This document shows positions 1 through 64,000 of a stretch of 64,000 bases of DNA, piece after piece. Source of the stretch: Sandaracinus amylolyticus (GTDB taxonomy: Bacteria; Myxococcota_A; Polyangia; Polyangiales; Sandaracinaceae); the NCBI RefSeq assembly GCF_021631985.1, contig NZ_CP070225.1:8060001-8124000 (forward strand), read 5' to 3'. The number at the start of each line of letters is the position of its first letter. The stretch's first letter is position 1. The notes below the pieces were generated by a model that saw only the letters and a program-made list of their open reading frames with translations, was not told where the DNA came from and did no database searches. Both the position numbers and the translations under genes were made by a program.

Positions 1-283
1 TCGCCTGCGGCTCGAAGGGCATGAACAGCATCGCGAGCTGATCGAAGATCACGGGTGCCCCGCTGAGATCGACGAACGCGATCGCGTCCTCGGGCGCGCC
101 GGGCACCACCGGGAGCGGCAGCACCATCGCGAGCTCTTGCTTGGTGCGGAGGTGCATCGAGTACGCGAGCGTCTGCACCTCGCCGTCGCAGCGCGCGAAG
201 ATGCGCGTCCCCGAGACCTTCACCGGCGGCGCGAGGAGCGACGCGAAGAGGCCCGTCGAGCGGCGCGCCGAGAACATGCACAT
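1..283 (-). CDS. Conserved hypothetical protein, 3' end outside window
   Basis: The gene runs off the left edge; about 94 N-terminal residues are visible, starting MCMFSARRST. An internal stretch reads VSGTRIFARCDGEVQTL, followed by a segment rich in MVLPLPVVPGAPEDAIAFVDLSG. This resembles a bacterial family of unknown function whose members begin with a short Cys-containing segment; no catalytic motif is visible. An alternative ATG lies two codons downstream. It begins 10 bases after the stop of the secreted protein at 293-868 on the same strand, so the two are probably co-transcribed. Function unknown. Confidence 0.6.
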   Translation of the reverse strand, partial: MCMFSARRSTGLFASLLAPPVKVSGTRIFARCDGEVQTLAYSMHLRTKQELAMVLPLPVVPGAPEDAIAFVDLSGAPVIFDQLAMLFMPFEPQA

Positions 284-292
284 GCGCACATC

Positions 293-868
293 TTAGCGGC
301 GCGGCGCGAGCCGCACGTAGGGCGAGCGCTCGGCGCTGGCGTCGACCACGGCGCGCACGTCGCCGTCCGGTGCGAGCACCATCGGCGCGCGCAGGTACGC
401 GGGCGCCGGATCCCTCCACGGAAGACCGGCGTGCGGGGTCGCGACCGCGCATCGCAGGACGGCGCGCGACCGCTCCGCGATGCGCTCGGTCGTCCGGTCG
501 CAGCGCCAGTCGAGCCCGTCGTCGAACGCGATCGTGATCCCGTCCGCATCGCGCGCCCGCACGCGTCCTTCGTGCACGCGATCGACGGCGAGGTGCCGCG
601 ACGTCTCGTCACTCGGCCCGCCCGGAGGGATCATCGTCGTGTGGGTGCGATCGAGCGTCCCGCGCACCCGCAGTCGCGCCCGACCGTCGCGCGCGAGCGA
701 GAGCACCGCGTCGAGCTCGTAACGCAGCACCGCGACCTGCGCGACGCCGCGATCGTGGATCGTGAACGTCAGCTCGACCTGCCCCGCGTGATCGCGCGAC
801 TGCGCCGCTGCCACGGCGACGACGAGCCACGTCGCGAGCACCACCGCGGTCCGAGCGCGCATCGTCAT
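293..868 (-). CDS. Secreted hypothetical protein
   Basis: A 191-residue protein with an N-terminal signal peptide (MTMRARTAVVLATW, then a hydrophobic stretch ending AAAQS). The mature part has a beta-rich look ([29 protein letters not shown]) and two cysteines in CDRTTERIAERSRAVLRC. I recognise no family. The start at 868 was chosen because AGGAAGG precedes it by about nine bases and it opens directly into the signal peptide; the frame stays open 18 codons further upstream to an ATG at 922. It is divergent from the ArsR-type gene at 934, and a palindromic site (907-930) lies between them. Confidence 0.6.
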   Translation of the reverse strand: MTMRARTAVVLATWLVVAVAAAQSRDHAGQVELTFTIHDRGVAQVAVLRYELDAVLSLARDGRARLRVRGTLDRTHTTMIPPGGPSDETSRHLAVDRVHEGRVRARDADGITIAFDDGLDWRCDRTTERIAERSRAVLRCAVATPHAGLPWRDPAPAYLRAPMVLAPDGDVRAVVDASAERSPYVRLAPRR

Positions 869-906
869 CCGACCGGCCCTTCCTGCGCGAGCTTGGTTGA
901 CCGACG

Positions 907-930
907 ACACGTGCACGGACATACACGTGT
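907..930. promoter_or_regulatory. Inverted repeat ACACGTG-N10-CACGTGT, candidate operator
   Basis: Two perfect 7-base arms (907-913 and 924-930) are separated by 10 bases in the 65-bp gap between the divergent genes at 868 (-) and 934 (+). Arm spacing of 17 bases centre to centre puts both half-sites nearly on one face of the helix. ArsR-type repressors usually bind inverted repeats overlapping their own promoter, so this is a reasonable autoregulatory operator. That is inference from position; no footprint exists here. Confidence 0.45.
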
Positions 931-933
931 AAC

Positions 934-1311
934 GTGAAACGACCTCCGGCGCTCACCGAGCGCGAGCGCGCCGCCCTCGCCCTGACCGACGCCCTCGACC
1001 CGCGCCTGCTCACCGCGCTCGCCGAGCCGGTGCGCCTCGAGATCGTGAAGTCCCTGCTGCTGCGCGGCCCCGCCGACGCCACCGCGATCGCCGCGCCACT
1101 GCCGGTCGATCGCTCGGTGGTGTCGCGTCACCTCAAGATTCTCCTCGATTCCGGGATGATCACGGTGCGCAAGGAAGGCCGCCGCCGCATCTACGAGCTC
1201 GACGGCCCGACCCTGGTCGCCCGCTTCGACGACATCGCGGCCCGAACGCGCTCCGTCGTCGCGCTGTGCTGCCCGTCTCCCACCGCAGCCCTCCGGCGCG
1301 CGTCAGACTGA
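934..1311 (+). CDS. ArsR-family winged-helix transcriptional regulator
   Basis: A 125-residue protein. Residues about 24-85 form the winged helix: LTALAEPVRLEIVKSLLL, then the recognition helix VDRSVVSRHLKILLDSGMI and the wing VRKEGRRRIYELD. This is the ArsR/SmtB fold. The usual metal-binding ELCVCDL motif is missing from helix 3. A CC pair occurs near the C-terminus (ALCCPSP), so metal sensing cannot be excluded but is not shown. Start is GTG with no clear Shine-Dalgarno, so the message may be leaderless. It probably controls the divergent secreted protein through the repeat at 907-930. Confidence 0.8.
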   Translation: MKRPPALTERERAALALTDALDPRLLTALAEPVRLEIVKSLLLRGPADATAIAAPLPVDRSVVSRHLKILLDSGMITVRKEGRRRIYELDGPTLVARFDDIAARTRSVVALCCPSPTAALRRASD

Positions 1312-1635
1312 TCGGCATCCGTGCACCGTCGTGCACGCGACATCGCGGAGGCGCGCCAGAGGCGAACGCGGGCGCCGAGCACGACGGCGCCCGCCGCGAT
1401 CGCGTCGTGTTCCGTCGCTGAGCCGACGTCGTCCTGCGTCCCGCCCGCGCCCACGATCGCGCACGCGCCCCGACGGGTGATCGCGGCGCGAGAACCCAAT
1501 CATCACGCGGGCCACCACGAGGGCGGAGTCGTCGATCGTGCTCGGCGCGCACCGACGTCGGTCTCGCGCGCCTGGGCGCTTACGCGGGATACCCCTGACG
1601 TGCGCTGCTCCAGCTTCGCGGTAGAACGCGGCCCC
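1312..1635. other. Intergenic stretch without a supportable gene
   Basis: About 324 bases between the ArsR-type gene and the VKOR-DsbA gene. Open frames exist on both strands because of the GC content, but none has a start with a ribosome-binding site or recognisable protein features. A short inverted repeat built on GTGCAC occurs at about 1321-1336. The promoter of the redox operon presumably lies at its right end. Confidence 0.5.
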
Positions 1636-3123
1636 ATGACGCAAAGGGTTCTCGCCGCGATCGTCGCGGTCGCGGCCGCGCTGGGGTTCGCCTTCGCCGC
1701 GGTCTCGACATCCGACTTCGTCGCGCACCTCGATCGTCAGGTCCACGGCATCCACTGCTCGTTCCTGCCCGGCGTCGGCGCGGCCGACGTGAGCGGGACG
1801 ACGGGATGCCACGTGACGCTGATGAGCCCGTACTCGTCGGTCATGCGCGAGAGCGTGTGGGGCGGCATCCCGATCTCGCTGCCCGCGATGGCGGTGTTCG
1901 CGTACCTGGTGTTCTTCCCGCTCGCGCTGATCGCGCTGCGGCGCACCGGGGATCGACGCGCGACGGGCTTCCTGCTCGCGGCGACGACCCTGCCGCTGCT
2001 CGCGTCGATCGTGATGGGCTGGATCTCGCTCACCGAGCTCGACGCGGCGTGCAAGCTCTGCATCGGCATCTACACCACGAGCACCATCGCGTTCTTCGCG
2101 GCGCTCGCGCTCTTCGTCGTCGCGGTGCGCAGCCCGGCGTCGGCGAGCGCGACCTCGACGCGCGGCGGCGACTTCGAGCGGCTGGGCCCGGCCCCGCGCA
2201 TCGCCGCGCGCGGCAAGCGCCTCGACGGCGGTGGGTACGCGCCCGAGCAGACGATCCCGGCCGACGAGACGGTGCGCGATCCGGTCGCGCTCGGTCACGC
2301 GCCCACGATCGACGTCGCGTCCGCCGAGGAGGTCGCGGGCCAGCCGCGCCGTCTCGCGACCGCGAGCGAGATGGATCGCCGCGGCGCGCCCGATCGCCGG
2401 TTCGGCAACACGCCGTCGCGCGCGTCCAACGACGCGCCGGTCGGCTGGGGCGTGCTCGGCGCGGCGTTCGGGCTCGGCGTGCTCTTCGTCGTGCTCCCGG
2501 TCGTCGCGTACGCGGCGAACGCGCCCGACTTCGATCACTACCTCGGCGCGTGCGGCACGCTGCCCTCGCCCGCCGATCCCCATCGCGTGCTCGTGCCGCT
2601 GGGCCCCCAGACCCGCCCGCTCGCGGTCACCGAGGTGCTCGATCCGCTGTGCCCCGCGTGCCGCGGCTTCGAGCAGCGCTTCAGCGGGCTCGAGAGCGCG
2701 TCGCAGGTGTCGCGTCGCGCGCTGCTCTTCCCGCTCGACAGCGAGTGCAACTGGATGGTCGATCGTCCGATCCACCCCGGCGCCTGCGCGATCTCCGAGG
2801 CGATCCTCTGCGCCGGTGAAGGCGCCGACGAGGTGCTCGCCTGGTCGTTCGAGGAGCAGGAGGCGATCCGCACCGCGACCACCAGCGATCCCGGCGCGGC
2901 CGCGCGCATGGCGAGCGCACGCTTCCCCGCGCTCGCGCGGTGCATCGGCTCGCCCGAGGTCCGCGCGCGCCTCAACCGCGCGCTGCGCTGGGCCGTCGCG
3001 AACCAGCTGCCGGTGCTCACGCCGCAGGTCTACGTGGGCGACACGCGCATCTGCGACGCCGACACCGACCTCGGGCTCGACTGGACGCTGGCCCGCCTTC
3101 TCGAGAGGAGCGCGTCGCGATGA
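1636..3123 (+). CDS. VKOR-DsbA fusion, disulfide-bond-forming membrane protein
   Basis: A 495-residue two-domain protein. The N-terminal part (about 1-165) is a vitamin K epoxide reductase-type membrane domain with several hydrophobic helices, loop cysteines C41 and C58, and the quinone-proximal CKLC at C139-C142. After a charged linker (about 170-275) and another membrane segment (about 280-300) comes a DsbA-like thioredoxin domain with CPAC at C339-C342 and further cysteines. Such fusions oxidise periplasmic proteins and pass electrons to quinones. The ATG at 1636 opens straight into the first membrane helix; the frame stays open upstream, but there it lacks membrane character. Its stop overlaps the next start (ATGA). 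Confidence 0.88.
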   Translation: MTQRVLAAIVAVAAALGFAFAAVSTSDFVAHLDRQVHGIHCSFLPGVGAADVSGTTGCHVTLMSPYSSVMRESVWGGIPISLPAMAVFAYLVFFPLALIALRRTGDRRATGFLLAATTLPLLASIVMGWISLTELDAACKLCIGIYTTSTIAFFAALALFVVAVRSPASASATSTRGGDFERLGPAPRIAARGKRLDGGGYAPEQTIPADETVRDPVALGHAPTIDVASAEEVAGQPRRLATASEMDRRGAPDRRFGNTPSRASNDAPVGWGVLGAAFGLGVLFVVLPVVAYAANAPDFDHYLGACGTLPSPADPHRVLVPLGPQTRPLAVTEVLDPLCPACRGFEQRFSGLESASQVSRRALLFPLDSECNWMVDRPIHPGACAISEAILCAGEGADEVLAWSFEEQEAIRTATTSDPGAAARMASARFPALARCIGSPEVRARLNRALRWAVANQLPVLTPQVYVGDTRICDADTDLGLDWTLARLLERSASR

Positions 3124-3830
3124 CGAACACGATGCGATGGTCCTTCGCGGGCGCGCTCGCGCTCATCCTCCTGCTCACGCCGGTGCTGCTCGCGACGTCG
3201 TGGCAGGGCAGCGCGAGCGCGCGTCTCGAGGAGAGCGAGGCCGCCGAGGCGGGCCGCGAGGCCCCCGCGGTCGCGACCGCGTCCGAGGCCGACGAGTCGT
3301 ACTGCACGCCCGAGCTGCGTCAGATCCTGCGCCGCGTGCTCACGAGCTGCGGCCTGATCGGCGGCAGCGGTCGTGGCTGCCAGCCGGTCGAGGCGCGCAG
3401 CGTCGCGACGATGCGCGGCGACGACTTCAACGCGCTCTTCCTCCCGATGCAGGAGCGTGGAGGGATCCTCCAGTTCGAGCGCGCGGAAGCGATGCTCGAC
3501 GCGAGCGACACCGCGCTGATCGATCGCGTCTTCGCGGATCGTCGCGGCGCGTCGTACTTCTTCGTCGTCGCGCGCGCGTCGCCCGAGGGCTCGGTCGAGC
3601 GCAACCGCGAGCTCTCGCGCGAGCGCGCCGAGGCCGTGATGTCGCACCTCCGCACGACGTTCAACGACCCCGAGCTCGATCGCCAGGTCGGCCTGCTCTG
3701 GCTCGGCGAGGAGTACGCGCAGCTCGAGACGAACTTCTGCGAGTGGCAGCGCAGCGGCGGCGCGGAGGAGTGCCGCCCCGAGGATCTCAACCGGAGCGCG
3801 TTCGTCGCATGGATCGATTGCGTGCTGTGA
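3120..3830 (+). CDS. Membrane-anchored OmpA-like domain protein
   Basis: A 236-residue protein with one N-terminal hydrophobic segment (about 8-27) that is either an anchor or a signal peptide. Residues about 142-180 (ARASPEGSVERNRELSRERA) match the peptidoglycan-binding helix region of OmpA C-terminal domains, where the pattern is G..D..G....N..LS..RA..V. It has six cysteines (C62, C77, C87, C207, C218, C234), which suits a substrate of the disulfide machinery encoded on either side. ATG 3120 overlaps the preceding stop and its own stop overlaps the possible ATG of the next gene, so translation is probably coupled. Confidence 0.65.
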   Translation: MTNTMRWSFAGALALILLLTPVLLATSWQGSASARLEESEAAEAGREAPAVATASEADESYCTPELRQILRRVLTSCGLIGGSGRGCQPVEARSVATMRGDDFNALFLPMQERGGILQFERAEAMLDASDTALIDRVFADRRGASYFFVVARASPEGSVERNRELSRERAEAVMSHLRTTFNDPELDRQVGLLWLGEEYAQLETNFCEWQRSGGAEECRPEDLNRSAFVAWIDCVL

Positions 3831-4411
3831 TGATCTCGGCCGCCCTCGCGGCCGCGGGGTGTGGGGGAGAAGAAGCGACGATCACGCCGGAGGGAGCGGC
3901 GCCCGTCGCTCCATCGCGCGTGGAGGCGGTGGCGGCGCGCGACGACGATCCGGCGCGTCGCTTCTGCGACGTGTCGGCGGCAGTGGGCGAAGGACGCGAG
4001 CTCGCGCTCCCGCCGCTCGAGGGCCCGAGCGCGCCGACGAGCGGATGGCGGTGGATCAACGTGTGGGCGACGTGGTGCGCGCCGTGTGTCGAGGAGCTGC
4101 CGCGCATCGTCGCGTGGCGCGCGCGGCTCGCGGAGGAAGGCACGCCGATCGAGCCGTACTTCGTGTCGGTCGACGGGAGCGCCGAGGACGTCGCGACGTG
4201 GCGCGGGGCGCACCCCGACGCGCCGGAGTCGGCGCGGATGACCGACCCGGCCGGGCTCTCGCCGTTCTTCGCATCGCTCGGGCTCGACGCGGCGACGTCG
4301 ATCCCGATCCACGCGCTGGTCGATCCGACCGGCCACGTGCGCTGCGTGCGCGCGGGCGCGGTCGCGGAGCGCGACTACGCGACGGTGCGGGCGATCCTCA
4401 GGACGCGCTGA
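3809..4411 (+). CDS. TlpA/ResA-like thioredoxin-fold lipoprotein
   Basis: A 200-residue protein. An N-terminal basic region (MDRLR) and short hydrophobic stretch end in a lipobox-like AAAGC with C18 as the likely lipidated cysteine. The thioredoxin motif WCAPC lies at 89-93 (C90, C93) in INVWATWCAPCVEELP, typical of TlpA/ResA reductases. A cis-proline-like IPIHALVDPTGHV follows. Start 3809 was chosen because it supplies the positive n-region; an in-frame ATG at 3830 overlaps the preceding stop as TGATG and is the alternative. As third gene of the VKOR-DsbA operon it probably acts as a periplasm-facing reductase or isomerase. Confidence 0.78.
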   Translation: MDRLRAVMISAALAAAGCGGEEATITPEGAAPVAPSRVEAVAARDDDPARRFCDVSAAVGEGRELALPPLEGPSAPTSGWRWINVWATWCAPCVEELPRIVAWRARLAEEGTPIEPYFVSVDGSAEDVATWRGAHPDAPESARMTDPAGLSPFFASLGLDAATSIPIHALVDPTGHVRCVRAGAVAERDYATVRAILRTR

Positions 4412-4632
4412 AGGCGCTGGCGAGCACTCCAGCTGGACACGCGCTGCGCCGCGCTGTCACGAGAGTGCGGCGTGCAGGCAGCGCCGCGCGTGCTACCAGC
4501 GGGTCGCGCGCGCCCATCTCGCGGCACGCCGAGTGCTGAGCGGCGCGGCGCGTGCGCGGTCGGGGCAGCGCGTGGATCGCGCACGAACGCGTGTGTCTCA
4601 CGCACGTGAGCAAGCGCGGGTAGGAGATCCCG

Positions 4633-6546
4633 GTGAGGCTGGAACGAGATTGCGGCGGTCGCGCCGAGCGCCGTACGCTGGGCATCGTGTCTCGGCGGTG
4701 GTGTCGCTGGCTCGTCGTGCTCGCCTCGATCGTCGCGGGCTGCGAAGAGAGCGCGGCGCTCACGATCGATCTGCGCACCGATCTCGCTCCAGGCATCGAG
4801 TTCGTGCGGGTGCGCGCCGAGCACTCGACGCACCCCTTCGACGACGACGGCGACGGGGTGCGCAGCGTCGAGCAGCTCGCATCGTCGAGCACCGACTACG
4901 TGCACCGCGGCGGGCGCGTCGCCGAGCTTGACGGATTGCGGCCCGGCGCGTCGTACGTGCGGGTCAGCCTGATCGACGCGCAGGGACGCGTGGTCGTCGA
5001 TCGCATCACGACGGTCGACGTGCGACGGCGCGTCTCGATGGTGGTCGTGATCACGCGCGCGTGCCGCGGCGTGGTGTGCCCGGGGCCGAGCGACGGGCCC
5101 GAGGCCACGACGTGCATCGCGGGGCGCTGCGTGCCGCCCGACTGCTCGCCGGAGAACCCGGGCGCGTGCGGCGAGCCCTCGTGCACGACCGACGAGGAGT
5201 GCCGCCCCGACGCCGAGTGCGCGGTCGGGCTCTGCCTCGATCGCGAGTGCTTCTACGTCGGTGTCGACGAGCGCTGCGCGACCGACCAGTGGTGCGGTCC
5301 CGACGTCGGATGCCTGGTGCGCCCCGGCCTCGAGAGCGACGGAGGCATGCCCGACGCGCGCGCCTGCGCGACGAACGAGACCGCCTGCGACGACGGTGAG
5401 GACGAGGACTGCGACGACCTCGTCGACTGCGCCGATCCCGACTGCCTCGCGGTCACCTGCGACGACGGCAGCGCGTGCACCAGCGACGACGCGTGCACCA
5501 GCGACGGCACGTGCGATGGCACGTCGATCGAGTGCGACGACGGCGAGGTGTGCACCGCCGACTCGTGCGATCCGTCGACCGGCTGCGCGCACGATCCGGT
5601 CGAGGGCGGCTGCGACGACGGCAGCGCGTGCACCGAGAGCGACACCTGCGTCGAGGGCGCGTGCGTCGGCACCGCGATCACGTGCGACGACGGCAACGTC
5701 TGCACCGACGACGCGTGCGATCCCGCGACCGGCTGCACCCAGACCGCGAACACCGCGCCCTGCGACGACACGTTCTTCTGCAACGGCACCGACCGCTGCG
5801 CGGGCAGCACCTGCTCGATGCACACGTCGGCGCCCTGCGCGCAGTTCTGCAACGAGACCACCGAGCGCTGCGATCAGTGCGCGGCCGACGCCGACTGCGG
5901 CGCGGTGACGTTCGGTGCGTGGAGCGCGTGCGGCAGCTTCGCCAACAGCTGCGACGAGAGCGGCACCCGCACGCGCTCGGTGCTCACGCCGCGCTGCATG
6001 ACCGGCATGTGCACGGTGGTGACGACGACCGAGACCGGCTCGTGCACCCGCGACACCGACGGCACGACCTGCGGCACGACGACGACCGGCACCTGCGGTT
6101 ACTCCGACGCCTGCGACGAGTCGGGATCGCAGACCGTGACCACCCGACGCTGCGTCGCCGGCACCTGCACCGCGAGCTCGACCTCGCAAGCGTGCGGCGG
6201 GCGCGACACCGACGGCGATCTCTGCGGCTCGCGCCGCACCCGCGATCGCTGCTGCGCTGGCGCGTGTCGCGACATCTGGTCCGACGAGGCGAACTGCGGC
6301 GGCTGCGGTCTGCGCTGCGCGAGCGGCCTGACGTGCCGCACGATCTCGAGCGGCGCGACGTCGGGTGACGGCGCGGCCTGCTTCGAGTGCACCGCGACGT
6401 CGCAGTGCGGCAACGGAACGAGCCGCAACTGTTGGTCGGTCGCGACCGGCGGATACGGATACTGCCAGTGCTTGACCGACTCGGGCTGCGCGTCGGGTGA
6501 GCGCTGCTTCACCGGCTCGGGCTCGAACTACTGCTACTACCCGTGA
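4633..6546 (+). CDS. Cysteine-rich secreted lipoprotein
   Basis: A 637-residue protein with a lipoprotein signal (WLVVLASIVAGCEES) and a beta-rich N-terminal region (about 40-145). After that comes a cysteine-rich region with tandem repeats of the type C-D-D-G-x-x-C-T-x-D-x-C (for example DDGNVCTDDACDPATGC), like myxobacterial surface proteins of unknown role. GTG 4633 has AGGAG six bases upstream. GTG 4687 would give a shorter, more typical signal peptide but lacks a ribosome-binding site. The stop overlaps the next ATG (TGATG), the first of four coupled genes ending in the kinase. Confidence 0.7.
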   Translation: MRLERDCGGRAERRTLGIVSRRWCRWLVVLASIVAGCEESAALTIDLRTDLAPGIEFVRVRAEHSTHPFDDDGDGVRSVEQLASSSTDYVHRGGRVAELDGLRPGASYVRVSLIDAQGRVVVDRITTVDVRRRVSMVVVITRACRGVVCPGPSDGPEATTCIAGRCVPPDCSPENPGACGEPSCTTDEECRPDAECAVGLCLDRECFYVGVDERCATDQWCGPDVGCLVRPGLESDGGMPDARACATNETACDDGEDEDCDDLVDCADPDCLAVTCDDGSACTSDDACTSDGTCDGTSIECDDGEVCTADSCDPSTGCAHDPVEGGCDDGSACTESDTCVEGACVGTAITCDDGNVCTDDACDPATGCTQTANTAPCDDTFFCNGTDRCAGSTCSMHTSAPCAQFCNETTERCDQCAADADCGAVTFGAWSACGSFANSCDESGTRTRSVLTPRCMTGMCTVVTTTETGSCTRDTDGTTCGTTTTGTCGYSDACDESGSQTVTTRRCVAGTCTASSTSQACGGRDTDGDLCGSRRTRDRCCAGACRDIWSDEANCGGCGLRCASGLTCRTISSGATSGDGAACFECTATSQCGNGTSRNCWSVATGGYGYCQCLTDSGCASGERCFTGSGSNYCYYP

Positions 6547-7277
6547 TGCTTCGCGCCTTCGCTTCGTGGCTCTTCGTCGTCGCGCTGCTCGCACCCTCGC
6601 TCACACGAGCGCAGGCGCGCGAGCTCTCGCCCGCCGAGGTCGAAGAGGCGCGCGCGCTCTTCGTCGCGGGCTCGGCCGCGGTCGAGAGCGGACGCTGGGC
6701 GGACGCGGTGAGCAGCTTCGAGCGCGCCTACGAGCTCACCGGCGCGCCCTCGGCGCTCTACAACCTCGGGCTCGCGCTGCGCGCCCTCGGCCGTCATCGC
6801 GAGGCGCGCGACGCGTTCGATCGCCTGCTCACCGCCCACACCCTCGACGACGAAGATCTGCGCCGCGAGGTCTCGCAGATGCGCGGCGAAGAAGCGGCGC
6901 GCGTCGCGGTGCTCGAGCTCGTCGGGCTCGATCCCGATGCGCGCCACGCGATCCGGTTCGACGGTCGCGACCTCGCCGACGACGGCGCGCGCCCGCTCGA
7001 CGTCGAGACCGACGCGGGCAGCCACACGCTGATCGCCGAGCGCGAGGGGTTCCGCCCGTTCGTGTGGGAAGGCCAGCTCGCCGACGGAGAGCGACGCTCG
7101 GTGCGCGCGATGTTCGAGCCGGTCGCGACTGCGGGCGCGAGCGACGACACCGCGCTGCACGTGGTGCTCGTGGTCTCCGCGATCGCCGCGGTCGCGGCGG
7201 GCGGCGCGGTCCTCGGGTACGTGCTCTACGAGGACGCGCAGGTGCGCCCGCTCTACGACCAGCGGGTGGAGCCGTGA
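6546..7277 (+). CDS. Secreted TPR protein with C-terminal membrane anchor
   Basis: A 243-residue protein: signal peptide (1-23, ending TRAQA), tetratricopeptide-like helices at about 28-100 (EEARALFVAGSAAVESGRW, YNLGLALRALGRH), a PEGA-like beta region (about 120-185, with GSHTLIAEREGFRPF) and one transmembrane helix near 202-227. TPR plus PEGA-like proteins of this layout are common in myxobacterial envelope and kinase gene clusters; specific roles are mostly unknown. Start overlaps the preceding stop, and its stop overlaps the next GTG. Confidence 0.68.
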   Translation: MLRAFASWLFVVALLAPSLTRAQARELSPAEVEEARALFVAGSAAVESGRWADAVSSFERAYELTGAPSALYNLGLALRALGRHREARDAFDRLLTAHTLDDEDLRREVSQMRGEEAARVAVLELVGLDPDARHAIRFDGRDLADDGARPLDVETDAGSHTLIAEREGFRPFVWEGQLADGERRSVRAMFEPVATAGASDDTALHVVLVVSAIAAVAAGGAVLGYVLYEDAQVRPLYDQRVEP

Positions 7278-7840
7278 CGCGCGTCGCGATGCTCGCGCTG
7301 CTGCTCGCGGGGTGCGCCGAGACCGGCGTGCTCGAGCTGCAGCTCATGCTCCCGTCCAAGCCCGCGACCGACACCGAGCCGCTCTTCGCGCAGGTGCAGA
7401 TCCGTCGCGCGTCGGATCACCCGTTCGACGTCGCGTGGGAGGGCGCCGACGTCGCGGCGGTCGAGCTCGGCGCCGAGCCGGTGCGCTCGCAGATCAGCGT
7501 GGTCGGCCGCGACCCCGAGCTCGATCTGCACGTGAAGGTGCGCTTCTGCCGCGCGCCTTCGTGCGACGCGCTCGACGACGGGATCGCGCCCGAGCTCTGG
7601 TTCGAGATCGAGCGCCCCTTCCACGTCGGGCGCCGCACCGCGTGGGCGACCTGCATCGAGTCGGTGCCGAGCGCGCAGCCGACCACCTCGACCGTCGTCG
7701 ATCGCTGCGACGTGCACGGCTGCACCAGCGGCGCCGCGGCGACCTACTGCGACGGCGCGGGCGCACATTTCTGCGAGATCGAGACGATCGACGAGCCCCC
7801 GCGCGACCTGCGCTGCGTCGACGGCGTGGCGGACTACTGA
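7274..7840 (+). CDS. Hypothetical lipoprotein
   Basis: A 188-residue protein with a compact lipoprotein signal (MTRVAMLALLLAGCAETG, C14 likely lipidated). The rest is beta-rich with paired cysteines (FCRAPSC, CDVHGC, FCEIE). No family recognised. The GTG start overlaps the TPR gene stop (GTGA) and its own stop overlaps the kinase ATG, so it belongs to the same translationally coupled set. It shares a region resembling VQIRRASDHPFDV with the N-terminal domain of the cysteine-rich lipoprotein at 4633 (VRAEHSTHPFDD), which suggests a shared domain, though only by eye. Confidence 0.62.
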   Translation: MTRVAMLALLLAGCAETGVLELQLMLPSKPATDTEPLFAQVQIRRASDHPFDVAWEGADVAAVELGAEPVRSQISVVGRDPELDLHVKVRFCRAPSCDALDDGIAPELWFEIERPFHVGRRTAWATCIESVPSAQPTTSTVVDRCDVHGCTSGAAATYCDGAGAHFCEIETIDEPPRDLRCVDGVADY

Positions 7841-9432
7841 TGCCCGGCGGTACGCTCGATCGCGCGATGACGCCCGCCAGCGAGCTGCCCGGCGAGCCGA
7901 GCTACGGCCGCTACGAGACCCTCTTCCGCATCGCCGCGGGCGGCATGGCGGAGGTGTACGCGGCGCGCGCGAGGGGCGAGGCGGGCTTCGAGAAGCTCGT
8001 CGCGCTCAAGCGCATGCTCCCGCACCTCTCGAGCGACGAGCGCTTCGTCGCGATGTTCATGGACGAGGGACGCCTCGCCGCGAACATCTCGAGCCCGCAC
8101 GTGGTCTCGACGCTCGATCTCGGTCGCGCGTCGGACGGCTCGCTCTACCTCGTGATGGAGCTCGTCGTCGGCGTCACGCTGACCACGCTCGTGCGCAACG
8201 CGCTGCGGGCCGGCGAGAAGATCCCGATCGACGTCGCGGTCGAGCTGATCGCCCAGACCGCGCACGGTCTCCACGATGCGCACGAGGCGACCACGCCGTA
8301 CGGCGAGCCGCTGCACATCGTGCATCGCGACGTCTCGCCGCAGAACATCCTGGTCGGCGCCGACGGCCGGGTGCGCATCACCGACTTCGGCGTCGCGCGC
8401 GCGACCCAGCGCTCGACCCAGACCACGACCGGCGAGATCAAGGGCAAGCTCGCGTACTTCTCGCCCGAGCAGTGCGCGAACGCGACGCTCGATCGCCGCA
8501 GCGACGTGTTCTCGCTCGCGACCGTCGCGTGGGAGACCCTCACCGGGGATCGGCTCTTCTTCGCCGACAACCCGATGGCGATCTTCGATCGCGTCACGAA
8601 GATGGCGATCCCCGACGCGACCACGCTGCGCCCCGAGCTGCCCGCGGCGATCTCGGCGGTGATCACCCGCGGCCTGGCGCGCGATCGCGAGACCCGCTTC
8701 GCGACCGCGGGCGACTTCGAGCGTGCGCTGCGCGACGCGGCGCGGGTGTGCGAGGTGGTCGCGCCCCCGGGCGCGGTGTCGCGCTTCGTGCGGGCCCACG
8801 GCGGCGATCCGCTCGCGAGGATGGAGGCGCGCATCCGCGCGTCCCACGCGACGAGCGAGGCCGGACGCGTCTCCGCGCCCCCGGGCGAGACGCCGCCCTC
8901 GCACAGCGGCATGGTCGCGCGCGCCGCGCGGCCGGTGGAGCCCGAGGACGTCGCGCTGCACGAGCAGCACACCGTCGTCACGCCGCCGCCGGTGGACCTC
9001 CCGCTGCCGCCGCGCCGGCGCACCACCGCGATCGCGCTGTGGGCCCTGGCGATCGTCACCGCGGCGGGCATCGGGGTGTGGCTCGCGGTCGCCCAGCGCG
9101 ATCCGGCGATGGTCGCCACCCCGATCACGACGCCGCCCCCGAGCCCGGTCGCGTCCGCGCCCGAGCCGCCCCCCGAGGTCGCGGCACCGACGCCCGAGGT
9201 GCCCGCGACGAGCGCCCCGCCCGCGCCCACCGTCGAGGCCCCGGTCGCCCCGCGCCGCGCCTCGCGCGACCGTCGCCGCGCCGATCCGACCCCGACGACC
9301 GCCCGCGCGCCCGAGCCGGCGCCCGAGCCCGCCCGCGCCCCGAGCGAGCCCGCGGCGACGACCCCCGAGCGCCCCCGCGGGAGCAAGCTGCTGTCCCTCG
9401 ACCAGTTCGATCGTGACCTGGGCGGTCACTAG
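7840..9432 (+). CDS. Serine/threonine protein kinase with membrane anchor
   Basis: A 530-residue Hanks-type kinase. The catalytic domain spans about 24-300: glycine loop IAAGGMAEVY, ATP-binding K57 in VALKRM, catalytic D164 and N169 in HRDVSPQNIL, DFG at 182-184 and an APE-like SPEQ. HRDVSPQN instead of HRDLKPEN is typical of myxobacterial kinases and keeps the needed Asp and Asn, so activity is expected. A linker leads to one transmembrane helix (about 395-418) and a Pro/Ala-rich outer tail. It is coupled to three envelope protein genes, which may be its partners or targets. A hairpin follows the stop. Confidence 0.92.
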   Translation: MPGGTLDRAMTPASELPGEPSYGRYETLFRIAAGGMAEVYAARARGEAGFEKLVALKRMLPHLSSDERFVAMFMDEGRLAANISSPHVVSTLDLGRASDGSLYLVMELVVGVTLTTLVRNALRAGEKIPIDVAVELIAQTAHGLHDAHEATTPYGEPLHIVHRDVSPQNILVGADGRVRITDFGVARATQRSTQTTTGEIKGKLAYFSPEQCANATLDRRSDVFSLATVAWETLTGDRLFFADNPMAIFDRVTKMAIPDATTLRPELPAAISAVITRGLARDRETRFATAGDFERALRDAARVCEVVAPPGAVSRFVRAHGGDPLARMEARIRASHATSEAGRVSAPPGETPPSHSGMVARAARPVEPEDVALHEQHTVVTPPPVDLPLPPRRRTTAIALWALAIVTAAGIGVWLAVAQRDPAMVATPITTPPPSPVASAPEPPPEVAAPTPEVPATSAPPAPTVEAPVAPRRASRDRRRADPTPTTARAPEPAPEPARAPSEPAATTPERPRGSKLLSLDQFDRDLGGH

Positions 9433-9438
9433 ATCCCG

Positions 9439-9468
9439 AAGGGTTCTCCCCAACTAGGGAAAACCCTT
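9439..9468. terminator. Strong hairpin between convergent genes
   Basis: AAGGGTT (9439-9445) pairs with AACCCTT (9462-9468), and TCCC (9447-9450) with GGGA (9457-9460), leaving a six-base loop. It begins seven bases after the kinase stop. The LuxR-type gene ends at 9573 on the other strand, so the hairpin may work in both directions. No long T run follows. Confidence 0.6.
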
Positions 9469-9572
9469 GGGTGCTTCGCCCAGGGCGGACATGGGCTGAC
9501 AGCCCGCGCGGCCTGCGTTACGACGGTCGACGCGATGGAGCACCGTTCACGGTCACGCACCGCGTCGTGCGA

Positions 9573-9878
9573 TCAGACCCGGCCGCGCGCGATCAGCTCG
9601 CGCCGCGACCGCACGCCGATCTTGCGGAACACCGCGTCGACCTGCTTGGTCACGGTGCTCCGCGTCGTCCCGCGGAGCTCCGCGATCTCGGCGTCGGAGA
9701 GCCCGACCAACAGGAGCGCGTGCACCGCGCGCTCCGCAGCAGTCAGCGGCGGCGCGGCGGTTCCGTCCTCGGCGGGCGGCTTCCGTTCGGGCCAGCTGAA
9801 CACCACGTATCTCCCGGAATCGTGGGCGAGCCGCGAGACCCTCAGGTCCTCCGGCGCCTCGTCGTCGTGAGATTGCAC
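9573..9878 (-). CDS. Small LuxR-type HTH protein
   Basis: About 101 residues if read from GTG 9878. The C-terminal two thirds are a LuxR/GerE-type helix-turn-helix: LTAAERAVHALLLVGLSDAEIAELRG then STVTKQVDAVFRKIGV. No receiver or ligand-binding domain is present, so it is a stand-alone DNA-binding protein. The frame remains open upstream to an ATG at 10028, but that extension is Arg/Pro-rich and overlaps the divergent gene, so the short form is preferred; no good ribosome-binding site decides the start. It is divergent from the larger LuxR-type gene at 9926. Confidence 0.6.
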   Translation of the reverse strand: MQSHDDEAPEDLRVSRLAHDSGRYVVFSWPERKPPAEDGTAAPPLTAAERAVHALLLVGLSDAEIAELRGTTRSTVTKQVDAVFRKIGVRSRRELIARGRV

Positions 9879-9925
9879 GGCGAGTGAGAGTAGACGCCCG
9901 GGAGCGTCGCGTGGAGGGGGAACGG

Positions 9926-11017
9926 ATGGGTCGACCGCAAGATCCGATGAGCGTCGTCGAGCGCGCCTACGATCTCGAGGCGCCGGAAGAGCTCTGGGTC
10001 GAGGGTCTGCTCGCCTCCGCCGCACCACTGCTCGACGCGGGTCACGGGCTGATGGGGTGCGTGTTCGACTTCACCGGGCCCGAGGGCGCTCCACACGCGC
10101 GCTCCGCGGCCGCGGTCGCGGGGCCCGAGGAGTGGACGACCGGCTGGCGCGCCGGCTGGTGGCAGCACGTGGTGCACGGGCTGCCGCGCCAGGTCTGGAT
10201 CGATGCGCTCTCGTTCGGCCCGGTCGCCTACGCGTCGCACGCCGCCGAGGGCGTCGCCCAGCGCATCGCCACGTTCGAGGAGATGCTCACGACCCTCGGG
10301 AGCAAGGGGTTCGCCCACCTGTTCGGCCGCACCTTCACCCCCGCGCCCGAGAGCCGCTACGTCTCGTACCCCGAGGCGCTCGGCGTCATCGCGAGCGATC
10401 CCGCGGGCCACAGCGTCGGGATCTTCGCCAACCGCAGCGCCAACGTGGTCCGTCCGGCGGGGCGCGTCCTGCGCCGCACCTGGTCCCGCGTCGCCGCGCA
10501 CGTCGCGGCGGCCCACCGGCTGCGGCGACGGCTCGGCACCGGGTCTCCGCTCGAGCGCGCCGACGTGGTGATGGCGCCGGGCGGGCGCGTGGTGCACGCC
10601 GAGGGCGAGGCCGCACAGCCCGAGCGCCTCGAGATGCTGCGCCACGCCGCCATCGCGATCGATCGCGCGCGCACCACCCGCGTTCGCGCCACCGACGAGG
10701 CGTTCGAGCTCTGGCGCGCGCTGCACGACGGCCGCTGGTCGATCACCGACACCTTCGATCACGACGGCCGCCGCTTCCTCGTCGCGCGGGAGAACGAGCC
10801 GGCGAGCGACCCCGCGCCCTCGCTCTCGCGGCGCGAGCAGCAGGTCATCGACCTGCTCGCGCTCGGCCACTCCAACAAGCTGATCGCCTACGACCTCGGG
10901 ATCTCCACCTCGAGCGTCGCCACCCACCTGCGCCGCGCCGCCGACAAGATCGGGCTCTCGACGACGCGCGACCTCGTGCGCTGGGCGCGCGGCCGGCGTA
11001 GACCCCTCGAGCGATGA
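9926..11017 (+). CDS. LuxR-type HTH transcriptional regulator
   Basis: A 363-residue protein with a C-terminal LuxR/GerE helix-turn-helix (about 303-360): LSRREQQVIDLLALGHSNKLIAYDLGISTSSVATHLRRA. The N-terminal 300 residues look like a soluble sensor domain with no recognised signature. ATG 9926 has GGAGGGG six bases upstream and is preferred over a GTG at 9884. Its stop overlaps the start of the radical SAM gene (ATGA), so the two are co-translated. The ligand or signal is unknown. Confidence 0.8.
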   Translation: MGRPQDPMSVVERAYDLEAPEELWVEGLLASAAPLLDAGHGLMGCVFDFTGPEGAPHARSAAAVAGPEEWTTGWRAGWWQHVVHGLPRQVWIDALSFGPVAYASHAAEGVAQRIATFEEMLTTLGSKGFAHLFGRTFTPAPESRYVSYPEALGVIASDPAGHSVGIFANRSANVVRPAGRVLRRTWSRVAAHVAAAHRLRRRLGTGSPLERADVVMAPGGRVVHAEGEAAQPERLEMLRHAAIAIDRARTTRVRATDEAFELWRALHDGRWSITDTFDHDGRRFLVARENEPASDPAPSLSRREQQVIDLLALGHSNKLIAYDLGISTSSVATHLRRAADKIGLSTTRDLVRWARGRRRPLER

Positions 11018-11835
11018 TCGAGATCGCGGGCGAAGCGCGCTCGCAGTGGAACCGGCGCTTCGCGATCCGGCTGCACGACGGGGCCGAGGTCGAGGCCGTG
11101 CTCTACCGGGGCGACACGCTCTGCGTGTCCTCGCAGGTCGGGTGCGCGGTGCGCTGTCCGTTCTGCGCGTCGGGCGCGAACGGGCTGGCGCGCGGGCTCG
11201 AGCTCGAGGAGCTGCGCGCGCAGGTCGAGCAGGTCGAGGCGCTCGGGGTCGCGCTGCGCGGGGTGACCGTCTCGGGCGTGGGCGAGCCGCTCCACAACGC
11301 AGCGCGGGTCACCGAGTTCGTCACGTGGTGCAAGGAGCGCGGCACGCCCGCCAGCCTCACGACCTCGGGCGGTCCGACCACCAAGCTCGCGACGTTCTTG
11401 AAGGACGTGCCCCACCACGGCCTCACCATCTCGGTGCACGCCGGCACCGAGCCCACGCGCGCGCGGCTCGTCCCTCACGCCCCGACGCTCGACGCCCTCT
11501 TCACCACGATCACCGAGGCCCTGCCCCACCTCTCGCGACGACGTCGCAAGAAGACCGCCCTCGCCTACCTGCTGATCGCCGGCGAGAACGACGGCGACGA
11601 CGAGCTCGACGCGTTCTCGGCGCGCGCGGCCCCGCTCGATCTGCCGGTGCACCTCTACGCGCTCAACGAGGTCCCGACGAGCGCCATGCGCGGCCCCGGT
11701 CGTGCTCGCTACGAAGAAGCCTATGCGCGGCTGTGCGCGGCAGGCCTCGTGGTCCGCATGTCCTCCCAGGCGCGCATCGAGGCCAACGGGGGCTGCGGCA
11801 CGCTGATCGCCCTGCGCCGGCGCACGACCTCCTGA
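11014..11835 (+). CDS. RlmN/Cfr-like radical SAM enzyme, short form
   Basis: A 273-residue radical SAM protein. The cluster motif CAVRCPFC (C44, C48, C51) is preceded by VSSQVG exactly as in RlmN/Cfr, and TVSGVGEPLHN matches the RlmN GMGEPL motif. A C-terminal C261 in GGCGTL corresponds to the methyl-carrier cysteine region (ACGQL in RlmN). RlmN methylates C2 of A2503 in 23S rRNA and A37 in some tRNAs. Here the N-terminal RNA-binding domain of about 90 residues is missing, so the substrate may differ. It starts within the stop of the LuxR-type gene. Confidence 0.78.
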   Translation: MIEIAGEARSQWNRRFAIRLHDGAEVEAVLYRGDTLCVSSQVGCAVRCPFCASGANGLARGLELEELRAQVEQVEALGVALRGVTVSGVGEPLHNAARVTEFVTWCKERGTPASLTTSGGPTTKLATFLKDVPHHGLTISVHAGTEPTRARLVPHAPTLDALFTTITEALPHLSRRRRKKTALAYLLIAGENDGDDELDAFSARAAPLDLPVHLYALNEVPTSAMRGPGRARYEEAYARLCAAGLVVRMSSQARIEANGGCGTLIALRRRTTS

Positions 11836-11859
11836 ACGCGCGCGCCCACTGCGCAAACG

Positions 11860-11888
11860 TTGACCTTTCCGATCACGCGTGCTTCAAC
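11860..11888 (+). promoter_or_regulatory. Possible promoter of the tol cluster
   Basis: TTGACC at 11860-11865 is followed after 17 bases by TTCAAC (11883-11888), a weak sigma-70-like -35/-10 pair, 30 bases before the tolQ start. Only the -35 is close to consensus, so this is tentative. Confidence 0.25.
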
Positions 11889-11917
11889 CGCCGCCGGGTC
11901 TCAACCCGCGGAGAAGC

Positions 11918-12637
11918 ATGGGATCTCTCTTCCTCCAGGCCGCCGCGACGGCGCCTCACCGGCTCGACCCGATGCAGCTCATCCTGCACGCGTCGCTCGT
12001 CGTGAAGCTGGTCATGCTGGTCCTCGCCGGCATGTCGCTCTTCTGCTGGTTCATCATCGGGACGAAGCTCGTCCGCATGACGGCCGCGCAGCGCACCAGC
12101 GCGCGCTTCCTCGACGTCTTCTGGAGCAAGGAAGAAGGCAACGTGTGGGGCCCCGAGCGCCTCGAGGCGATCTACGCGCGCCTCGGTGGCCTCGAAGGCT
12201 CGCCCCTCGCGCGGGTCTTCCACGCCGGGTACGTCGAGCTCGCGAAGGTCTCGCAGGCGGGCGCCAATGCGGGCGACATCGAGAACGTCGAGCGCTCGCT
12301 GCGTCGCGCGCAGGCGGGCGAGATGACGCGCCTCGAGAACCAGCTCCCGTTCCTCGCGACGACGGGCTCGGTCGGCCCCTTCATCGGTCTCTTCGGGACC
12401 GTGTGGGGCATCATGAACTCGTTCCTCTCGATCGGCGCCGAGCGCGGCGCGACGCTCGACGTCGTGGCGCCCGGCATCGCGGAGGCGCTCATCGCGACGG
12501 CGATCGGCCTCCTCGCCGCGATCCCCGCGGTCATGGCCTACAACTACTTCATCCGCCGCATCCGCGTGATCGAGGCCGAGACCGAAGCGTTCGCGATCGA
12601 CTACCTCAACATCGTGCGCCGACACTTTCTGACCTGA
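11918..12637 (+). CDS. tolQ: TolQ/ExbB-type proton channel subunit
   Basis: A 239-residue inner-membrane protein with three hydrophobic helices: about 20-42 (LVVKLVMLVLAGMSLFCWFI), 145-170 (the conserved TTGSVGPFIGLFGTVWGIM) and 185-210 (IATAIGLLAAIPAVMAYN). These are the MotA/TolQ/ExbB signatures. With TolR it forms the proton-driven motor that energises TolA during outer-membrane constriction. ATG 11918 has GGAGAAG upstream. It heads the tolQ-tolR-tolA-tolB order, which distinguishes it from exbB. Confidence 0.9.
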   Translation: MGSLFLQAAATAPHRLDPMQLILHASLVVKLVMLVLAGMSLFCWFIIGTKLVRMTAAQRTSARFLDVFWSKEEGNVWGPERLEAIYARLGGLEGSPLARVFHAGYVELAKVSQAGANAGDIENVERSLRRAQAGEMTRLENQLPFLATTGSVGPFIGLFGTVWGIMNSFLSIGAERGATLDVVAPGIAEALIATAIGLLAAIPAVMAYNYFIRRIRVIEAETEAFAIDYLNIVRRHFLT

Positions 12638-12651
12638 GAGGCGTCTGAACG

Positions 12652-13095
12652 ATGGCCATGTCGACCGGAGGAGGCGGCGGACGCGCGCCGCTGAGCGAGA
12701 TCAACGTGACGCCGCTGGTCGACGTCATGCTGGTGCTCCTCATCATCTTCATGGTGGCGGCACCCATGATGACGTCGGGTGTGCAGGTCGATCTGCCGAA
12801 CGCCGACGCACCGCCGATGGACATCGAGCCCGAGCAGATGATGCTCAGCATCGACGCGCAGCAGCGCGTCTTCCTGGGCGAGGCCGAGGTGCCGATGGAG
12901 CGCCTCGAGGAAGCGCTGCGCACCAACGCGCGGTTGCAGGAAGAGGACGAGATCTTCGTGCAGGCCGACCACACCGTGCCCTACGGCTTCGTGGTGCGCG
13001 TGTTCACCGCGATCCGCGCCGCCGGCGTGGAGAGCGTCGGCCTGGTCACCGATCCGCTGAGCGCGCCCGATCAGCCCGCTGCCCCGACGCCCTGA
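12652..13095 (+). CDS. tolR: TolR/ExbD-type proton channel subunit
   Basis: A 147-residue protein with a short glycine-rich cytoplasmic N-terminus, one transmembrane helix (about 22-42) containing the essential Asp (D24 in VTPLVDVMLVLLIIF), and a periplasmic domain. The SEINVTPLVDVML motif is diagnostic of the ExbD/TolR family. It lies 14 bases after tolQ, and its stop overlaps the tolA-like start. Confidence 0.92.
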   Translation: MAMSTGGGGGRAPLSEINVTPLVDVMLVLLIIFMVAAPMMTSGVQVDLPNADAPPMDIEPEQMMLSIDAQQRVFLGEAEVPMERLEEALRTNARLQEEDEIFVQADHTVPYGFVVRVFTAIRAAGVESVGLVTDPLSAPDQPAAPTP

Positions 13096-13913
13096 TGAAT
13101 CACGTCGCGAGCACGCCCCTGCATCTCGATGACGCGGACTTCCGGCCGCGCTCGCTCTTCGATCGCGCCACGCCCTCGCCCGCGCAGATCGCGGCAGGCG
13201 CGGTGACCGCGCTCGCGGTGCACGTCGGGCTCCCGCTGATCGTCGTCGCGTTCGTCGGTGTGCTCGCCGCAGTGGGCGCGCTCGAGGAAGAGCCGACCGA
13301 GCTCCCGCCGGTCGAGCAGGTGATCCAGGCGCGTTTCCTCCAGCGCGGCGAGATCCTCGATGCGAATCAGCTCCCGAACCGTCGGGTGCCGATCCTCCGC
13401 ACCGACGTCCCCGAGCCTGGCCCCAGCAAGCGCGCGCCGACCGAGCCGGTCCAGCCCCAGGAGCACGAGCGCCAGCGCGACTCGGTCGCCGACGCGCTCC
13501 AGCGCCTGAGCGACGACGCGCAGATCTTCGCCGAAGCCGAAGAGCGCCGGGTCCAGGAAGGCGATCCCGACGGCATCGAGGGCGGCGATCGCGAAGCGAG
13601 CGAGGGTGATCGCTACGCCGGCATCCTTCGGAATTTCTTCACGCGCGGCTGGAACGTCCCCACCACGATGGACCGCGACCTCGTCCGCTCGCTCGTCGCG
13701 GTCGCGACCGTGGACATCGGCGAGGACCTCAAGATCACGAGCTTCCGCATGACTCGGCCGAGCGGGAACCCGGAGTTCGACCTGTCGGTGGAACAGCAGC
13801 TCCAGCGCCTCGTCGACGGCCAGGCGGTGATCCCGCCGCCGCCCGAAGAGGTCGCGGCTCAGTACGTCGGTCGAGGGATCACCGTTCGTTTCCACGGCCG
13901 CGACCTGCGCTGA
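13095..13913 (+). CDS. tolA: TolA-like energy transducer with TonB/TolA C-terminal domain
   Basis: A 272-residue protein: one hydrophobic segment (about 33-62, AGAVTALAVHVGLPLIVVAF), a charged, Glu/Arg-rich linker (about 65-170) and a C-terminal domain (about 175-272) reading RNFFTRGWNVPTT, then VDIGEDLKITSFRMTRPSGNPEFD, as in TolA/TonB C-terminal domains. The membrane anchor, extended linker and terminal domain match TolA, and its position between tolR and tolB supports the name. The linker is shorter than in E. coli TolA. Confidence 0.8.
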   Translation: MNHVASTPLHLDDADFRPRSLFDRATPSPAQIAAGAVTALAVHVGLPLIVVAFVGVLAAVGALEEEPTELPPVEQVIQARFLQRGEILDANQLPNRRVPILRTDVPEPGPSKRAPTEPVQPQEHERQRDSVADALQRLSDDAQIFAEAEERRVQEGDPDGIEGGDREASEGDRYAGILRNFFTRGWNVPTTMDRDLVRSLVAVATVDIGEDLKITSFRMTRPSGNPEFDLSVEQQLQRLVDGQAVIPPPPEEVAAQYVGRGITVRFHGRDLR

Positions 13914-13955
13914 ATCGCGCGCCTCGCGCGTCGTCACTCACGAAGGCCACACACG

Positions 13956-15311
13956 ATGAAGACTCGCATCACCTCCGCGCTCGCCTTCGTCCTCGCGCTC
14001 GCCGCGAGCGTCGCCGTCGTGCTTCCACCGCTCGGCACGACGTCGACCGCGCAGGAGGCCCCGCAGCGCGGCAGCGAGGCTCCGCCGCCCGAGGGTGCGC
14101 CGGTCCCGCCCGACGAGATGCTGCCGAACCAGGTGGTCATCGACGTCACCGCGCCCGAGCGCGCGCTCTATCGCATCGCGGTGCCGAACCTCCTCGGCGA
14201 CGCCGAGATGGGCAACAGCGGCGCCGAGGTGATGCGCACCGACTTCCGCCTCGTCTCGCTCTTCGAGGTGCTCGACGCGCGTAGCTTCCTCGCCGATCCC
14301 GCGGCCGAGGGCCTCGGCATCACCGCCGCGCCGTGGAGCAGCGTCGGCGCCCAGGGCGTCATCAAGGGCCAGATCACCCGCACCGGCGGGCAGATCCGCG
14401 TCGAGATGCGCCTCTACGAGCTCGCGCGCGGCACCACCGCGACGCTCTCGCGCACCTACAACGGCGCGCCCGGCGAGCTCCGCAACTTCATGCACGACTT
14501 CGCGAACCTCGTGATGGAGCAGCTCACGGGTCGTCGCGGCGCGTTCGGCACCCGCATCACGTTCGCGCGCCGCGTGCGCGAGGGCCGCAAGGACGTCTAC
14601 GTCGCGAGCTTCGACGGGAACAGCGTCTCGCGCGTCTCGAGCGGTCGCGGCGTCGCGATGCTCCCCGCGTTCGGCCCCGGCGGCATCTGGTACTCGGTCC
14701 TCACCGACAACGGCATGTTCATCACGCGCACCGGCATGGAGGAGCGCGCGCTGATCGACGCGCCCGAGTCGATCAACATGGGCGTCTCGGTCTGCGGCAG
14801 CCGCGCGTACTTCACGAGCACGCGCGACGGCAACGCCGAGATCTACAGCTCCGCGCTCGACGGCACCGACGTGCGCCGGCTGACCGATCACCCCGGCATC
14901 GACGTCTCGCCCGCCTGCGGCGGCCCCGGTGGGCTCATCGCGTTCGTCTCGAACCGCCACGGCAGCCCGCAGGTCTTCGCGATGGACTCGAACGGCGGCG
15001 GGGTGCGTCGCCTGACGTTCCGCGGCTCGTACAACCAGACGCCCGCGTGGTGTCCGATCGGCGAAGAGCGCCTGCTCGCGTTCACCGGTCGCGCGGCGGG
15101 CCTCGACGTGTTCACGGTGAACATCGAGACCCAGCAGTACACGCGCCTGACCCAGGGCCAGGGCGTGAACAAGGACCCGGCGTTCTCGCCCGACTGCCGG
15201 ATGGTCGCGTTCTACTCGACGCGCGGCGGCATCTTCATCGCGAGCCCCGAGGGCCTGAACCAGCAGCTCGTGGTCCCCGGCGTCGCCGAGACCCTCCGCT
15301 GGTCCCGCTGA
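13956..15311 (+). CDS. tolB: TolB, periplasmic beta-propeller of the Tol system
   Basis: A 451-residue periplasmic protein with a signal peptide (about 1-32), the N-terminal TolB domain (about 60-190, IAVPNLLGDAE then VIKGQITRTGGQIRVEMRLYE) and a C-terminal six-bladed WD40-like propeller. Typical propeller repeats include AYFTSTRDGNAEIYSSALDG and IAFVSNRHGSPQVFAMD. TolB links Pal and TolA at the outer membrane. Pal, usually the next gene, is absent; the following gene is on the other strand. Confidence 0.93.
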   Translation: MKTRITSALAFVLALAASVAVVLPPLGTTSTAQEAPQRGSEAPPPEGAPVPPDEMLPNQVVIDVTAPERALYRIAVPNLLGDAEMGNSGAEVMRTDFRLVSLFEVLDARSFLADPAAEGLGITAAPWSSVGAQGVIKGQITRTGGQIRVEMRLYELARGTTATLSRTYNGAPGELRNFMHDFANLVMEQLTGRRGAFGTRITFARRVREGRKDVYVASFDGNSVSRVSSGRGVAMLPAFGPGGIWYSVLTDNGMFITRTGMEERALIDAPESINMGVSVCGSRAYFTSTRDGNAEIYSSALDGTDVRRLTDHPGIDVSPACGGPGGLIAFVSNRHGSPQVFAMDSNGGGVRRLTFRGSYNQTPAWCPIGEERLLAFTGRAAGLDVFTVNIETQQYTRLTQGQGVNKDPAFSPDCRMVAFYSTRGGIFIASPEGLNQQLVVPGVAETLRWSR

Positions 15312-15348
15312 TCTCCGCGCCACCGGGGCGCTCCGAAGGGTCCCCGAG

Positions 15349-16995
15349 TCACGTGCCGCACCAGTATCCGCTGCACACGCCGCCCGCGCAGTCGTTCGAG
15401 CAGCACTGATCATCGGACGCGCAGGCGCGACCCGCGCTCCGGCAGCAGCGATTCGAACAGCTCGCGAGCGCCGATGCCTGACAGCGCGCCCCGGGATCGC
15501 AGCACGGCGGGTCGCCATCGCAGCTCGAGCCCGTGACGCGGCAGACTTCGACGCAGCTGCCATCGGAGCAGTCCGAACCGCCACCGATACAGCGCCCGCA
15601 GGTGCCGCCGCACCCGTTGCTCCCGCATTCACGTCCGGCGCAGCTCGGCGTGCAGATCGCGCGGCACGCGCCCGTCGTCTCGTCGCACATCGTGCCCGTC
15701 GCACAGGTTCCGCACGTGCCGCCGCACCCATCCGGACCGCACGATCGCCCGTCGCAGCGCCGGAGGCACGAGCACACGCCGCCTTCACACGTCAGCCGTA
15801 CGCCCGGAACCGCGCAGCAGTCGTCTCGGTGCGCGCACGCGGCGCCTTCGGTGCTGCAGTCACAGATGCGGCCATCCTCATCGCCGGGATCGCACGAGCC
15901 GCTGAGACATTCGGCATCGCTGACACATCTGCCGTTGCCCGGAGCACAGAGCGCCCCATCGACGCGGCCCGAGCAGCAGACGATGGACTCGCCGATGTCG
16001 AGCGGGTTCTCCTCCTCGTCCTCGAAGTACTCGGGCGCCACCGCCGGCTCGCCCGCGGGCGTGCAGGCGCAGATCCCTCGCTCGCAGCGGCCGGAGCAGC
16101 ATTCGTCGTCCGAGAGGCAAGCGGCCATGCTGCGGGGGTAGGTTCGAATGCACCCGCAGGTCCCGCCGGCGCACGCGCCACTGACACAAGCAAACGTCTC
16201 GAAGCACGCGCCGCTCGAGGCGCAGCAACCGGGGTGCTCGTAGTCGTCACAGGAGAGGGCTCGCTCCCCTGCCGCCGCACGGCACGTGTCGCCGGGCCGC
16301 GAGCGCAGGCACTCCAAGCTCCCGCCGCCCTGGTACCCGCAGGCGCCGTTCGCGCATTGGACGCCGACGACACAGCCCCGGCCGACGGGCGAGTAGTCGT
16401 CGCACCGCACCGTCCCCGCCGGCGTCGGGTTGCCCGATCCCGAGCAACACTCGTGCGCGAACGAGACGATGCTGCCGCCCAGCGCGCACTCCGGGCACAT
16501 GCCGTCGATGCATTCACCGAGCGCGCAGACCCCATCGGGGCACGGCTCGCCAGGAGGGGGGAAGCGGCACACCCCGCCTCGACAGGACGAGCCGGGCCGC
16601 CACCCGCAGTCCGCATCGTCGCGGCAGCTCAGGGTGTCGCCGGTGCATTCTCCGGTGAGCGGGTCGAGGCTCCCGCTGCAGCACTCGGCGGCGCGACGCG
16701 CCGAGCCCGAGCGAACGCAGGGCTGGCACTCGCCGTCGATGCAGACCTCGGGCGCGTAGCACCAACCCGCTTCGCCACACGGCGTGGTTGGCGTGGGGGG
16801 CTCGTAGTCTCGCCCGTCCCAGGGCCGACCACCGCTCGAAGCATCGATGCCCGAAGCGTCCTCGGGCCGTGTGGCGTCGAAGCCCGCCGCATCGTCTGGA
16901 GCGGCTGCATCCGGCTCGCCCCCGTCCCCACCACCACACGCGGCGAGCACGAAGATCGCAGCGAGCCCCCAGGCGCACCGACCCTGCAACCTCAT
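15349..16995 (-). CDS. Cysteine-rich lipoprotein
   Basis: A 548-residue protein with a lipoprotein signal (MRLQGRCAWGLAAIFVLAACGGG) and an Asp/Ala-rich spacer. Dozens of cysteines follow in repeating patterns such as CSGSLDPLTGECTGDTLSCRDD and CGPDGCGGTCGTCATGT. Nothing catalytic is visible. The layout matches myxobacterial cell-surface proteins of unknown function. ATG 16995 was chosen because the signal peptide begins there; the frame stays open upstream through the 42-bp repeats, but that part is unlikely to be translated. Confidence 0.7.
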   Translation of the reverse strand: MRLQGRCAWGLAAIFVLAACGGGDGGEPDAAAPDDAAGFDATRPEDASGIDASSGGRPWDGRDYEPPTPTTPCGEAGWCYAPEVCIDGECQPCVRSGSARRAAECCSGSLDPLTGECTGDTLSCRDDADCGWRPGSSCRGGVCRFPPPGEPCPDGVCALGECIDGMCPECALGGSIVSFAHECCSGSGNPTPAGTVRCDDYSPVGRGCVVGVQCANGACGYQGGGSLECLRSRPGDTCRAAAGERALSCDDYEHPGCCASSGACFETFACVSGACAGGTCGCIRTYPRSMAACLSDDECCSGRCERGICACTPAGEPAVAPEYFEDEEENPLDIGESIVCCSGRVDGALCAPGNGRCVSDAECLSGSCDPGDEDGRICDCSTEGAACAHRDDCCAVPGVRLTCEGGVCSCLRRCDGRSCGPDGCGGTCGTCATGTMCDETTGACRAICTPSCAGRECGSNGCGGTCGRCIGGGSDCSDGSCVEVCRVTGSSCDGDPPCCDPGARCQASALASCSNRCCRSAGRACASDDQCCSNDCAGGVCSGYWCGT

Positions 16996-17061
16996 GTGGC
17001 GATGATCTGGGCGACGGATCGACGCGTCAACGACGCGCGCGTGGAGCATTCGACGGCGAGG

Positions 17062-17271
17062 ATCGATCCGAACGATGCAGTCGGGCGAGCCCGCTCGACC
17101 CCAATCGACCTCAACGATGCAGTCGGGCGAGCGCGCTCGCCCCCGATCGACTCGAACGATGGAATCGGGCGAGCCCGCTCGACCCCAATCGACCTCAACG
17201 ATGCACTCGGGCGAGCGCGCTCGGCGCCGATCGACTCGAGCGATGGAATCGGTCGAGCGCGCTCGACCGGA
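17062..17271. repeat. Five tandem 42-bp repeats in a divergent intergenic region
   Basis: Units start at 17062, 17104, 17146, 17188 and 17230. Each opens with ATCGA and carries an AACGATG or AGCGATG core and a palindromic block CGAGCSCGCTCG, perfect in units 2, 4 and 5. Units 2 and 4 resemble each other most, as do 1, 3 and 5, suggesting an 84-bp higher-order period. The array fills most of the 386-bp gap between divergent genes; the rest of the gap shows nothing else. It is not a CRISPR: there are no unique spacers. Confidence 0.9.
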
Positions 17272-17381
17272 TGTTTCTTTCGAGTTGACGGCGGTCGCCA
17301 CCGCACGGGCGGAACCATGTGGCGATATTCGACTTCGACGCGGCAGCAGCTACGATTGCGAGTCGGGGGTGTGACGACGAG

Positions 17382-18965
17382 GTGACGGAGCACGCGCAGG
17401 AAGATCCGCTCGACGCGCCCGAACAGGAGGCGCCCGCGGAGCGGCCTGCGACGACTCCGGTCCCCGATCGTCCGAGCGACTGGGGCTCGCTCGTCGCCGA
17501 TCTCTCGCGCGGCCGGCAGCACCCGACGTTCCGGGTCCACGACCGCACCCACGTCGAGCTCGCCGTCGACTACCGCCTTCGCCCAGGGCGCAAAGAAGAG
17601 GCGTTCGTCTGGGAGTCGTTCTACTTCGCGCCCGAGTCGCTGCGGCTGCACTCGCGCACCTACGACAAGAGCGACCTCTACTCGGACCTCCAGTCGTACG
17701 TGCGCTTCGAGGTGCCCGACGTCGCGTACGGCAAGCTCACGGGCGAGCCGCTCCAGCGGGTGCGCCAGGCGATCGTGTCGGGCGACGAGGCCGCCGCGAC
17801 GCGCGAGATGCGCCTCTTCTCGTGCATGGTGCGCGCGTCGGGCGTCGAGGCCCGCGACGCGATCGCCGACGGGCTCGACGGCGACGAGCACGACCGCAAC
17901 CGCGCGCTCGCGTGCGCGGCGCGGATGGTCGCCGACAGCGCGCGGATCGGTCCCCGCCTCCGCGAGGTGCTCGCGCTCGCGCAGAACGCGCCCGACCCGA
18001 TGCGCACCGCGGCGTCGTGGGTCGACGAGGACGTCTCGCGCCTGGTCGAGACGCTGCTCGGGAACCTGGTGCAGCGGCTGCGCGAGAAGGAAGCGCCGGA
18101 GTCGCTGATCAACGCGGCGGAGCAGGCCGCGGTGGCGGAGGCGCGCTACCGGCTCGATCGGGGCCTGGGCGGCGTGGGCAGCGTCGGCATGAAGAGCCGG
18201 CGCGTCGAGCAGCTCGAGTTCCGGCGACACGTGCTCAAGCGGTTCACGTCGTCGGTGCTCTGGCTGAGCCCCCAGATCAGGCCCGCGAGCACCTGGATCC
18301 TCCACTTCCTCTACGCGATCGCGGCGTCGGTCGCGATGGGCTTCGCGGTGGTCGCCGCGCTCTGGAACGGCACCGACGCGGGCACGCGCGGCATCGTGCC
18401 CTGGGCGATCGTCGTGATCCTCGCGTACGCCGCGAAGGACCGCATCAAGGCGCTGCTCCAGACGCAGTTCCACGACGTCATCTCGCGGCACTTCCCCGAT
18501 CGACGATGGGTGATCCGCGATCGCGAGCGCGGCGTGGAGCTCGGCGAGATGGAGGAGCAGTCCGGGTTCATCTCGTGGAGCGAGCTGCCCCAGGACGTGC
18601 TCGCGGTGCGGCGGCTGACGCGCCTGCACCCGCTCGAGGAGCAGGCGCGCCCCGAGACCGTGCTCTTCCACCGCAAGGAGATCGAGGTCCGCGCCGACCG
18701 CATCGCGGACCCGCGGTTCAGCACGCTGACCGAGATCTTCCGGCTCGATCTGCGGCGCTGGCTCGCGCACACCGACGACCCGAAGCGCGAGATCGTGTTC
18801 GCCGATCCCGAGCGCGGTCAGATCGGCTCGGCGCTCGCGCCGCGCGTCTACAACCTCGGCGTGGTGTACCGGCTGCGGCGCGCGGACGAGGTCGACGCGC
18901 CCTGGCATCGCGTGCGCATCGTGGTCACGCGCAAGGGGATTCGGCGGATCGACACCGTCGTGTGA
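17382..18965 (+). CDS. Large hypothetical protein with two central membrane segments
   Basis: A 527-residue protein with an acidic, Pro-rich N-terminus, a soluble region (about 35-290) and two hydrophobic segments (about 305-350: WILHFLYAIAASVAMGFAVVAALW and GIVPWAIVVILAYAAKDRIKALL). A basic C-terminal region follows (RDRERGVELGEMEEQSGF, VLFHRKEIEVRADRI). I do not recognise the family. GTG 17382 is the tentative start; GTG 17319 with a GGGCGGA upstream is the alternative. The 42-bp repeat array lies just upstream and may affect its expression. Confidence 0.6.
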   Translation: MTEHAQEDPLDAPEQEAPAERPATTPVPDRPSDWGSLVADLSRGRQHPTFRVHDRTHVELAVDYRLRPGRKEEAFVWESFYFAPESLRLHSRTYDKSDLYSDLQSYVRFEVPDVAYGKLTGEPLQRVRQAIVSGDEAAATREMRLFSCMVRASGVEARDAIADGLDGDEHDRNRALACAARMVADSARIGPRLREVLALAQNAPDPMRTAASWVDEDVSRLVETLLGNLVQRLREKEAPESLINAAEQAAVAEARYRLDRGLGGVGSVGMKSRRVEQLEFRRHVLKRFTSSVLWLSPQIRPASTWILHFLYAIAASVAMGFAVVAALWNGTDAGTRGIVPWAIVVILAYAAKDRIKALLQTQFHDVISRHFPDRRWVIRDRERGVELGEMEEQSGFISWSELPQDVLAVRRLTRLHPLEEQARPETVLFHRKEIEVRADRIADPRFSTLTEIFRLDLRRWLAHTDDPKREIVFADPERGQIGSALAPRVYNLGVVYRLRRADEVDAPWHRVRIVVTRKGIRRIDTVV

Positions 18966-19075
18966 GCCCAGCTCGCGTTTTTCGCGCGCGGGCGTCGAAA
19001 AAAACTGGCGGCGCCTGGGAGCGGGTGGTACGTGCGCCGCGCTCCCGCGTGCTGGGGAGCGCGGGAGGTCCTGCG

Positions 19076-19462
19076 GTGCCGCGATCGCGCAAGGGCGACG
19101 ACGAGGTCGAGAACGAGGCGCTCGAGGCGGGCGAAGGCGACGAGCTCGCCGAGCCGGCGCTCGACGCCGCGGCCGAAGAGGAAGAGGAAGGCGAGGAGGC
19201 CGAAGAAGGCGTCCCCGCCAGCGCTGCGGGCCGTGCGAGCGCGGCGCGGTTGCTCGAGCTCCTCGTCGAGAAGAAGGCCCTCGCGCTCCTCGCCAAGAAG
19301 CCGGGCAACGAGCTGATCGAGAAGGTCGCGCGCGTGCTCGAGAGCCCGGCGGCCGTGAAGGCTCGCGCGTCGCGTCTGTCGGACGTGATCGTGGACAGCG
19401 ACGACGTCGACGAGCTGTTCATCGACGACGAGACGCTGATCGAGCTGCTCAAGCGCTGGTGA
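19076..19462 (+). CDS. Acidic hypothetical protein
   Basis: A 128-residue protein. GTG 19076 has GGGAGG seven bases upstream. The N-terminal half is highly acidic and low-complexity (runs of Glu with Ala, about 8-55). The C-terminal half is predicted helical and more conserved in look: RLLELLVEKKALALLAKKPGNEL, then FIDDETLIELLKRW. No known domain is seen. It ends against a hairpin shared with the convergent lipoprotein gene. Confidence 0.6.
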   Translation: MPRSRKGDDEVENEALEAGEGDELAEPALDAAAEEEEEGEEAEEGVPASAAGRASAARLLELLVEKKALALLAKKPGNELIEKVARVLESPAAVKARASRLSDVIVDSDDVDELFIDDETLIELLKRW

Positions 19463-19470
19463 GCGCAGGC

Positions 19471-19495
19471 GTGCCGCTCAGGGCGTGAGCGGCAC
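19471..19495. terminator. Bidirectional hairpin between convergent genes
   Basis: GTGCCGCTCA (19471-19480) and TGAGCGGCAC (19486-19495) form a perfect 10-bp stem with a five-base loop. It starts eight bases after the stop of the plus-strand gene and overlaps the last codons and stop of the minus-strand gene. Confidence 0.6.
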
Positions 19496-20581
19496 GACGC
19501 AGTGGCCGTGGGCGCGCTGGCAGTCCGACACGTCGGACCAGAGGTCGGCGCAATCCGTCCCGGTGCACTCGCAGCCGCTCACCGAGCGGCAGTCGACGCC
19601 GGTCCACGCCCAGCCGAGCAGCGCGTCGCAGTCGCCGGTCCCGCGGGCGTTCTGGGCTTCGCAGCTCGCCTCGCAGGGGCCTTCGTAGTCGACGTCGGTG
19701 CCCGCGCCGTACGCGTCGCACTCGCTCTGGTAGAGCAGGCGGTCGCAGCCGCAGACCTCGTGGATCACGGGCGGGCACACGGTGGGGCGCTCGCGGCAGG
19801 TGCCCGTCTCGTCGGCGCCGCCGCAGGCGTGGGGATCGGGGAAGTCGCAGTACTCGGTGGTGGTGCACGTGGCGCCGACGAAGCCGCCGCAGCTGCGCGC
19901 GCACGCGGAGAACACCGCGACGCACTCGGCGCGCGTGGTGAACGCATTCGCGCAGTCGGGGCCCTGGCACGTCGAGCAGCCGTGGAGCTCGATGCACGCG
20001 CTGCCGTTCCAGATCCAGAGGCCGAGGGCGCGACCGCACACGCCGTCGCCCGTGGCCTCCATCGGCGAGCAGTCGGGCGGGCACTCCACGTCGGTGCACG
20101 AGAGGTCGGGCGCGACGCACGCGCCGCAGCTCGCGTTGCAGCAGACGGTGCCGACCGGGCAGACGTTCCGGCCGCAGCGCTCGCCCTCGCACGTGAGGTG
20201 GTCGCACACGCAGGGCATGCCGTCGTAGTGACAGCCGGGCGGAGGCGGGGGGCACTCGCACCAGCCGGCGTCGGGCGTGCACTCGGGCGGGACGACGCGG
20301 ACGAACGAGCCGGAGCGGCACTCGAGGCGCTCGCACGGGCCGCGCGAGCAGACGCGACCAGCGCTGCAAGCATCGCCGACCTGGGCGACGTCGCAGGGCG
20401 GATCGCACGCCGGCGGGAGGACGTCGAGACTGATGCAGCGGCCGCACGCGCACTGGTTGCCGAGCGCGCAGTCGCCGTCGGAGGCGCAGCTCCCGGCGCC
20501 GCCGTCGTGGGCGCCGACGCGGACCCGGTAGCCACAGCCGAGCGCGGTGAGGGCGATCAGGAGGAACGCAGGGGCGCGCAT
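19478..20581 (-). CDS. Cysteine-rich lipoprotein with Kazal-like domain
   Basis: A 367-residue protein with a lipoprotein signal (MRAPAFLLIALTALGCGYR). The mature part is cysteine-rich throughout. Near the C-terminus, CPPVIHEVCGCDRLLYQSECDAYGAGTDVDYEGPC has the spacing of a Kazal-type protease-inhibitor domain (C..VCG.D...Y.N.C.A...G......G.C). Earlier repeats such as CPVGTVCCNASCGACV are of unknown function. Start 20581 opens the signal peptide. A surface role, perhaps against proteases, is an inference. Confidence 0.7.
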   Translation of the reverse strand: MRAPAFLLIALTALGCGYRVRVGAHDGGAGSCASDGDCALGNQCACGRCISLDVLPPACDPPCDVAQVGDACSAGRVCSRGPCERLECRSGSFVRVVPPECTPDAGWCECPPPPPGCHYDGMPCVCDHLTCEGERCGRNVCPVGTVCCNASCGACVAPDLSCTDVECPPDCSPMEATGDGVCGRALGLWIWNGSACIELHGCSTCQGPDCANAFTTRAECVAVFSACARSCGGFVGATCTTTEYCDFPDPHACGGADETGTCRERPTVCPPVIHEVCGCDRLLYQSECDAYGAGTDVDYEGPCEASCEAQNARGTGDCDALLGWAWTGVDCRSVSGCECTGTDCADLWSDVSDCQRAHGHCVVPLTP

Positions 20582-20616
20582 GCAGGATCGTGCGTGGCCG
20601 CGCCGCGGGTGATCCG

Positions 20617-21570
20617 TCACTCGCAGGCGGTGCGCACCCGGGCGGCGAGCGGAGAGCGGGGGTGCGCGGCGAGGAGCTCGGAGAGCGCGGCGCGGCCTTC
20701 GTCGGCGCGACCGGCGGCGCAGAGCGCGAGGGCACGCGCGGCGTCGCGCTCTTCGGTGAGCTCGCCGCTCGGGAAGCGGGCGCGGTGCTCGTCGAGGGCG
20801 CGGAGCGCGTCGTCGGGACGGGCGTCGCGGAGGGCCGACCAGGCGCGGCGGAGCACCGGGAGCTCGTCGTGGAGAGAGGCGACCGGGATCGGGGCCGGGT
20901 CGGGCACGGCCGCGGGGGGCTGGGCGGGGGACGGGTCCGCAGCAACGACCACGGGGGGCGGGGCGGCGCGGGTCGGGGTGGTGCGACGGGGGCGCGCCGG
21001 AGCGGCCGACGGGGCTGCGACCGGGATCGGGAGCGGCTCGGGGGTGAGCTCCGGAGCGGCGACCGGAGGCGGCGCGGTGACGACGGCCGGGGGCTCGGGG
21101 CTCGCGGGAGTCTGGTGGGCTGCCGGTGCCTCCGTGGCGGGCTCGGTGATCTGGGGGCGCTCCGTCGTGATGCCGGCGACGACCGCGCCGCCCGCGCTCA
21201 CCACGAGGGCGATCGCCGCGACCTTCGCGAGCGTCGACATGCCGAGGACGCCGAGCGCGGTCGTGGTGGCGCCCGCTGCCGCGGCCCCGGTGGCCGCCGC
21301 GGTCGCGCCGGCGGCGTTCGCGATCGCTCCGCTTCCTCCCGCGATCGCTCCGCCGCTCGCTGCGCTCGCGCTCGCGGCGGTGCCCGCCGCGCCGGCTGCG
21401 GCGCCGGCCGCGATCGACGCCATCATCGCGCGCCGCACCCGCGCGCGATCCGCCGCGCTCGGGTCGTCTGCCGCGCGCGCTGCTTCGATCAGCGCCCGCG
21501 CGTCCGGGCCGAGGCGCGGGACGATGCGATGCGGGCCCGAGCGATTCGGTCGTCGCGCTCCGCCGCTCAC
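20617..21570 (-). CDS. Anchored partner of the ECF sigma factor, TPR-like tail
   Basis: A 317-residue protein: a short cytoplasmic part (about 1-45), a long Ala/Gly-rich stretch, one membrane segment (about 110-135, LAKVAAIALVVSAGGAVVAGI), a Pro-rich linker and a C-terminal TPR-like helical region (LRRAWSALRDARPDDALRALDEH, ARALALCAAGRADEGRAALSELL). Its GTG start overlaps the sigma factor stop (GTGA). Coupling to an ECF gene and a single membrane span suit an anti-sigma or sensor role, but a ZAS zinc motif is absent, so this is inferred. Confidence 0.6.
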   Translation of the reverse strand: MSGGARRPNRSGPHRIVPRLGPDARALIEAARAADDPSAADRARVRRAMMASIAAGAAAGAAGTAASASAASGGAIAGGSGAIANAAGATAAATGAAAAGATTTALGVLGMSTLAKVAAIALVVSAGGAVVAGITTERPQITEPATEAPAAHQTPASPEPPAVVTAPPPVAAPELTPEPLPIPVAAPSAAPARPRRTTPTRAAPPPVVVAADPSPAQPPAAVPDPAPIPVASLHDELPVLRRAWSALRDARPDDALRALDEHRARFPSGELTEERDAARALALCAAGRADEGRAALSELLAAHPRSPLAARVRTACE

Positions 21571-22214
21571 GGCGCCCTCCGATGCGATTCGCGCGCGCGA
21601 TGCCGCGCCAGTGCCTTCTCGAACTCGATGCGCGCCGCGCGCAGCCGCGAGTACACCGTGTTCAGCGGGATGCCGAGCATCTCCGCGATCTCCGGCGCCG
21701 TCGTCTGCTCGAGCTCCGCGAGCACGAACACCGTGCGCTTGTCGTCGTCGAGCTCGTCGAGCAGCCGATGGAGCAGCCGCACCGCCTCCGCCTGCTCGAG
21801 CGCGCCCGCCGGGCACTCCGCGCGCTCGTCGACCATCTCGCCCTGGGTCGACGCCATCGCGTCGTAGCTCGCGTGGCCGCCCTTGCGGCGCTGGGTCCTC
21901 CGCCAGTCCGACACGACGCGGAGCAGGATCGCGAACACCCACGTCTTCGGCGACGAGCGACCCTCGAAGTCCGCGAGGCGACGATGCACGACCAGGAAGA
22001 CCTCCTGGACGACGTCGTCGACCGCCGCCTCCGCGACCCCGAGGCGACGGGCGCTCCGCCATACGAAGTCGAAGAGCTGCTCGTAGATCGCCTCGAACGA
22101 CGGCACCTCGCGAGCCGCCGCGGCGGACGGAGGATCGATCGCGAGCGCCAGCGCAGTCACCGCCCCTCCGTGGCCGGCGCGCCCGCGATCCTTCGGGCGT
22201 TCGTCAACGGACAT
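21567..22214 (-). CDS. ECF RNA polymerase sigma factor
   Basis: A 215-residue sigma-70 family protein with region 2 (about 45-110: FDFVWRSARRLGVAEAAVDDVVQEVFL, then KTWVFAILLRVVSDWRR) and region 4 (about 150-205: DDDKRTVFVLAELEQTTAPEIAEMLGIPLNTVYSRLRAAR). No region 3, as expected for an ECF factor. The ATG lies 11 bases inside the end of the upstream gene, so they are coupled; a GTG further in (VTALALAID) is an alternative start. The coupled downstream membrane protein probably controls it. Confidence 0.88.
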   Translation of the reverse strand: MSVDERPKDRGRAGHGGAVTALALAIDPPSAAAAREVPSFEAIYEQLFDFVWRSARRLGVAEAAVDDVVQEVFLVVHRRLADFEGRSSPKTWVFAILLRVVSDWRRTQRRKGGHASYDAMASTQGEMVDERAECPAGALEQAEAVRLLHRLLDELDDDKRTVFVLAELEQTTAPEIAEMLGIPLNTVYSRLRAARIEFEKALARHRARESHRRAP

Positions 22215-23193
22215 CGACGTGCCCTCCGATCGTGAGTCGCCCTGCGACGGGCGACGGCTCCCACACCACGCCGAACGGCGCGAGCTCGAACCCCGGCACG
22301 CCGAGCGCCACCAGCAGATCGAGGCCGACCTCGAGATCGAGCGCGTCGATCGGCGACCACGGCATCGCGGCGCCGACCACGAGCGCGCCGACCGGCGCCT
22401 CGGCGCGGCCGGGATCGCTCACGCCGACGCCCCGGGCGATCAACGCGCCCACCTGCACGCCGCCGCAGATCGCGAGCCCGGGACGACCGGCGTCCCCGTC
22501 GAGCGGCCGCCCGCACGCGCTCACCGCTCCGCCCGCCCACTCGACGTCGACCCCCGCGCCTGGCGGCGCGCTGATGGAATCGTTCGCGAGACGCATGCCC
22601 TGGGTCGCGAGCCAGCCCCCGCGCGCCCGGAGATCGAGCCGGTCGATGCGCACCACGACCTCGCCGATCACGCCGGGCGCGATCGCGGGAAGCGTCCCGA
22701 CGTCGAGCACGAACGCGGCGCCGACCCCCACCGAGAACGGCGTCGGCCGCGCCGGGATCGGCAGCGGCGCATCGGGGGCGGCGAGGGCAGACGCGGGATC
22801 GCGGACGACACGCGGGACCGGCTCGGGCTCGGCCATCGCGACCTCGGGATCGATGCGCCATGCGAGCACCAGCGCGGTCGCGTCGACGAGCGCCTCGCAG
22901 CGGTCGGCCGCGAGGGTGCGCTCGACGGCTCCGTCGTCCGCGCTGCGCAGCTCCACCACCCAGCGATCCGCGCCTTCCTGGCGCACCTCGGCGTCCACCG
23001 CGATCGGATCCGCGGCGGTGAGCGGTCGGCCCAGCAGGGCCTCGATCGCGGTTCGCAGCGCACGATCGTCGGCGCACCCAGGAGGCCCGATCCAGCGCAG
23101 GCGGGGCGTGTCCTGGGCCCGCGCCGGCGCGGTCGCGACGAGCGCCACCACGAACGCCAACGCGCGCCAGAGCGTGCCTCGCCTGCCTACCAT
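22204..23193 (-). CDS. Secreted hypothetical protein
   Basis: A 329-residue protein with a signal peptide (MVGRRGTLWRALAFVVALVATAPARAQ). The N-terminal domain (about 30-110) has an alternating pattern with paired cysteines (PGCADD, DRCEAL). A Pro-rich linker leads to a glycine-rich, beta-like C-terminal half (FSVGVGAAFVLDVGTLPAIAPGV) that could be an outer-membrane barrel. No family recognised. ATG 23193 starts the signal peptide; 11 further codons are open upstream. It overlaps the ECF gene by 11 bases, so it shares that transcript. Confidence 0.62.
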   Translation of the reverse strand: MVGRRGTLWRALAFVVALVATAPARAQDTPRLRWIGPPGCADDRALRTAIEALLGRPLTAADPIAVDAEVRQEGADRWVVELRSADDGAVERTLAADRCEALVDATALVLAWRIDPEVAMAEPEPVPRVVRDPASALAAPDAPLPIPARPTPFSVGVGAAFVLDVGTLPAIAPGVIGEVVVRIDRLDLRARGGWLATQGMRLANDSISAPPGAGVDVEWAGGAVSACGRPLDGDAGRPGLAICGGVQVGALIARGVGVSDPGRAEAPVGALVVGAAMPWSPIDALDLEVGLDLLVALGVPGFELAPFGVVWEPSPVAGRLTIGGHVDVR

Positions 23194-23308
23194 CCCGCCG
23201 GAGGGGCACCGTCGAGCACGCCGCATGCCGCCCCGGCGATTTCACCTGGGCAGTGGTTTCACTGACACGGCGTAACACGGTACCGTGGATCGACGGGGGA
23301 GGTCGGGG

Positions 23309-24127
23309 ATGGGATCGCTCGCGTTCGTCACGGGGCCGGTGCACCTCGACGAGGAGGGCGACGATCTCCGCGCCGACCTCGGGGCTGCGCTGAGCGAGGC
23401 GCTGGGCGCGTCCATCGTCGTCGAGAGCGAGCGCAGCTACACCGCGCTGCGCGATCGGGTGATCGCGCGCGATGCCGCGCTCGCGTGGCTGCCCCCTGCC
23501 CTCTTCGTGCGGGCCAACGAGGCCGGCGCAGTGGGCGCGGTGATGCGCGCCGAGCGCTTCGCGGGGGCGCGCTACCAGGGCGCGATCTTCGTGCGCGAGG
23601 AGTCGAACGCGACGCGCGCCGAGGACCTCCGGGGCATGCGGGTCGCGTGGGTCGATCGCGACTCGTGCGCCGGATATCTCTTCCCGCGGCTCGCGCTGCG
23701 CGACTGCGGGCTCGATCCCGACGCCTGCTTCGGCAGCGAGACCTTCACCGACAGCCACGCGCGGGTGGTCGCAGCGGTCGCGGCGGGCGCGGTCGAGGCG
23801 GGCGCGACCTACGTGCAGCTCAGCGATCCCGAGCGTCCCTCGCGAGGCCTCGCGATCGCCGGGTGGACCGCGTTCGCCGCGACCCGTTCGATGCGCGCGG
23901 TCGTGGTGAGCGCGTCGATCCCGAGCGACGCCGTGTGCATCGGCGCGTCGGTGCCCGACGAAGTGCGCACGCGCTGGATCGAGAAGCTGCGCGCCGCGCA
24001 CGCCCTGCCGCGCGTCTCGCGCCTGCTTCGTGCGATGCTCGGCGCCGATCGGCTCGCGCCCGGCACGGCGGAGGACTACGCGCCGGTTCGCGAGGCGCTG
24101 CTCGCAGAGGGCGCGCTGAGGGGCTGA
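23309..24127 (+). CDS. PhnD-like substrate-binding protein without signal peptide
   Basis: A 272-residue protein resembling the PhnD/PBP2 solute-binding family: GARYQGAIFVREESNA, EDLRGMRVAWVDRDSCAGYLFPRLALRDCGLDP, then CFGSETFTDSHARVVAAVAAGAVEAGATY. These match the hinge and ligand-binding segments of phosphate/phosphonate-type binding proteins. There is no signal peptide and no ABC transporter gene nearby, so it is probably a cytoplasmic ligand-binding protein. ATG 23309 has GGGGAGG six bases upstream and is preferred over GTG 23285. Confidence 0.75.
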   Translation: MGSLAFVTGPVHLDEEGDDLRADLGAALSEALGASIVVESERSYTALRDRVIARDAALAWLPPALFVRANEAGAVGAVMRAERFAGARYQGAIFVREESNATRAEDLRGMRVAWVDRDSCAGYLFPRLALRDCGLDPDACFGSETFTDSHARVVAAVAAGAVEAGATYVQLSDPERPSRGLAIAGWTAFAATRSMRAVVVSASIPSDAVCIGASVPDEVRTRWIEKLRAAHALPRVSRLLRAMLGADRLAPGTAEDYAPVREALLAEGALRG

Positions 24128-24140
24128 TCGAGGAGCCCGA

Positions 24141-25973
24141 GTGAAGAAGTGTTCGCTGGTCGCGTCGTGCCTGCTCGCGCTCGCGTGTGATCCAGGAGAG
24201 AGCCCGGCCGACGCAGGCACCGATGCGTACGTCGCGCCGCCCGAGTGCGAGGTCGACGTGCAGCCCGAAGATCCGCTGCCCGATCCCGCGCGCCACACGC
24301 CGCGCTGGGCGTTCGAGCCGTGGATCTCGAAGGACATCTCGGATCGCGACGACACGCTCGCGTTCGTCGCCGGGTTCCGCGAGCACGACATCCCGGTGGG
24401 CGTCGTGGTGCTCGATTCGCCGTGGGACTCGCAGTACACGACGTTCCGCCCGAATCCCGAGCGCTACGGGGACTTCGGCTCGCTCGTGCAGACGCTGCAC
24501 GACGACGACGTGCGCGTCGTGCTGTGGACCACGGCCTTCGTGAACCTCCGCTCGTACGACCTCGAGATGGGCGGCGACTCGTACCGCGGGCCCGCGCCGA
24601 ACTACGCGGAGGGCCTCGCCTGCGACTTCTTCGTGAACGACGGCGAGATCTACGAGTGGTGGAAGGGCGCCGGCGCGAGCGTCGACTTCTTCGATGCGCG
24701 AGCGCGCGCGTGGTGGCACGCGCAGCAGGACCTCCTGCTCGATCTCGGGCTCGACGGATGGAAGCTCGACTTCGGCGACAGCTACCTCGAGGCCGATGCG
24801 ACGCTCGCGACCGACGAGGGCGACGTGCCGCACCAGCGCTACGCCGAGGAGTACTACCGCGACTTCCTCGCGTACGGCGTGTCGCGACGCGGGCCCGAGT
24901 TCACGACGATGGTGCGCGCGTGGGACGAGAGCTACGACCGCCGTGGTCGTTTCCACGCGCGGCCCGAGCACGCGCCGGTCGTGTGGATGGGCGACAACCG
25001 TCGTGACTGGGTCGGGCTGATCGACGCGCTCGATCACACGTTCCGCTCGGCGCGCGCGGGCTACGTCGTGCTCGGCACCGACGTCGGTGGGTACCTCGAT
25101 CGCGACGACCAGATGCTCACGACGTTCATCCCGTTCGACGTCGAGAACTTCCAGCGCTGGACCGCATGGAGCGGGATGATGCCGTTCCTGCAGCTGCACG
25201 GGCGCGGCAACCTCGCGCCGTGGAGCGTGCCGGGCAGCGACGAGGATCGCGCGGCGACGATCGAGGTGTGGCGCTACTGGGCGACGCTGCACCACGCGAT
25301 GGTCCCGTACTGGTACTCGATCACCGAGGAGGCCTACGCGACCGACGGCGTGATCGTGCATCCGGTCGGCGACGACGAGAGCGCATGGGCGGGCGACTGG
25401 CGCTACGTCGTGGGCGACGCGTTCCTGGTCGCACCGCTGATCGCGAGCGGCAGCACGCGCGACGTGGCGCTGCCCGCGGGCGCGCGCTGGTACGACTGGT
25501 GGGCGCCGGGCGCGGCGGCGATCGAGGGTGGCACGACGCTCGAGGGCTACGACGTCGGCAGCTCGCGGGTGCGCATCCCGGTGTTCGTGCGCGAGGGCGC
25601 GATCGTGCCGATGCACGTCGAGAACGACGTGAACGGGCTCGGCAACGCGGCGAGCGCGGGCTCGCTGACCGTGCTGGTGTGGCCGTCGAGCGAGACCTCG
25701 TCGTTCCGGTTGCGCGAAGAGGCGGACGACGCGATCACGACGATCACCGCGAGCGCGGGCTCGGTCACGTTCGCGCCGGCGCGGGCATCGGTGATCGTGC
25801 GGGTGCGCGCCGACGACGCGCCGAGCGCGGTGAGCGCGGACGGCACGGCGCTCGAGGTGCGCGCGGATCGCGCGGCGCTCGACGCGAGCGCCTCGGGCTG
25901 GTGGTACGACGCGACCGAGAGCGCGCTGTGGATCAAGCGCACCGACGCGACCGGGACGATCACGTTCGAGTGA
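24141..25973 (+). CDS. Glycoside hydrolase family 31 lipoprotein
   Basis: A 610-residue secreted enzyme with a lipoprotein-type signal (ASCLLALACDPGE, C16). The GH31 (beta/alpha)8 barrel spans about 55-460. The likely nucleophile is D210 in WKLDFGD and the acid/base is D285 in WMGDNRRDW, both in the usual GH31 context. The C-terminal beta domains follow (FLVAPLIASGSTRDVALPAG, AIVPMHVEN). GH31 includes alpha-glucosidases, alpha-xylosidases and sulfoquinovosidases; the substrate cannot be chosen by eye. GTG start with AGGAG five bases upstream. It lies 13 bases after the PhnD-like gene and may be co-transcribed. Confidence 0.88.
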   Translation: MKKCSLVASCLLALACDPGESPADAGTDAYVAPPECEVDVQPEDPLPDPARHTPRWAFEPWISKDISDRDDTLAFVAGFREHDIPVGVVVLDSPWDSQYTTFRPNPERYGDFGSLVQTLHDDDVRVVLWTTAFVNLRSYDLEMGGDSYRGPAPNYAEGLACDFFVNDGEIYEWWKGAGASVDFFDARARAWWHAQQDLLLDLGLDGWKLDFGDSYLEADATLATDEGDVPHQRYAEEYYRDFLAYGVSRRGPEFTTMVRAWDESYDRRGRFHARPEHAPVVWMGDNRRDWVGLIDALDHTFRSARAGYVVLGTDVGGYLDRDDQMLTTFIPFDVENFQRWTAWSGMMPFLQLHGRGNLAPWSVPGSDEDRAATIEVWRYWATLHHAMVPYWYSITEEAYATDGVIVHPVGDDESAWAGDWRYVVGDAFLVAPLIASGSTRDVALPAGARWYDWWAPGAAAIEGGTTLEGYDVGSSRVRIPVFVREGAIVPMHVENDVNGLGNAASAGSLTVLVWPSSETSSFRLREEADDAITTITASAGSVTFAPARASVIVRVRADDAPSAVSADGTALEVRADRAALDASASGWWYDATESALWIKRTDATGTITFE

Positions 25974-26056
25974 TCCTTCCGTTCGCACGCTCCTGCTGGA
26001 CTGATTGCGACCGCTCCGTTCAAGCCCCGGCGGGGCGGCGACGGCACGATCGCGTC

Positions 26057-26431
26057 ATGGACGAAGAACGTGGAAGCCTCCTGTCGTGGCAGTGGACGCA
26101 CTATCCGAGCGGCCACGCGGACCGGACCAACCTGCTCATCCACGCGATCACGGCGCCGCTCTTCTGGAGCGGCCTCGCGACGCTGGTCCTCGCGCCGATC
26201 TCGGGCGCGCCGCTGGGCGCGCTCGGAGGGCTCGTGCTGATCGTGATCGCCGTCGCGGCGCAGGGGCGCGGGCACAAGCGCGAGCAGGTCGGGCCGCTGC
26301 CGTTCCGTGGCCCCTTCGACGTGGTCGCGCGGCTCTTCGTCGAGCAGCTCGTGACGTTCCCGCGCTTCGTGCTGAGCGGCGGGTTCGCGCGGGCATGGCG
26401 TCGCGCGGGGGAGAACGTCGCGATCGGCTGA
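26057..26431 (+). CDS. DUF962/Mpo1-like membrane protein
   Basis: A 124-residue protein with WTHYPSGHADRTNLLIHAIT near the start and two hydrophobic segments (about 28-70). After that come GHKREQ and FDVVARLFVEQLVTFPRFVL. The early H/N/H residues and the GH motif between helices are like the DUF962 family, related to yeast Mpo1, a fatty-acid 2-hydroxy dioxygenase. The match is by motif only. ATG start; no strong ribosome-binding site. Confidence 0.6.
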   Translation: MDEERGSLLSWQWTHYPSGHADRTNLLIHAITAPLFWSGLATLVLAPISGAPLGALGGLVLIVIAVAAQGRGHKREQVGPLPFRGPFDVVARLFVEQLVTFPRFVLSGGFARAWRRAGENVAIG

Positions 26432-26443
26432 TACGCTCGGCGC

Positions 26444-27175
26444 ATGCACCGCTGGCCCGAGCAGCTCCTCGTGTGGAACGCCGTGGGCGCGACCGCGGCG
26501 CACGCGCATCACGCGGCGCACGTCGTGCTCGCCACGCGCGGGCACGTCGGCGCGAAGGTCGGGCGCGCGCGGGTCGAGGGCGCGGGGATCTGGGTGCCCT
26601 CGAACGTCGCGCACGCGATCGAGCGCGCCGAGGCGCCGACGGTGGTGCTCTACGTCGAGCCGACGAGCCCGATCGGCGCGGGGCTGGCGTCGGTGCTCGG
26701 CGAGGAGCCAGCGTCGATCGCGGAGGACGTGCGCGACGTCGCGGTGAGCGGCCTCGGCGCGCGCGATGCGGGCTCGCCGCTCGCCGCGACGCAGGTGCTC
26801 GAGGCGCTCGGCGTGCGCGAGGGACGCGCCGAGATCGACGCGCGCGTCGCGCGCCTCCTGCGGTGGCTCGAGGAGAGCGAGCTCGGCAAGGACGAGGTCG
26901 CGCTGGGCGCGCTCGCCGCACGCGCGGGCGTGTCGCCCACGCGCTTGACGCACCTCTTCACGAGCGACGTGGGCACGCCGCTTCGTCGCTACGTGCTGTG
27001 GCTGCGGGTGCGTCGCGCGCTCGCCGCGCTCGCGTCGACGGGCGATCCGATCGCGAGCATCGCTGCGCGCTCGGGGTTCGCCGACGCGGCGCACCTCAGC
27101 CGCACGATGCGCAGCACGTTCGGCATGACCCCGACCCAGCTGCTGCGCGCGAAGGCGATCACACCGAGCGCTTGA
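26444..27175 (+). CDS. AraC-family transcriptional regulator
   Basis: A 243-residue protein with a cupin-like N-terminal sensor domain (about 1-85, HAHHAAHVVLATRG, then GIWVPSNVAHAIE). The C-terminal double helix-turn-helix (about 140-238) includes LAARAGVSPTRLTHLFTSDVGTPLRRYVLWLRV, then IASIAARSGFADAAHLSRTMRSTFGMTPTQL. This is a canonical AraC layout. It starts 12 bases after the DUF962-like gene and its last 17 bases overlap the 3' end of rtcR on the other strand. Confidence 0.88.
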   Translation: MHRWPEQLLVWNAVGATAAHAHHAAHVVLATRGHVGAKVGRARVEGAGIWVPSNVAHAIERAEAPTVVLYVEPTSPIGAGLASVLGEEPASIAEDVRDVAVSGLGARDAGSPLAATQVLEALGVREGRAEIDARVARLLRWLEESELGKDEVALGALAARAGVSPTRLTHLFTSDVGTPLRRYVLWLRVRRALAALASTGDPIASIAARSGFADAAHLSRTMRSTFGMTPTQLLRAKAITPSA

Positions 27176-28790
27176 CGAGCGCGTCCCAGTCGAGCTCGAA
27201 GCGCGCCAGGTACTTCCGCAGCCGATCCGCGTCGTTGATCGTCGTGCGCGTCTTGCGCGACTCCGCGAACAGCACGCGCCCCGCCTCGGAGAGTGAGCGG
27301 CTGCGCGCGCAGACTCGCAGCACCTCTTCGAGCTGCACGCGATCGAAACGATCGATCCCCGATGCGCGCTCGGGCCCCAGCGTCTCCTCCACACGATCGC
27401 TCTCGCCGGGCGTGCTCTTCGTGGTCACCGCGGTCCACGCGTCCTCGAGCCGCGCGATCTCCTCGTCGACGATCGCGACGTCGATGCGCCCGCCCTCGGC
27501 GAGCGTCGCCATGCGCATCACCGCGGCGTCGAGATCGCGGAAGTTGCCCGGCCACGTCGCGCGCGGGCTCTCCGCGAAACCGAGGAAGCGCGCCCGCGCC
27601 TCCTTCGACATCGAGATGCGCGTGCCGAGCCGCGTGCTCACCGCGTCGAGCTCGTAGTCGAGGTTCGGCGCGATGTCCTCGCGGCGCTCGCGCAGCGCGG
27701 GCAGGCGGAACGTCCAGAGGTCGATGCGCGCCAGCAGATCCTCGCGGAACTTCCCCTCCGCGACGCGCGCGCGCAGATCGCGGTTGGTGCCGCAGATGAG
27801 CTGGAACTCGCTCTTCACCTCGCGATCGCTGCCGAGCGGCAGGAACGTCTTGTCCTCGATCGCGCGCAGGAGCATCGCCTGCTCGTCGAGCCCGAGCTCG
27901 CCGATTTCGTCGAGGAACAAGAGGCCCTGATCGGCGCGCCGCAGCAGGCCCTCGCGCTTGTCCGCCGCGCCGGTGAACGCGCCCTTCACGTGCCCGAAGA
28001 GCGCCGAGTGGGCCATCTCTCCGCGCAGCGTCGCGCAGTTCACCTCGACGAACGCGCCGCGCAGCGACTGGCGCGCTCTCTTCAGCTCGTACACGCGCTT
28101 GGCGAGCATCGACTTGCCGGCGCCGGTCGGGCCCATGAGCAACATCGGCTCGCGCGAGCGCGCGGCGACGACCTCGATGCGCTCGATCATGCGATCGAAG
28201 ATCGCGTTGCGGGTCGCGATGCCGCTCTTGAGGAACGTGCGCGCCTCGACGCGCTCGGCGCTGAAGCGACGCGCGATGCGGTCGTACTTCGAGAGGTCGA
28301 GATCGACGATGCGGTGCGTGCCGTGTTTGCTCTCCTCGCCGCGCGCCGGGGGCGAGGTCTGCACGAGCCGCGCGGGGAAGTGCCGCGACTCGCAGAGCAG
28401 GAAGAGACAGATCTGCGCGACGTGCGTGCCGGTCGTGATGTGCAGCAGATAGTCCTCGCGCTCGGCGTCGAAGCGCGTGTCGCGCGCGAAGTCGTAGAGC
28501 GCGCCGTACATCTCCTCGAGGTCCCACGCGTCCTCGATCTCGATCGCGTGCGAGCGCACCTCGGTGCGCGGCGAGATCTCCTCGATGTCGGTCGTGACCT
28601 GCGACGCGAGCGCCTCGAACTTCGGCTGGAAGAGGAGCTCGAAGCGATCGATCGGGAGCTCGGGCTGCGCGCAGAGCGCGACCGAGGGGCGCCACTTCTC
28701 CCAGCGCCGTGGGCCGAGCCCGGCATCGAGCGTCGAGCCCACGAGCCCGATCGCGACGGTGCGACGTGCCTTGTCCTTCTTATCCGCCAC
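27159..28790 (-). CDS. rtcR: RtcR, sigma-54 activator with CARF-type sensor domain
   Basis: A 543-residue enhancer-binding protein. The N-terminal domain (about 1-185) is the RtcR CARF-type ligand-binding domain (VAIGLVGSTLDAG, LHITTGTHVAQICLFLLCESRHFPARLVQTSPP). Then the AAA+ domain: Walker A at 220-227 (GPTGAGKS), the sigma-54 contact loop GAFTGA at 270-275 and Walker B at 291-296 (LFLDEI). A C-terminal helix-turn-helix follows (SLSEAGRVLFAESRKTRTTIND). RtcR activates rtcBA RNA-repair operons in response to RNA-end ligands. Here rtcA lies about 4 kb away on the other strand and rtcB is not in the window. Confidence 0.93.
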   Translation of the reverse strand: MADKKDKARRTVAIGLVGSTLDAGLGPRRWEKWRPSVALCAQPELPIDRFELLFQPKFEALASQVTTDIEEISPRTEVRSHAIEIEDAWDLEEMYGALYDFARDTRFDAEREDYLLHITTGTHVAQICLFLLCESRHFPARLVQTSPPARGEESKHGTHRIVDLDLSKYDRIARRFSAERVEARTFLKSGIATRNAIFDRMIERIEVVAARSREPMLLMGPTGAGKSMLAKRVYELKRARQSLRGAFVEVNCATLRGEMAHSALFGHVKGAFTGAADKREGLLRRADQGLLFLDEIGELGLDEQAMLLRAIEDKTFLPLGSDREVKSEFQLICGTNRDLRARVAEGKFREDLLARIDLWTFRLPALRERREDIAPNLDYELDAVSTRLGTRISMSKEARARFLGFAESPRATWPGNFRDLDAAVMRMATLAEGGRIDVAIVDEEIARLEDAWTAVTTKSTPGESDRVEETLGPERASGIDRFDRVQLEEVLRVCARSRSLSEAGRVLFAESRKTRTTINDADRLRKYLARFELDWDALVKRSV

Positions 28791-28836
28791 GCGCGGAGCT
28801 TATCCGAGCGTCGCAGGTCGTGCGGCGGCTAGATTC

Positions 28837-29397
28837 ATGCTCATGACGCGCATGAGCTACGCCGAGTACCTCGCGCTCGAGCGTGAGAGCGAGACGAAGC
28901 ACGAATACGTGAACGGCGAGGTCTACGCGATGGCGGGCGGCACGCCCGAGCACGCGCGCCTCGCGATGCAGTTCGGCGCCCTCGCCAGCGCGGCGCTCCG
29001 CGGCCGTCCGTGCGCGACCTTCTCCTCTGACGCGCGCGTCCGCGTCGAGCGCACGAAGCGCTCGACGTATCCCGACCTCTCGATCGTCTGCGGCAAGCTC
29101 GAGCGCGCGAAGGACGACCCCGACGCGATCACGAACCCGCGGGTGATCGTCGAGGTGCTCTCCGAGACGACCGAGGCCTCGGATCGCGGCGACAAGTGGG
29201 CGCACTACCAGCACCTCGAGTCGCTGCAGGAGTACGTGCTCGTCTCGCAGCACGCGCCGCGCGTCGAGGTGTTCCGTCGCGCCGAGCACGGCTGGATCTA
29301 CGAGGCGTTCGGCTCGGGCGAGCGCGTCCCGCTGCGCTCGGTCGACGTGACGATCGCGGTCGACGAGCTCTACGCCGATCCGCTCGCGGCGGCGTAG
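28837..29397 (+). CDS. Uma2-family (DUF820) putative nuclease
   Basis: A 186-residue protein of the Uma2 family, related to the PD-(D/E)XK nucleases: MSYAEYLALERESETKHEYVNGEVYAMAGG at the N-terminus, TYPDLSIVCG (catalytic-type Asp), and VIVEVLSETTEASDRGDKWAHYQHLESLQEYVLV with the E-V-L-S and D-K-x-x-x-Y motif. Family roles are poorly known. It is divergent from rtcR with a gap of 46 bases. ATG 28843 is an equally possible start. Confidence 0.85.
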   Translation: MLMTRMSYAEYLALERESETKHEYVNGEVYAMAGGTPEHARLAMQFGALASAALRGRPCATFSSDARVRVERTKRSTYPDLSIVCGKLERAKDDPDAITNPRVIVEVLSETTEASDRGDKWAHYQHLESLQEYVLVSQHAPRVEVFRRAEHGWIYEAFGSGERVPLRSVDVTIAVDELYADPLAAA

Positions 29398-29399
29398 CG

Positions 29400-29540
29400 T
29401 CACTCGAACGTCGGCGCGATCGCGGCGTAGGGATCGGCGAGCATCCCGAGCGCGCACGCCACGCAGAAGATCGCGCTCGCGCCGAGCATCGTCTGGGCGA
29501 GCCGCACGCGCGCCCAGTCGCCGGCGGGATCCGCGCTCAC
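29400..29540 (-). CDS. Small single-span membrane protein
   Basis: A 46-residue protein starting GTG, which overlaps the stop of the large RCC1-repeat lipoprotein (GTGA). One hydrophobic segment ([17 protein letters not shown]) is flanked by charged ends. The GTGA coupling, typical of this genome, is the main support. Function unknown. Confidence 0.45.
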
Positions 29541-32500
29541 AGCGGTGCGCCGGTGGGCACCAGCGGACGCAGCGTGAGGCCCGCGCCGAGCTGCGCGAAT
29601 CCGTGGAAGCCCACGCAGCGCACGCCGCCCGCGTCGCGCACGCACGTCGACGTCGCCGTCCCCGCGACGTCCAGCGCGCCGCTCACGCCCTCGAGCTGCA
29701 CCGGCATCGTCGCGAACGGCGTGCTCGCCGCCGCGCCGAGCTGTCCGTCGGCTGCCGCGCCCCAGCACCACACGCTGCCGTCGGTCCGGCGCGCGCACGT
29801 GTGATCCCAGCCCGCCGCGATCTGCGCGACGTCGGTCAGCCCGACCACCTCGCGCGGCGCGAACCGATCGGCGGTGCCTCCGTCGCCGACCTGCCCGAGC
29901 GCGTTGTCGCCCCAGCACGACACACGACCCGACAGCAGGAGCGCGCAGGTGTGGGCGCGGCCGAGCGCGAGCTGCGTCGCCGGGCCGAGCTCGGGCACGT
30001 CGAGCGCGGTGTGACGTGCGCCGCCGGGCGATCCATCGCCGTGCTGGCCCTGATCGTCGGCGCCCCAGCACCGCACCGTGCCCGCACCGCTGCTCGCGTT
30101 CACGATCGCGCACGCGTGGAGCTCGCCGGCCGCGATCGCGATCGCGCTCTCCGCGCCAGCAATCGGGGTCGCCACGCCCGAGTCGGTCAGGGCGTCGAAC
30201 CCCACCTGCCGCTGCGCCGAGTCGCCCCAGCACCGCACCACGCCGCCCGCGTCGCGCGCGCACGCGAACTCGCCACCGACCGCGATCTGCGCCTGCCCGG
30301 CGGGCAGCGCCATCACGCTCACCGGCGACGCGGAGTCCACCACGGACATGCCCTGCCCGAGCTGGCGCTGGCTGTTGTCGCCCCAGCACCGCACCGCGCC
30401 GCCGTCGAGCCGCGCGCACGCGAAGCTCTCGCCCATCCCGAGCTCGACCACGTCCTCGATCGCCACCGCGGCGCGCGGCACCAGCGCGTCGGACGCGAGC
30501 GCGTCGAGCACCAGCCCGGTCTCCGAGTTGCCCCAGCACGAGAGCGCACCGTCCGCGCTGCTCGCGGCGCACCACACCGCGTGACGACGCGGACGCGTCC
30601 CCGCGATCGTCGCGACCATCGACGCATCGATCGACACCGCCGCCGGCTCGCGCTGCGACGGCGCGAGCAGCCCGAGCTGCGCGAGATCGCCCTCGCCCCA
30701 GCACACGCGCGCCCCCGCGCTGGTGATCGCGCAGGTGCCCGTCGCGCCCGCGTCGATCGCGGTCAGCGTCGCGCCCGACGTGGTGACCGCGCGCGGCGTG
30801 CGCCACGAGAGCCGCGAGCCATCGCCGATCTGACCGATCGCGCCATCGCCCCAGCAGTACGCGTCGCCGTCGACCAGCGCGCACGTGTGCCAGGTCCCGG
30901 CGGTGATCGCGGTCGCCGCGCCCGGGAGCGTCACCGCGACCGGCGTCGGCTGGTCGGGCATCATGCCGATGCCGAGCTGACCGCGCTGGTTGTCGCCCCA
31001 GCAGCGCACCGCGCCGTCGCGCAGGCGAGCGCAGGTGTGATCGCCGCCCGCCGCGATCTCCACGACGTCCGCGAGCCCCAGGACGCGCACCGGAAGGCTC
31101 TGATCGGTGTTCGTCCCGCCGTCGCCGAGCTGCCCCTGATCGTCGTCGCCCCAGCACGACGCGTGACCGTCGTCGTGCACCACGCAGGTGTGATCGGTGC
31201 CCGCGCTCACCGCGACCGCGGCGGGGACGAGGTCGACCATCATCGGCGCCTCGCTGTCGTTCCGGTCGGGGCCGCCGCGGCCGAGCTGGCCGTTGTCGTT
31301 GTCGCCCCAGCACCACGCGTCACCCGCTTCGTCGAGCGCGCACGCGTGCTCCTGGCCGGTCGCGACCGCGACCATCGTCATCGTCTCGATCAACCCGATG
31401 CGCCCCGGCGCAGGACGCGCTCCGCCGACCGCACCGGGACCCTGCTGGCGCGCCGCGTTGCTGCCCCAGCACCACACCGTCGCGTCGTCGTGGAGCGCGC
31501 ACGCGAACTGCCCGCCGAAGTCCACCTGCGTGAACGAGCCGGGCATCGTCGTGACCGGCAGGAAGCGCGGCAGCGTCGTTCCGTCGCCCGCCTCGCCGCG
31601 CGCGTTCTGGCCCCAGCACCGCAGCGCGCCGTTCATCGTCAGCGTGCACCCGCCGCGATCCCCGAGCGCGACGTCCATCGCGTGATCGATGCGCACGCAC
31701 GCGCTCGGCTCGCCGGTGCATCCGTACGCGAACTCGGTCGCGCACGTCGCGTCGCAGCCATCGCCCGACTCGAGGTCACCGTCGTCGCACGACTCGACGC
31801 TCGCGACGATTCCGTCGCCGCAGATCGACGCGCACACGCTCGGCATCGCGCCCACGCACTCGAAGCCGCGCTCGACGGTGCAGGTCGCGCTGCAGCCGTC
31901 GCCCGGATCGGCGTCGTCGTCGTCGCACGCCTCGCCGCCCGCGACGACCCCATCGCCGCACACCGGCGTGCACGCGCTCGGCATCCCGCTGCAGGCCCAG
32001 CCGGTCTCGGTGCGGCACGACGGCGAGCATCCGTCGCCCGCGGTCGCGTCTCCGTCGTCGCACTGCTCCATGCCCACCGCGACGCCGTCGCCGCAGCCCG
32101 CCGCGCACACGCTCGGGGCGCCCTCGCACGACCAGCCCGCTTCGATCTCGCAGGTCGCGCCGCAGCCATCGCTCCCGCGCGTGTTCCCGTCGTCGCAGCC
32201 CTCGCCCGCGACCACGAGCCCGTCGCCGCAGATCTCGGCGCACGTGCTCGGCGCGCCGCTGCACGTCCAACCGCTCTCGATGCGGCACGCGCTCGAGCAG
32301 CCGTCGGCATCGTCGACGTCGGCGTCGTCGCACTGCTCGCCGGGGTCGAGGGCTCCGTCGCCGCAGCTCTCGACGCACACGCTCGGCTCGCCGGTGCACG
32401 CCCAGCCCGCCTCGACGCCGCACGATCCGTTGCAGCCGTCGAGCGGCGCGGTGTCGTCGTCGTCGCACTCCTCGTCGCTCGCGACCTCGCCGTCGCCGCA

Positions 32501-32815
32501 CGTCGAGCGGCAGTTGCTCGGCGACCCGGTGCAGTCGAAGCCGTGCTCGACCTCGCACGTCGGCGAGCATCCGTCGCCGGCCACGAGATCGCCGTCGTCG
32601 CACGCCTCGCTCGCGCTGCGCGTTCCGTCGCCGCAGCCCGGCACCGGCGCGGCATCGATGTCCGGCTGCGCGTCGGGGCCCGACGCGTCGCGCTCCGGCA
32701 TCCCCGAGTCCATCAGCGTCGGCGCGTCGTCGTCGCCTCCCCCGCACCCGGGTGTGCTCGCGACGACTGCCAAGACGAGCACAACCAGAGTGACGACCGA
32801 ACGAGCTGGTTTCAT
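29537..32815 (-). CDS. Lipoprotein with seven DUF4215 repeats and about fourteen RCC1 repeats
   Basis: A 1092-residue surface protein. A lipoprotein signal ([14 protein letters not shown]) leads to an Asp/Ala spacer. About residues 58-375 hold seven cysteine-rich DUF4215 repeats of the pattern CGDG...E.CDDG....GDGCS..C..E.G..C.G. About residues 380-1090 hold some fourteen RCC1-type repeats (for example [20 protein letters not shown]), enough for two seven-bladed propellers. Each carries a Cys pair not found in eukaryotic RCC1, suggesting disulfide-stabilised blades. Such proteins are abundant in myxobacteria; a binding or adhesion role is inferred. Its stop overlaps the start of a small membrane protein gene. 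Confidence 0.85.
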
Positions 32816-32930
32816 GGCGCCGAAATTACACGCCCGCCGTCCCGTGGCGAGGAGCTTTCACAACTCGTGACGGAGTCGTTCCAAGCCGCGCGCGATGCTC
32901 GTACGATGTGCGCCGAGGAGAGCCCGGGCG

Positions 32931-33956
32931 ATGCTGGTGATCGACGGATCGATCGGTGAGGGAGGCGGGCAGGTCCTTCGGAGCGCCCTCTCGCTCTCGA
33001 TGGTCACGCGCAGGCCATTCAAGATCGAGCGCATCCGCGCCGGTCGCGACAAACCCGGTCTCGCGAACCAACACCTCGTCGCGGTCCGCGCCGCGGCCTC
33101 GGTGTGCAACGCGGAGGTCTCGGGCGATCAGCTCGGCTCGACCGCGCTCTCGTTCCGACCGCGCGCGATCAAGGGCGGCGAGCATCGCGTCGCGATCGAC
33201 ACCGCAGGCAGCGCGACGCTCGTGCTCCAGACGATCACGCCCGCGCTCCTGCGCGCGCCCGAGCCCAGCGTCGTCACGCTCGAGGGCGGCACCCACAACC
33301 CGGCCGCACCGCCCTTCGAGTTCCTCGAGAAGTGCTGGACCCCCGCCCTCGCGACGATGGGCGTGAAGGTGCAGGTCTCGCTCGAGCGCCCCGGCTTCTA
33401 TCCGAAGGGCGGCGGCCTCTTCACCGCGCGCATCACGCCGGGCGACCTCGGTCGCTTCGAGCGCGAGGAGCGCGGCGCCGAGAAGTCGCGCCGCGCGACC
33501 GCGACCATCGCCGGGCTCTCCGAGCCGATCGCGGATCGCGAGCTGCGCGTCGCGAAGGAGCGCCTCGGGCTCGCGCGCGATCAGATGGAGCGTCGCGTGC
33601 TCGACGAGGCGCTCGGGCCCGGCAACGTCTTCCAGGTCGAGATGGCGTACGAGCACGGCACCGCGCTCTTCGTCTCGTTCGGCGAGCGCGGCCTGCGCGC
33701 CGAGCAGGTCGCGGAGCTCGCGATCGGTCGCGCCCTCGCGTTCCACGAGAGCGACGCGGCGGTCGAGGAGCACCTCGCCGATCAGCTCCTGCTCCCGATG
33801 GCGATCGGCAAGGGCGGCCTCTTCACCACGACCGATCCCAGCTCGCATGCGCGCACCCAGGCCGAGGTGCTGCGCCGCTTCCTCGACGTCGACGTCGACA
33901 TCACGACGCGCGACGAGCGCACGTACACGATCGAGATGCGCGGAGCCGACGTCTGA
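32931..33956 (+). CDS. rtcA: RtcA, RNA 3'-terminal phosphate cyclase
   Basis: A 341-residue enzyme that converts RNA 3'-phosphates to 2',3'-cyclic phosphates through a His-AMP intermediate. Diagnostic motifs: IDGSIGEGGGQVLRSALSLS at the N-terminus, FYPKGGG near 150 and HLADQLLLPMAIGKGG before the adenylated histidine, H306 in SSHARTQAE. Full length for the family. ATG 32931 has GAGGAG about ten bases upstream. Its stop overlaps the next ATG (TGATG). No -24/-12 sigma-54 promoter could be recognised upstream, so control by the nearby RtcR is uncertain. Confidence 0.93.
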   Translation: MLVIDGSIGEGGGQVLRSALSLSMVTRRPFKIERIRAGRDKPGLANQHLVAVRAAASVCNAEVSGDQLGSTALSFRPRAIKGGEHRVAIDTAGSATLVLQTITPALLRAPEPSVVTLEGGTHNPAAPPFEFLEKCWTPALATMGVKVQVSLERPGFYPKGGGLFTARITPGDLGRFEREERGAEKSRRATATIAGLSEPIADRELRVAKERLGLARDQMERRVLDEALGPGNVFQVEMAYEHGTALFVSFGERGLRAEQVAELAIGRALAFHESDAAVEEHLADQLLLPMAIGKGGLFTTTDPSSHARTQAEVLRRFLDVDVDITTRDERTYTIEMRGADV

Positions 33957-34723
33957 TGCCGACCTCGACGCGACGGCCCGTCGCCATCGTCGGGCTCGGT
34001 CAGCTCGGCGCCACGTTCGGCATGGGCCTGCTCCGGCTCGGCCGTCCCGTGCTCCCGGTGCTGCGCGGCGACGCGATCGACGCGCTCGTCGCGCACGATC
34101 CCGAGCTCGTGCTCGTCGCGGTCGCGGAGAAGGATCAGAGCGCGACGTTCGACGCGATCCCACCCGCGCTGCGGAAGCGGATCGCGCTGGTGCAGAACGA
34201 GCTCCTCCCGCCCGACTGGCAGGCCCACGAGATCGTCGATCCCACGGTCGCGGTCGTGTGGTTCGAGAAGAAGCGCGGGCGCGGCGCGAAGGTCGTGCGC
34301 ACCACGCGCATCGGTGGTCCGTGCGCGGATCTGCTGGTGCGCGCGCTCGAGAGCGTCGATCTCCCGGCGCGCCGCATCGACGCGCGCGACCTCACGTTCG
34401 AGCTGGTGCGCAAGGACCTCTACATCCTCGGCTCGAACCTCGCGGGCCTGAAGGTCGGCGGCACCACCGCCGATCTGTGCACGACCCATCGCACGTTCGT
34501 CACGGGGATCCTCGAGGACGTGCTCACGCTCGACGAAGCGCGCCTCGGCGCGACCCTGCCGCGCGAGGCGCTGATCGAGTGTGCGTTCCTCGACTTCGCG
34601 AAGGACCCCGAGCACGCGAGCACCGGACGCAGCGCGCCCGAGCGCCTCGCGCGCACCCTCGCGCGCGCCGAAGCGCTCGGCGTCGAGCTCCCGTCGATCC
34701 GCGCGCTCACCGAGAAGCGATGA
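33956..34723 (+). CDS. Ketopantoate-reductase-like dehydrogenase
   Basis: A 255-residue protein with an N-terminal Rossmann motif (VAIVGLGQLGATFGMGLLRLG) and a mid-protein VQNELLPP segment reminiscent of the ApbA/PanE NQNG region. A helical C-terminal domain follows. It lacks enough PanE active-site features to be called panE. It starts within the rtcA stop and overlaps the next gene by ATGA, so it is in the rtcA operon; why an oxidoreductase would go with RNA repair is unclear. Confidence 0.6.
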   Translation: MPTSTRRPVAIVGLGQLGATFGMGLLRLGRPVLPVLRGDAIDALVAHDPELVLVAVAEKDQSATFDAIPPALRKRIALVQNELLPPDWQAHEIVDPTVAVVWFEKKRGRGAKVVRTTRIGGPCADLLVRALESVDLPARRIDARDLTFELVRKDLYILGSNLAGLKVGGTTADLCTTHRTFVTGILEDVLTLDEARLGATLPREALIECAFLDFAKDPEHASTGRSAPERLARTLARAEALGVELPSIRALTEKR

Positions 34724-35310
34724 AGCACGCCGCGCTCGTGCTCGCGATCCTCGTCGCGTCGTGCGATCTCCCCGCCGATCGCCGCTCGGCCTACACGATC
34801 ACCGACTGGACGCTGAGCACGACGAGCTGCGAGACCGAGGGCGACGACGTCCGCGCGATGCGCGCGAGCACCCACCTCCTCGTGAACCCGCTCGGCCGCA
34901 CCGACGATCGCGAGGCGATCGTGACGACCTGCATCCGCGCCTCGGGCGGCGCGAACGACTGCGAGAACGAGGGCAACGACGTCTCGAGCGCGGCCGAGCT
35001 CTCGTTCCACATGGAGCAGGAGTCGGAGGACGCGTTCGTCGACTCCCGCCTCGTGCTCGACGAGAGCGGCGCGTGCGCAGGTCAGCTCGAGCGCGCGCGC
35101 CTCACGTTCCCGCTCGCGCAACGCTTCCGCCTCGAGATCCGCCGCACGAGCTTCGACGTCCCGGGCGCGGCCGACTGCATCACCGAGGCGAACGCCCAGC
35201 TCGCGACGCGCGAGTGCGAAGAGCTCGAGGTGCTCCACGGCGACTTCGAGTTCGAGGTCGAGGGCCCGAACGAGTCGAGCTCGAGCGACGACGACGACGA
35301 CTGGGACTGA
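34720..35310 (+). CDS. Hypothetical lipoprotein
   Basis: A 196-residue protein with a lipoprotein signal (ALVLAILVASCDLP, C15), paired cysteines (TTSCETEGDD, TTCIRASGGANDCENEGND, two related segments that suggest an internal duplication), a beta-rich body and an acidic Ser/Asp tail (SSSSDDDDDWD). Function unknown. ATG overlaps the preceding stop, third gene of the rtcA operon. Confidence 0.6.
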   Translation: MKHAALVLAILVASCDLPADRRSAYTITDWTLSTTSCETEGDDVRAMRASTHLLVNPLGRTDDREAIVTTCIRASGGANDCENEGNDVSSAAELSFHMEQESEDAFVDSRLVLDESGACAGQLERARLTFPLAQRFRLEIRRTSFDVPGAADCITEANAQLATRECEELEVLHGDFEFEVEGPNESSSSDDDDDWD

Positions 35311-35313
35311 CGA

Positions 35314-35604
35314 TCACGAGCCGATGCGCTCGAGCGGCCGCGGCATGGGCGGACCACCGATCGCGCGCTCCGCGACCGTGCTCTGCAGCGCGCGCATCGC
35401 CGCGATGTTCGGCAGCGGGTTCTCGACCCCCTCGTCGAGCCGGAGCAGCCCGACGAATTCGCCCTGCCCCGCCACGCGGTAGTACTCGAAGCGCACACCC
35501 GCGGGCGGCGCGGTGGCCAGCGCGGCGAGCGCCGCCTCCACCGCGGCGGTCACCTCCGCGACGTCTCGATCGTCCACCCGGTAGTGGATCATCAGCACAC
35601 GCAT
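35314..35604 (-). CDS. Small protein, probable dimeric alpha/beta-barrel fold
   Basis: A 96-residue protein beginning MRVLMIHYRVDDRDVAEVTAAVEAAL and continuing GVRFEYYRVAGQGEFVGLLRLDE. The beta-alpha-beta-beta pattern is like the ferredoxin-like dimeric barrels of the monooxygenase or stress-response type. No catalytic residues recognised. AGGAGG lies seven bases before the ATG. It is divergent from an ECF sigma gene 48 bases away, its possible regulator. Confidence 0.6.
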   Translation of the reverse strand: MRVLMIHYRVDDRDVAEVTAAVEAALAALATAPPAGVRFEYYRVAGQGEFVGLLRLDEGVENPLPNIAAMRALQSTVAERAIGGPPMPRPLERIGS

Positions 35605-35652
35605 GAACGTTCCTCCTGCCTTCACCCTCAGGACGACCGGAGCGGCGCAGAG

Positions 35653-36525
35653 GTGACCGCCCCCGACGAGCTCGCGGACGAATTCGAGCGATCGCGCGCC
35701 CGGCTGCGCGCGGTCGCGCTCCGCATGCTCGGCTCGGGCGACGATGCCGACGACGCGGTGCAGGAGACCTGGCTCCGCGCGAGCCGCGCCGGTGCGCGCG
35801 ACGTCGAGAGCGTGAGCGGGTGGCTGCGCACGATCCTCGGTCGCGTGTGCCTCGACATGCTGCGGGCGCGGCGCCGGCGCGGCGAGGTCGATCTCGAGGA
35901 GCACGACGTGCCCACGAGCCCCGACGACGAGCTCGCGCACGCCGAGTCGGTCGGGCTCGCGCTGCTGGTCGTCCTCGAGCGGCTCGGCCCCGACGAGCGC
36001 ATCGCGTTCGTGCTCCACGATCTGTTCGGCGTTCCGTTCGAGGAGATCGCGGTGATCCTCGAGCGCTCCCCCGTCGCGGCGAAGAAGGTCGCGAGCCGCG
36101 CGCGCCATCGTGTCGTCGGCGCGCGCCGCGTCCACGCGCCCGACACCGCGGAGAAGAGGCGCGTGGTCGAGGCATTCCTCGCGGCATCGCGCGCCGGCGA
36201 CGTCGCCGCGCTGCTCGCGGTCCTCGCGCCCGACGTGGTGCGGCGCGCCGATCGCGTCGCGCTGCCGAGCGACGGGGAGCGCGAGCTGCGAGGCGCACGT
36301 CGGGTCGCCGACGAGACGCGCCACAACGCGGCGCGCGCGCGCGACGCGCGGGTGATCTGGGTCGACGGCGAGCTCGGCGTCGTGGTCGCGCCGCGCGGCC
36401 GCCTCGCGATCGTGCTGCGCCTCGCGATCGAAGGAGACCGCATCACCGCGATCGACGTGATCGCCGAGCCGGCGCGGGTGCGCGCGGTCGATCTCGCCGT
36501 GCTCGAGACCGACCTCGCGCGCTGA
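35653..36525 (+). CDS. ECF sigma factor with SnoaL-like C-terminal extension
   Basis: A 290-residue protein: sigma region 2 (about 10-80, RLRAVALRMLGSGDDADDAVQETWLR, SGWLRTILGRVCLDMLRAR) and region 4 (about 105-160, LGPDERIAFVLHDLFGVPFEEIAVILERSPVAAKKVASRAR). A C-terminal NTF2/SnoaL-like domain (about 165-290, FLAASRAGDVAALLAVLAPDVVRRAD) follows. This is the SigJ/ECF41-like architecture, in which the extension modulates activity in place of a separate anti-sigma factor. GTG start. The divergent small protein at 35604 is the likely target. Confidence 0.85.
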   Translation: MTAPDELADEFERSRARLRAVALRMLGSGDDADDAVQETWLRASRAGARDVESVSGWLRTILGRVCLDMLRARRRRGEVDLEEHDVPTSPDDELAHAESVGLALLVVLERLGPDERIAFVLHDLFGVPFEEIAVILERSPVAAKKVASRARHRVVGARRVHAPDTAEKRRVVEAFLAASRAGDVAALLAVLAPDVVRRADRVALPSDGERELRGARRVADETRHNAARARDARVIWVDGELGVVVAPRGRLAIVLRLAIEGDRITAIDVIAEPARVRAVDLAVLETDLAR

Positions 36526-36528
36526 CGC

Positions 36529-37050
36529 TCACTCGCTCGCGGGCGGCTCGTCCTCCTGCGCGTCGCGGCGGCGGCCCTTGCTCGTGTAGTCGGTCATGAA
36601 CTCGAAGGCCTGTGCGACCTCGGGCAGCCGTCGGCCCACGCTCTTCGAGAGGTCGTAGACGTCGAGCGCGGCGCGCCACGCCTCGTTCTCCGCGAGCATC
36701 CGCGCATCGACCAGCGCGCCGAGCTTCGCTTCGTACTTCTGGCGCAGCTCGTTCTCGCGCTCCCACGCGCGCTGGGCGCGCCCCGCGAGCGTGCGCAGCT
36801 TCGCCGGGCTGAGCCCGGGCACCCGCAGGTGCGCGCGGTTCGCCTCCCACGCGCTGACGCTCGTGCCGATCGCGTCGTCGTAGTCGGCGGGCGGGCGCAG
36901 CAGCGACGCGCGCTGCTCGTCGGTCAGTCGCGGAGCGCTCACAACGCGCGTGCGCGACGATGACTTCTTCGCGCTCTTCTTCTTCGCGGCGCTCTTCTTC
37001 GCGCGGGTCTTCTTGGTCGAGCTCTTCTTGGATGTCTTCTTGGTCGCCAT
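36529..37050 (-). CDS. Protein with histone-H1-like Lys/Ser tail
   Basis: A 173-residue protein. The first 35 residues are almost all Lys, Ser, Thr and Ala (MATKKTSKKSSTKKTRAKKS), like histone H1-type bacterial nucleoid proteins. The rest (about 45-173) is helical with no recognised domain: LTDEQRASLLRPPADYDDAI, then LSPAKLRTLAGRAQRAWEREN. A DNA-binding or nucleoid role is plausible from the tail alone. ATG 37050 opens the tail; the upstream open frame is ignored. Confidence 0.65.
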   Translation of the reverse strand: MATKKTSKKSSTKKTRAKKSAAKKKSAKKSSSRTRVVSAPRLTDEQRASLLRPPADYDDAIGTSVSAWEANRAHLRVPGLSPAKLRTLAGRAQRAWERENELRQKYEAKLGALVDARMLAENEAWRAALDVYDLSKSVGRRLPEVAQAFEFMTDYTSKGRRRDAQEDEPPASE

Positions 37051-37155
37051 GCGCGAGATCGTACGCGACGCGTCGAGCCCCGCCAGGGAGCGCGAAGATC
37101 CGATCACGATCCGTACGACACGCGAGCATCCCTCGCGGCGAACGACACGAGATGC

Positions 37156-37240
37156 GATCATTTCGATCGCGATCCGACGCAACTCGCGATCATTTTGATC
37201 GCGATTCGTCGCAACTCGCGATCATTTCCATCACGCGCCG
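37156..37240. repeat. 32-bp tandem repeat, two and a half copies
   Basis: Units at 37156-37187 and 37188-37219 begin GATCATTT and differ at a few positions; a partial third begins at 37220. Each unit contains overlapping GATC and CGCGAT palindromes. The stretch is richer in A/T than the surroundings and lies just upstream of the histone-H1-like gene, so it may include promoter elements. Confidence 0.75.
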
Positions 37241-37425
37241 CGCGAAAGTTCGTCGAATTCTCGGCATATTCGCGCGATTTTTCCAGCCCCCGGAGGTTGG
37301 GGATCGAACCCCCCCGCACTGGCCTCGTCATCCCCAGCGGAAGGGGATCGCACCCCCATCCACCGGCCTCGCGACCCAGGCACAGCGGCGAAGCACCCCC
37401 TCGGTGCCGCCTCGCGACGCCTCCA

Positions 37426-37509
37426 TACCGCCTCGCGACCCCGCACCGCGGGCGACCCACTCCTCCATACCGCCTCGCGCCCCGCACCGCGGGCGACCCA
37501 CTCCCCTCG
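37426..37509. repeat. Two 42-bp direct repeats with degenerate flanking copies
   Basis: Units 37426-37467 and 37468-37509 each begin TACCGCCTCGCG and contain CCGCACCGCGGGCGACCCACT. Related fragments with the CCTCGCGAC core occur at about 37359-37425 and 37510-37560. The period equals that of the array at 17062 but the sequence is different. No coding frame through this region has protein character. Confidence 0.7.
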
Positions 37510-37613
37510 TACCGGCTCACGACCCCGCGCGACAGCGGCCTCACGACCACGGCTCGCCGGGCGTCCACCACCGCCCGAGTCGACTCCACGATGCCCGAAG
37601 GGCGAGTCGGTCC

Positions 37614-37660
37614 GCGCGTGATGACGCGAGCGCGCGAAGCGCTCTCGCGTCATCACGCGC
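37614..37660. repeat. Perfect 17-bp inverted repeat (hairpin)
   Basis: Arms 37614-37630 (GCGCGTGATGACGCGAG) and 37644-37660 are exact reverse complements around a 13-base loop. It lies mid-way in a non-coding stretch, about 260 bases from the nearest gene end, so it is not an obvious terminator. Confidence 0.85.
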
Positions 37661-37721
37661 TCTCTCCATCACCCGAAGAGCGGCGCGTGCATCCCCGCGC
37701 GCGGCCGAGACCTCACCAGCA

Positions 37722-37894
37722 GGGCGCGTGGCAGGGGGCCCGAGCGCTTCCGCAGCGACCCACCCGAAGGCAGCCCCGCACTGCCCGGTTCTCGTCATCG
37801 CATCCGCGATGACGAGAACGACCCCGCCTCCCGACGCCTCACCGCTCGCGCACGAGGGTCGCGAGGACCAGCGAGGGCCCCCTGCCACGCGCCC
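37722..37894. repeat. Long-range 20-bp inverted repeat enclosing a 14-bp hairpin
   Basis: Arms 37722-37741 (GGGCGCGTGGCAGGGGGCCC) and 37875-37894 are exact reverse complements 133 bases apart. Inside, 37788-37801 and 37806-37819 form a perfect 14-bp stem (GTTCTCGTCATCGC) with a four-base loop. The right arm ends about 24 bases from the stop of the EAL gene. The nested design could be a structured RNA, a bidirectional terminator or a mobile repeat element; no ORF inside is credible. Confidence 0.8.
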
Positions 37895-37918
37895 CCGCCG
37901 AACCCTCACCCCGCGCGA

Positions 37919-39772
37919 TCAGCCTTCCCGAACGTGCCGCTCGAAGGCATCCGGCGGCATCGGCTTCCCGAACAGGTAGCCCTGCACCTCGTCGCACCCG
38001 ACGTTCGCCAGCTGCTCGAGCTGCGTCGGCGTCTCGACGCCCTCCGCGAGGACGTCGAGCCCCAGCTGGTGCCCGAGGAACGTGATCGCCTGCGCCAGCG
38101 AGCGCGCCTGCTCCGCCGCGACGCCCTCGCGATCGAGCTCCTGCACGAACGAGCGATCGATCTTCAGCACGTCGACCGGCAGCTTCTGCAGGTACGCGAG
38201 CGACGAGTACCCGGTGCCGAAGTCGTCGACCGACACCCGCACGCCCAGCGAGCGCAGCGCGCTCAGTCGCTCGATCGCCTGCTCGACCTCGCCCATGACG
38301 ATCGTCTCGGTCAGCTCGAGCTCGAGCCGCTCGGGCGGGATGCTCGCGGCGCGCACCGCACGCTTCACCGTGCCCACGAAGTCGTGCCGCACGAACTGCA
38401 GGCCCGACACGTTCACCGACACGCGCCCGTACTCGAGCCCCGAGTCGCTCCAGCGCTTGCACTGCCGCGCGACCTCGTTGAGCGCCCAGGTGCCGATCGG
38501 CACGATCAGACCGCTGTCCTCGGCGACCGGGATGAAGCGACCCGGGCTGATCATGCCGCGCTGGGGGTGCTTCCAGCGCAGCAGCGCCTCGGCACCGACG
38601 AGCTCGCGCGTCTCGATCGAGTACTTGGGCTGGTAGTGCAGCGAGAGCTGCCCCGAGCGCATCGCCTCGCGCAGCTGGTGCTCGAGGTCGAGCCGCTCGC
38701 GCGCGGTCTGCTGCATCGACGCGTCGAAGAGCTTGAGCCGTCCTGGCCCCTCGTTCTTCGCCTGGTGCAGCGCGATGTCGGCGTAGCGCAGCAGCGTCGC
38801 GGCGTCGGGCGCGTCGTCGGGATGACGCGCCACGCCGATGCCCGCGGTCAGCACGATCTCGTGGGCGTCGAGGTGGAAGGGCTCGCGGATCGCCTGCTGG
38901 ATGCGATCCGATCGCTGCAGCGCCGACACCCCGGCGCGCACGTCGTCGAGCAGCACGATGAACTCGTCGCCGCTTCGTCGCCCGACGAGATCTCCGTCGT
39001 CGATGCTCGAGAGCAGGCGCTGCGCGACCTGCCGCAGCAGCACGTCGCCGAGCGCGTGCCCCAGCGAGTCGTTCACCCGGCGGAACCGATCGAGCGAGAC
39101 GATCGCGAGCGCGAGGCCCTGCCCCATCACCTGCGCCCGCTCGATGCGGCGCTCGGTCTCGAGGTGCACGTACGCGCGATCGGGCAGGCCGGTCACGGGA
39201 TCGGGCCGCGGCGCGCGCTGCGACGATCCGGCGCGACGCCGCACCCGCAGGTCGATCGGCGGGCTCGGGGTCGCAGCGATCGCGTGCGACGCGGTGATCG
39301 GCTCGGTCGCGGAGGGCGGCTGCAGCACGCCCTCGACGAGCGCGCGCAGATCGTCGAGCGCCGCGCTGCGGCGGGGCTCGGCGAGATCGGGGCGCGGCCG
39401 GATGTCGGCGAGCAGCACCGTCGCGAGCTGGGTCTCGCCCGCCATGATCGGCAGGGTCGCGACCGAGAGCGGCGTGGTGCCGGGGGCGAAGAGCGCGACC
39501 TCGGGCGCCGCCGGGCCGCGGCCGACGTGGGTCACGATGCGCGCCCGCTCGAGCCGCAGCCGCCGCGCCGGCACGACCTCCTCGAGGCCTCCGTCGCGGG
39601 GCAGCTCGCTCGCGCTCGCGAGCTTGCGCGCGTGATCGCCCTCGAGCGCGAAGCACACCGCGATCGGCAGATCGACGAGCCCCGCGACCGTTCGCAAGAG
39701 TCGCTCGACCGTCTTTCCCCTCGCGTCGGCTGTCGCCGCGGCGGCTGGGTCTCGCGTCTCGCTCGGGCTCAT
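37919..39772 (-). CDS. GAF-like, degenerate GGDEF and EAL domain protein (c-di-GMP phosphodiesterase)
   Basis: A 617-residue protein. An N-terminal GAF-like sensor (about 20-150) is followed by a GGDEF domain (about 188-350) whose signature reads RRSGDEF at 265-271. The EAL domain spans about 365-610: EALLRW at 395-400, ELTET at 486-490, DDFGTGYS at 516-523, KIDRSFV at 537-543, then EGVET and QGYLFGKPM. All EAL metal and catalytic motifs look intact, so c-di-GMP hydrolysis is expected. The first Gly of GGDEF is Ser, so cyclase activity is uncertain. No membrane span or signal peptide; soluble. Nothing nearby names its input. Confidence 0.9.
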   Translation of the reverse strand: MSPSETRDPAAAATADARGKTVERLLRTVAGLVDLPIAVCFALEGDHARKLASASELPRDGGLEEVVPARRLRLERARIVTHVGRGPAAPEVALFAPGTTPLSVATLPIMAGETQLATVLLADIRPRPDLAEPRRSAALDDLRALVEGVLQPPSATEPITASHAIAATPSPPIDLRVRRRAGSSQRAPRPDPVTGLPDRAYVHLETERRIERAQVMGQGLALAIVSLDRFRRVNDSLGHALGDVLLRQVAQRLLSSIDDGDLVGRRSGDEFIVLLDDVRAGVSALQRSDRIQQAIREPFHLDAHEIVLTAGIGVARHPDDAPDAATLLRYADIALHQAKNEGPGRLKLFDASMQQTARERLDLEHQLREAMRSGQLSLHYQPKYSIETRELVGAEALLRWKHPQRGMISPGRFIPVAEDSGLIVPIGTWALNEVARQCKRWSDSGLEYGRVSVNVSGLQFVRHDFVGTVKRAVRAASIPPERLELELTETIVMGEVEQAIERLSALRSLGVRVSVDDFGTGYSSLAYLQKLPVDVLKIDRSFVQELDREGVAAEQARSLAQAITFLGHQLGLDVLAEGVETPTQLEQLANVGCDEVQGYLFGKPMPPDAFERHVREG

Positions 39773-39818
39773 GAGCCGGACCGAGTATAGGCGGACCGCG
39801 GCGCGCTCGAACAGTCGA

Positions 39819-40364
39819 TCACCGGCGCATCCGACCCGCGGCCGCGGTGGTGACGTAGTAGTGGGGAGGCCAGTGTCGGTACCACTCCGCGCCGAGGACC
39901 GGCCCGTGCTCGGTGTCCTCTTCGCCGGTGGCGATGCCGTAGACCTTCACCAGCGAGCCGGTCCAGAGGCGGTGCGCGCCGGCGCGATCCTCCTCGCGCA
40001 TCGGGATCAGCGCGACGAAGCGACCGATCTCACGCTCGCTCACGGTGACGCGGCACGAGTCGCTGCCCTCGTCGCCGCAGAGATGGCGATCCTGGTGGGC
40101 GCGCAGCGAGAGCAGCACGCGCGCGCGGCCGTCCTCCTGCATGGCGGGGGGCTCGAGGACCACGCCGAACCAGCCGACGAGACGCTGCTCTTCCGGGCGG
40201 GTGCGGCGCACCTCTTCGTAGGAGAGCTCGGCCGCGCGCTCCATGTACGTGCGCTCTTCACCGAGCGGCTCGTAGTTGCGGGAGAACCCGTAGGCGCCGC
40301 CTCCACCACAGCCGGCGATCGAGGCGAGGATCGAGAGCACGAAGAGTGTGCGGAAGAGCGTCAT
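39819..40364 (-). CDS. Hypothetical lipoprotein
   Basis: A 181-residue protein with a lipoprotein signal (LFVLSILASIAGCGGGG). The mature part includes GWFGVVLEPPAMQEDGRARVLLSLRAHQDRHLCGDEG and a later LWTGSLVKVYGIATGEEDTEHGPVLGAEWYRHW. The pattern suggests an OB-like beta barrel, as in Slp/YnbE-type outer-membrane lipoproteins, but no family is certain. It is divergent from gcvPB with 145 bases between. Confidence 0.6.
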   Translation of the reverse strand: MTLFRTLFVLSILASIAGCGGGGAYGFSRNYEPLGEERTYMERAAELSYEEVRRTRPEEQRLVGWFGVVLEPPAMQEDGRARVLLSLRAHQDRHLCGDEGSDSCRVTVSEREIGRFVALIPMREEDRAGAHRLWTGSLVKVYGIATGEEDTEHGPVLGAEWYRHWPPHYYVTTAAAGRMRR

Positions 40365-40509
40365 CGCGCGCGCATGATGCCGCAGCAGACGCGTCTTGCG
40401 CAGGCCCCTCGAACGCCCCAGTATCCCGCGCCTGCGGAGGCCCCCGAGGACCTCCGAGCGCTTACGATCCCCGCCGTTTTTCGCGCGGGACGGAGGAGAG
40501 CAGCACGTC

Positions 40510-41997
40510 ATGCCGGGTCTTGCGAGGTCGGGAATCCAGTGGGCCGAGCCGCTGATCTTCGAGCGTGGCGCCGCGGGCCGTACGGCCGCGTCGCTCCCCG
40601 CGCTCGACGTGCCGGACGTCGACCCGAAGGCGCTCTTCGGTGATCAGGCGCGCGATCCGAGCGAGCAGGCGGGCCTGCCCGAGGTGAGCGAGCCGGAGGC
40701 GTTCCGCCACTACGTGCGGCTGAGCGAGATGAACTTCGCGATCGACAACGCGATGTATCCGCTCGGCTCGTGCACGATGAAGTACAACCCGAAGGTCAAC
40801 GAGTGGGCGGCGCGCCTGCCCGGCTTCGCGAAGCTTCATCCCTACGCGCCGGAGCACCTGATCCAGGGCGCGCTCGAGCTGATGTACCGGCTCGAGAAGG
40901 GCCTCGCCGAGGTGTGCGGCATGGACCGCGTCGCGCTTCAGCCCGCCGCGGGCGCGCAGGGCGAGCTCGCGGGCCTGATGATGATCCGCGCGTTCCACCA
41001 GGCGCAGGGACGCGCGCCGAAGAAGGTGCTGGTGCCGGTGACGGCGCACGGCACGAACGCCGCGAGCTGCGCCTTCAACGGCTATCAGATCGTGCCGTTC
41101 CCCGCGGGCGAAGACGGCGTGGTGCACCCCGAGGCGATCGCGCCGGTGCTCGACGACGACGTCGCGGCGATCATGATCACGAACCCGAACACCGTCGGGC
41201 TCTTCGAGAAGCACCTGCCGACGATCGCGCGGATGGTGCACGACAAGGGCGCGCTGGTGTACGGCGACGGCGCGAACCTCAACGCGCTCATGGGCCGCGC
41301 GCGCCCCGGTGATCTCGGCGTCGACGTCATGCAGTTCAACCTGCACAAGACGTTCACCACGCCGCACGGCGGCGGAGGCCCCGGGTGCGGGCCGGTCGGC
41401 TACAAGCGGATCCTCGATCCCTACGCCCCGGTGCCGACGGTCGAGAAGTCGCACGACGGGACCTATCACCTCGAGTTCAACCGTCCGAAGAGCGTGGGCC
41501 GTCTGCGCAGCTTCTACGGCAACTTCGGGATGATGGTCCGCGCCTACGCGTACCTGCGCGAGATGGGCGCCGAGGGCCTCAAGGGCGCGACCGACCTCGC
41601 GGTGCTCAACGCGAACTACCTGCGCGCGCGCCTCGGCGAGACGTGGCACGTCGCGTACGACACGACGTGCATGCACGAGGTCGTGATCAACGACAAGCAC
41701 CTCGGCAAGACGGGCGTGACGACGATGGACGTCGCGAAGCGCCTGCTCGACTACGGCTTCCACGCGCCGACCGTGTACTTCCCGCTCGTCGTGAAGGGCG
41801 CGATGTTGGTCGAGCCGACCGAGACCGAGACCCGTCAGGCCCTCGATCGCTTCGTCGACGCGATGAGCGCGATCAGCAAGGAAGCGCACGAGGAGCCCGA
41901 GACCGTGAAGAAGGCGCCGCACCTGACGCGCCTGCGCCGCCTCGACGAGACGCGCGCCGCGCGCAAGCCGGTGCTGCGCTACACGAAGAAGAGCTGA
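40510..41997 (+). CDS. gcvPB: Glycine dehydrogenase (decarboxylating) subunit 2
   Basis: A 495-residue PLP enzyme, the C-terminal half of the glycine cleavage P-protein. Motifs: YPLGSCTMKYNPKVNEW near 85-105, PVTAHGTNAASCAFNGY, and the PLP lysine K280 in NLHKTFTTPHGGGGPGCGP. It decarboxylates glycine and passes the aminomethyl group to lipoylated H-protein, needing the A subunit. gcvPA, gcvH and gcvT are not in the window, which is unusual because gcvPA normally lies just upstream. ATG 40510 follows a GGAGGAG about eleven bases upstream. No glycine riboswitch was recognised. Confidence 0.93.
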   Translation: MPGLARSGIQWAEPLIFERGAAGRTAASLPALDVPDVDPKALFGDQARDPSEQAGLPEVSEPEAFRHYVRLSEMNFAIDNAMYPLGSCTMKYNPKVNEWAARLPGFAKLHPYAPEHLIQGALELMYRLEKGLAEVCGMDRVALQPAAGAQGELAGLMMIRAFHQAQGRAPKKVLVPVTAHGTNAASCAFNGYQIVPFPAGEDGVVHPEAIAPVLDDDVAAIMITNPNTVGLFEKHLPTIARMVHDKGALVYGDGANLNALMGRARPGDLGVDVMQFNLHKTFTTPHGGGGPGCGPVGYKRILDPYAPVPTVEKSHDGTYHLEFNRPKSVGRLRSFYGNFGMMVRAYAYLREMGAEGLKGATDLAVLNANYLRARLGETWHVAYDTTCMHEVVINDKHLGKTGVTTMDVAKRLLDYGFHAPTVYFPLVVKGAMLVEPTETETRQALDRFVDAMSAISKEAHEEPETVKKAPHLTRLRRLDETRAARKPVLRYTKKS

Positions 41998-42017
41998 GCG
42001 CAGCCGCGACGTGACGG

Positions 42018-42052
42018 ACGAGCCGCGCTCTCCTCGAGGGGGCGCGGCTCGT
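42018..42052 (+). terminator. Rho-independent-type hairpin after gcvPB
   Basis: ACGAGCCGCGC (42018-42028) pairs perfectly with 42042-42052, with a further four pairs inside and a TCGA loop. It starts 20 bases after the gcvPB stop and is followed by GTCGTTTCGT, moderately T-rich for this genome. Confidence 0.7.
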
Positions 42053-42213
42053 GTCGTTTCGTGCGGCGAACGCGGTGCGCACGTGCGCGCACGGATCGCG
42101 TGCGGGCGAACACCACGTGGTTTCGCGCAGTGACGACTGGCCGCACGCTTGCTGAGGAGGGCCTCCGACGAACGCGGCGCCGAGGGACGCGCCGCTCGCA
42201 GGAGGACCTCGCC

Positions 42214-43629
42214 GTGCAGCCCATCGCGTCGCGTACCCGCATCTTCTCGCGCACCGAGCGCGCTCACCTCTGCCCGACCTGCGGTGGCGCGACACCGGTG
42301 CCGGTCGAGGGAGGCACCGCCCACTGCGTGCGCTGCGCCGCGGCGATCCCGGTCGGGCCGCGCCCCGAGGAGCTGCCTCGCGTGCCGACGCCGGTCACCG
42401 AGCCCGATCGCCTCGCGCGCCTCGCGGCGCAGCAGCACACGCCGATGATGCCGCCGCCGGCGATCGCGCCGCTCTTCGCGAACGGTGGGCTCAGCGCGAT
42501 CCGTCGCAGCGAGGCCGAGGCGAGCTGGCAGGCCCTGCGTCGCGCGGTGGTCGCCGCGCCCCACGATCTGTCGAGCGCGGACGCGCTCTACGTGCTCACG
42601 CTGGGGCTCGTCGGGCTGCCCGACGAGGACCCGGCGCGCGCTCGGGCGCGGCTCGAGACCGCGCGCGAGATCCTTCCGATGCCGCGCCATCAGGGTGGCC
42701 TCGCGTGCTCGCTCGCCCGCATCGCGGCGCGCGAGGACGAGGTCGATGCGGCGCAGGAGTGGCTCGCGCTGGTCGATCCCCAGACCGACGATCTCGAGAC
42801 CGACAGCGGGCGACGCTTCGCGCTCGCGCTGATCGCGACGACGACGAACGACTTCGCGAAGGTCCTCGCCGTGCTCGGATCGACCAGCCGTGAGATCCCG
42901 CTGCACCTCGCGACCCAGGCGACGTGCGCGGTGCTGCGCGCGAACGCGCTGGAGCGCAGCGGGCGCATCGAGGAGGCGGTCGCGTCGCTGCGCGCCGACA
43001 TGGCCGAGGGACGGCTCGACGCGGTGCTGGTCGAGCAGATCCGCTCGCGCTTCCCGCGCTTCGCGCTGATCGCGCAGAGCTGGCCTCAGGTGAACGCGGC
43101 GCGCGCGAGCGCGCGCAGCAAGAGCGCGATCGCGTTCTGGGGCCCGATGGCGTTCGGCGGGATCGTGTTCCTGCTGGTCGGGCTCGCGTCGTTCGTGCCT
43201 GCGGCGATCGGGCTCGTGCTCTCGATGTTCCCGACCGCGATGTTCGGGCCGCTCGCGCCCGCGGTGACGTCGTTCACCAGCCACGCGTCGTTCGGGTCGC
43301 TGATCTTCGGCTTCGTGTTCGCGGCGAGCTCGAGCATCTGGTTCGGCATCGCGTGGAGCTCGTACAAGTCGGGGCGCGACGCGGCGTGGCTCGAGGAGCA
43401 CGGTGCGCCCGCGCAGGCGCGCTTGATCGCGGTGAAGCAGACCGGCATCCGCATCAACGATCAGCCGATCTTCGATCTCTCGCTGCGCGTCGAGATGGAA
43501 GGTCGCGCGCCCTACGAGGCGAGCCTCCGGCAGCTGGTGCCGTTCCATCAGCTCGGGTTGATGGTGCCGGGCGCGGTGCTGCAGGTGAAGGTCGACCCCG
43601 CGAACCCCACGCGTCTGGCGCCGGTGTGA
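42214..43629 (+). CDS. Membrane protein with N-terminal zinc ribbon and helical repeats
   Basis: A 471-residue protein. A zinc-ribbon motif (CPTCGGATPVPVEGGTAHCVRC) lies at about 20-41. Helical, TPR-like repeats follow (about 100-330, with ACSLARIAAREDEVDAAQEWLALV and LRANALERSGRIEEAVASL). Two hydrophobic segments (about 310-335 and 365-390) lead to a C-terminal beta domain (APAQARLIAVKQTGIRINDQPI). No named family. GTG 42214 has AGGAGG eight bases upstream. A downstream small membrane gene starts two bases after the stop. Confidence 0.65.
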   Translation: MQPIASRTRIFSRTERAHLCPTCGGATPVPVEGGTAHCVRCAAAIPVGPRPEELPRVPTPVTEPDRLARLAAQQHTPMMPPPAIAPLFANGGLSAIRRSEAEASWQALRRAVVAAPHDLSSADALYVLTLGLVGLPDEDPARARARLETAREILPMPRHQGGLACSLARIAAREDEVDAAQEWLALVDPQTDDLETDSGRRFALALIATTTNDFAKVLAVLGSTSREIPLHLATQATCAVLRANALERSGRIEEAVASLRADMAEGRLDAVLVEQIRSRFPRFALIAQSWPQVNAARASARSKSAIAFWGPMAFGGIVFLLVGLASFVPAAIGLVLSMFPTAMFGPLAPAVTSFTSHASFGSLIFGFVFAASSSIWFGIAWSSYKSGRDAAWLEEHGAPAQARLIAVKQTGIRINDQPIFDLSLRVEMEGRAPYEASLRQLVPFHQLGLMVPGAVLQVKVDPANPTRLAPV

Positions 43630-43631
43630 TC

Positions 43632-43835
43632 ATGAAGGCGATGACGGAGACGCTGGAGGGCCTCGCGTCGTTGTGCTCGGGCGCGATCGCGCTGGTGCTC
43701 GCGAGCGCGGCGGTCGCGTCGGAGTTGTCGGGGCACGCCGTGATGGCGCCGATGGTGCCGACGGTGATCGGCAGCTTCGCGGTGATCGCGATCGCGCTCG
43801 GGTGGTCGGCGGCGCGCGTCGCGACGATTCGGTGA
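43632..43835 (+). CDS. Small two-span membrane protein
   Basis: A 67-residue protein with two hydrophobic stretches (LASLCSGAIALVLASAAVASEL and VPTVIGSFAVIAIALGWSAARV). It begins two bases after the zinc-ribbon protein gene on the same strand, so it is probably in its operon. Function unknown. Confidence 0.5.
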   Translation: MKAMTETLEGLASLCSGAIALVLASAAVASELSGHAVMAPMVPTVIGSFAVIAIALGWSAARVATIR

Positions 43836-43884
43836 GACGGTTCGGCGTGCTCGCGGCTCTTCCTCTCGGGGGGGAGGAGCGCGC

Positions 43885-44451
43885 ATGGAGCTCGAGGCGG
43901 TTCGACACGACGCGATCACGGGCATCGAGAGCTGGGGGCGCGAGCACGTGGGGTACGCGGTCGGGCTCGAGGGGACGGCGGCGCCCGGGCTCGTGCGGAT
44001 CGTCGCGGCGTTCGACGGAACCGACGTGGACCTCGAGCCACCGCAGCGCGGGATCGCGGGCGCGACGCTCGACGCCGGCGAGTCGGTCGAGCTCGAGGTG
44101 GAGGGTGCGTTCCGGCTCGTCGCGAACGAGCCGATCCTGGTGGTGCAGACGCTCGGCGCGACCGAGATCTCGTGGGTGGTCGCGCCGGTCGATCGACATC
44201 GCCGCGACTACACGATCCACCTGCCCGAGGGCGCGCTCGACGCCCACGCGCTGGTGATCGTGCGACCGCGCGCGACGTGGACGGTGATCGACGAGGACGC
44301 GTCTGGGCTGGTGCGCGCGGCGCGCGTCGGCGAGTGGGAGATCTGCGTCGCGCGCGTCCGGGCGGGCACCCATCGTGCGATCGGAGAGCGCGCGTTCGCG
44401 CTGATCGCGGTCGGGCGCGCGGGGATCGCGCCCTACGCGACGCTGGCGTGA
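43885..44451 (+). CDS. Hypothetical protein, IgGFc-binding-like beta domain
   Basis: A 188-residue beta-rich protein: GLVRIVAAFDGTDVDLEPPQRG, ESVELEVEGAFRLVANEPILVVQTLGA and THRAIGERAFALIAVG. The alternation of AFDGT and ANEPILV resembles the repeated beta domain found in bacterial IgGFc-binding-like proteins, but here only one unit is present and there is no signal peptide. A GGGAGGAG site lies just before the ATG. Function unknown. Confidence 0.55.
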   Translation: MELEAVRHDAITGIESWGREHVGYAVGLEGTAAPGLVRIVAAFDGTDVDLEPPQRGIAGATLDAGESVELEVEGAFRLVANEPILVVQTLGATEISWVVAPVDRHRRDYTIHLPEGALDAHALVIVRPRATWTVIDEDASGLVRAARVGEWEICVARVRAGTHRAIGERAFALIAVGRAGIAPYATLA

Positions 44452-44455
44452 TCGG

Positions 44456-44749
44456 TCACTCGGGGAACTGGAAGACGATCTCGCCCTCGCGGACCATGCC
44501 GAGCTCGTCGCGCGCGATGCGCTCGATCGCGCGCTCGTCGGCGCGCAGCGAGCGCACGTCGTGCTGGAGCTGACGCACCTCTTCGCGCATGCGCTCGTTG
44601 GTGCGCTGCACCTCGGCGAGCTCGTCGCGCAGCGCGCGATATCGCGGCAGGCCCTGCTCGCCCATCACGAGCAGCGGCACCGCGATGATCGATCCGAGCA
44701 GCAGCGAGAGCGGCAAGAGCCACGCGAGGAACGTCGAGGTCCGCGACAT
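44456..44749 (-). CDS. FtsB/DivIC-family septum formation initiator protein
   Basis: A 97-residue protein with one N-terminal membrane helix (about 6-30, FLAWLLPLSLLLGSIIAVPLLV), a coiled coil (about 38-75, YRALRDELAEVQRTNERMREEVRQL) and the C-terminal ERIARDELGMVREGEIVFQFPE motif. That motif is diagnostic of FtsB/DivIC. These proteins link early and late divisome components. It is isolated; 96-bp repeats lie directly upstream and may contain its promoter. Confidence 0.85.
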   Translation of the reverse strand: MSRTSTFLAWLLPLSLLLGSIIAVPLLVMGEQGLPRYRALRDELAEVQRTNERMREEVRQLQHDVRSLRADERAIERIARDELGMVREGEIVFQFPE

Positions 44750-44786
44750 CCGACGGGCGATGCTCGATGCGCGCGGCGCGCGCGTC

Positions 44787-45085
44787 CAGAAAACGATCGG
44801 CTCGCTGCGCAGCCAGCTCCCGTCCGTGCCCGAGACGGGCACTACCGTCCGCCGGCTGCTTCGCGAGCACTCCTGGCGCGACCAGAAAACGATCGGCTCG
44901 CTGCGCAGCCAGCTCCCGTCCGTGCCCCAGGCGGGCACTACCGTCCGCCGGCTGCTTCGCGAGCACTCCTGGCGCGACCAGAAAACGATCGGCTCGCGGC
45001 GCAGCCGGATACCGTCCGTGCCCGAGGCGGGCACTACCGTCCGCCGGCTGCTTCGCGAGCACTCCTGGCGCGACCAGAAAACGAT
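44787..45085. repeat. Three tandem 96-bp repeats plus start of a fourth
   Basis: Units start at 44787, 44883 and 44979, each opening CAGAAAACGAT; a truncated fourth begins at 45075. Copies 1 and 2 differ at about three positions; copy 3 differs more. Each unit contains the inverted pair CGAGxCGGGC and ACTACCGTCC-type segments. The array fills the 356-bp gap between the FtsB-like gene and the response-regulator gene, both on the minus strand. The length is 32 codons and one minus frame is open, but the protein would be Arg/Ala-rich and not credible. Confidence 0.9.
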
Positions 45086-45105
45086 GCGCGCAGCCCCCGG
45101 GAGAC

Positions 45106-46541
<1,436 letters not shown>

Positions 46542-46545
<4 letters not shown>

Positions 46546-48041
46546 GAGGACGCTCCCAGCACGCCGAGCGGCGCGCCTCCGAGCGCACGCGGCGGCGCGC
46601 TCTCGCGTCCGTCGAGGGGCAGCTTCATCACGAAGCACGCGCCGCGCTCGACGTTCGCCTCGAGCTCGAGCTCGCCGCCGTGGGCGCGCGCGACCTCGCG
46701 CGCGAGCGCGAGCCCGAGCCCGATGCCCAGCGCCTTGGGCGAGTCGTCGACCGCGACGGTGACGAAGGGCTCGAAGAGCGTGTCGCGCACCTCGTCGGGC
46801 ACGCCCGGCCCTTCGTCGCGCACCCGCACCACCGCGACGCTGCGTCCGTCGACGCGCTCGATCGTGCGCGTGACGCGCACCACCTGGCCCGCCTTCGAGA
46901 CCGACACTGCGTTGCGCATCAGGTTCGCGAACGCGCGCTCGAGCAGCGCCTCGTCGAGCGCGGTGCGCACCGTGTCGCCCTCGCGCTCCACCTCGATCGT
47001 GATCCGGCGCGCCCGCGCGTCGGCGCCTTCTTCCGCCACTGCGTTCGCGAGCACGTCGTCGACCGAGACCCCGCCGCGACGCCGCAGCGGCGTGCCCGCG
47101 CGCAGGCGCGAGAGATCGAGGAGCGTGGTCACGATGCGGATCTCGCGCTCGCACGCGGTGCGGGCGATGCCGACCACGCGCGCCTGACGTTCCTGGAGCG
47201 GCCCGCACGCGCCGTCCATCAGCAGCGCGAGAGCCTCGCGGATCTTCGAGAGGGGAGTTCGCAGCTCGTGGGAAATGGACGCGAGGAACCCCTGCTTCAA
47301 GCTCTCGAGCTCGGCGAGCCGCACGCGCATGCGCTCGAGCTCCTCCGCGAGCTCCACGATCTCCACCGGGCCTTCCGCTGCGAGCGACTCGCCGAAGTCG
47401 CCGCGCGAGAGGCGCTGCGCCACGCGCGAGATCTCGGCGAGCGGCTGGCTGATCTCCGCCGCCATGCGCCGCGCGGTCCACATCGCGAACACCAGCGCGA
47501 TCGCCGCGAGCAACACGCCCGCGACCAGCGCGCTCGTGCCGAGCCGCCCGACGTCGCCCTCCTGCGCGCGCGCTGCCGCGTGGAGCTCCGCGAGGCGCTC
47601 GACCCAGATCGTCGTGATCCGCGCGTCGAGCTCGCTGCGCTCGTGCTCCGCGGTCGCGCTGTACGGCGAGCACACGCCCGACCCGAGCAGCCGGTCCGCG
47701 AGGTCGAGGTATCCGACCGACGCGCGACGCAGCGGCTGCGAGACCGGCGCGGTGCCCCTCAGCCGTTCGCGCAGGATCTCCGCATTGCGCTCGATCGGCT
47801 CGGTCGCCGCCTCTTCTTCACCGCGCGCGCAGCGCGCGAGCGCGTGGCGCATCGAGAGATCGAGGTTCCAGTCCGCCTCGTGCAGCGCACCCTCGCGCGC
47901 GAGCGTGCCGAGCTCGTCCTCACCGAGCTCCACGACGAGCTGCGTCATGCGCCCGAGCGCGCCGAGCACGATCGCGAGCGCTGCCGTGACGACGAGGAGC
48001 GGAGCGGCGTGGGAGACGACGAGGCGCGAGAAGAGACGCAT
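46542..48041 (-). CDS. Membrane sensor histidine kinase
   Basis: A 499-residue kinase: membrane helix (about 8-33), periplasmic sensor (about 35-165), second helix (about 170-190), HAMP (about 190-245), HisKA with H258 in SISHELRTPLSKI, and HATPase with N-box NLMRNAV, DEGPGVP and GIGLGLALARE. MRLFSRLVVSHAAP at the chosen start is how related kinases begin; an ATG 22 codons upstream is possible. Partner of the overlapping NtrC-type regulator, resembling GlrK/GlrR in gene order and domains. Confidence 0.9.
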
Positions 48042-48277
48042 TCGGTTCCATCGCTGGAGCCAGCGAGCGCGGCGGGGCTGCGGGGCGCGCGTCGGAATCC
48101 TCAGCATTCGGCGTTCCGTCGGGTTCCTCCGAACATATCGCGAGATCCGCGCGAAGACCGTCGGTCCTCGCCGACGGTGTCGGTGAGACCTGTCGGTGAT
48201 CCACGACGGTGGCGCGCGGAGCCGCGCGTTTCACGGCGATCCCGAGGTGGCACGCGACGTGGACCAGGGCGCGCCCC

Positions 48278-49900
48278 GTGGCTCATCCCGAACGGTCCCC
48301 CAGCGCCTTCGCCGACACCCTCGCGTCGTGGCGAGAGATGTTCGACCGGCGCACCGCCGGCGCGAACGTCGGCGCCGGTCTGGTGGTCGCGATGGTCGCG
48401 ATCCCGCTCAACCTCGCGCTCGCGGTCGCATGCGATCTGCCGCCCGCCGCGGGCCTCGTGAGCGGCGCGATCGGTGGGCTGATCGCGTCGCTCTTCGGCG
48501 GCTCGCGCCTCAACGTGACCGGTCCCGAGGTCGCGCTCGCGCCGCTCACCGCGGCGATCGTCGCGACCCACGGCATCGACGGAATGCTGATCGCGACGGC
48601 GATCGCGGGCGCGGTGCAGATCGCGCTCGGCGTGCTGCGGGTCGGCGGGCTGGTGCGCCTGCTGCCACGGCCGGTCGTCGGGGGCTTCCTCGCGGCGGTG
48701 GGCGTGATGGTGTTCGACTCGCAGCTGCCGCACTTGATCGGCGTGCACGACGGGCGGCGCGTCGCCGCGCTCGCGATCGCGCTGCCCGACGTCTCCCCCG
48801 ACGTGCTCGCGATCGCGATCGGCGCCGTGGTGATGCTCGTGTTGATCGTGCTCCCGCGCGTCGCGCCGCGAGTCCCCGCGCCGCTCGTCGCGCTCTCGCT
48901 CGCGGTGGGCGTCGTCGCGTGGCTCGGCCTCGACGTCGAGCGCGTCGCACCGCTGCACGGCAACGCGCTCGCGCTCCACGTGCCGAGCCTCGACCGTGTG
49001 GATCTCGCGGCGCTGGTGCCGAGCGCGCTCGCGCTCGCGGCGCTGGCCTCGGTGGACTCGCTGCTCTGCGCGGTGAGCATCGACGCGCGCACCGGCGGCC
49101 CCGCGCACCGCCCCGATCAGGAGCTCGTCGCGCAGGGCGTCGCGAACCTGGCGTGCGCCGCGTTCGGCGGCATGCCGGTCGCGGCCGCGGTCGTGCGCAG
49201 CGTCGCGGCGATCGAGGCGCGCGGCAGCACGCGCCTCTGCGGCGTCGTGCAGTCGATCGTGCTGCTCGCGGTGGTGCTCGTGCTCGGGCCGCACCTCGAC
49301 GTCGTGCCGCTCGCGGCGCTCTCGGGCGTCCTCCTCGTCGTCGGCGCGAAGCTGATCGATCTGAGCGAGCTCGCGAAGCTCGCGAAGGTGCGCCGCTTCG
49401 AGGCCATCGTGTTCGTCGCGACCGCGATCGCGATCGTCACGACCGGCTTCGTCGAGGGCCTGCTGATCGGCTTCGCGCTCGCGGTGGTGGAGCACGTGAG
49501 CGCGCAGGGCGCTGCGCTCCGGCTCGACACGCACGTGCTCGGCCGCACGCGCGTCGCGCGCCTCGAAGGCCCGCTGGTGTTCGCGTCGCAGCACCGCGCG
49601 CAGCAGCTCGTGCGCGGCATCCCCGGCGACGAGACGCGCGCGCTCGTCATCGAGCTCGAGGGCGTGACCCACTGGGACGCGAGCGGCATCGCCGCGCTCC
49701 GCACCGCGCTCTCCCCGCTGGCAGCGCGCGGCACGCGCATCGAGGTCGTGCCCGGCGACGCGGTCCCGGTCGACGCGCTCGAGCGCGATCTCGCGGGCAT
49801 CGCGCAGGTCCGCGCGCGACGCGAGAGCAATCTACCGCGCCCGAGCGAGGGCGAGGCCCGATCCGGCCTCGACGCGCTGGCGCTCGATGGAGCCGAGTGA
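48278..49900 (+). CDS. SulP-family anion transporter with STAS domain
   Basis: A 540-residue membrane protein. About ten to twelve hydrophobic helices span residues 30-400, with the SulP signature near 45-60 (AIPLNLALAVACDLPPAAGL) and GSRLNVTGPEVALAPL. The C-terminal STAS domain (about 425-510) contains ALVIELEGVTHWDASGIAAL. SulP proteins carry sulfate, bicarbonate or other anions; specificity cannot be read here. No carbonic anhydrase gene is adjacent. GTG 48278 is favoured; the frame is open to GTG 48209. Confidence 0.88.
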   Translation: MAHPERSPSAFADTLASWREMFDRRTAGANVGAGLVVAMVAIPLNLALAVACDLPPAAGLVSGAIGGLIASLFGGSRLNVTGPEVALAPLTAAIVATHGIDGMLIATAIAGAVQIALGVLRVGGLVRLLPRPVVGGFLAAVGVMVFDSQLPHLIGVHDGRRVAALAIALPDVSPDVLAIAIGAVVMLVLIVLPRVAPRVPAPLVALSLAVGVVAWLGLDVERVAPLHGNALALHVPSLDRVDLAALVPSALALAALASVDSLLCAVSIDARTGGPAHRPDQELVAQGVANLACAAFGGMPVAAAVVRSVAAIEARGSTRLCGVVQSIVLLAVVLVLGPHLDVVPLAALSGVLLVVGAKLIDLSELAKLAKVRRFEAIVFVATAIAIVTTGFVEGLLIGFALAVVEHVSAQGAALRLDTHVLGRTRVARLEGPLVFASQHRAQQLVRGIPGDETRALVIELEGVTHWDASGIAALRTALSPLAARGTRIEVVPGDAVPVDALERDLAGIAQVRARRESNLPRPSEGEARSGLDALALDGAE

Positions 49901-49920
49901 GGCTCGTGGAGGTGGACGCG

Positions 49921-50169
49921 ATGGATCGCAGCGCGACGGCGACGGTCGAACGAGACGAGACGGCGGAGAGCACGAGCGCGGCGGCGCGTGCGCGACGGAG
50001 CGCACGCGCCACCTGGGCGGGTGTCGCGCTGCTGGTCGGCCCGGCGATGGCGATCGTCGCGGCAGCGGTGCTCGCGACCGGCAGCGACGGGCCCCGCGGG
50101 CCCGCGCTGATCGTGTTCCTGATCGGCCTCGGCGCCACGGTCACCGCCGATCGCAGCGGGCGCCGGTGA
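49921..50169 (+). CDS. Small two-span membrane protein
   Basis: An 82-residue protein with a polar N-terminus and two hydrophobic segments (AGVALLVGPAMAIVAAAVLATG, PALIVFLIGLGATVT). ATG 49921 has GGAGG about eight bases upstream. A GTG at 49897 overlaps the SulP stop and is the alternative start. Probably co-transcribed with the transporter. Function unknown. Confidence 0.5.
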   Translation: MDRSATATVERDETAESTSAAARARRSARATWAGVALLVGPAMAIVAAAVLATGSDGPRGPALIVFLIGLGATVTADRSGRR

Positions 50170-50172
50170 GCG

Positions 50173-50676
50173 TCAGCGCGTGGCGTGCTTCGTGAGCTTC
50201 TCGAGGTACGCCGCGCAGCCGGGCTCGCCCTCGCGCGGGGCCCACGACGCGAAGTCCTTGTCGTTCGCGACCTGATAGGGCCCCGGCTTCACCTCGAAGC
50301 AGATCGCGCTCTCGCTGCGGACCACGAGCGAGTGCCAGACGCCCGGCGCGATGTCGATGCCGCACGCGTGCGCGCGCTGCAGCGGATCGCCGAGGATGTC
50401 GCAGCGCTCGATCTCCCCGCGATCGTCGAACACGAAGAACGCGACCTCGCCGCGCAGGATCACGAAGGTCTCGCTCTTCGCGGGGTCGAGATGTCGATGC
50501 GGCGTGATGTACGTGCCGCGCGTCATCACGTTCAAGAAGCGGTGCGGGTTGTCGTCGAGCGACGGATGGAAATTGTGGTTCGTCCGCCCTCGCGCCGAGC
50601 TCGCCGCACGCGCGAGCGTCGTCTCGAAGAGCGCCTCGTCGATCAGCTGCACCCTGTTGGTCACAGGGCCCAACAT
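50173..50676 (-). CDS. WbuC-family cupin metalloprotein
   Basis: A 167-residue cupin. RTNHNFHPSLDDNPHRFLN precedes the metal motif TPHRHLDPAKSE, with H60, H62 and E69, then TFVILRGEVAFFVFDDRG and GVWHSLVV supplying the second histidine. The ordering matches WbuC proteins, named from O-antigen clusters but also found elsewhere. No sugar genes are nearby, so the role is open. ATG 50676 is preferred over GTG 50682; the palindrome at 50681 sits directly before it. Confidence 0.78.
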   Translation of the reverse strand: MLGPVTNRVQLIDEALFETTLARAASSARGRTNHNFHPSLDDNPHRFLNVMTRGTYITPHRHLDPAKSETFVILRGEVAFFVFDDRGEIERCDILGDPLQRAHACGIDIAPGVWHSLVVRSESAICFEVKPGPYQVANDKDFASWAPREGEPGCAAYLEKLTKHATR

Positions 50677-50680
50677 GAGC

Positions 50681-50700
50681 ACACGTGCCCGTTCACGTGT
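50681..50700. promoter_or_regulatory. Inverted repeat ACACGTG-N6-CACGTGT, candidate operator
   Basis: Perfect 7-base arms at 50681-50687 and 50694-50700, in the gap between the divergent cupin and kinase genes. The half-sites are the same as those at 907-930 but with a 6-base rather than 10-base spacer. It overlaps the presumed 5' end of the cupin message. Confidence 0.4.
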
Positions 50701-50771
50701 ACGAGATCGTTCGCGGTCCTCGGTAACGTGCGCGACACCGCACGTTTACGCGCCAATTGTCGCGTGCGGGG

Positions 50772-50777
50772 TATACT
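50772..50777 (+). promoter_or_regulatory. TATACT -10-like element before the kinase gene
   Basis: TATACT lies 15 bases before the kinase ATG at 50793; a transcript from it would have a very short leader, consistent with the lack of a ribosome-binding site. No good -35 hexamer is present at 16-19 bases upstream. Confidence 0.3.
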
Positions 50778-50792
50778 GGCTCGTTCGCCGTC

Positions 50793-52880
50793 ATGGACCG
50801 GTCAAACAAGGACGCACCTCCTGCGCCTCCGCTCCCGGAGCTCCCGCGAGCCCGACCTGTCCCCAAAGCGCGCGTCCAGGCCGCCGGTGCCGCGCCGACG
50901 CCCACGCCCGGCCTCGCGATCCCGACGCCACCCGACGGCTCGTCGCGCGACTGGATGACCCAGGAGATCTCGCTCGCGAACGCGCAGGCGCTGCCCTCCG
51001 AGCAGGTCTCCCTCGAAGACATCGAGCCGGTCACGCACTCGGGCCGCGCCTCGCTCTCGCGCGCGCCCTCGCTCGCGCGCTTCGGTCGTTACGACCTGCT
51101 GGGACGCATCGCGTTCGGCGGCATGGCGGAGATCTTCCTCGCGCGCGAGGTCAGCGAGACCGGGCGCGCGGGGCGCCACGTCGTGCTCAAGCGCGTGCTC
51201 CCGCACGTCGCGGAGGACGAGCACTTCGTCGAGATGTTCGTCGACGAGGCGCGCCTCGCGATGCACCTCAACCACCCGAACATCTGCCACGTCTACGCGT
51301 TCGGCGAGGAGTCGGGCAGCTACTACATCGCGATGGAGTGGGTCGACGGCATGCCGCTGTCGAAGCTCATCCGTCGCGCGCGCGAGCGCGGAGGCGTGCC
51401 GATCCCGGTCGCCCTGCGCATCACCGCGATGGTCGCGGAAGCGCTCGACTACGCCCATCGCGCGAGCGACTCGCAGGGCGAGCCGCTCGGCATCGTGCAC
51501 CGCGACGTCAGCCCGCAGAACGTCATGGTCAGCTACGACGGGCCGGTGAAGCTGCTCGACTTCGGCATCGCGAAGGCCGCGAGCCACTCGACGCGCACCG
51601 AGGCCGGCGTGGTGAAGGGCAAGTTCGCGTACATGTCGCCGCAGCAGTGCCTCGGCGAGCCGATCGACGCGCGCGCCGACGTGTTCGCGCTGGGCCTCTG
51701 CCTTTACGAGATCCTCACCGGTCGCAACCCGTTCAAGCGGCAGACCGAGTTCGACACGATGCGCGCGATCGTCTACGAGGACGCGCCGCCGCTCGCCGAG
51801 GCGATCACGTCGCGCGAGCCGCGCCTCGAGATCCAGCGGGAGCTCGAGTCGCTCATCGCACGCGCGATCGCGAAGAAGCCCGAGCAGCGCTTCCAGTCCG
51901 CCGCCGAGATGCAGATGGCGATCGAGCAGGTGCTCGCGCGCAGCGGCACCGTGGTGCTCGCGGCGAAGGTCGGCGAGCTCATGCACGACCTCTTCGCGAG
52001 CGAGATCAAGGCGGGCCCGCAGCTCGATCGACGCCTCAGCATGCCGCCGCCGCGCGCGGCGGTGCCGAGCGGCGAGAACGATGCGATGTCCTCGCTGCCG
52101 CCGCCGGCGAACGCGACCCAGCGCATCGAGCTCGCGACGCCTCACGACGACGAGCGACCCTCGTCGATCGTGCCGCCGCGCCGGCGCGTGCTCGGCATGC
52201 TGATGGTCGCGGCGGGCCTGCTGCTCTTCGCGGTGACCGGCGGCGTCGGCGCGTGGGTCGCGTACACGATGGGCGCGCAGGGCGCGCACAGCGAGGTGGT
52301 GATCCCGACCGTCGGCGCGGGCCCCGGCGAGGTCCACGCCGCGCCGACGACCGGCGCGATCTACGTCGACAGCACGCCGAGCGGCGCGCGCATCGAGCTC
52401 GCGGATCGCGGCGAGGTGGGCACCACGCCGATGGAGATCGGCCTGCTCCCGCCCGGCCACTACCTCGTGCGGCTGCGCGCCGAGGGGCACGACGGCTGGG
52501 AGCGCGCGATCGATCTGCGCGCCGGCGATCGCGCGCAGCTGGTCGCGGTGCTCTCTGCGATCGCGCCCGTCGTCGAAGAAGACGAAGTCGAAGCCGAGCC
52601 GCCCGCGGCGGCAGAGCCTCGCACGCCTCGCACGTCACGGCGCGAGCGCGAGCCCGCGGCGCCGCCGGGACGCGTGTCGATCAACTCGCGGCCGTGGTCG
52701 AAGGTCTACGTCGGTGGCCGCCTGCTCGGCACCACGCCCATCGGCGACGTCGAGGTGCAGTCGGGCTCGGTGCGCCTTCGCTTCGTCGATCGCGACGGCG
52801 AGGAGCACGTCCGCTCGATCACCGTCCCGCCGGGCGGCCACGCCCGCGAGTTCTTCGATCTCCGCGCGCAGGCGGAGTAG
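50793..52880 (+). CDS. Serine/threonine protein kinase with PEGA domains
   Basis: A 695-residue kinase. A Pro-rich cytoplasmic N-terminus (1-95) precedes the kinase domain (about 100-370): IAFGGMAEIF, K133 in VVLKRV, HRDVSPQN with D238, DFG at 256-258 and SPQQ. A membrane helix lies at about 466-492. Two PEGA-type domains follow outside (about 521-575, YVDSTPSGARIEL; about 625-680, VSINSRPWSKVYVGGRLLGTTP). Catalytic residues are intact. The last 62 bases overlap the 3' end of the TetR gene on the other strand. Start by position: the ATG follows TATACT closely. Confidence 0.92.
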   Translation: MDRSNKDAPPAPPLPELPRARPVPKARVQAAGAAPTPTPGLAIPTPPDGSSRDWMTQEISLANAQALPSEQVSLEDIEPVTHSGRASLSRAPSLARFGRYDLLGRIAFGGMAEIFLAREVSETGRAGRHVVLKRVLPHVAEDEHFVEMFVDEARLAMHLNHPNICHVYAFGEESGSYYIAMEWVDGMPLSKLIRRARERGGVPIPVALRITAMVAEALDYAHRASDSQGEPLGIVHRDVSPQNVMVSYDGPVKLLDFGIAKAASHSTRTEAGVVKGKFAYMSPQQCLGEPIDARADVFALGLCLYEILTGRNPFKRQTEFDTMRAIVYEDAPPLAEAITSREPRLEIQRELESLIARAIAKKPEQRFQSAAEMQMAIEQVLARSGTVVLAAKVGELMHDLFASEIKAGPQLDRRLSMPPPRAAVPSGENDAMSSLPPPANATQRIELATPHDDERPSSIVPPRRRVLGMLMVAAGLLLFAVTGGVGAWVAYTMGAQGAHSEVVIPTVGAGPGEVHAAPTTGAIYVDSTPSGARIELADRGEVGTTPMEIGLLPPGHYLVRLRAEGHDGWERAIDLRAGDRAQLVAVLSAIAPVVEEDEVEAEPPAAAEPRTPRTSRREREPAAPPGRVSINSRPWSKVYVGGRLLGTTPIGDVEVQSGSVRLRFVDRDGEEHVRSITVPPGGHAREFFDLRAQAE

Positions 52881-53559
52881 CCACCGGCTTCTCGGTGGTG
52901 GCCGGGAAGATGCGCCCGTCGGGGCCTCGCGACGCGAGCGCGAGCTCGGCCACTCGCACCACGAAGTCGATGTACGGGCGCATCGCGTGGCCGCGCCCCG
53001 CGCCCTGGGGGAACACGACGTACTGCTCGATGTAGAGCAGCCCGATCGCGTTCACGACCATGCGCGAGAGCAGCTCGATCTCGCGCGCGTCGACCTGCCC
53101 CGAGTCGACGTAGTGCGAGAGCATCGTCGTGAAGAGCCCGCCGACCGTCTCGACGAACATCACGCGCAGGCGCTCCGCGTAGAGCGGCTGCTCGAGCGAG
53201 AGGTTGAACAGGAAGCGCACGAAGATCGGCCAGTCGGTCTGCTCGTACATCGCCTCGACGATGTCGCCGAGCGCGCGCGGCAGATCCTCGACGCGATCGG
53301 GGATCGACGTGCCCGCGGGCACGCTCTGCACGCCGCCGAACCCGAACGTCGTGAGGATCTGATCGACCAGCTCTTCCTTGCTGCGGAAGTAGTGGTAGAG
53401 GCTGGGCTGCTGCATCCCGAGCCGACGCGCGAGCTCGCGCAGGCTCGCGCCCGCGTAGCCGCGCTCCGCGAAGAGATGCAGCGCGGCGCGCAGGACCTCG
53501 CGATGTCGCTCGCTCAGCTCCTGGCCGCCCCACGTGCGCTCGTCCGCGGTCCGCGGCAT
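52819..53559 (-). CDS. TetR-family transcriptional regulator
   Basis: A 246-residue protein with an N-terminal TetR helix-turn-helix (about 17-65: REVLRAALHLFAERGYAGASLRELARRLGMQQPSLYHYFRSKEELVDQIL) and a helical ligand domain (about 70-215). The tail is Arg/Gly/Pro-rich. Its 3' end overlaps the PEGA-kinase gene by 62 bases. The next gene on the same strand begins at 53933, upstream of which lie two near-identical 16-bp palindromes, fitting binding sites for a TetR dimer pair. Confidence 0.9.
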   Translation of the reverse strand: MPRTADERTWGGQELSERHREVLRAALHLFAERGYAGASLRELARRLGMQQPSLYHYFRSKEELVDQILTTFGFGGVQSVPAGTSIPDRVEDLPRALGDIVEAMYEQTDWPIFVRFLFNLSLEQPLYAERLRVMFVETVGGLFTTMLSHYVDSGQVDAREIELLSRMVVNAIGLLYIEQYVVFPQGAGRGHAMRPYIDFVVRVAELALASRGPDGRIFPATTEKPVATPPARGDRRTRGRGRPAGR

Positions 53560-53588
53560 GCGCGCGTTCTATCACGCGCGCGGCGAGA

Positions 53589-53933
53589 TCAAGCGGCGGC
53601 CCGCATCGACGCGCGCACCGGGCGGCGCGTGGGCACGCTGGCGCGCGCTTCTTCGCGGCTGCGGTAGGGCGTCTCACGGCGGCAGCCCGGGCACACCGCG
53701 GGCATCGTCGCGAGCCAGTGCAGCGGCCCGAGCGCGAAGCCGTAGAGCGCCATGAGCGGCACCGCGAACATGATGAACGGGCCGATCAGGCTCGACGCGA
53801 GCACCGCGAGCACGCCGCCGAGCGCGGTGATCGCGAGCGCGAGCCGGAAGATCCAGGGCCGCCCCGGGCGCACCGGAGTGACGGCGTGATCGCAGTGTCG
53901 ACAGAAGTGGGTCCCGTGGTGGTGCGGGTGCAT
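53589..53933 (-). CDS. Small membrane protein with Cys/His motifs
   Basis: A 114-residue protein. An N-terminal HPHHHGTHFCRHCDHAV could bind zinc together with CPGC near position 83. Two hydrophobic segments lie between (about 29-72). GGGAGGG precedes the ATG by nine bases and abuts the palindromes at 53948-53985, so expression is probably repressor-controlled. Function unknown. Confidence 0.6.
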   Translation of the reverse strand: MHPHHHGTHFCRHCDHAVTPVRPGRPWIFRLALAITALGGVLAVLASSLIGPFIMFAVPLMALYGFALGPLHWLATMPAVCPGCRRETPYRSREEARASVPTRRPVRASMRAAA

Positions 53934-53947
53934 GGTCCGCTGCCCTC

Positions 53948-53985
53948 CCTATCGATCGATAGGCTGGAGCCTATCGCTCGATAGG
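53948..53985. promoter_or_regulatory. Double palindromic operator, two CCTATCG-MTCGATAGG sites
   Basis: Site 1 (53948-53963) is the perfect 16-bp palindrome CCTATCGATCGATAGG. Site 2 (53970-53985) differs by one base (CCTATCGCTCGATAGG). Centres are 22 bases apart, about two helical turns, and the spacer adds AGGCT-GG-AGCCT. The element lies in the gap between divergent genes at 53933 (-) and 54049 (+). It is a strong candidate operator for the TetR protein encoded next door, binding as two dimers on one face. Confidence 0.75.
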
Positions 53986-54048
53986 TCAAGGCCGCGACGA
54001 CGGGTCGGCGCTACGCTGCGCCAACCCGAGAGAGAGGTTGGTCGCGCG

Positions 54049-55005
54049 ATGGCGAACGAGACGATTCCGCTCTTCGAGCTCTCCCATCGCGAGGCCCGTG
54101 CGCTCTGCGCGCGCGGCGTGCGCGTGTGGCTCCCGGTGAACCCGGTCGAGTACCACGGTCCACATCTCTCGCTGCACAACGACCGGCTCATCTCGACCGG
54201 CCTCGCGCGCGAGGTGCACGCGTTGCTGTGCGGCGAGCACGAGCCCTTCGTCGTCGCCGCGGATCTCGAGGTCGGGTGCGATCCCACGCCCGGCCCGGGC
54301 ACCCGCACGCTGCCCTTCCCGATCGTGCGCGACACCGTGATGGAGGCGTGCCGCGCGCTGCGATCGCTCGGCGCGCACCGCGTGATCGCGATGACGTGGC
54401 ACGGCGCGCCGCTGCACTCGCTCGCGATCGAGCCCGGCCTCGCGTGGCTGCGCGAGCGCGGCGTGGCGGCGCTCAACCCGTTCAACGAGGCGCTCCGCGA
54501 GCTGTGCCGGCTCGACGGGACGCGCTTCGTGCGCGCGTTCGATCACATCAAGGACACGCGCGAGCGCGCGCGCATGATCGAGACGCTGCGGCACGACTTC
54601 CACGCCGGCTTCTTCGAGACGTCGATGGCGCTGCACTACGCGCCGCACTCGGTGCGCGGCTGGCAGGACGTGCCGCCCTGCCCGACGATCGTGCCCGATC
54701 GCGCGATGATCCACGCCTCGCGCGTCGCGCGCGGGATGGGCAAGGACGAGCTCGCGGGCGAGCTCGAGCTCATCGCGATGGCGCTCGGATGGCACGCGCT
54801 CTCGCCCTTCCCCGGCTACACGAGCGCGCCGCACCTCGCGCGCCCCGAGAGCGGCAAGGTGTTCGCCGACGAGATCGCGAAGAGCTGCGCGAAGCTGATC
54901 GACGACGTCCTCGAGGGACGACGCGAAGCGCCCGAGCCGCCGATGCGCTGGATCGCGAAGCTGACCGCGAACGGGCGCCTGCAGCCGAAGCCGAAGGGCG
55001 CTTGA
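54049..55005 (+). CDS. Creatininase-family amidohydrolase
   Basis: A 318-residue protein. VWLPVNPVEYHGPHLSLHNDRLIS near residue 25 carries the E-x-H-G-P-H-L pattern and Asp of creatininase-type zinc sites. LEVGCDPTPGPGTRTLPF and VIAMTWHGAPLHSLAIE follow, then EALREL and HAGFFETSMALHYAPHSV with the E-T-S motif. Members hydrolyse creatinine, formamides or mycofactocin/FAPy intermediates; the substrate is not evident. The operator pair lies 60 bases upstream, so it is probably under TetR control together with the divergent membrane protein. Confidence 0.82.
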   Translation: MANETIPLFELSHREARALCARGVRVWLPVNPVEYHGPHLSLHNDRLISTGLAREVHALLCGEHEPFVVAADLEVGCDPTPGPGTRTLPFPIVRDTVMEACRALRSLGAHRVIAMTWHGAPLHSLAIEPGLAWLRERGVAALNPFNEALRELCRLDGTRFVRAFDHIKDTRERARMIETLRHDFHAGFFETSMALHYAPHSVRGWQDVPPCPTIVPDRAMIHASRVARGMGKDELAGELELIAMALGWHALSPFPGYTSAPHLARPESGKVFADEIAKSCAKLIDDVLEGRREAPEPPMRWIAKLTANGRLQPKPKGA

Positions 55006-55074
55006 TGGCCCGCGACGTGCTCTGAGCGAGCGCGACACATCGAGGCACACGAACGTGCCTCGAGAGGGGGTCGC

Positions 55075-55998
55075 TTGCTCAGGAAGATGCTCGTCGTCGC
55101 CGCATTGCTCTCGGTCGCGGCGGTCTCGTCACCGGCGTCGGCTTGCTCGGCGCCTGCGTGCGCCGCGGTGTCCTTCGTCCCGCAGTCGGTCGAGACGGCC
55201 GACGAGATCCCGGTGGTGCCCGAGAACGGCGCGACGCTGGCGATCGAGAGGTGGAGCGGCGCGGTCCGGTCGAGCACCGTCCGCGCGACGATCGTGCGCG
55301 ACGGCGCGTCGACCGAGGTCGAGCTCACCGCGGACGGCCCCGTGGTGCACCTCGACGGCGCGCTCGAGGGTGACGTGTGGACGGTGCGCGAGACCCACGC
55401 GTGCACCGACTCGCTCCAGTCGCAGGAAGGCACGACGACCGTGCGCATCGGCCCGCCCGCCGACGCCCCGACCACGCTGGGCACGCTGCACGCGGACGCG
55501 CCCGTTCGGCGCGAGGTCACGGTCGCGGACGCATCGGGCCCGTGCTCGAGCACGATCGACTCGATCGCGGTCGACCTGCACGTGACGCTCGACGAGCACA
55601 CCGACGCGTGGGGCGCTCTCCTGCGCTACGAGACCCTGGTCGACGGCGAGGTGTTCTTGCACGGGACGTCGACGCTCGGCGGCAGCGTGCCGGCGGTGGT
55701 GTTCGTCGCGTGCGAAGCGCCGACCCCCGGACAGCTCGTGTCGGACCTCGAAGAAGGCACGCACGTCGTGCAGCGCCGCGCGTTCCTGCCGGGATCGGAC
55801 GAGCCGATCGCGAGCGACGAGATCGAGATCGAGCTCGACTGCGGCGACGTCGAAGAACCCGACGAGGAGGTGCCGCCGGCGTCTCCCGTGGTGTCGGTGT
55901 GCAGCGTGTCGTCGCCGGGCGCACGCGCGAGCAGCGGTGCGTTCGCGCTGCTCGCGGCCGCGATGATCGCGCTCGGCGTGCGCCGTCGTCGCGCGTGA
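55075..55998 (+). CDS. Secreted protein with MYXO-CTERM-like sorting tail
   Basis: A 307-residue protein. The signal peptide ends near SSPASA. The beta-rich body has several Cys pairs (ACSAPACAAV, THACTDSLQ, VFVACEAPTPGQ). The C-terminus has a Cys-containing segment, SSGAFALLAAAMIALGV and RRRRA, the hydrophobic helix plus Arg cluster typical of MYXO-CTERM surface-sorting signals. The TTG at 55075 with GAGAGGGGG upstream gives the better n-region; ATG 55087 is the alternative. Function unknown. Confidence 0.65.
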   Translation: MLRKMLVVAALLSVAAVSSPASACSAPACAAVSFVPQSVETADEIPVVPENGATLAIERWSGAVRSSTVRATIVRDGASTEVELTADGPVVHLDGALEGDVWTVRETHACTDSLQSQEGTTTVRIGPPADAPTTLGTLHADAPVRREVTVADASGPCSSTIDSIAVDLHVTLDEHTDAWGALLRYETLVDGEVFLHGTSTLGGSVPAVVFVACEAPTPGQLVSDLEEGTHVVQRRAFLPGSDEPIASDEIEIELDCGDVEEPDEEVPPASPVVSVCSVSSPGARASSGAFALLAAAMIALGVRRRRA

Positions 55999-56029
55999 GC
56001 GAGGCGCTACGGAATCCGTAGCGCCTCGC
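55999..56029. terminator. Perfect 15-bp hairpin between convergent genes
   Basis: GCGAGGCGCTACGGA (55999-56013) and its exact reverse complement (56015-56029) flank one base. It begins immediately after the plus-strand stop and ends seven bases before the minus-strand stop, consistent with a shared bidirectional terminator. Confidence 0.75.
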
Positions 56030-56035
56030 GATCAC

Positions 56036-57043
56036 TCACTCGCCGAGCAGGTACGCGAAGATCAGCGGCGCGACGATGGTCGCGTCGCTCTGGATCATGT
56101 ACTTCGGCGTGTCGACCTCGAGCTTGCCCCACGTGATCTTCTCGTTGGGCACCGCGCCGCTGTAGCCGCCGTAGCTCGTGACCGCGTCGCTGATCTGCGC
56201 GAAGTAGCCCCAGAACGGGCAGTCTTCCATCTCGAGGTCCTGGATCATCGCGGGCACCGCGCAGATCGCGAAGTCGCCCGCGATGCCGCCGCCGATCTGG
56301 AAGAAGCCGACGCTCGGCTTGTCGAGCTTCGACGCGCCCTGCTTCTTCATCGCGTTGTAGCCCGACGCGTCGAGGTACCAACGCATCAGGTGCTCCATCT
56401 GCTCGGTGCCGGTCTTCACGACGGTGTGCGTCGACACGTCACCGCGCCAGCACGCGGCCGCGAACATGTTGCCGGTGGTCGAGTCCTCCCAGCCGGGCGA
56501 GTAGACCGGGATGCCCATCTCCTTCGCGGCGAGCATCCACGAGTCGTCCTTCGGGATCTGGTAGTGCTGCTCGAGCGAGGGATCGCCGAGCACCTCGAAG
56601 AGGAACTCGCTCTCGAACTTGCGCTCACCGCTCTTGGCGGCCTTGCTCCACACGTCGATCAGGCGCTCCTCGAGGTGGCGCATGATCGTCTCGGGGATGC
56701 AGGTGTCGGTGACGCGGTTGTAGCCCTGGTCGTAGAGCGCCTTCTCGTCCTCGGCGCGCAGCGCTCGCCAGTCCTGGATGATCTTGTAGTCGTTCGCGGC
56801 GAGGAGGTTGAACACGTCCTCCTCGAGGTTCGCGCCGGTGCAGCAGATCGCGTGCACGTAGCCCTGGCGGATGAGGCGACCGAGGATGCGCCCGATGCGC
56901 GCGGTGCTCATCGCGCCCGCGAGGGTGACCATCATCTTGCCGCCGCTCTTGATGTGCGCCTCGTACGCCTTCGCGGCGTCCACGACCTCGCGGCTGTTGA
57001 AGTGCAGGAAGTGGCGGTCCATGAACGCGCGCACGGTGCTCAT
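56036..57043 (-). CDS. Deoxyhypusine-synthase-family protein
   Basis: A 335-residue protein of the DHS family: GGKMMVTLAGAMSTARIG and HAICCTGANLEEDVFN near the N-terminus, IPVYSPGWEDSTTGNMFAA mid-protein, FFQIGGGIAGDFA, and the catalytic-type lysine K307 in EKITWGKL (EAVSWGKI in eukaryotic DHS). Bacteria lack eIF5A, so it cannot make hypusine on the usual target; related bacterial enzymes are thought to transfer the aminobutyl group of spermidine in polyamine synthesis, for example to make homospermidine. AGGAG lies eight bases before the ATG. Confidence 0.85.
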   Translation of the reverse strand: MSTVRAFMDRHFLHFNSREVVDAAKAYEAHIKSGGKMMVTLAGAMSTARIGRILGRLIRQGYVHAICCTGANLEEDVFNLLAANDYKIIQDWRALRAEDEKALYDQGYNRVTDTCIPETIMRHLEERLIDVWSKAAKSGERKFESEFLFEVLGDPSLEQHYQIPKDDSWMLAAKEMGIPVYSPGWEDSTTGNMFAAACWRGDVSTHTVVKTGTEQMEHLMRWYLDASGYNAMKKQGASKLDKPSVGFFQIGGGIAGDFAICAVPAMIQDLEMEDCPFWGYFAQISDAVTSYGGYSGAVPNEKITWGKLEVDTPKYMIQSDATIVAPLIFAYLLGE

Positions 57044-57111
57044 CGTCTGGTCTCCTCGAAAAACAGGGCGCCGAAGATAGCGCTCCGGGCGACGGACGCG
57101 AGCGCTCGCGA

Positions 57112-57624
57112 TCACGCCCGGAGCATCGCCACGAGATCCGTCACGCCCGGATCGTGGCCGGCCTGCATGAGGAGCGTCGTCACCTGGCCGCGGTGGTGCG
57201 TCTGGTGATTGAACACGTGGGCGACCGCGTGCCAGAGCGGAAACTCGTTCGCGACGCCGCGGCGCGAGTACCGCAGCGGCCCGGCGAGCGTCTCCTCGGT
57301 CAGCGTCGCGACGAACGCTTCGAGCTCGTCATCGGTCTTCGCCCGCTCGCGACGGAGCTCGTCGAAGCTCGCATAGAGCTCCTGATCGAGTGCGCGGATG
57401 CCGCCCGGTCCGAGCTCGCCCGGCTGCAGCTGGGCGCCGGTGAAGCGCCCCAGCCACACGCGATCGGCGAGGAGGAGATGGTTGAACGTTCCGTGCACGG
57501 AGCGGAAGAACGCGCCGCGATCGGCTTTGCGCTCCTCGTCCGTGAGCTTCTCCGCGACGGCGTAGAGCTTGTCGTTCATCCAGCGGTTGTAACGAGCCAT
57601 CACGCGGGCGAGTTCGGGGGTCAT
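57112..57624 (-). CDS. DinB-family protein
   Basis: A 170-residue four-helix-bundle protein. MARYNRWMNDKLY at the start, GTFNHLLLADRVWLGRF with H48, and HVFNHQTHHRGQVTTLLMQAG with H140 and H144 form the DinB metal-binding histidine set. Family members include mycothiol- or bacillithiol-dependent enzymes, but most are unassigned. Divergence or pairing with the AraC gene upstream on the same strand suggests possible control by it. Confidence 0.85.
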   Translation of the reverse strand: MTPELARVMARYNRWMNDKLYAVAEKLTDEERKADRGAFFRSVHGTFNHLLLADRVWLGRFTGAQLQPGELGPGGIRALDQELYASFDELRRERAKTDDELEAFVATLTEETLAGPLRYSRRGVANEFPLWHAVAHVFNHQTHHRGQVTTLLMQAGHDPGVTDLVAMLRA

Positions 57625-57676
57625 GTGTTCGCGCGGAGCGTACCTCGGCTCACGCCGGCTGGCGTCTCGAGCCGCG

Positions 57677-58423
57677 TCAGAGAGGGGCTCGTGGACCTCG
57701 AGGTCGGCGGCTGGGTGCCGTTCGTGGTTCGAGCGCTCCGTGCAGCGATCGACGATCGGCGGTCGCCAGCGTCGGCGTGGTCCCGAAGGTCGCGCGGAAC
57801 GTGCGGGTGAGATGCGCGGTGTCGGCGAAGCCTGCGTCCATCGCCGCGGTCCGCACCAGCTCACCCTCGGCGATCCGGCGGGTCGCCGCACAGAGCGCCG
57901 TCCACCTCTTGAGCCCGCGGAACGTCATGCCCGTGGCGAGCTTGAACGCACGCATCGCCTGCGTGCGCTCGACCCCGAGCCGATGCGCGAGCTCCGCCTG
58001 CCCCATCCGCAACATCGGGTCGGCGACGATGGCCTCGATGGCCCGCGCGACCACGGCCGGCGCTCGCGCTCGACCCCGCGAGAAGCGGATGCGCAGCTCC
58101 GCCTGAGCGGCCGCGTCCGAGCCCAGCGCATCCACCGCGAGCGCGGCGAGCTCGGGTGGCACACGGGCCGCGAGCGCTGCGGTGAGCGGAAACTCGAGGC
58201 CGTCGAAGTACAGCACCTTCGCGCGTCCGTGGATCTCCACCCGATGCTCGACGTCCGGGCGGATGATCACGATGTCCCCCTCGATGCGCTCCGACGGCGT
58301 GCAGACGGCGAGCGGCCGGTCGAGGCCGGCGAGGACGCAGGTCACGGGGTTGCGGTGCGGCGCCAGGGTGCTCGCGACGAACGCGAAGAGCGAGCTCGCG
58401 AAGCGCGACGGACGCTCGGGCAT
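57677..58423 (-). CDS. AraC-family transcriptional regulator
   Basis: A 248-residue protein with an N-terminal cupin-like domain (about 20-80, GDIVIIRPDVEHRVEIHGRA). The C-terminal AraC domain (about 130-230) reads AELAHRLGVERTQAMRAFKLATGMTFRGLKRWTALCAATRRIAEG, then VRTAAMDAGFADTAHLTRTFRATFGTTPT. It is divergent from a SnoaL-like gene 85 bases away and upstream of the DinB gene on the same strand; either may be its target. Confidence 0.88.
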   Translation of the reverse strand: MPERPSRFASSLFAFVASTLAPHRNPVTCVLAGLDRPLAVCTPSERIEGDIVIIRPDVEHRVEIHGRAKVLYFDGLEFPLTAALAARVPPELAALAVDALGSDAAAQAELRIRFSRGRARAPAVVARAIEAIVADPMLRMGQAELAHRLGVERTQAMRAFKLATGMTFRGLKRWTALCAATRRIAEGELVRTAAMDAGFADTAHLTRTFRATFGTTPTLATADRRSLHGALEPRTAPSRRPRGPRAPL

Positions 58424-58508
58424 CGGTCCAGTCTACCGGGTCGCACGTTCGTTCAACGAGGTGGCGCGCGCGCAGTGATACGAACGTCGAGAGCCGCGGA
58501 GGAGCCCC

Positions 58509-58943
58509 GTGAACGTCACCGACGGTCGTCCGATCACCGCCCGGAACAAGGCCAACTACGTCGCCGCCAAGGCAGCCTACAACGCGCGCGAGCTCGACCG
58601 GTGCCTCGCGTTCTATGCGCCAGAGCACCAGATCCTGTCGCAGCCGACGCCGCCTGGTCGCGAGCACATCCGTGCGTTCCTGGAGGGAACGTTCGCTGGC
58701 TGGCCCGACCTCCGACTGGAGGTCGCCCACGTCGTCGCGGAAGACGACTGGGTGATGGGCCGCTGCATCGCCACCGCGACGCACACGACGGCGGTGATGG
58801 CGGTGCCGCCGACCGGCAAGCAGGTCGTGACGACGTTCTGGGACCTGCACCGATTCGACGACGCAGGTCTCATCGTGCAGTCGTGGAACCTCATGGACAG
58901 CCTCGCCCTCATGCAGCAGCTGGGGTTGGCTCCCTCGCGCTGA
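58509..58943 (+). CDS. SnoaL-like polyketide cyclase/NTF2-fold protein
   Basis: A 144-residue protein with the NTF2-like pattern: NARELDRCLAFYAPEH, TPPGREHIRAFLEGTFAGWPDLRLEVAHVVAEDDWVMGRCIATATHT and WDLHRFDDAGLIVQSWNLMD. SnoaL relatives bind or cyclise small hydrophobic substrates, and many are of unknown function. GTG start, with GGAG six bases upstream. It is divergent from the AraC-type regulator at 58423. Confidence 0.82.
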   Translation: MNVTDGRPITARNKANYVAAKAAYNARELDRCLAFYAPEHQILSQPTPPGREHIRAFLEGTFAGWPDLRLEVAHVVAEDDWVMGRCIATATHTTAVMAVPPTGKQVVTTFWDLHRFDDAGLIVQSWNLMDSLALMQQLGLAPSR

Positions 58944-59205
58944 CCCAGCGCCGGGTCGAGAGGAAGCGCCTCGCTCTCGGCCGCCGTCGCGTTCCATCGA
59001 TCGTGCTCAGGCGCCCGCGGGGCTCGTCGCCGACGGGGTGGGAGCGTCGATCGGAGCGGCGCCGGAGGTCGAAGGCTCGTCGGCCGCAGCGTCGTCGTCG
59101 CCGGACGCCGAAGAGACGATCGCCAGGACGACGACGCCGGGGGACCGTCCGCAGCGGGAGCTGCGATCCCCATCCGACGTACTCTCTGCGCACGCGGAGG
59201 GAGCC

Positions 59206-60768
59206 ATGTCGGACGAGAACGATCCGCTTCGGTTGCGAGAGCTCTTCGAGGGTGGGGGCGAGCCGTGGCAGCCATTGCTCGCGCCCACGCTCGCGGCGCT
59301 GCGCGATGCGCCCGACTTCATCGGGCCCGCGCGCGCCAAGACGGTGGTGCCGGTTCGCGAGCTCACGTTCCAGGCGCTCAAGCCGAACCCACCGGAGCGC
59401 TGGAACGTCGTGGTGTTCGGGCAGAACCCGTATCCGCGGGTCGAGTCGGCGACCGGCATCGCGATGTTCGACAACGCGTTCGGCGATTGGAGCGACGCGC
59501 GCTTCGGCAAGGTCACGTCGATCCGCTGCATCGTGAAGGCCGCGTGCATGTGGAAGCACGGGGTCGACAAGTCGACGTCGACCGATGCGATCCGCCGCCT
59601 CTTGAAGCAGCACGAGGTGGTCGCGCCGCCCGAGTGGTTCGGCGCGATGCTCGCGCAGGGCGTGCTGCTGCTGAACGCGTCGCTCACCGCGTCGACCGAC
59701 GACTCGCTCACCACCGCGCAGCACACCGCGTTCTGGAAGCCGGTCGTCGAGCGCGTGATCGAGGCGATCCTCACCGCGAAGCGCAGCGCGCCCGCTTCGC
59801 ATCGCGGCGTGGTGTTCGCGTGGTGGGGCAACCACGCGAAGGCGCTGCGCAAGGTCGTCGACAAGGTGCACGCGCGGATGCCCGACGTGCCGGTGCGTCA
59901 CATCGAGCACCCGAACCCCGCCGCGATGGGCGATGCGTTCTGCAACGGCAATCACTTCGGCGACGTGAACGACGCGCTGCGCGAGCTCGGCATGGCCGAG
60001 GTCGACTGGCTGCCCAAGCAGGGCTTCAGCGCGGGCACCGAGTCGGCGCGGATGGGCGAGTTCATCGATCGCACGATGGAGCTCCACAAGCTCTACCTCG
60101 ATCGACTCCAGAGCGTCGGCGACGAGCGCGCGGCGGTGCTCGCGCCGATCACCGGCATCTTCGATCTTCCGCGCCCCGACTTCGCGGCGGTGCTCGAGAC
60201 GCTCGCGCCGATCGATCGCGGCATGGCGCACTGGGGCAAGAAGGCGCGCGAGCTCGCGGCGAAGAAGGCGGGCTCGGTGCCGCTCGACGTCGAGGAGATC
60301 GCGGCGGTCGTGCTCTACACGCTCGAGACCGCGCTCTACAAGAAGCTCAACGCGGCGCTGCGCGATCCCGATCGCCGCGCGGCGGATCTCTATCGCGCGT
60401 ACCTGCGCCTCCTGCTCTCGGGGCTCTCGAAGCTGCCGGCGAGCGACGCGGTGCTCTATCGCGGGGTCGCCAAGGATCTGCGCAGCGAGTATCCGCGTGG
60501 CGGCACGATCACGTGGTGGGGCGTGTCGTCGTGCACGTCGAAGCTCGCGGTGGCGCGCGGGTTCCTCGGCGCATCGGGGCGGCGCACGCTCTTCGAGGTG
60601 CACACGAGGAGCGCGGTGAGCATCCGCGATCTCAGCGCGTTCACCGGCGAAGAAGAGCTGGTGCTCGCGCCCGGCACGTCGCTGCTGGTGCGCGACGTGC
60701 GCTCCGAGAGCAGTGGCCTGACCACCGTTGTGCTCGAGGAGAGCACCCAGCCGAGGCTCGTCGCGTGA
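59206..60768 (+). CDS. UDG-like domain fused to an R-S-E ADP-ribosyltransferase domain
   Basis: A 520-residue two-domain protein. Residues about 20-265 follow the uracil-DNA glycosylase fold: VVVFGQNPYP at 68-77, GVLLLNASLTA (152-162), VVFAWWGNHAKALRK (202-216), HIEHPNPAAMGD with H235, then FGDVNDALRELG. The canonical GQDPY Asp is Asn (N74). Residues about 290-515 match the arginine-type ADP-ribosyltransferase family: YKKLNAALR (378-386), R419 in VLYRG, WWGVSSCTS (437-445), TLFEV, and the ExE glutamates E482 and E484 in GEEELVLAPG. R, S and E catalytic elements are all present. GGAGG lies five bases before ATG 59206. Its stop overlaps the ung GTG (GTGA). No signal peptide; cytoplasmic. Confidence 0.85.
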   Translation: MSDENDPLRLRELFEGGGEPWQPLLAPTLAALRDAPDFIGPARAKTVVPVRELTFQALKPNPPERWNVVVFGQNPYPRVESATGIAMFDNAFGDWSDARFGKVTSIRCIVKAACMWKHGVDKSTSTDAIRRLLKQHEVVAPPEWFGAMLAQGVLLLNASLTASTDDSLTTAQHTAFWKPVVERVIEAILTAKRSAPASHRGVVFAWWGNHAKALRKVVDKVHARMPDVPVRHIEHPNPAAMGDAFCNGNHFGDVNDALRELGMAEVDWLPKQGFSAGTESARMGEFIDRTMELHKLYLDRLQSVGDERAAVLAPITGIFDLPRPDFAAVLETLAPIDRGMAHWGKKARELAAKKAGSVPLDVEEIAAVVLYTLETALYKKLNAALRDPDRRAADLYRAYLRLLLSGLSKLPASDAVLYRGVAKDLRSEYPRGGTITWWGVSSCTSKLAVARGFLGASGRRTLFEVHTRSAVSIRDLSAFTGEEELVLAPGTSLLVRDVRSESSGLTTVVLEESTQPRLVA

Positions 60769-61424
60769 AGATCCCGAAGAGCTGGATGCCGATCCTGGGT
60801 GCCGAGCTCGAGAAGCCGTACTGGCGCGAGCTTACGGAATTCGTCGCCGCGGAGCGGGCGCTGCACGAGGTGTTTCCCGCCGACGACGAGGTGTTCGCCG
60901 CGCTCGAGCGCACGTCGTTCGACGACGTGCGCGTGGTGCTGCTGGGACAAGACCCCTATCCGACCCCGGGGCACGCCCACGGGCTGTGTTTCTCGGTGCG
61001 CGAAGGGGTGAAGCCGCCCGCGTCGCTGGCGAACATGTACCGCGAGCTCGAGAGCGATCTCGGGGTGCCGATCGCGACGACCGGCTCGCTCACCAAGTGG
61101 GCGGAGCGCGGGATGCTCTTGCTCAACACCGTGCTCACGGTGCGGGCGCGCGAGGCCAACTCGCATCAGAAGCGCGGCTGGGAGACGTTCACCGACGCGA
61201 TCCTGTCGGCGCTCTCGGCGCGCGAGCGACCGATGGTGTTCGTGCTGTGGGGGACCGCGGCGAAGAAGAAGGAGAAGCTGCTCGACGCGACGCGGCATCG
61301 CGTGGTCTCGGGCGCGCATCCGTCGCCGCTCTCGATCAAACACTTCAAGGGATCGAAGCCGTTCTCGAAGATCGACGCGGCGCTGCGCGGCATCGGCGAA
61401 GCGCCGTTCGACTGGACGCTGTGA
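60765..61424 (+). CDS. ung: Family 1 uracil-DNA glycosylase
   Basis: A 219-residue canonical Ung that removes uracil from DNA. GQDPYPTPGHAHGLCFSV holds the water-activating D63. LLLNTVLTV lies near 128, VFVLWGTAAKKKEKLL near 160, and HPSPLS has the catalytic H185. Slightly shorter than E. coli Ung (229). GTG start lies within the stop of the UDG-ART fusion, so translation is coupled. The fusion protein's N-terminal domain resembles this protein along its whole length, so the two probably arose by duplication. Confidence 0.95.
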   Translation: MKIPKSWMPILGAELEKPYWRELTEFVAAERALHEVFPADDEVFAALERTSFDDVRVVLLGQDPYPTPGHAHGLCFSVREGVKPPASLANMYRELESDLGVPIATTGSLTKWAERGMLLLNTVLTVRAREANSHQKRGWETFTDAILSALSARERPMVFVLWGTAAKKKEKLLDATRHRVVSGAHPSPLSIKHFKGSKPFSKIDAALRGIGEAPFDWTL

Positions 61425-62867
61425 TCAAGGCGCGAAGAACTCGGCGATCAACGTCTCGCGGAACAGCTGGGCCGCGCGGGGCGCGAGGGGCGTCACCGCG
61501 CCGGTCGTGAGCGCGCCTTCGCGCACCGCGAAGCGCGATGCGAGATCGCGGTTCGAGAGGAAGTACGTCCCGTCGTCGAGCTGCGCGAAGAGCGCGCCGT
61601 CGACGATGCGCGTCCACAGGCGCGCGCCGTCGCGCAGCCTCGTCACCCGCACCAGATCGGCCTCGAGGCGATCGATGCGGAACGCGCCGTCGCCGGTGAT
61701 CTGGGTCGAGCGATCCGTGGTCTCGGCGTAGTCGGCGCGGATGCGATCGAGCTCCGCGACCTCGGCGCACGCGCCCACGATCGGCGTGCTCTCCGCGCCG
61801 CGGCACACCAGATCGGCCTCGACGCACCGGCAGCGCGAGCGCGCAGCGCGCGGTGCCGTGCGCGGCGTGCTCACGCCGCTCGCGTCGAGGAGGTAGCCGC
61901 TGCTCGATGCGCTCAGGTACACGCCGCGCGCGGTCGGCGTCGCGCTGTAGAGCGAGCTCGCGCGCAGCAGCTCGGGCGGGGTCGCGGGCGCGCTCGCCTC
62001 GACGCGCGTGATCGTGCCCTGCGCGAGATCGAGGCTCGCGCGCTCGCCGCGCGGTCCGCTCAGCAGCAGCGTCCCCACGCCCTCGAGGCTCGCGCTCGTG
62101 GGCCGCCGCATGCCCGGCGGGTACACGATGATCGTCGGCTCGGTCGCCGGCAGCCGCAGCAGGTGCACCTGGATCACGCCGCCGCGCGCCTGCACCGCGC
62201 TCACCACGACGCCGCGATCGGCGTAGAGCAGCGTGCCCGGGAGCGACGCGTGATCGCGGAGCTGCACGCTGCGTCCCTCGAGCGCGAGGGTCTCCACCTC
62301 GACGCGCTGCAGGCTCATCACGACGTACGTCGCGCCCTCGTGGGTGAACGTCGAGACGCCGTAGTCGAGCAGATCCTCGGGCGCGTCCACGCGCGTCGCG
62401 CTCTCCTCGCCGACGCGGCGCCATCCCGCCTGGGTCCGGTAGAGCACGCCGAACGCGGTGTCGACGATGCGCGCGGTGTCGGTCTGCGCGAGCCCGAGGT
62501 ACGCGTCGCGCGTCAGGTCCCATCGCCACACCCGCCCCGCGAAGCGCGTCGCGGCGCCGCCCTGGTCGGTCACCGCGAAGAGCACCTCGCCGTCGCGCGC
62601 GACCGCGGAGGTGTCGATCCAGTCGCTCGAGAGCGCGATGCGCCGCACCGCGCGCACCAGGCCGGTCGCGCGATCGCGCAGGCAGATGCGCCCGGCGGCG
62701 AGCACGATCGTGTCGCCCTCGCGGGTCGTGCACGACTGGGGCACGAGCTCGCGCGTCGGGTAGCGCGCGGCGAGCGCGGTCGCGAGATCCTGCGCGTCCG
62801 CGCGCGAGGAGACGCAGCTCGCGATCGTGAGCGCGACGAGCGCGCCGATTCGTGTGCGGTGGTCCAT
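61425..62867 (-). CDS. Secreted hypothetical protein, probable beta-propeller
   Basis: A 480-residue protein with a signal peptide (ALVALTIASCVSSRADA, Cys in the cleavage region, so possibly a lipoprotein). The body has repeated short beta segments such as REGDTIVLAAGRICLRDRATGLVR, RVWRWDLTRD and LYADRGVVVSAVQARGG, suggestive of a propeller, but no named repeat is recognised. It contains CRCVEADLVCRG. Convergent with ung with no gap (TGATCA holds both stops). No link to the repair genes. Confidence 0.6.
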   Translation of the reverse strand: MDHRTRIGALVALTIASCVSSRADAQDLATALAARYPTRELVPQSCTTREGDTIVLAAGRICLRDRATGLVRAVRRIALSSDWIDTSAVARDGEVLFAVTDQGGAATRFAGRVWRWDLTRDAYLGLAQTDTARIVDTAFGVLYRTQAGWRRVGEESATRVDAPEDLLDYGVSTFTHEGATYVVMSLQRVEVETLALEGRSVQLRDHASLPGTLLYADRGVVVSAVQARGGVIQVHLLRLPATEPTIIVYPPGMRRPTSASLEGVGTLLLSGPRGERASLDLAQGTITRVEASAPATPPELLRASSLYSATPTARGVYLSASSSGYLLDASGVSTPRTAPRAARSRCRCVEADLVCRGAESTPIVGACAEVAELDRIRADYAETTDRSTQITGDGAFRIDRLEADLVRVTRLRDGARLWTRIVDGALFAQLDDGTYFLSNRDLASRFAVREGALTTGAVTPLAPRAAQLFRETLIAEFFAP

Positions 62868-62981
62868 CGGCCGATGATGCCCGAGCCGCTCGCGACGACG
62901 CGAGAGCGCTCCTCCAACACGTTGGCACGACGGACGACGGCTTGGAGCGCGATGCGCAGGCTGCATCTCGTGGAGGCAGCC

Positions 62982-63686
62982 ATGAGCGAGACGAACGTGT
63001 GGAAGGACCGGCGCGTGATCGTGACCGGTGGGACCTCGGGGCTGGGGCTCGCGACCGCGCGCGCGCTGGTGTCGCGCGGGGCGCGGGTGGGCATCGTGGC
63101 GCGCACGCGCGAGCGGGTGCTCGCGGTGGAGCGCGAGAGCGATCGTGTCGTCGGTGTGGTGGGCGACGTCGCGCGCAAGGAGGACGTGCATCCGATCGCG
63201 GTGCAGCTGATCGGGCGGCTCGGTGGGCTCGACGTGCTGGTGAACAACGCGTCGAGCCTCGGGCCGGTGCCGCTGCGATCGTGGGCCGACACCGAGTGCG
63301 AAGATCTCGAGGCCGCGCTCGCCGCGAACGTGCTCGGGCCGCATCGCCTCACGCGCGCGCTGCTCGGTGCGCTGCTCGAGGCGCCGTCGCGGGGATCGAA
63401 CGCGGTGGTGGTGAACGTGACGAGCGACGCCGCGGTGAACGCGTACGCGGGCTGGGGCGCGTACTCGGCGAGCAAGGCCGCGCTGCTCCACGCGACGAAG
63501 ATCTGGGATGCGGAGCTGGCGTCGCGCGGCGTGCGCTTCGTGTCGTTCGACCCGGGCGACATGGACACTCCGATGCACGCAGCCGCGCTGCCCGATGCCG
63601 ATCCCAGCACGCTGAAGCGCCCCGAGCGCAGCGCCGAGGAGCTGCTCGCGGTGATCGAGACGACGATGCGGCGAGGTGCATCGTGA
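62982..63686 (+). CDS. Short-chain dehydrogenase/reductase
   Basis: A 234-residue classical SDR. Cofactor motif TGGTSGLG near 16-23, NNAS near 88, catalytic Ser in VVNVTSDAAV, and YSASK with catalytic Tyr and Lys near 160-164. Substrate unknown. GGAGG lies seven bases before the ATG. Its stop overlaps the GTG of the QueA-like gene, so they are coupled. Confidence 0.9.
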   Translation: MSETNVWKDRRVIVTGGTSGLGLATARALVSRGARVGIVARTRERVLAVERESDRVVGVVGDVARKEDVHPIAVQLIGRLGGLDVLVNNASSLGPVPLRSWADTECEDLEAALAANVLGPHRLTRALLGALLEAPSRGSNAVVVNVTSDAAVNAYAGWGAYSASKAALLHATKIWDAELASRGVRFVSFDPGDMDTPMHAAALPDADPSTLKRPERSAEELLAVIETTMRRGAS

Positions 63687-64000
63687 GGGCGGCGACCGAA
63701 GCGGCCCGCGCACGACGCGACGGACGGCTGCTGGTGGTCGACGCGTCGGGACGCATCGCGCACCACGCGCGCGGCGCGCTGCCCGAGGTGCTGCGGGCAG
63801 GCGATCTGCTCGTCGTGAACGACTCGGGCACCCTCCCCGCGTCGCTGCGCGGCACCCATCTGCGCACCGGCGCGACGATCGAGGTGCGCCTCGCGGCGCG
63901 GCTGACCCTCGATGCGCGCGAGATCCGCGCGTGGCGCGCGATCGTCTTCGGGGAAGGCGACTGGCGGGCGCGCACCGAGGATCGCCCGCCGCCGCCGGTG
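63683..64000 (+). CDS. QueA-like SAM:tRNA ribosyltransferase-isomerase family protein, truncated by window edge
   Basis: The first 106 residues are visible. LPEVLRAGDLLVVNDSGTLPASLRGTH, then TGATIEVRLAARL, match the N-terminal part of QueA (PGDLLVVNDTKVLPARLRG). QueA converts preQ1-tRNA to epoxyqueuosine-tRNA. Whether this is the real QueA or one of the shorter QueA-like paralogues cannot be told without the rest. GTG start overlaps the SDR stop (GTGA). Confidence 0.7.
   Translation, partial: MRAATEAARARRDGRLLVVDASGRIAHHARGALPEVLRAGDLLVVNDSGTLPASLRGTHLRTGATIEVRLAARLTLDAREIRAWRAIVFGEGDWRARTEDRPPPPV

Follow-up and report, generated by a model that had tools for sequence, protein, structure and literature searches.

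Genomic context of the inverted repeats

The window analysed here is a stretch of 64,000 nucleotides from Sandaracinus amylolyticus. In it, a gene for a GGDEF/EAL protein, recognized by Pfam (37919..39772, minus strand), and a gene for a lysine-rich protein of 173 aa on the same strand (36529..37050, start at 37050) are separated by 868 bp (37051-37918), which bears out the non-coding stretch described in an earlier note on this DNA. The three inverted repeats reported there were all recovered by an inverted-repeat search: a hairpin, hereafter I1, with arms of 22 nt (37614-37635/37639-37660) that are 95% complementary, with one mismatch; a perfect stem of 20 nt, I2, whose arms (37722-37741/37875-37894) are 133 nt apart and span 173 bp in all; and, enclosed by the latter, a perfect hairpin of 14 nt with a 4-nt loop, I4 (37788-37801/37806-37819). 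In a perfect-hairpin scan, I1 corresponds to 17 perfect pairs around a 13-nt centre, the longest perfect hairpin of the window. The whole window holds 10 perfect hairpins (arms of at least 11 bp, loops of 3-20), versus 0-4 in five first-order random sequences. Folding of 37600-37910 gave z-scores of -7.0 for the minus strand and -9.2 for the plus strand, and none of 100 shuffles reached the energy on either; the plus-strand fold has the larger z, but a weaker energy than that of the minus strand, which is the sense strand of the element. Both the z-scores and the excess of perfect hairpins over random sequences confirm that such arms are beyond chance.

The CGTCATC-type arms said to be common to both hairpins are present in the window copy but absent from most other copies of the element described below, and the likeness is probably a coincidence. 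No short target-site duplication abuts 37721/37895, where one had been envisaged; both 20-bp arms are instead flanked immediately by an imperfect direct repeat of the GGTGAGGCTTCGG type. No tRNA was found, Rfam gave no window match at gathering scores and none at E values up to 1 in five loci, including L040 and L045, which carry copies, and no G+C-rich hairpin followed by a T run, as expected of an intrinsic terminator, was present in 37000-38200, the region of the window copy. Two tandem repeats occur between the element and the lysine-rich protein gene, which starts ~530 bp behind it. One, at 37154-37232, consists of 2.5 copies of a 32-bp unit, GCGATCATTTCGATCGCGATCCGACGCAACTC, lies ~100-180 bp upstream of the start at 37050 and could be an operator array; the other, at 37420-37528, has 2.6 copies of a 42-bp unit, with a diverged version at the same place in L060, the orthologous locus of the sister genome.

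A dispersed family in two genomes of one genus

Sequence comparison indicates that the inverted repeats of the window are parts of one copy of a dispersed repeat of ~340 bases. The whole element, delimited by matches at many places of the two genomes and by an alignment of 15 long copies, covers 37578..37918 on the minus strand, its sense being the direction of the upstream EAL gene. Three genomes of the genus were considered: this one (G000), the sole other good genome (G001) and a fragmented assembly that belongs to the genus by filing (G002). A 65-nt sequence model, R1, was built from an alignment, A1, of 31 copies with 80% mean column identity. Searches with it returned at least 21 matches in G000 at E 1.8e-10 or better and at least 21 in G001 at E 3.3e-7 or better, numbers that are lower bounds, as only part of the first-look candidates were scored in the genome search. 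The set of 41 copies used below comprises the window copy, 19 more of G000 and 21 of G001; a truncated copy at G000 4092146 is counted among the 21 model matches of this genome and lies outside the set.

With the same model, no element was found in G002, and the best E in the other 142 genomes of the order was 1.1e-4; weak matches (E 1.1e-4 to 0.01) occurred in 14 of these 142, and the five that were inspected had no element-like arms by eye. A core pattern with 25 specified letters was present in only two of 377 genomes of the phylum, 15 times in G000 and 13 times in G001, and gave no hit in a wider contig collection, from which records near this genome may be absent. A plasmid collection held no match to the element, and spread by plasmids was rejected on this basis. 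These searches place the family in G000 and G001 and in none of the other genomes searched.

No named description of this repeat family was found in the literature, judged on titles and the first part of abstracts and with few subscription journals covered. In the portion of the S. amylolyticus genome paper that was available (PMC5010890), the only repeat analyses are those of tools for CRISPR repeats and insertion elements. One locus of G001, L082, carries two copies ~1.1 kb apart, around 3967 and 5057 (G001 8019966 and 8021056), at a place where G000 has one (L052); this pair would derive either from a duplication with its surroundings or from two insertions.

Organization of the element

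In sense order, the element begins behind the stop codon with one arm of a basal stem, P1 (CCGCGCGGGG), followed by a GAGGCTTCGG motif and an I2 arm of 20-25 bases. Then come a conserved CCTCGCTA..CCTCGCGA stretch, a variable part that includes I4, a conserved GTCGCTGCGGAAGCGCTCGG stretch and the second I2 arm, and finally GCTGGTGAGGCTTCGG, the second P1 arm, a linker of 27-43 bases, hairpin I1 and a short hairpin. On the minus strand of the window, the 5' arm of P1, TCGCGCGGGG, forms the first bases of the element (37909..37918, from the alignment and the consensus fold). The 5' arm of I2 (37875..37894, from the inverted-repeat search and the comparison of copies) and its 3' arm (37722..37741) bound an inner cassette of 173 bp (37722..37894) with I4 inside (37788..37819). 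The stretch represented by model R1 (37695..37759), well conserved in alignment A1, takes in GTCGCTGCGGAAGCGCTCGG, the 3' arm of I2 and the 3' arm of P1, the latter placed by the consensus fold at 37695..37706. The 3' module consists of I1 (37614..37660, 22 bp with one mismatch) and is followed by the terminal hairpin CGACTCGCCC-TTC-GGGCATCG (37589..37609), identified by reading and folding the sequence. The whole conserved element therefore has further hairpins outside the P1 arms, and the 20-bp perfect ends belong to the inner cassette.

This plan is shared by the family: a scripted search in the 41 copies detected the I2 stem in 39, I4 in 37 and I1, which is deleted in L062, in 40. The two copies with no I2 stem in the scripted window (L054 and L082_8021k) were left out of the cassette comparison. 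Cassettes are 173-192 bp long in 38 of the 39 copies measured and 267 bp in L088, where ~80 extra bases (~3911-3992) are found within the cassette relative to the ortholog L047. In a second type of frame, seen for example in L045, L056, L057 and L070, other sequences replace the P1 arms. The consensus fold of seven copies of one subtype shows P1 and I2 as a nearly continuous rod of ~40 pairs, in which the opposed GAGGCTTCGG motifs contribute several G-U pairs, a feature derived from seven of the 41 copies by a fold that allows G-U. Of the 115 pairs predicted in this fold, 20 have changed on both sides with pairing retained, and covariation contributes little (a term of -1.48). As lengths and inner sequences differ among copies, no kept reading frame is expected, and the element would not code for protein. 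The downstream flanks of L045, L049, L052 and L056 have an extra short hairpin unit of the GGCAGCGCGCGCTTCGCGCGC type, which ends in GCCGAATTGG in three of the four; GCCGAATTGG also closes the short hairpin of other copies.

Position behind stop codons

At the window locus the stop codon of the GGDEF/EAL gene (37919-37921) directly adjoins the element, and the gene and the element are found at the same position in G001 (L060). This arrangement is general in the family. According to a codon-position test, the 300 bases upstream are coded on the sense strand in 30 of the 41 copies, and in all 30 (22 distinct loci) a stop codon is located at -28 to +14 of the first base of the element; six of them, with the stop at +12 to +14, have a stop codon that belongs to the element itself. 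Under stricter ORF criteria, a sense stop lies within 400 bases in 25 of the 41 copies, and in each of these 25 within 30 bases. Among the 11 copies that were not sense by the codon test, two (L090 and L082_8019k) are sense by the ORF criteria, L082_8021k has a misplaced start and eight, at five loci, are antisense, 12-61 nt from the likely start codon of the neighbouring gene. Ten upstream proteins that were examined belong to mixed families, for example a sigma factor, Lgt, an aldehyde dehydrogenase and a response regulator, with an aminotransferase domain common to two of the ten; this mixture fits an element rather than a regulon.

Shared sites, cassette exchange and loss

A cassette-bearing copy is present in both G000 and G001 at 12 sites. 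At three of these (L042/L069, L041/L067 and L048/L063) the cassette has been swapped for one of another subtype: the upstream gene is orthologous, as are the P1 arm and the 3' module, with 95, 80 and 93% identity in the 3' module, respectively, and the cassettes are only 66-69% identical, L041/L067 being the least clear case. Cassettes at eight other shared sites are 82-95% identical, and the ninth unswapped site (L047/L088) shows 64%, lowered by the insertion mentioned above. Of 13 pairs listed for direct comparison, four were read in this way and the others were judged from cassette identities. The cassettes of L046/L071 and L050/L083 are nearer to that of another copy than to their ortholog, so that more exchange may be hidden, and the cassette of L044 is closest to that of L045, which has the other frame type.

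For 15 copies lacking a partner, the orthologous region was found in the sister genome, and 11 of these unshared junctions were read, leaving out L045, L054, L061 and L068 (no right flank). A partial element was present at seven of the 11 (L044/L092, L049/L091, L053/L096, L056/L095, L070/L102, L090/L098 and L089/L103) and no element at the other four (L051/L097, L066/L100, L085/L104 and L087/L099); opposite L051, L066 and L085, the empty site still has the stop codon of the host gene. In L092, L091 and L102 part of one I2 arm is left and the other arm is gone, and these half-arms point to deletion, while L096 and L095 could be docks that never received a cassette. Where G001 carries copy L065, G000 has a small 3' piece only. 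The boundary of the missing part falls within I2 or at its base at several sites, with overlaps of 3-19 bases at four junctions, and no constant target-site duplication was seen in the 11 junctions read.

At least part of the element is found in both species at 20 of 28 sites, and most copies therefore predate the species split, with loss and exchange since then; at the four sites that are empty in one species, a whole element may have been freshly inserted in the other. The mobile element of 173 bp with 20-bp arms put forward in the earlier note is thus partly upheld. The family is dispersed, and exactly that unit is swapped at three of 12 sites or partly missing elsewhere; but conservation extends over about double that length and takes in the 17-bp hairpin, and no clean insertion with target duplication was observed.

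Pairing is kept while sequences change

Stems were sought in the 41 copies in a way that does not favour G-U pairs. In each of the three, an arm matches its own partner much better than the arms of other copies, with complementarity of 0.913 versus 0.477 for I2, 0.853 versus 0.346 for I4 and 0.795 versus 0.358 for I1 (39, 37 and 40 copies, respectively), values that exceed all 5000 permutations for every stem. When one copy per shared site is taken (25 copies), at least two Watson-Crick pair types occur at 13 of the 20 positions of I2. The arms are conserved in form and not in sequence.

The kind of mismatch informs on which nucleic acid is constrained. G-U mismatches outnumber A-C mismatches by 45 to 19 (p 0.0016), and by 33 to 13 when each shared site is represented once (p 0.0045); on the 73 pairs common to the consensus folds of both strands the ratio is 33:19. 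By stem, it is 34:6 in I2 and I4 together and 11:13, or 9:9 after de-duplication, in I1. The excess modestly favours a role of the sense RNA. For the structured RNA considered in the earlier note, a structured nucleic acid is supported by arms that match their own partners best, and support for constraint on the sense RNA is modest. This option and that of a mobile element do not exclude each other.

Base-by-base compensation between orthologous copies, which was expected, was not found. The comparison of orthologs gave 425 unchanged pairs, 14 one-sided breaks and 29 double changes that keep pairing, and 25 of these 29 are in the I4 of three site pairs, that is, block replacement of the hairpin; four stem comparisons were omitted from this count (two missing stems and two with unequal arms), and swapped sites contributed I1 only. 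In addition, the tip of I1 is flipped between the window copy and its ortholog L060. Given broken pairs, block replacements and a flipped tip, palindrome-specific mutation processes probably take part.

These data bear on the strongest of the competing readings, a purely DNA-level palindromic element that forms cruciforms or single-stranded structures, with its pairing maintained at replication through template switching and palindrome correction and with no RNA role. The inverted tip, the change of hairpins in blocks instead of single compensated substitutions, the losses that end in or at the base of I2 with short overlaps, the balance of G-U and A-C in I1 and the larger fold z-score of the plus strand all speak for it. 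Against it, G-U exceeds A-C in I2 and I4 together, several sense-strand G-U pairs are kept in the P1 helix (the fold allows G-U and leans that way), and the sense orientation is preferred directly behind stop codons. Overall, we regard a purely DNA-level element as possible, with a minor share of the probability.

Proposed interpretation

The explanation that we favour, with a probability of roughly 0.6, is a genus-specific, non-autonomous hairpin element of ~340 bases that is read as an mRNA 3' end and carries an exchangeable inner cassette. It is directly supported by the dispersal, the shared plan, the matching of arms, the position at stop codons, the exchange of cassettes and the sister sites that lack the element partly or wholly. 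Beyond this, we infer that the element is transcribed, that it influences mRNA 3' ends (stability or processing, for instance by RNase III cleavage of the long duplex) and that some machinery spread it in the past. The mRNA of the upstream gene, if read on, would end in the long P1-I2 stem of ~40 pairs enclosing I4, with a second long hairpin (I1) and the short hairpin behind it; if the element is transcribed, its effect on the mRNA 3' end would likely be exerted via this very long duplex. The frame, made up of P1 and the 3' hairpins, would stay at its site. The inner cassette of 173-192 bp, bounded by 20-bp arms, could be lost or be traded among the dispersed copies, with recombination or gene conversion as the most likely route. 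Since both subtypes share the base of I2 and the GGCTTCGG motif, replacement of the inner part within an unchanged outer part fits gene conversion.

The same pattern would result if a cassette re-entered an emptied dock, which leads to a variant that we consider somewhat less probable than the DNA-level reading. It supposes a two-part element. P1 and the 3' hairpins would make up a dock anchored behind stop codons, and a plug-in cassette of 173-192 bases would home into this dock or replace its content. The cassette would be recognized by its RNA or single-stranded DNA fold and not by its sequence, which could change freely as long as the fold is preserved.

A host regulatory RNA of the 3' UTR, or an unusual terminator, that is under selection at these genes and not mobile appears unlikely. 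It would explain the close position behind stop codons and the conservation at 12 sites in both species, but seven of the 11 sister junctions have only part of the element and four have none, the upstream genes are of mixed families, none of the other genomes searched has the element, and the region of the window copy (37000-38200) has no hairpin with a T run. The homologous EAL gene of G002 (72% over its end) also argues against it, as it has no element behind it; ten bases later there is an ATG that seemingly opens the next gene.

Comparison with known repeats and significance

In our assessment, the element resembles known repeats of the MITE, ERIC and double-hairpin types, and its cassette and its placement at stop codons would set it apart. 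Like the MITE-type repeats ERIC, Correia/NEMIS and RUP, it is short, non-coding and dispersed and has long stem-loops; unlike them, as described in the available part of the source (PMC2229807), it exceeds 200 bp (theirs are under 200) and is G+C-rich (most of theirs are A+T-rich). The same text reports that ERIC is co-transcribed with neighbouring genes and that ERIC and NEMIS act on mRNA via RNase cleavage of the folded RNA (PMC2229807). Further differences from this group are the lack of TA ends or of a constant target duplication, the three or more stems with sequences that differ by copy, and the exchangeable inner cassette with a set place behind stop codons.

The mitochondrial double-hairpin or repetitive hairpin elements, in the accessible part of the account consulted (PMC2800124), are likewise hairpin units limited to close relatives and thought to be mobile by a mechanism that is left open; in sponge mitochondria conserved stems are reported (PMC2800124), unlike the stems of this element, which vary in sequence. 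Here too the hairpins form a dispersed unit confined to close relatives (G000 and G001), but on a bacterial chromosome and at gene ends. Such hairpin elements have reportedly been described in Allomyces mitochondria as well.

With the REP/BIME sequences associated with RAYT proteins the element has in common that both are intergenic palindromic repeats. REP units are tens of bases long, in contrast to the ~340 bases of this unit. The Y1 transposase domain (Y1_Tnp, PF01797) had no match in G000, with five of 14 control genomes positive, and spread driven by a RAYT was rejected on account of this absence. Integron attC sites, which follow genes, were also considered and set aside on account of size and dispersal.

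This work describes a family of folded repeats that keep their shape although the arm sequences differ, that sit close behind stop codons and that exchange their inner part between sites. If its RNA acts, around twenty mostly unrelated genes per genome would have received the same kind of 3' structure from the element; if it does not, the family would offer a clean system in which to examine how palindromes are maintained and flipped by DNA replication. Both questions can be tested in this pair of congeneric genomes, with their paired filled, swapped and emptied sites.

The last alternative, that the copies are retron-derived and were spread by reverse transcription, is very improbable: G000 has three retron-type reverse transcriptases, the cassette folds as a unit of 173-192 bases and msDNA-like repeats dispersed in another myxobacterium, Nannocystis exedens, have reportedly been described, but comparison of the 41 copies with 6.5-kb regions around five reverse transcriptases of G000 gave only short matches, the best of which (E 5e-8) is a simple tandem tail behind two copies and outside the element, no copy lies within 90 kb of these genes, and there is no Rfam match. 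The three retron-type enzymes (L116, L117 and L118) were assigned by PADLOC to RT_XIII in two cases and to RT_other in one, and inverted repeats upstream of two of them resemble, by reading, an msr-msd region. At L119 (619-3636) there is a reverse transcriptase of 1006 aa with RT_UG5-nitrilase, a DRT defence type, as best PADLOC match (E 1.9e-254), and at L120 (2667-3638) a reverse transcriptase frame of 324 aa, with 'RT' as best PADLOC match (E 7.9e-23), looks by reading like a broken group II intron protein.
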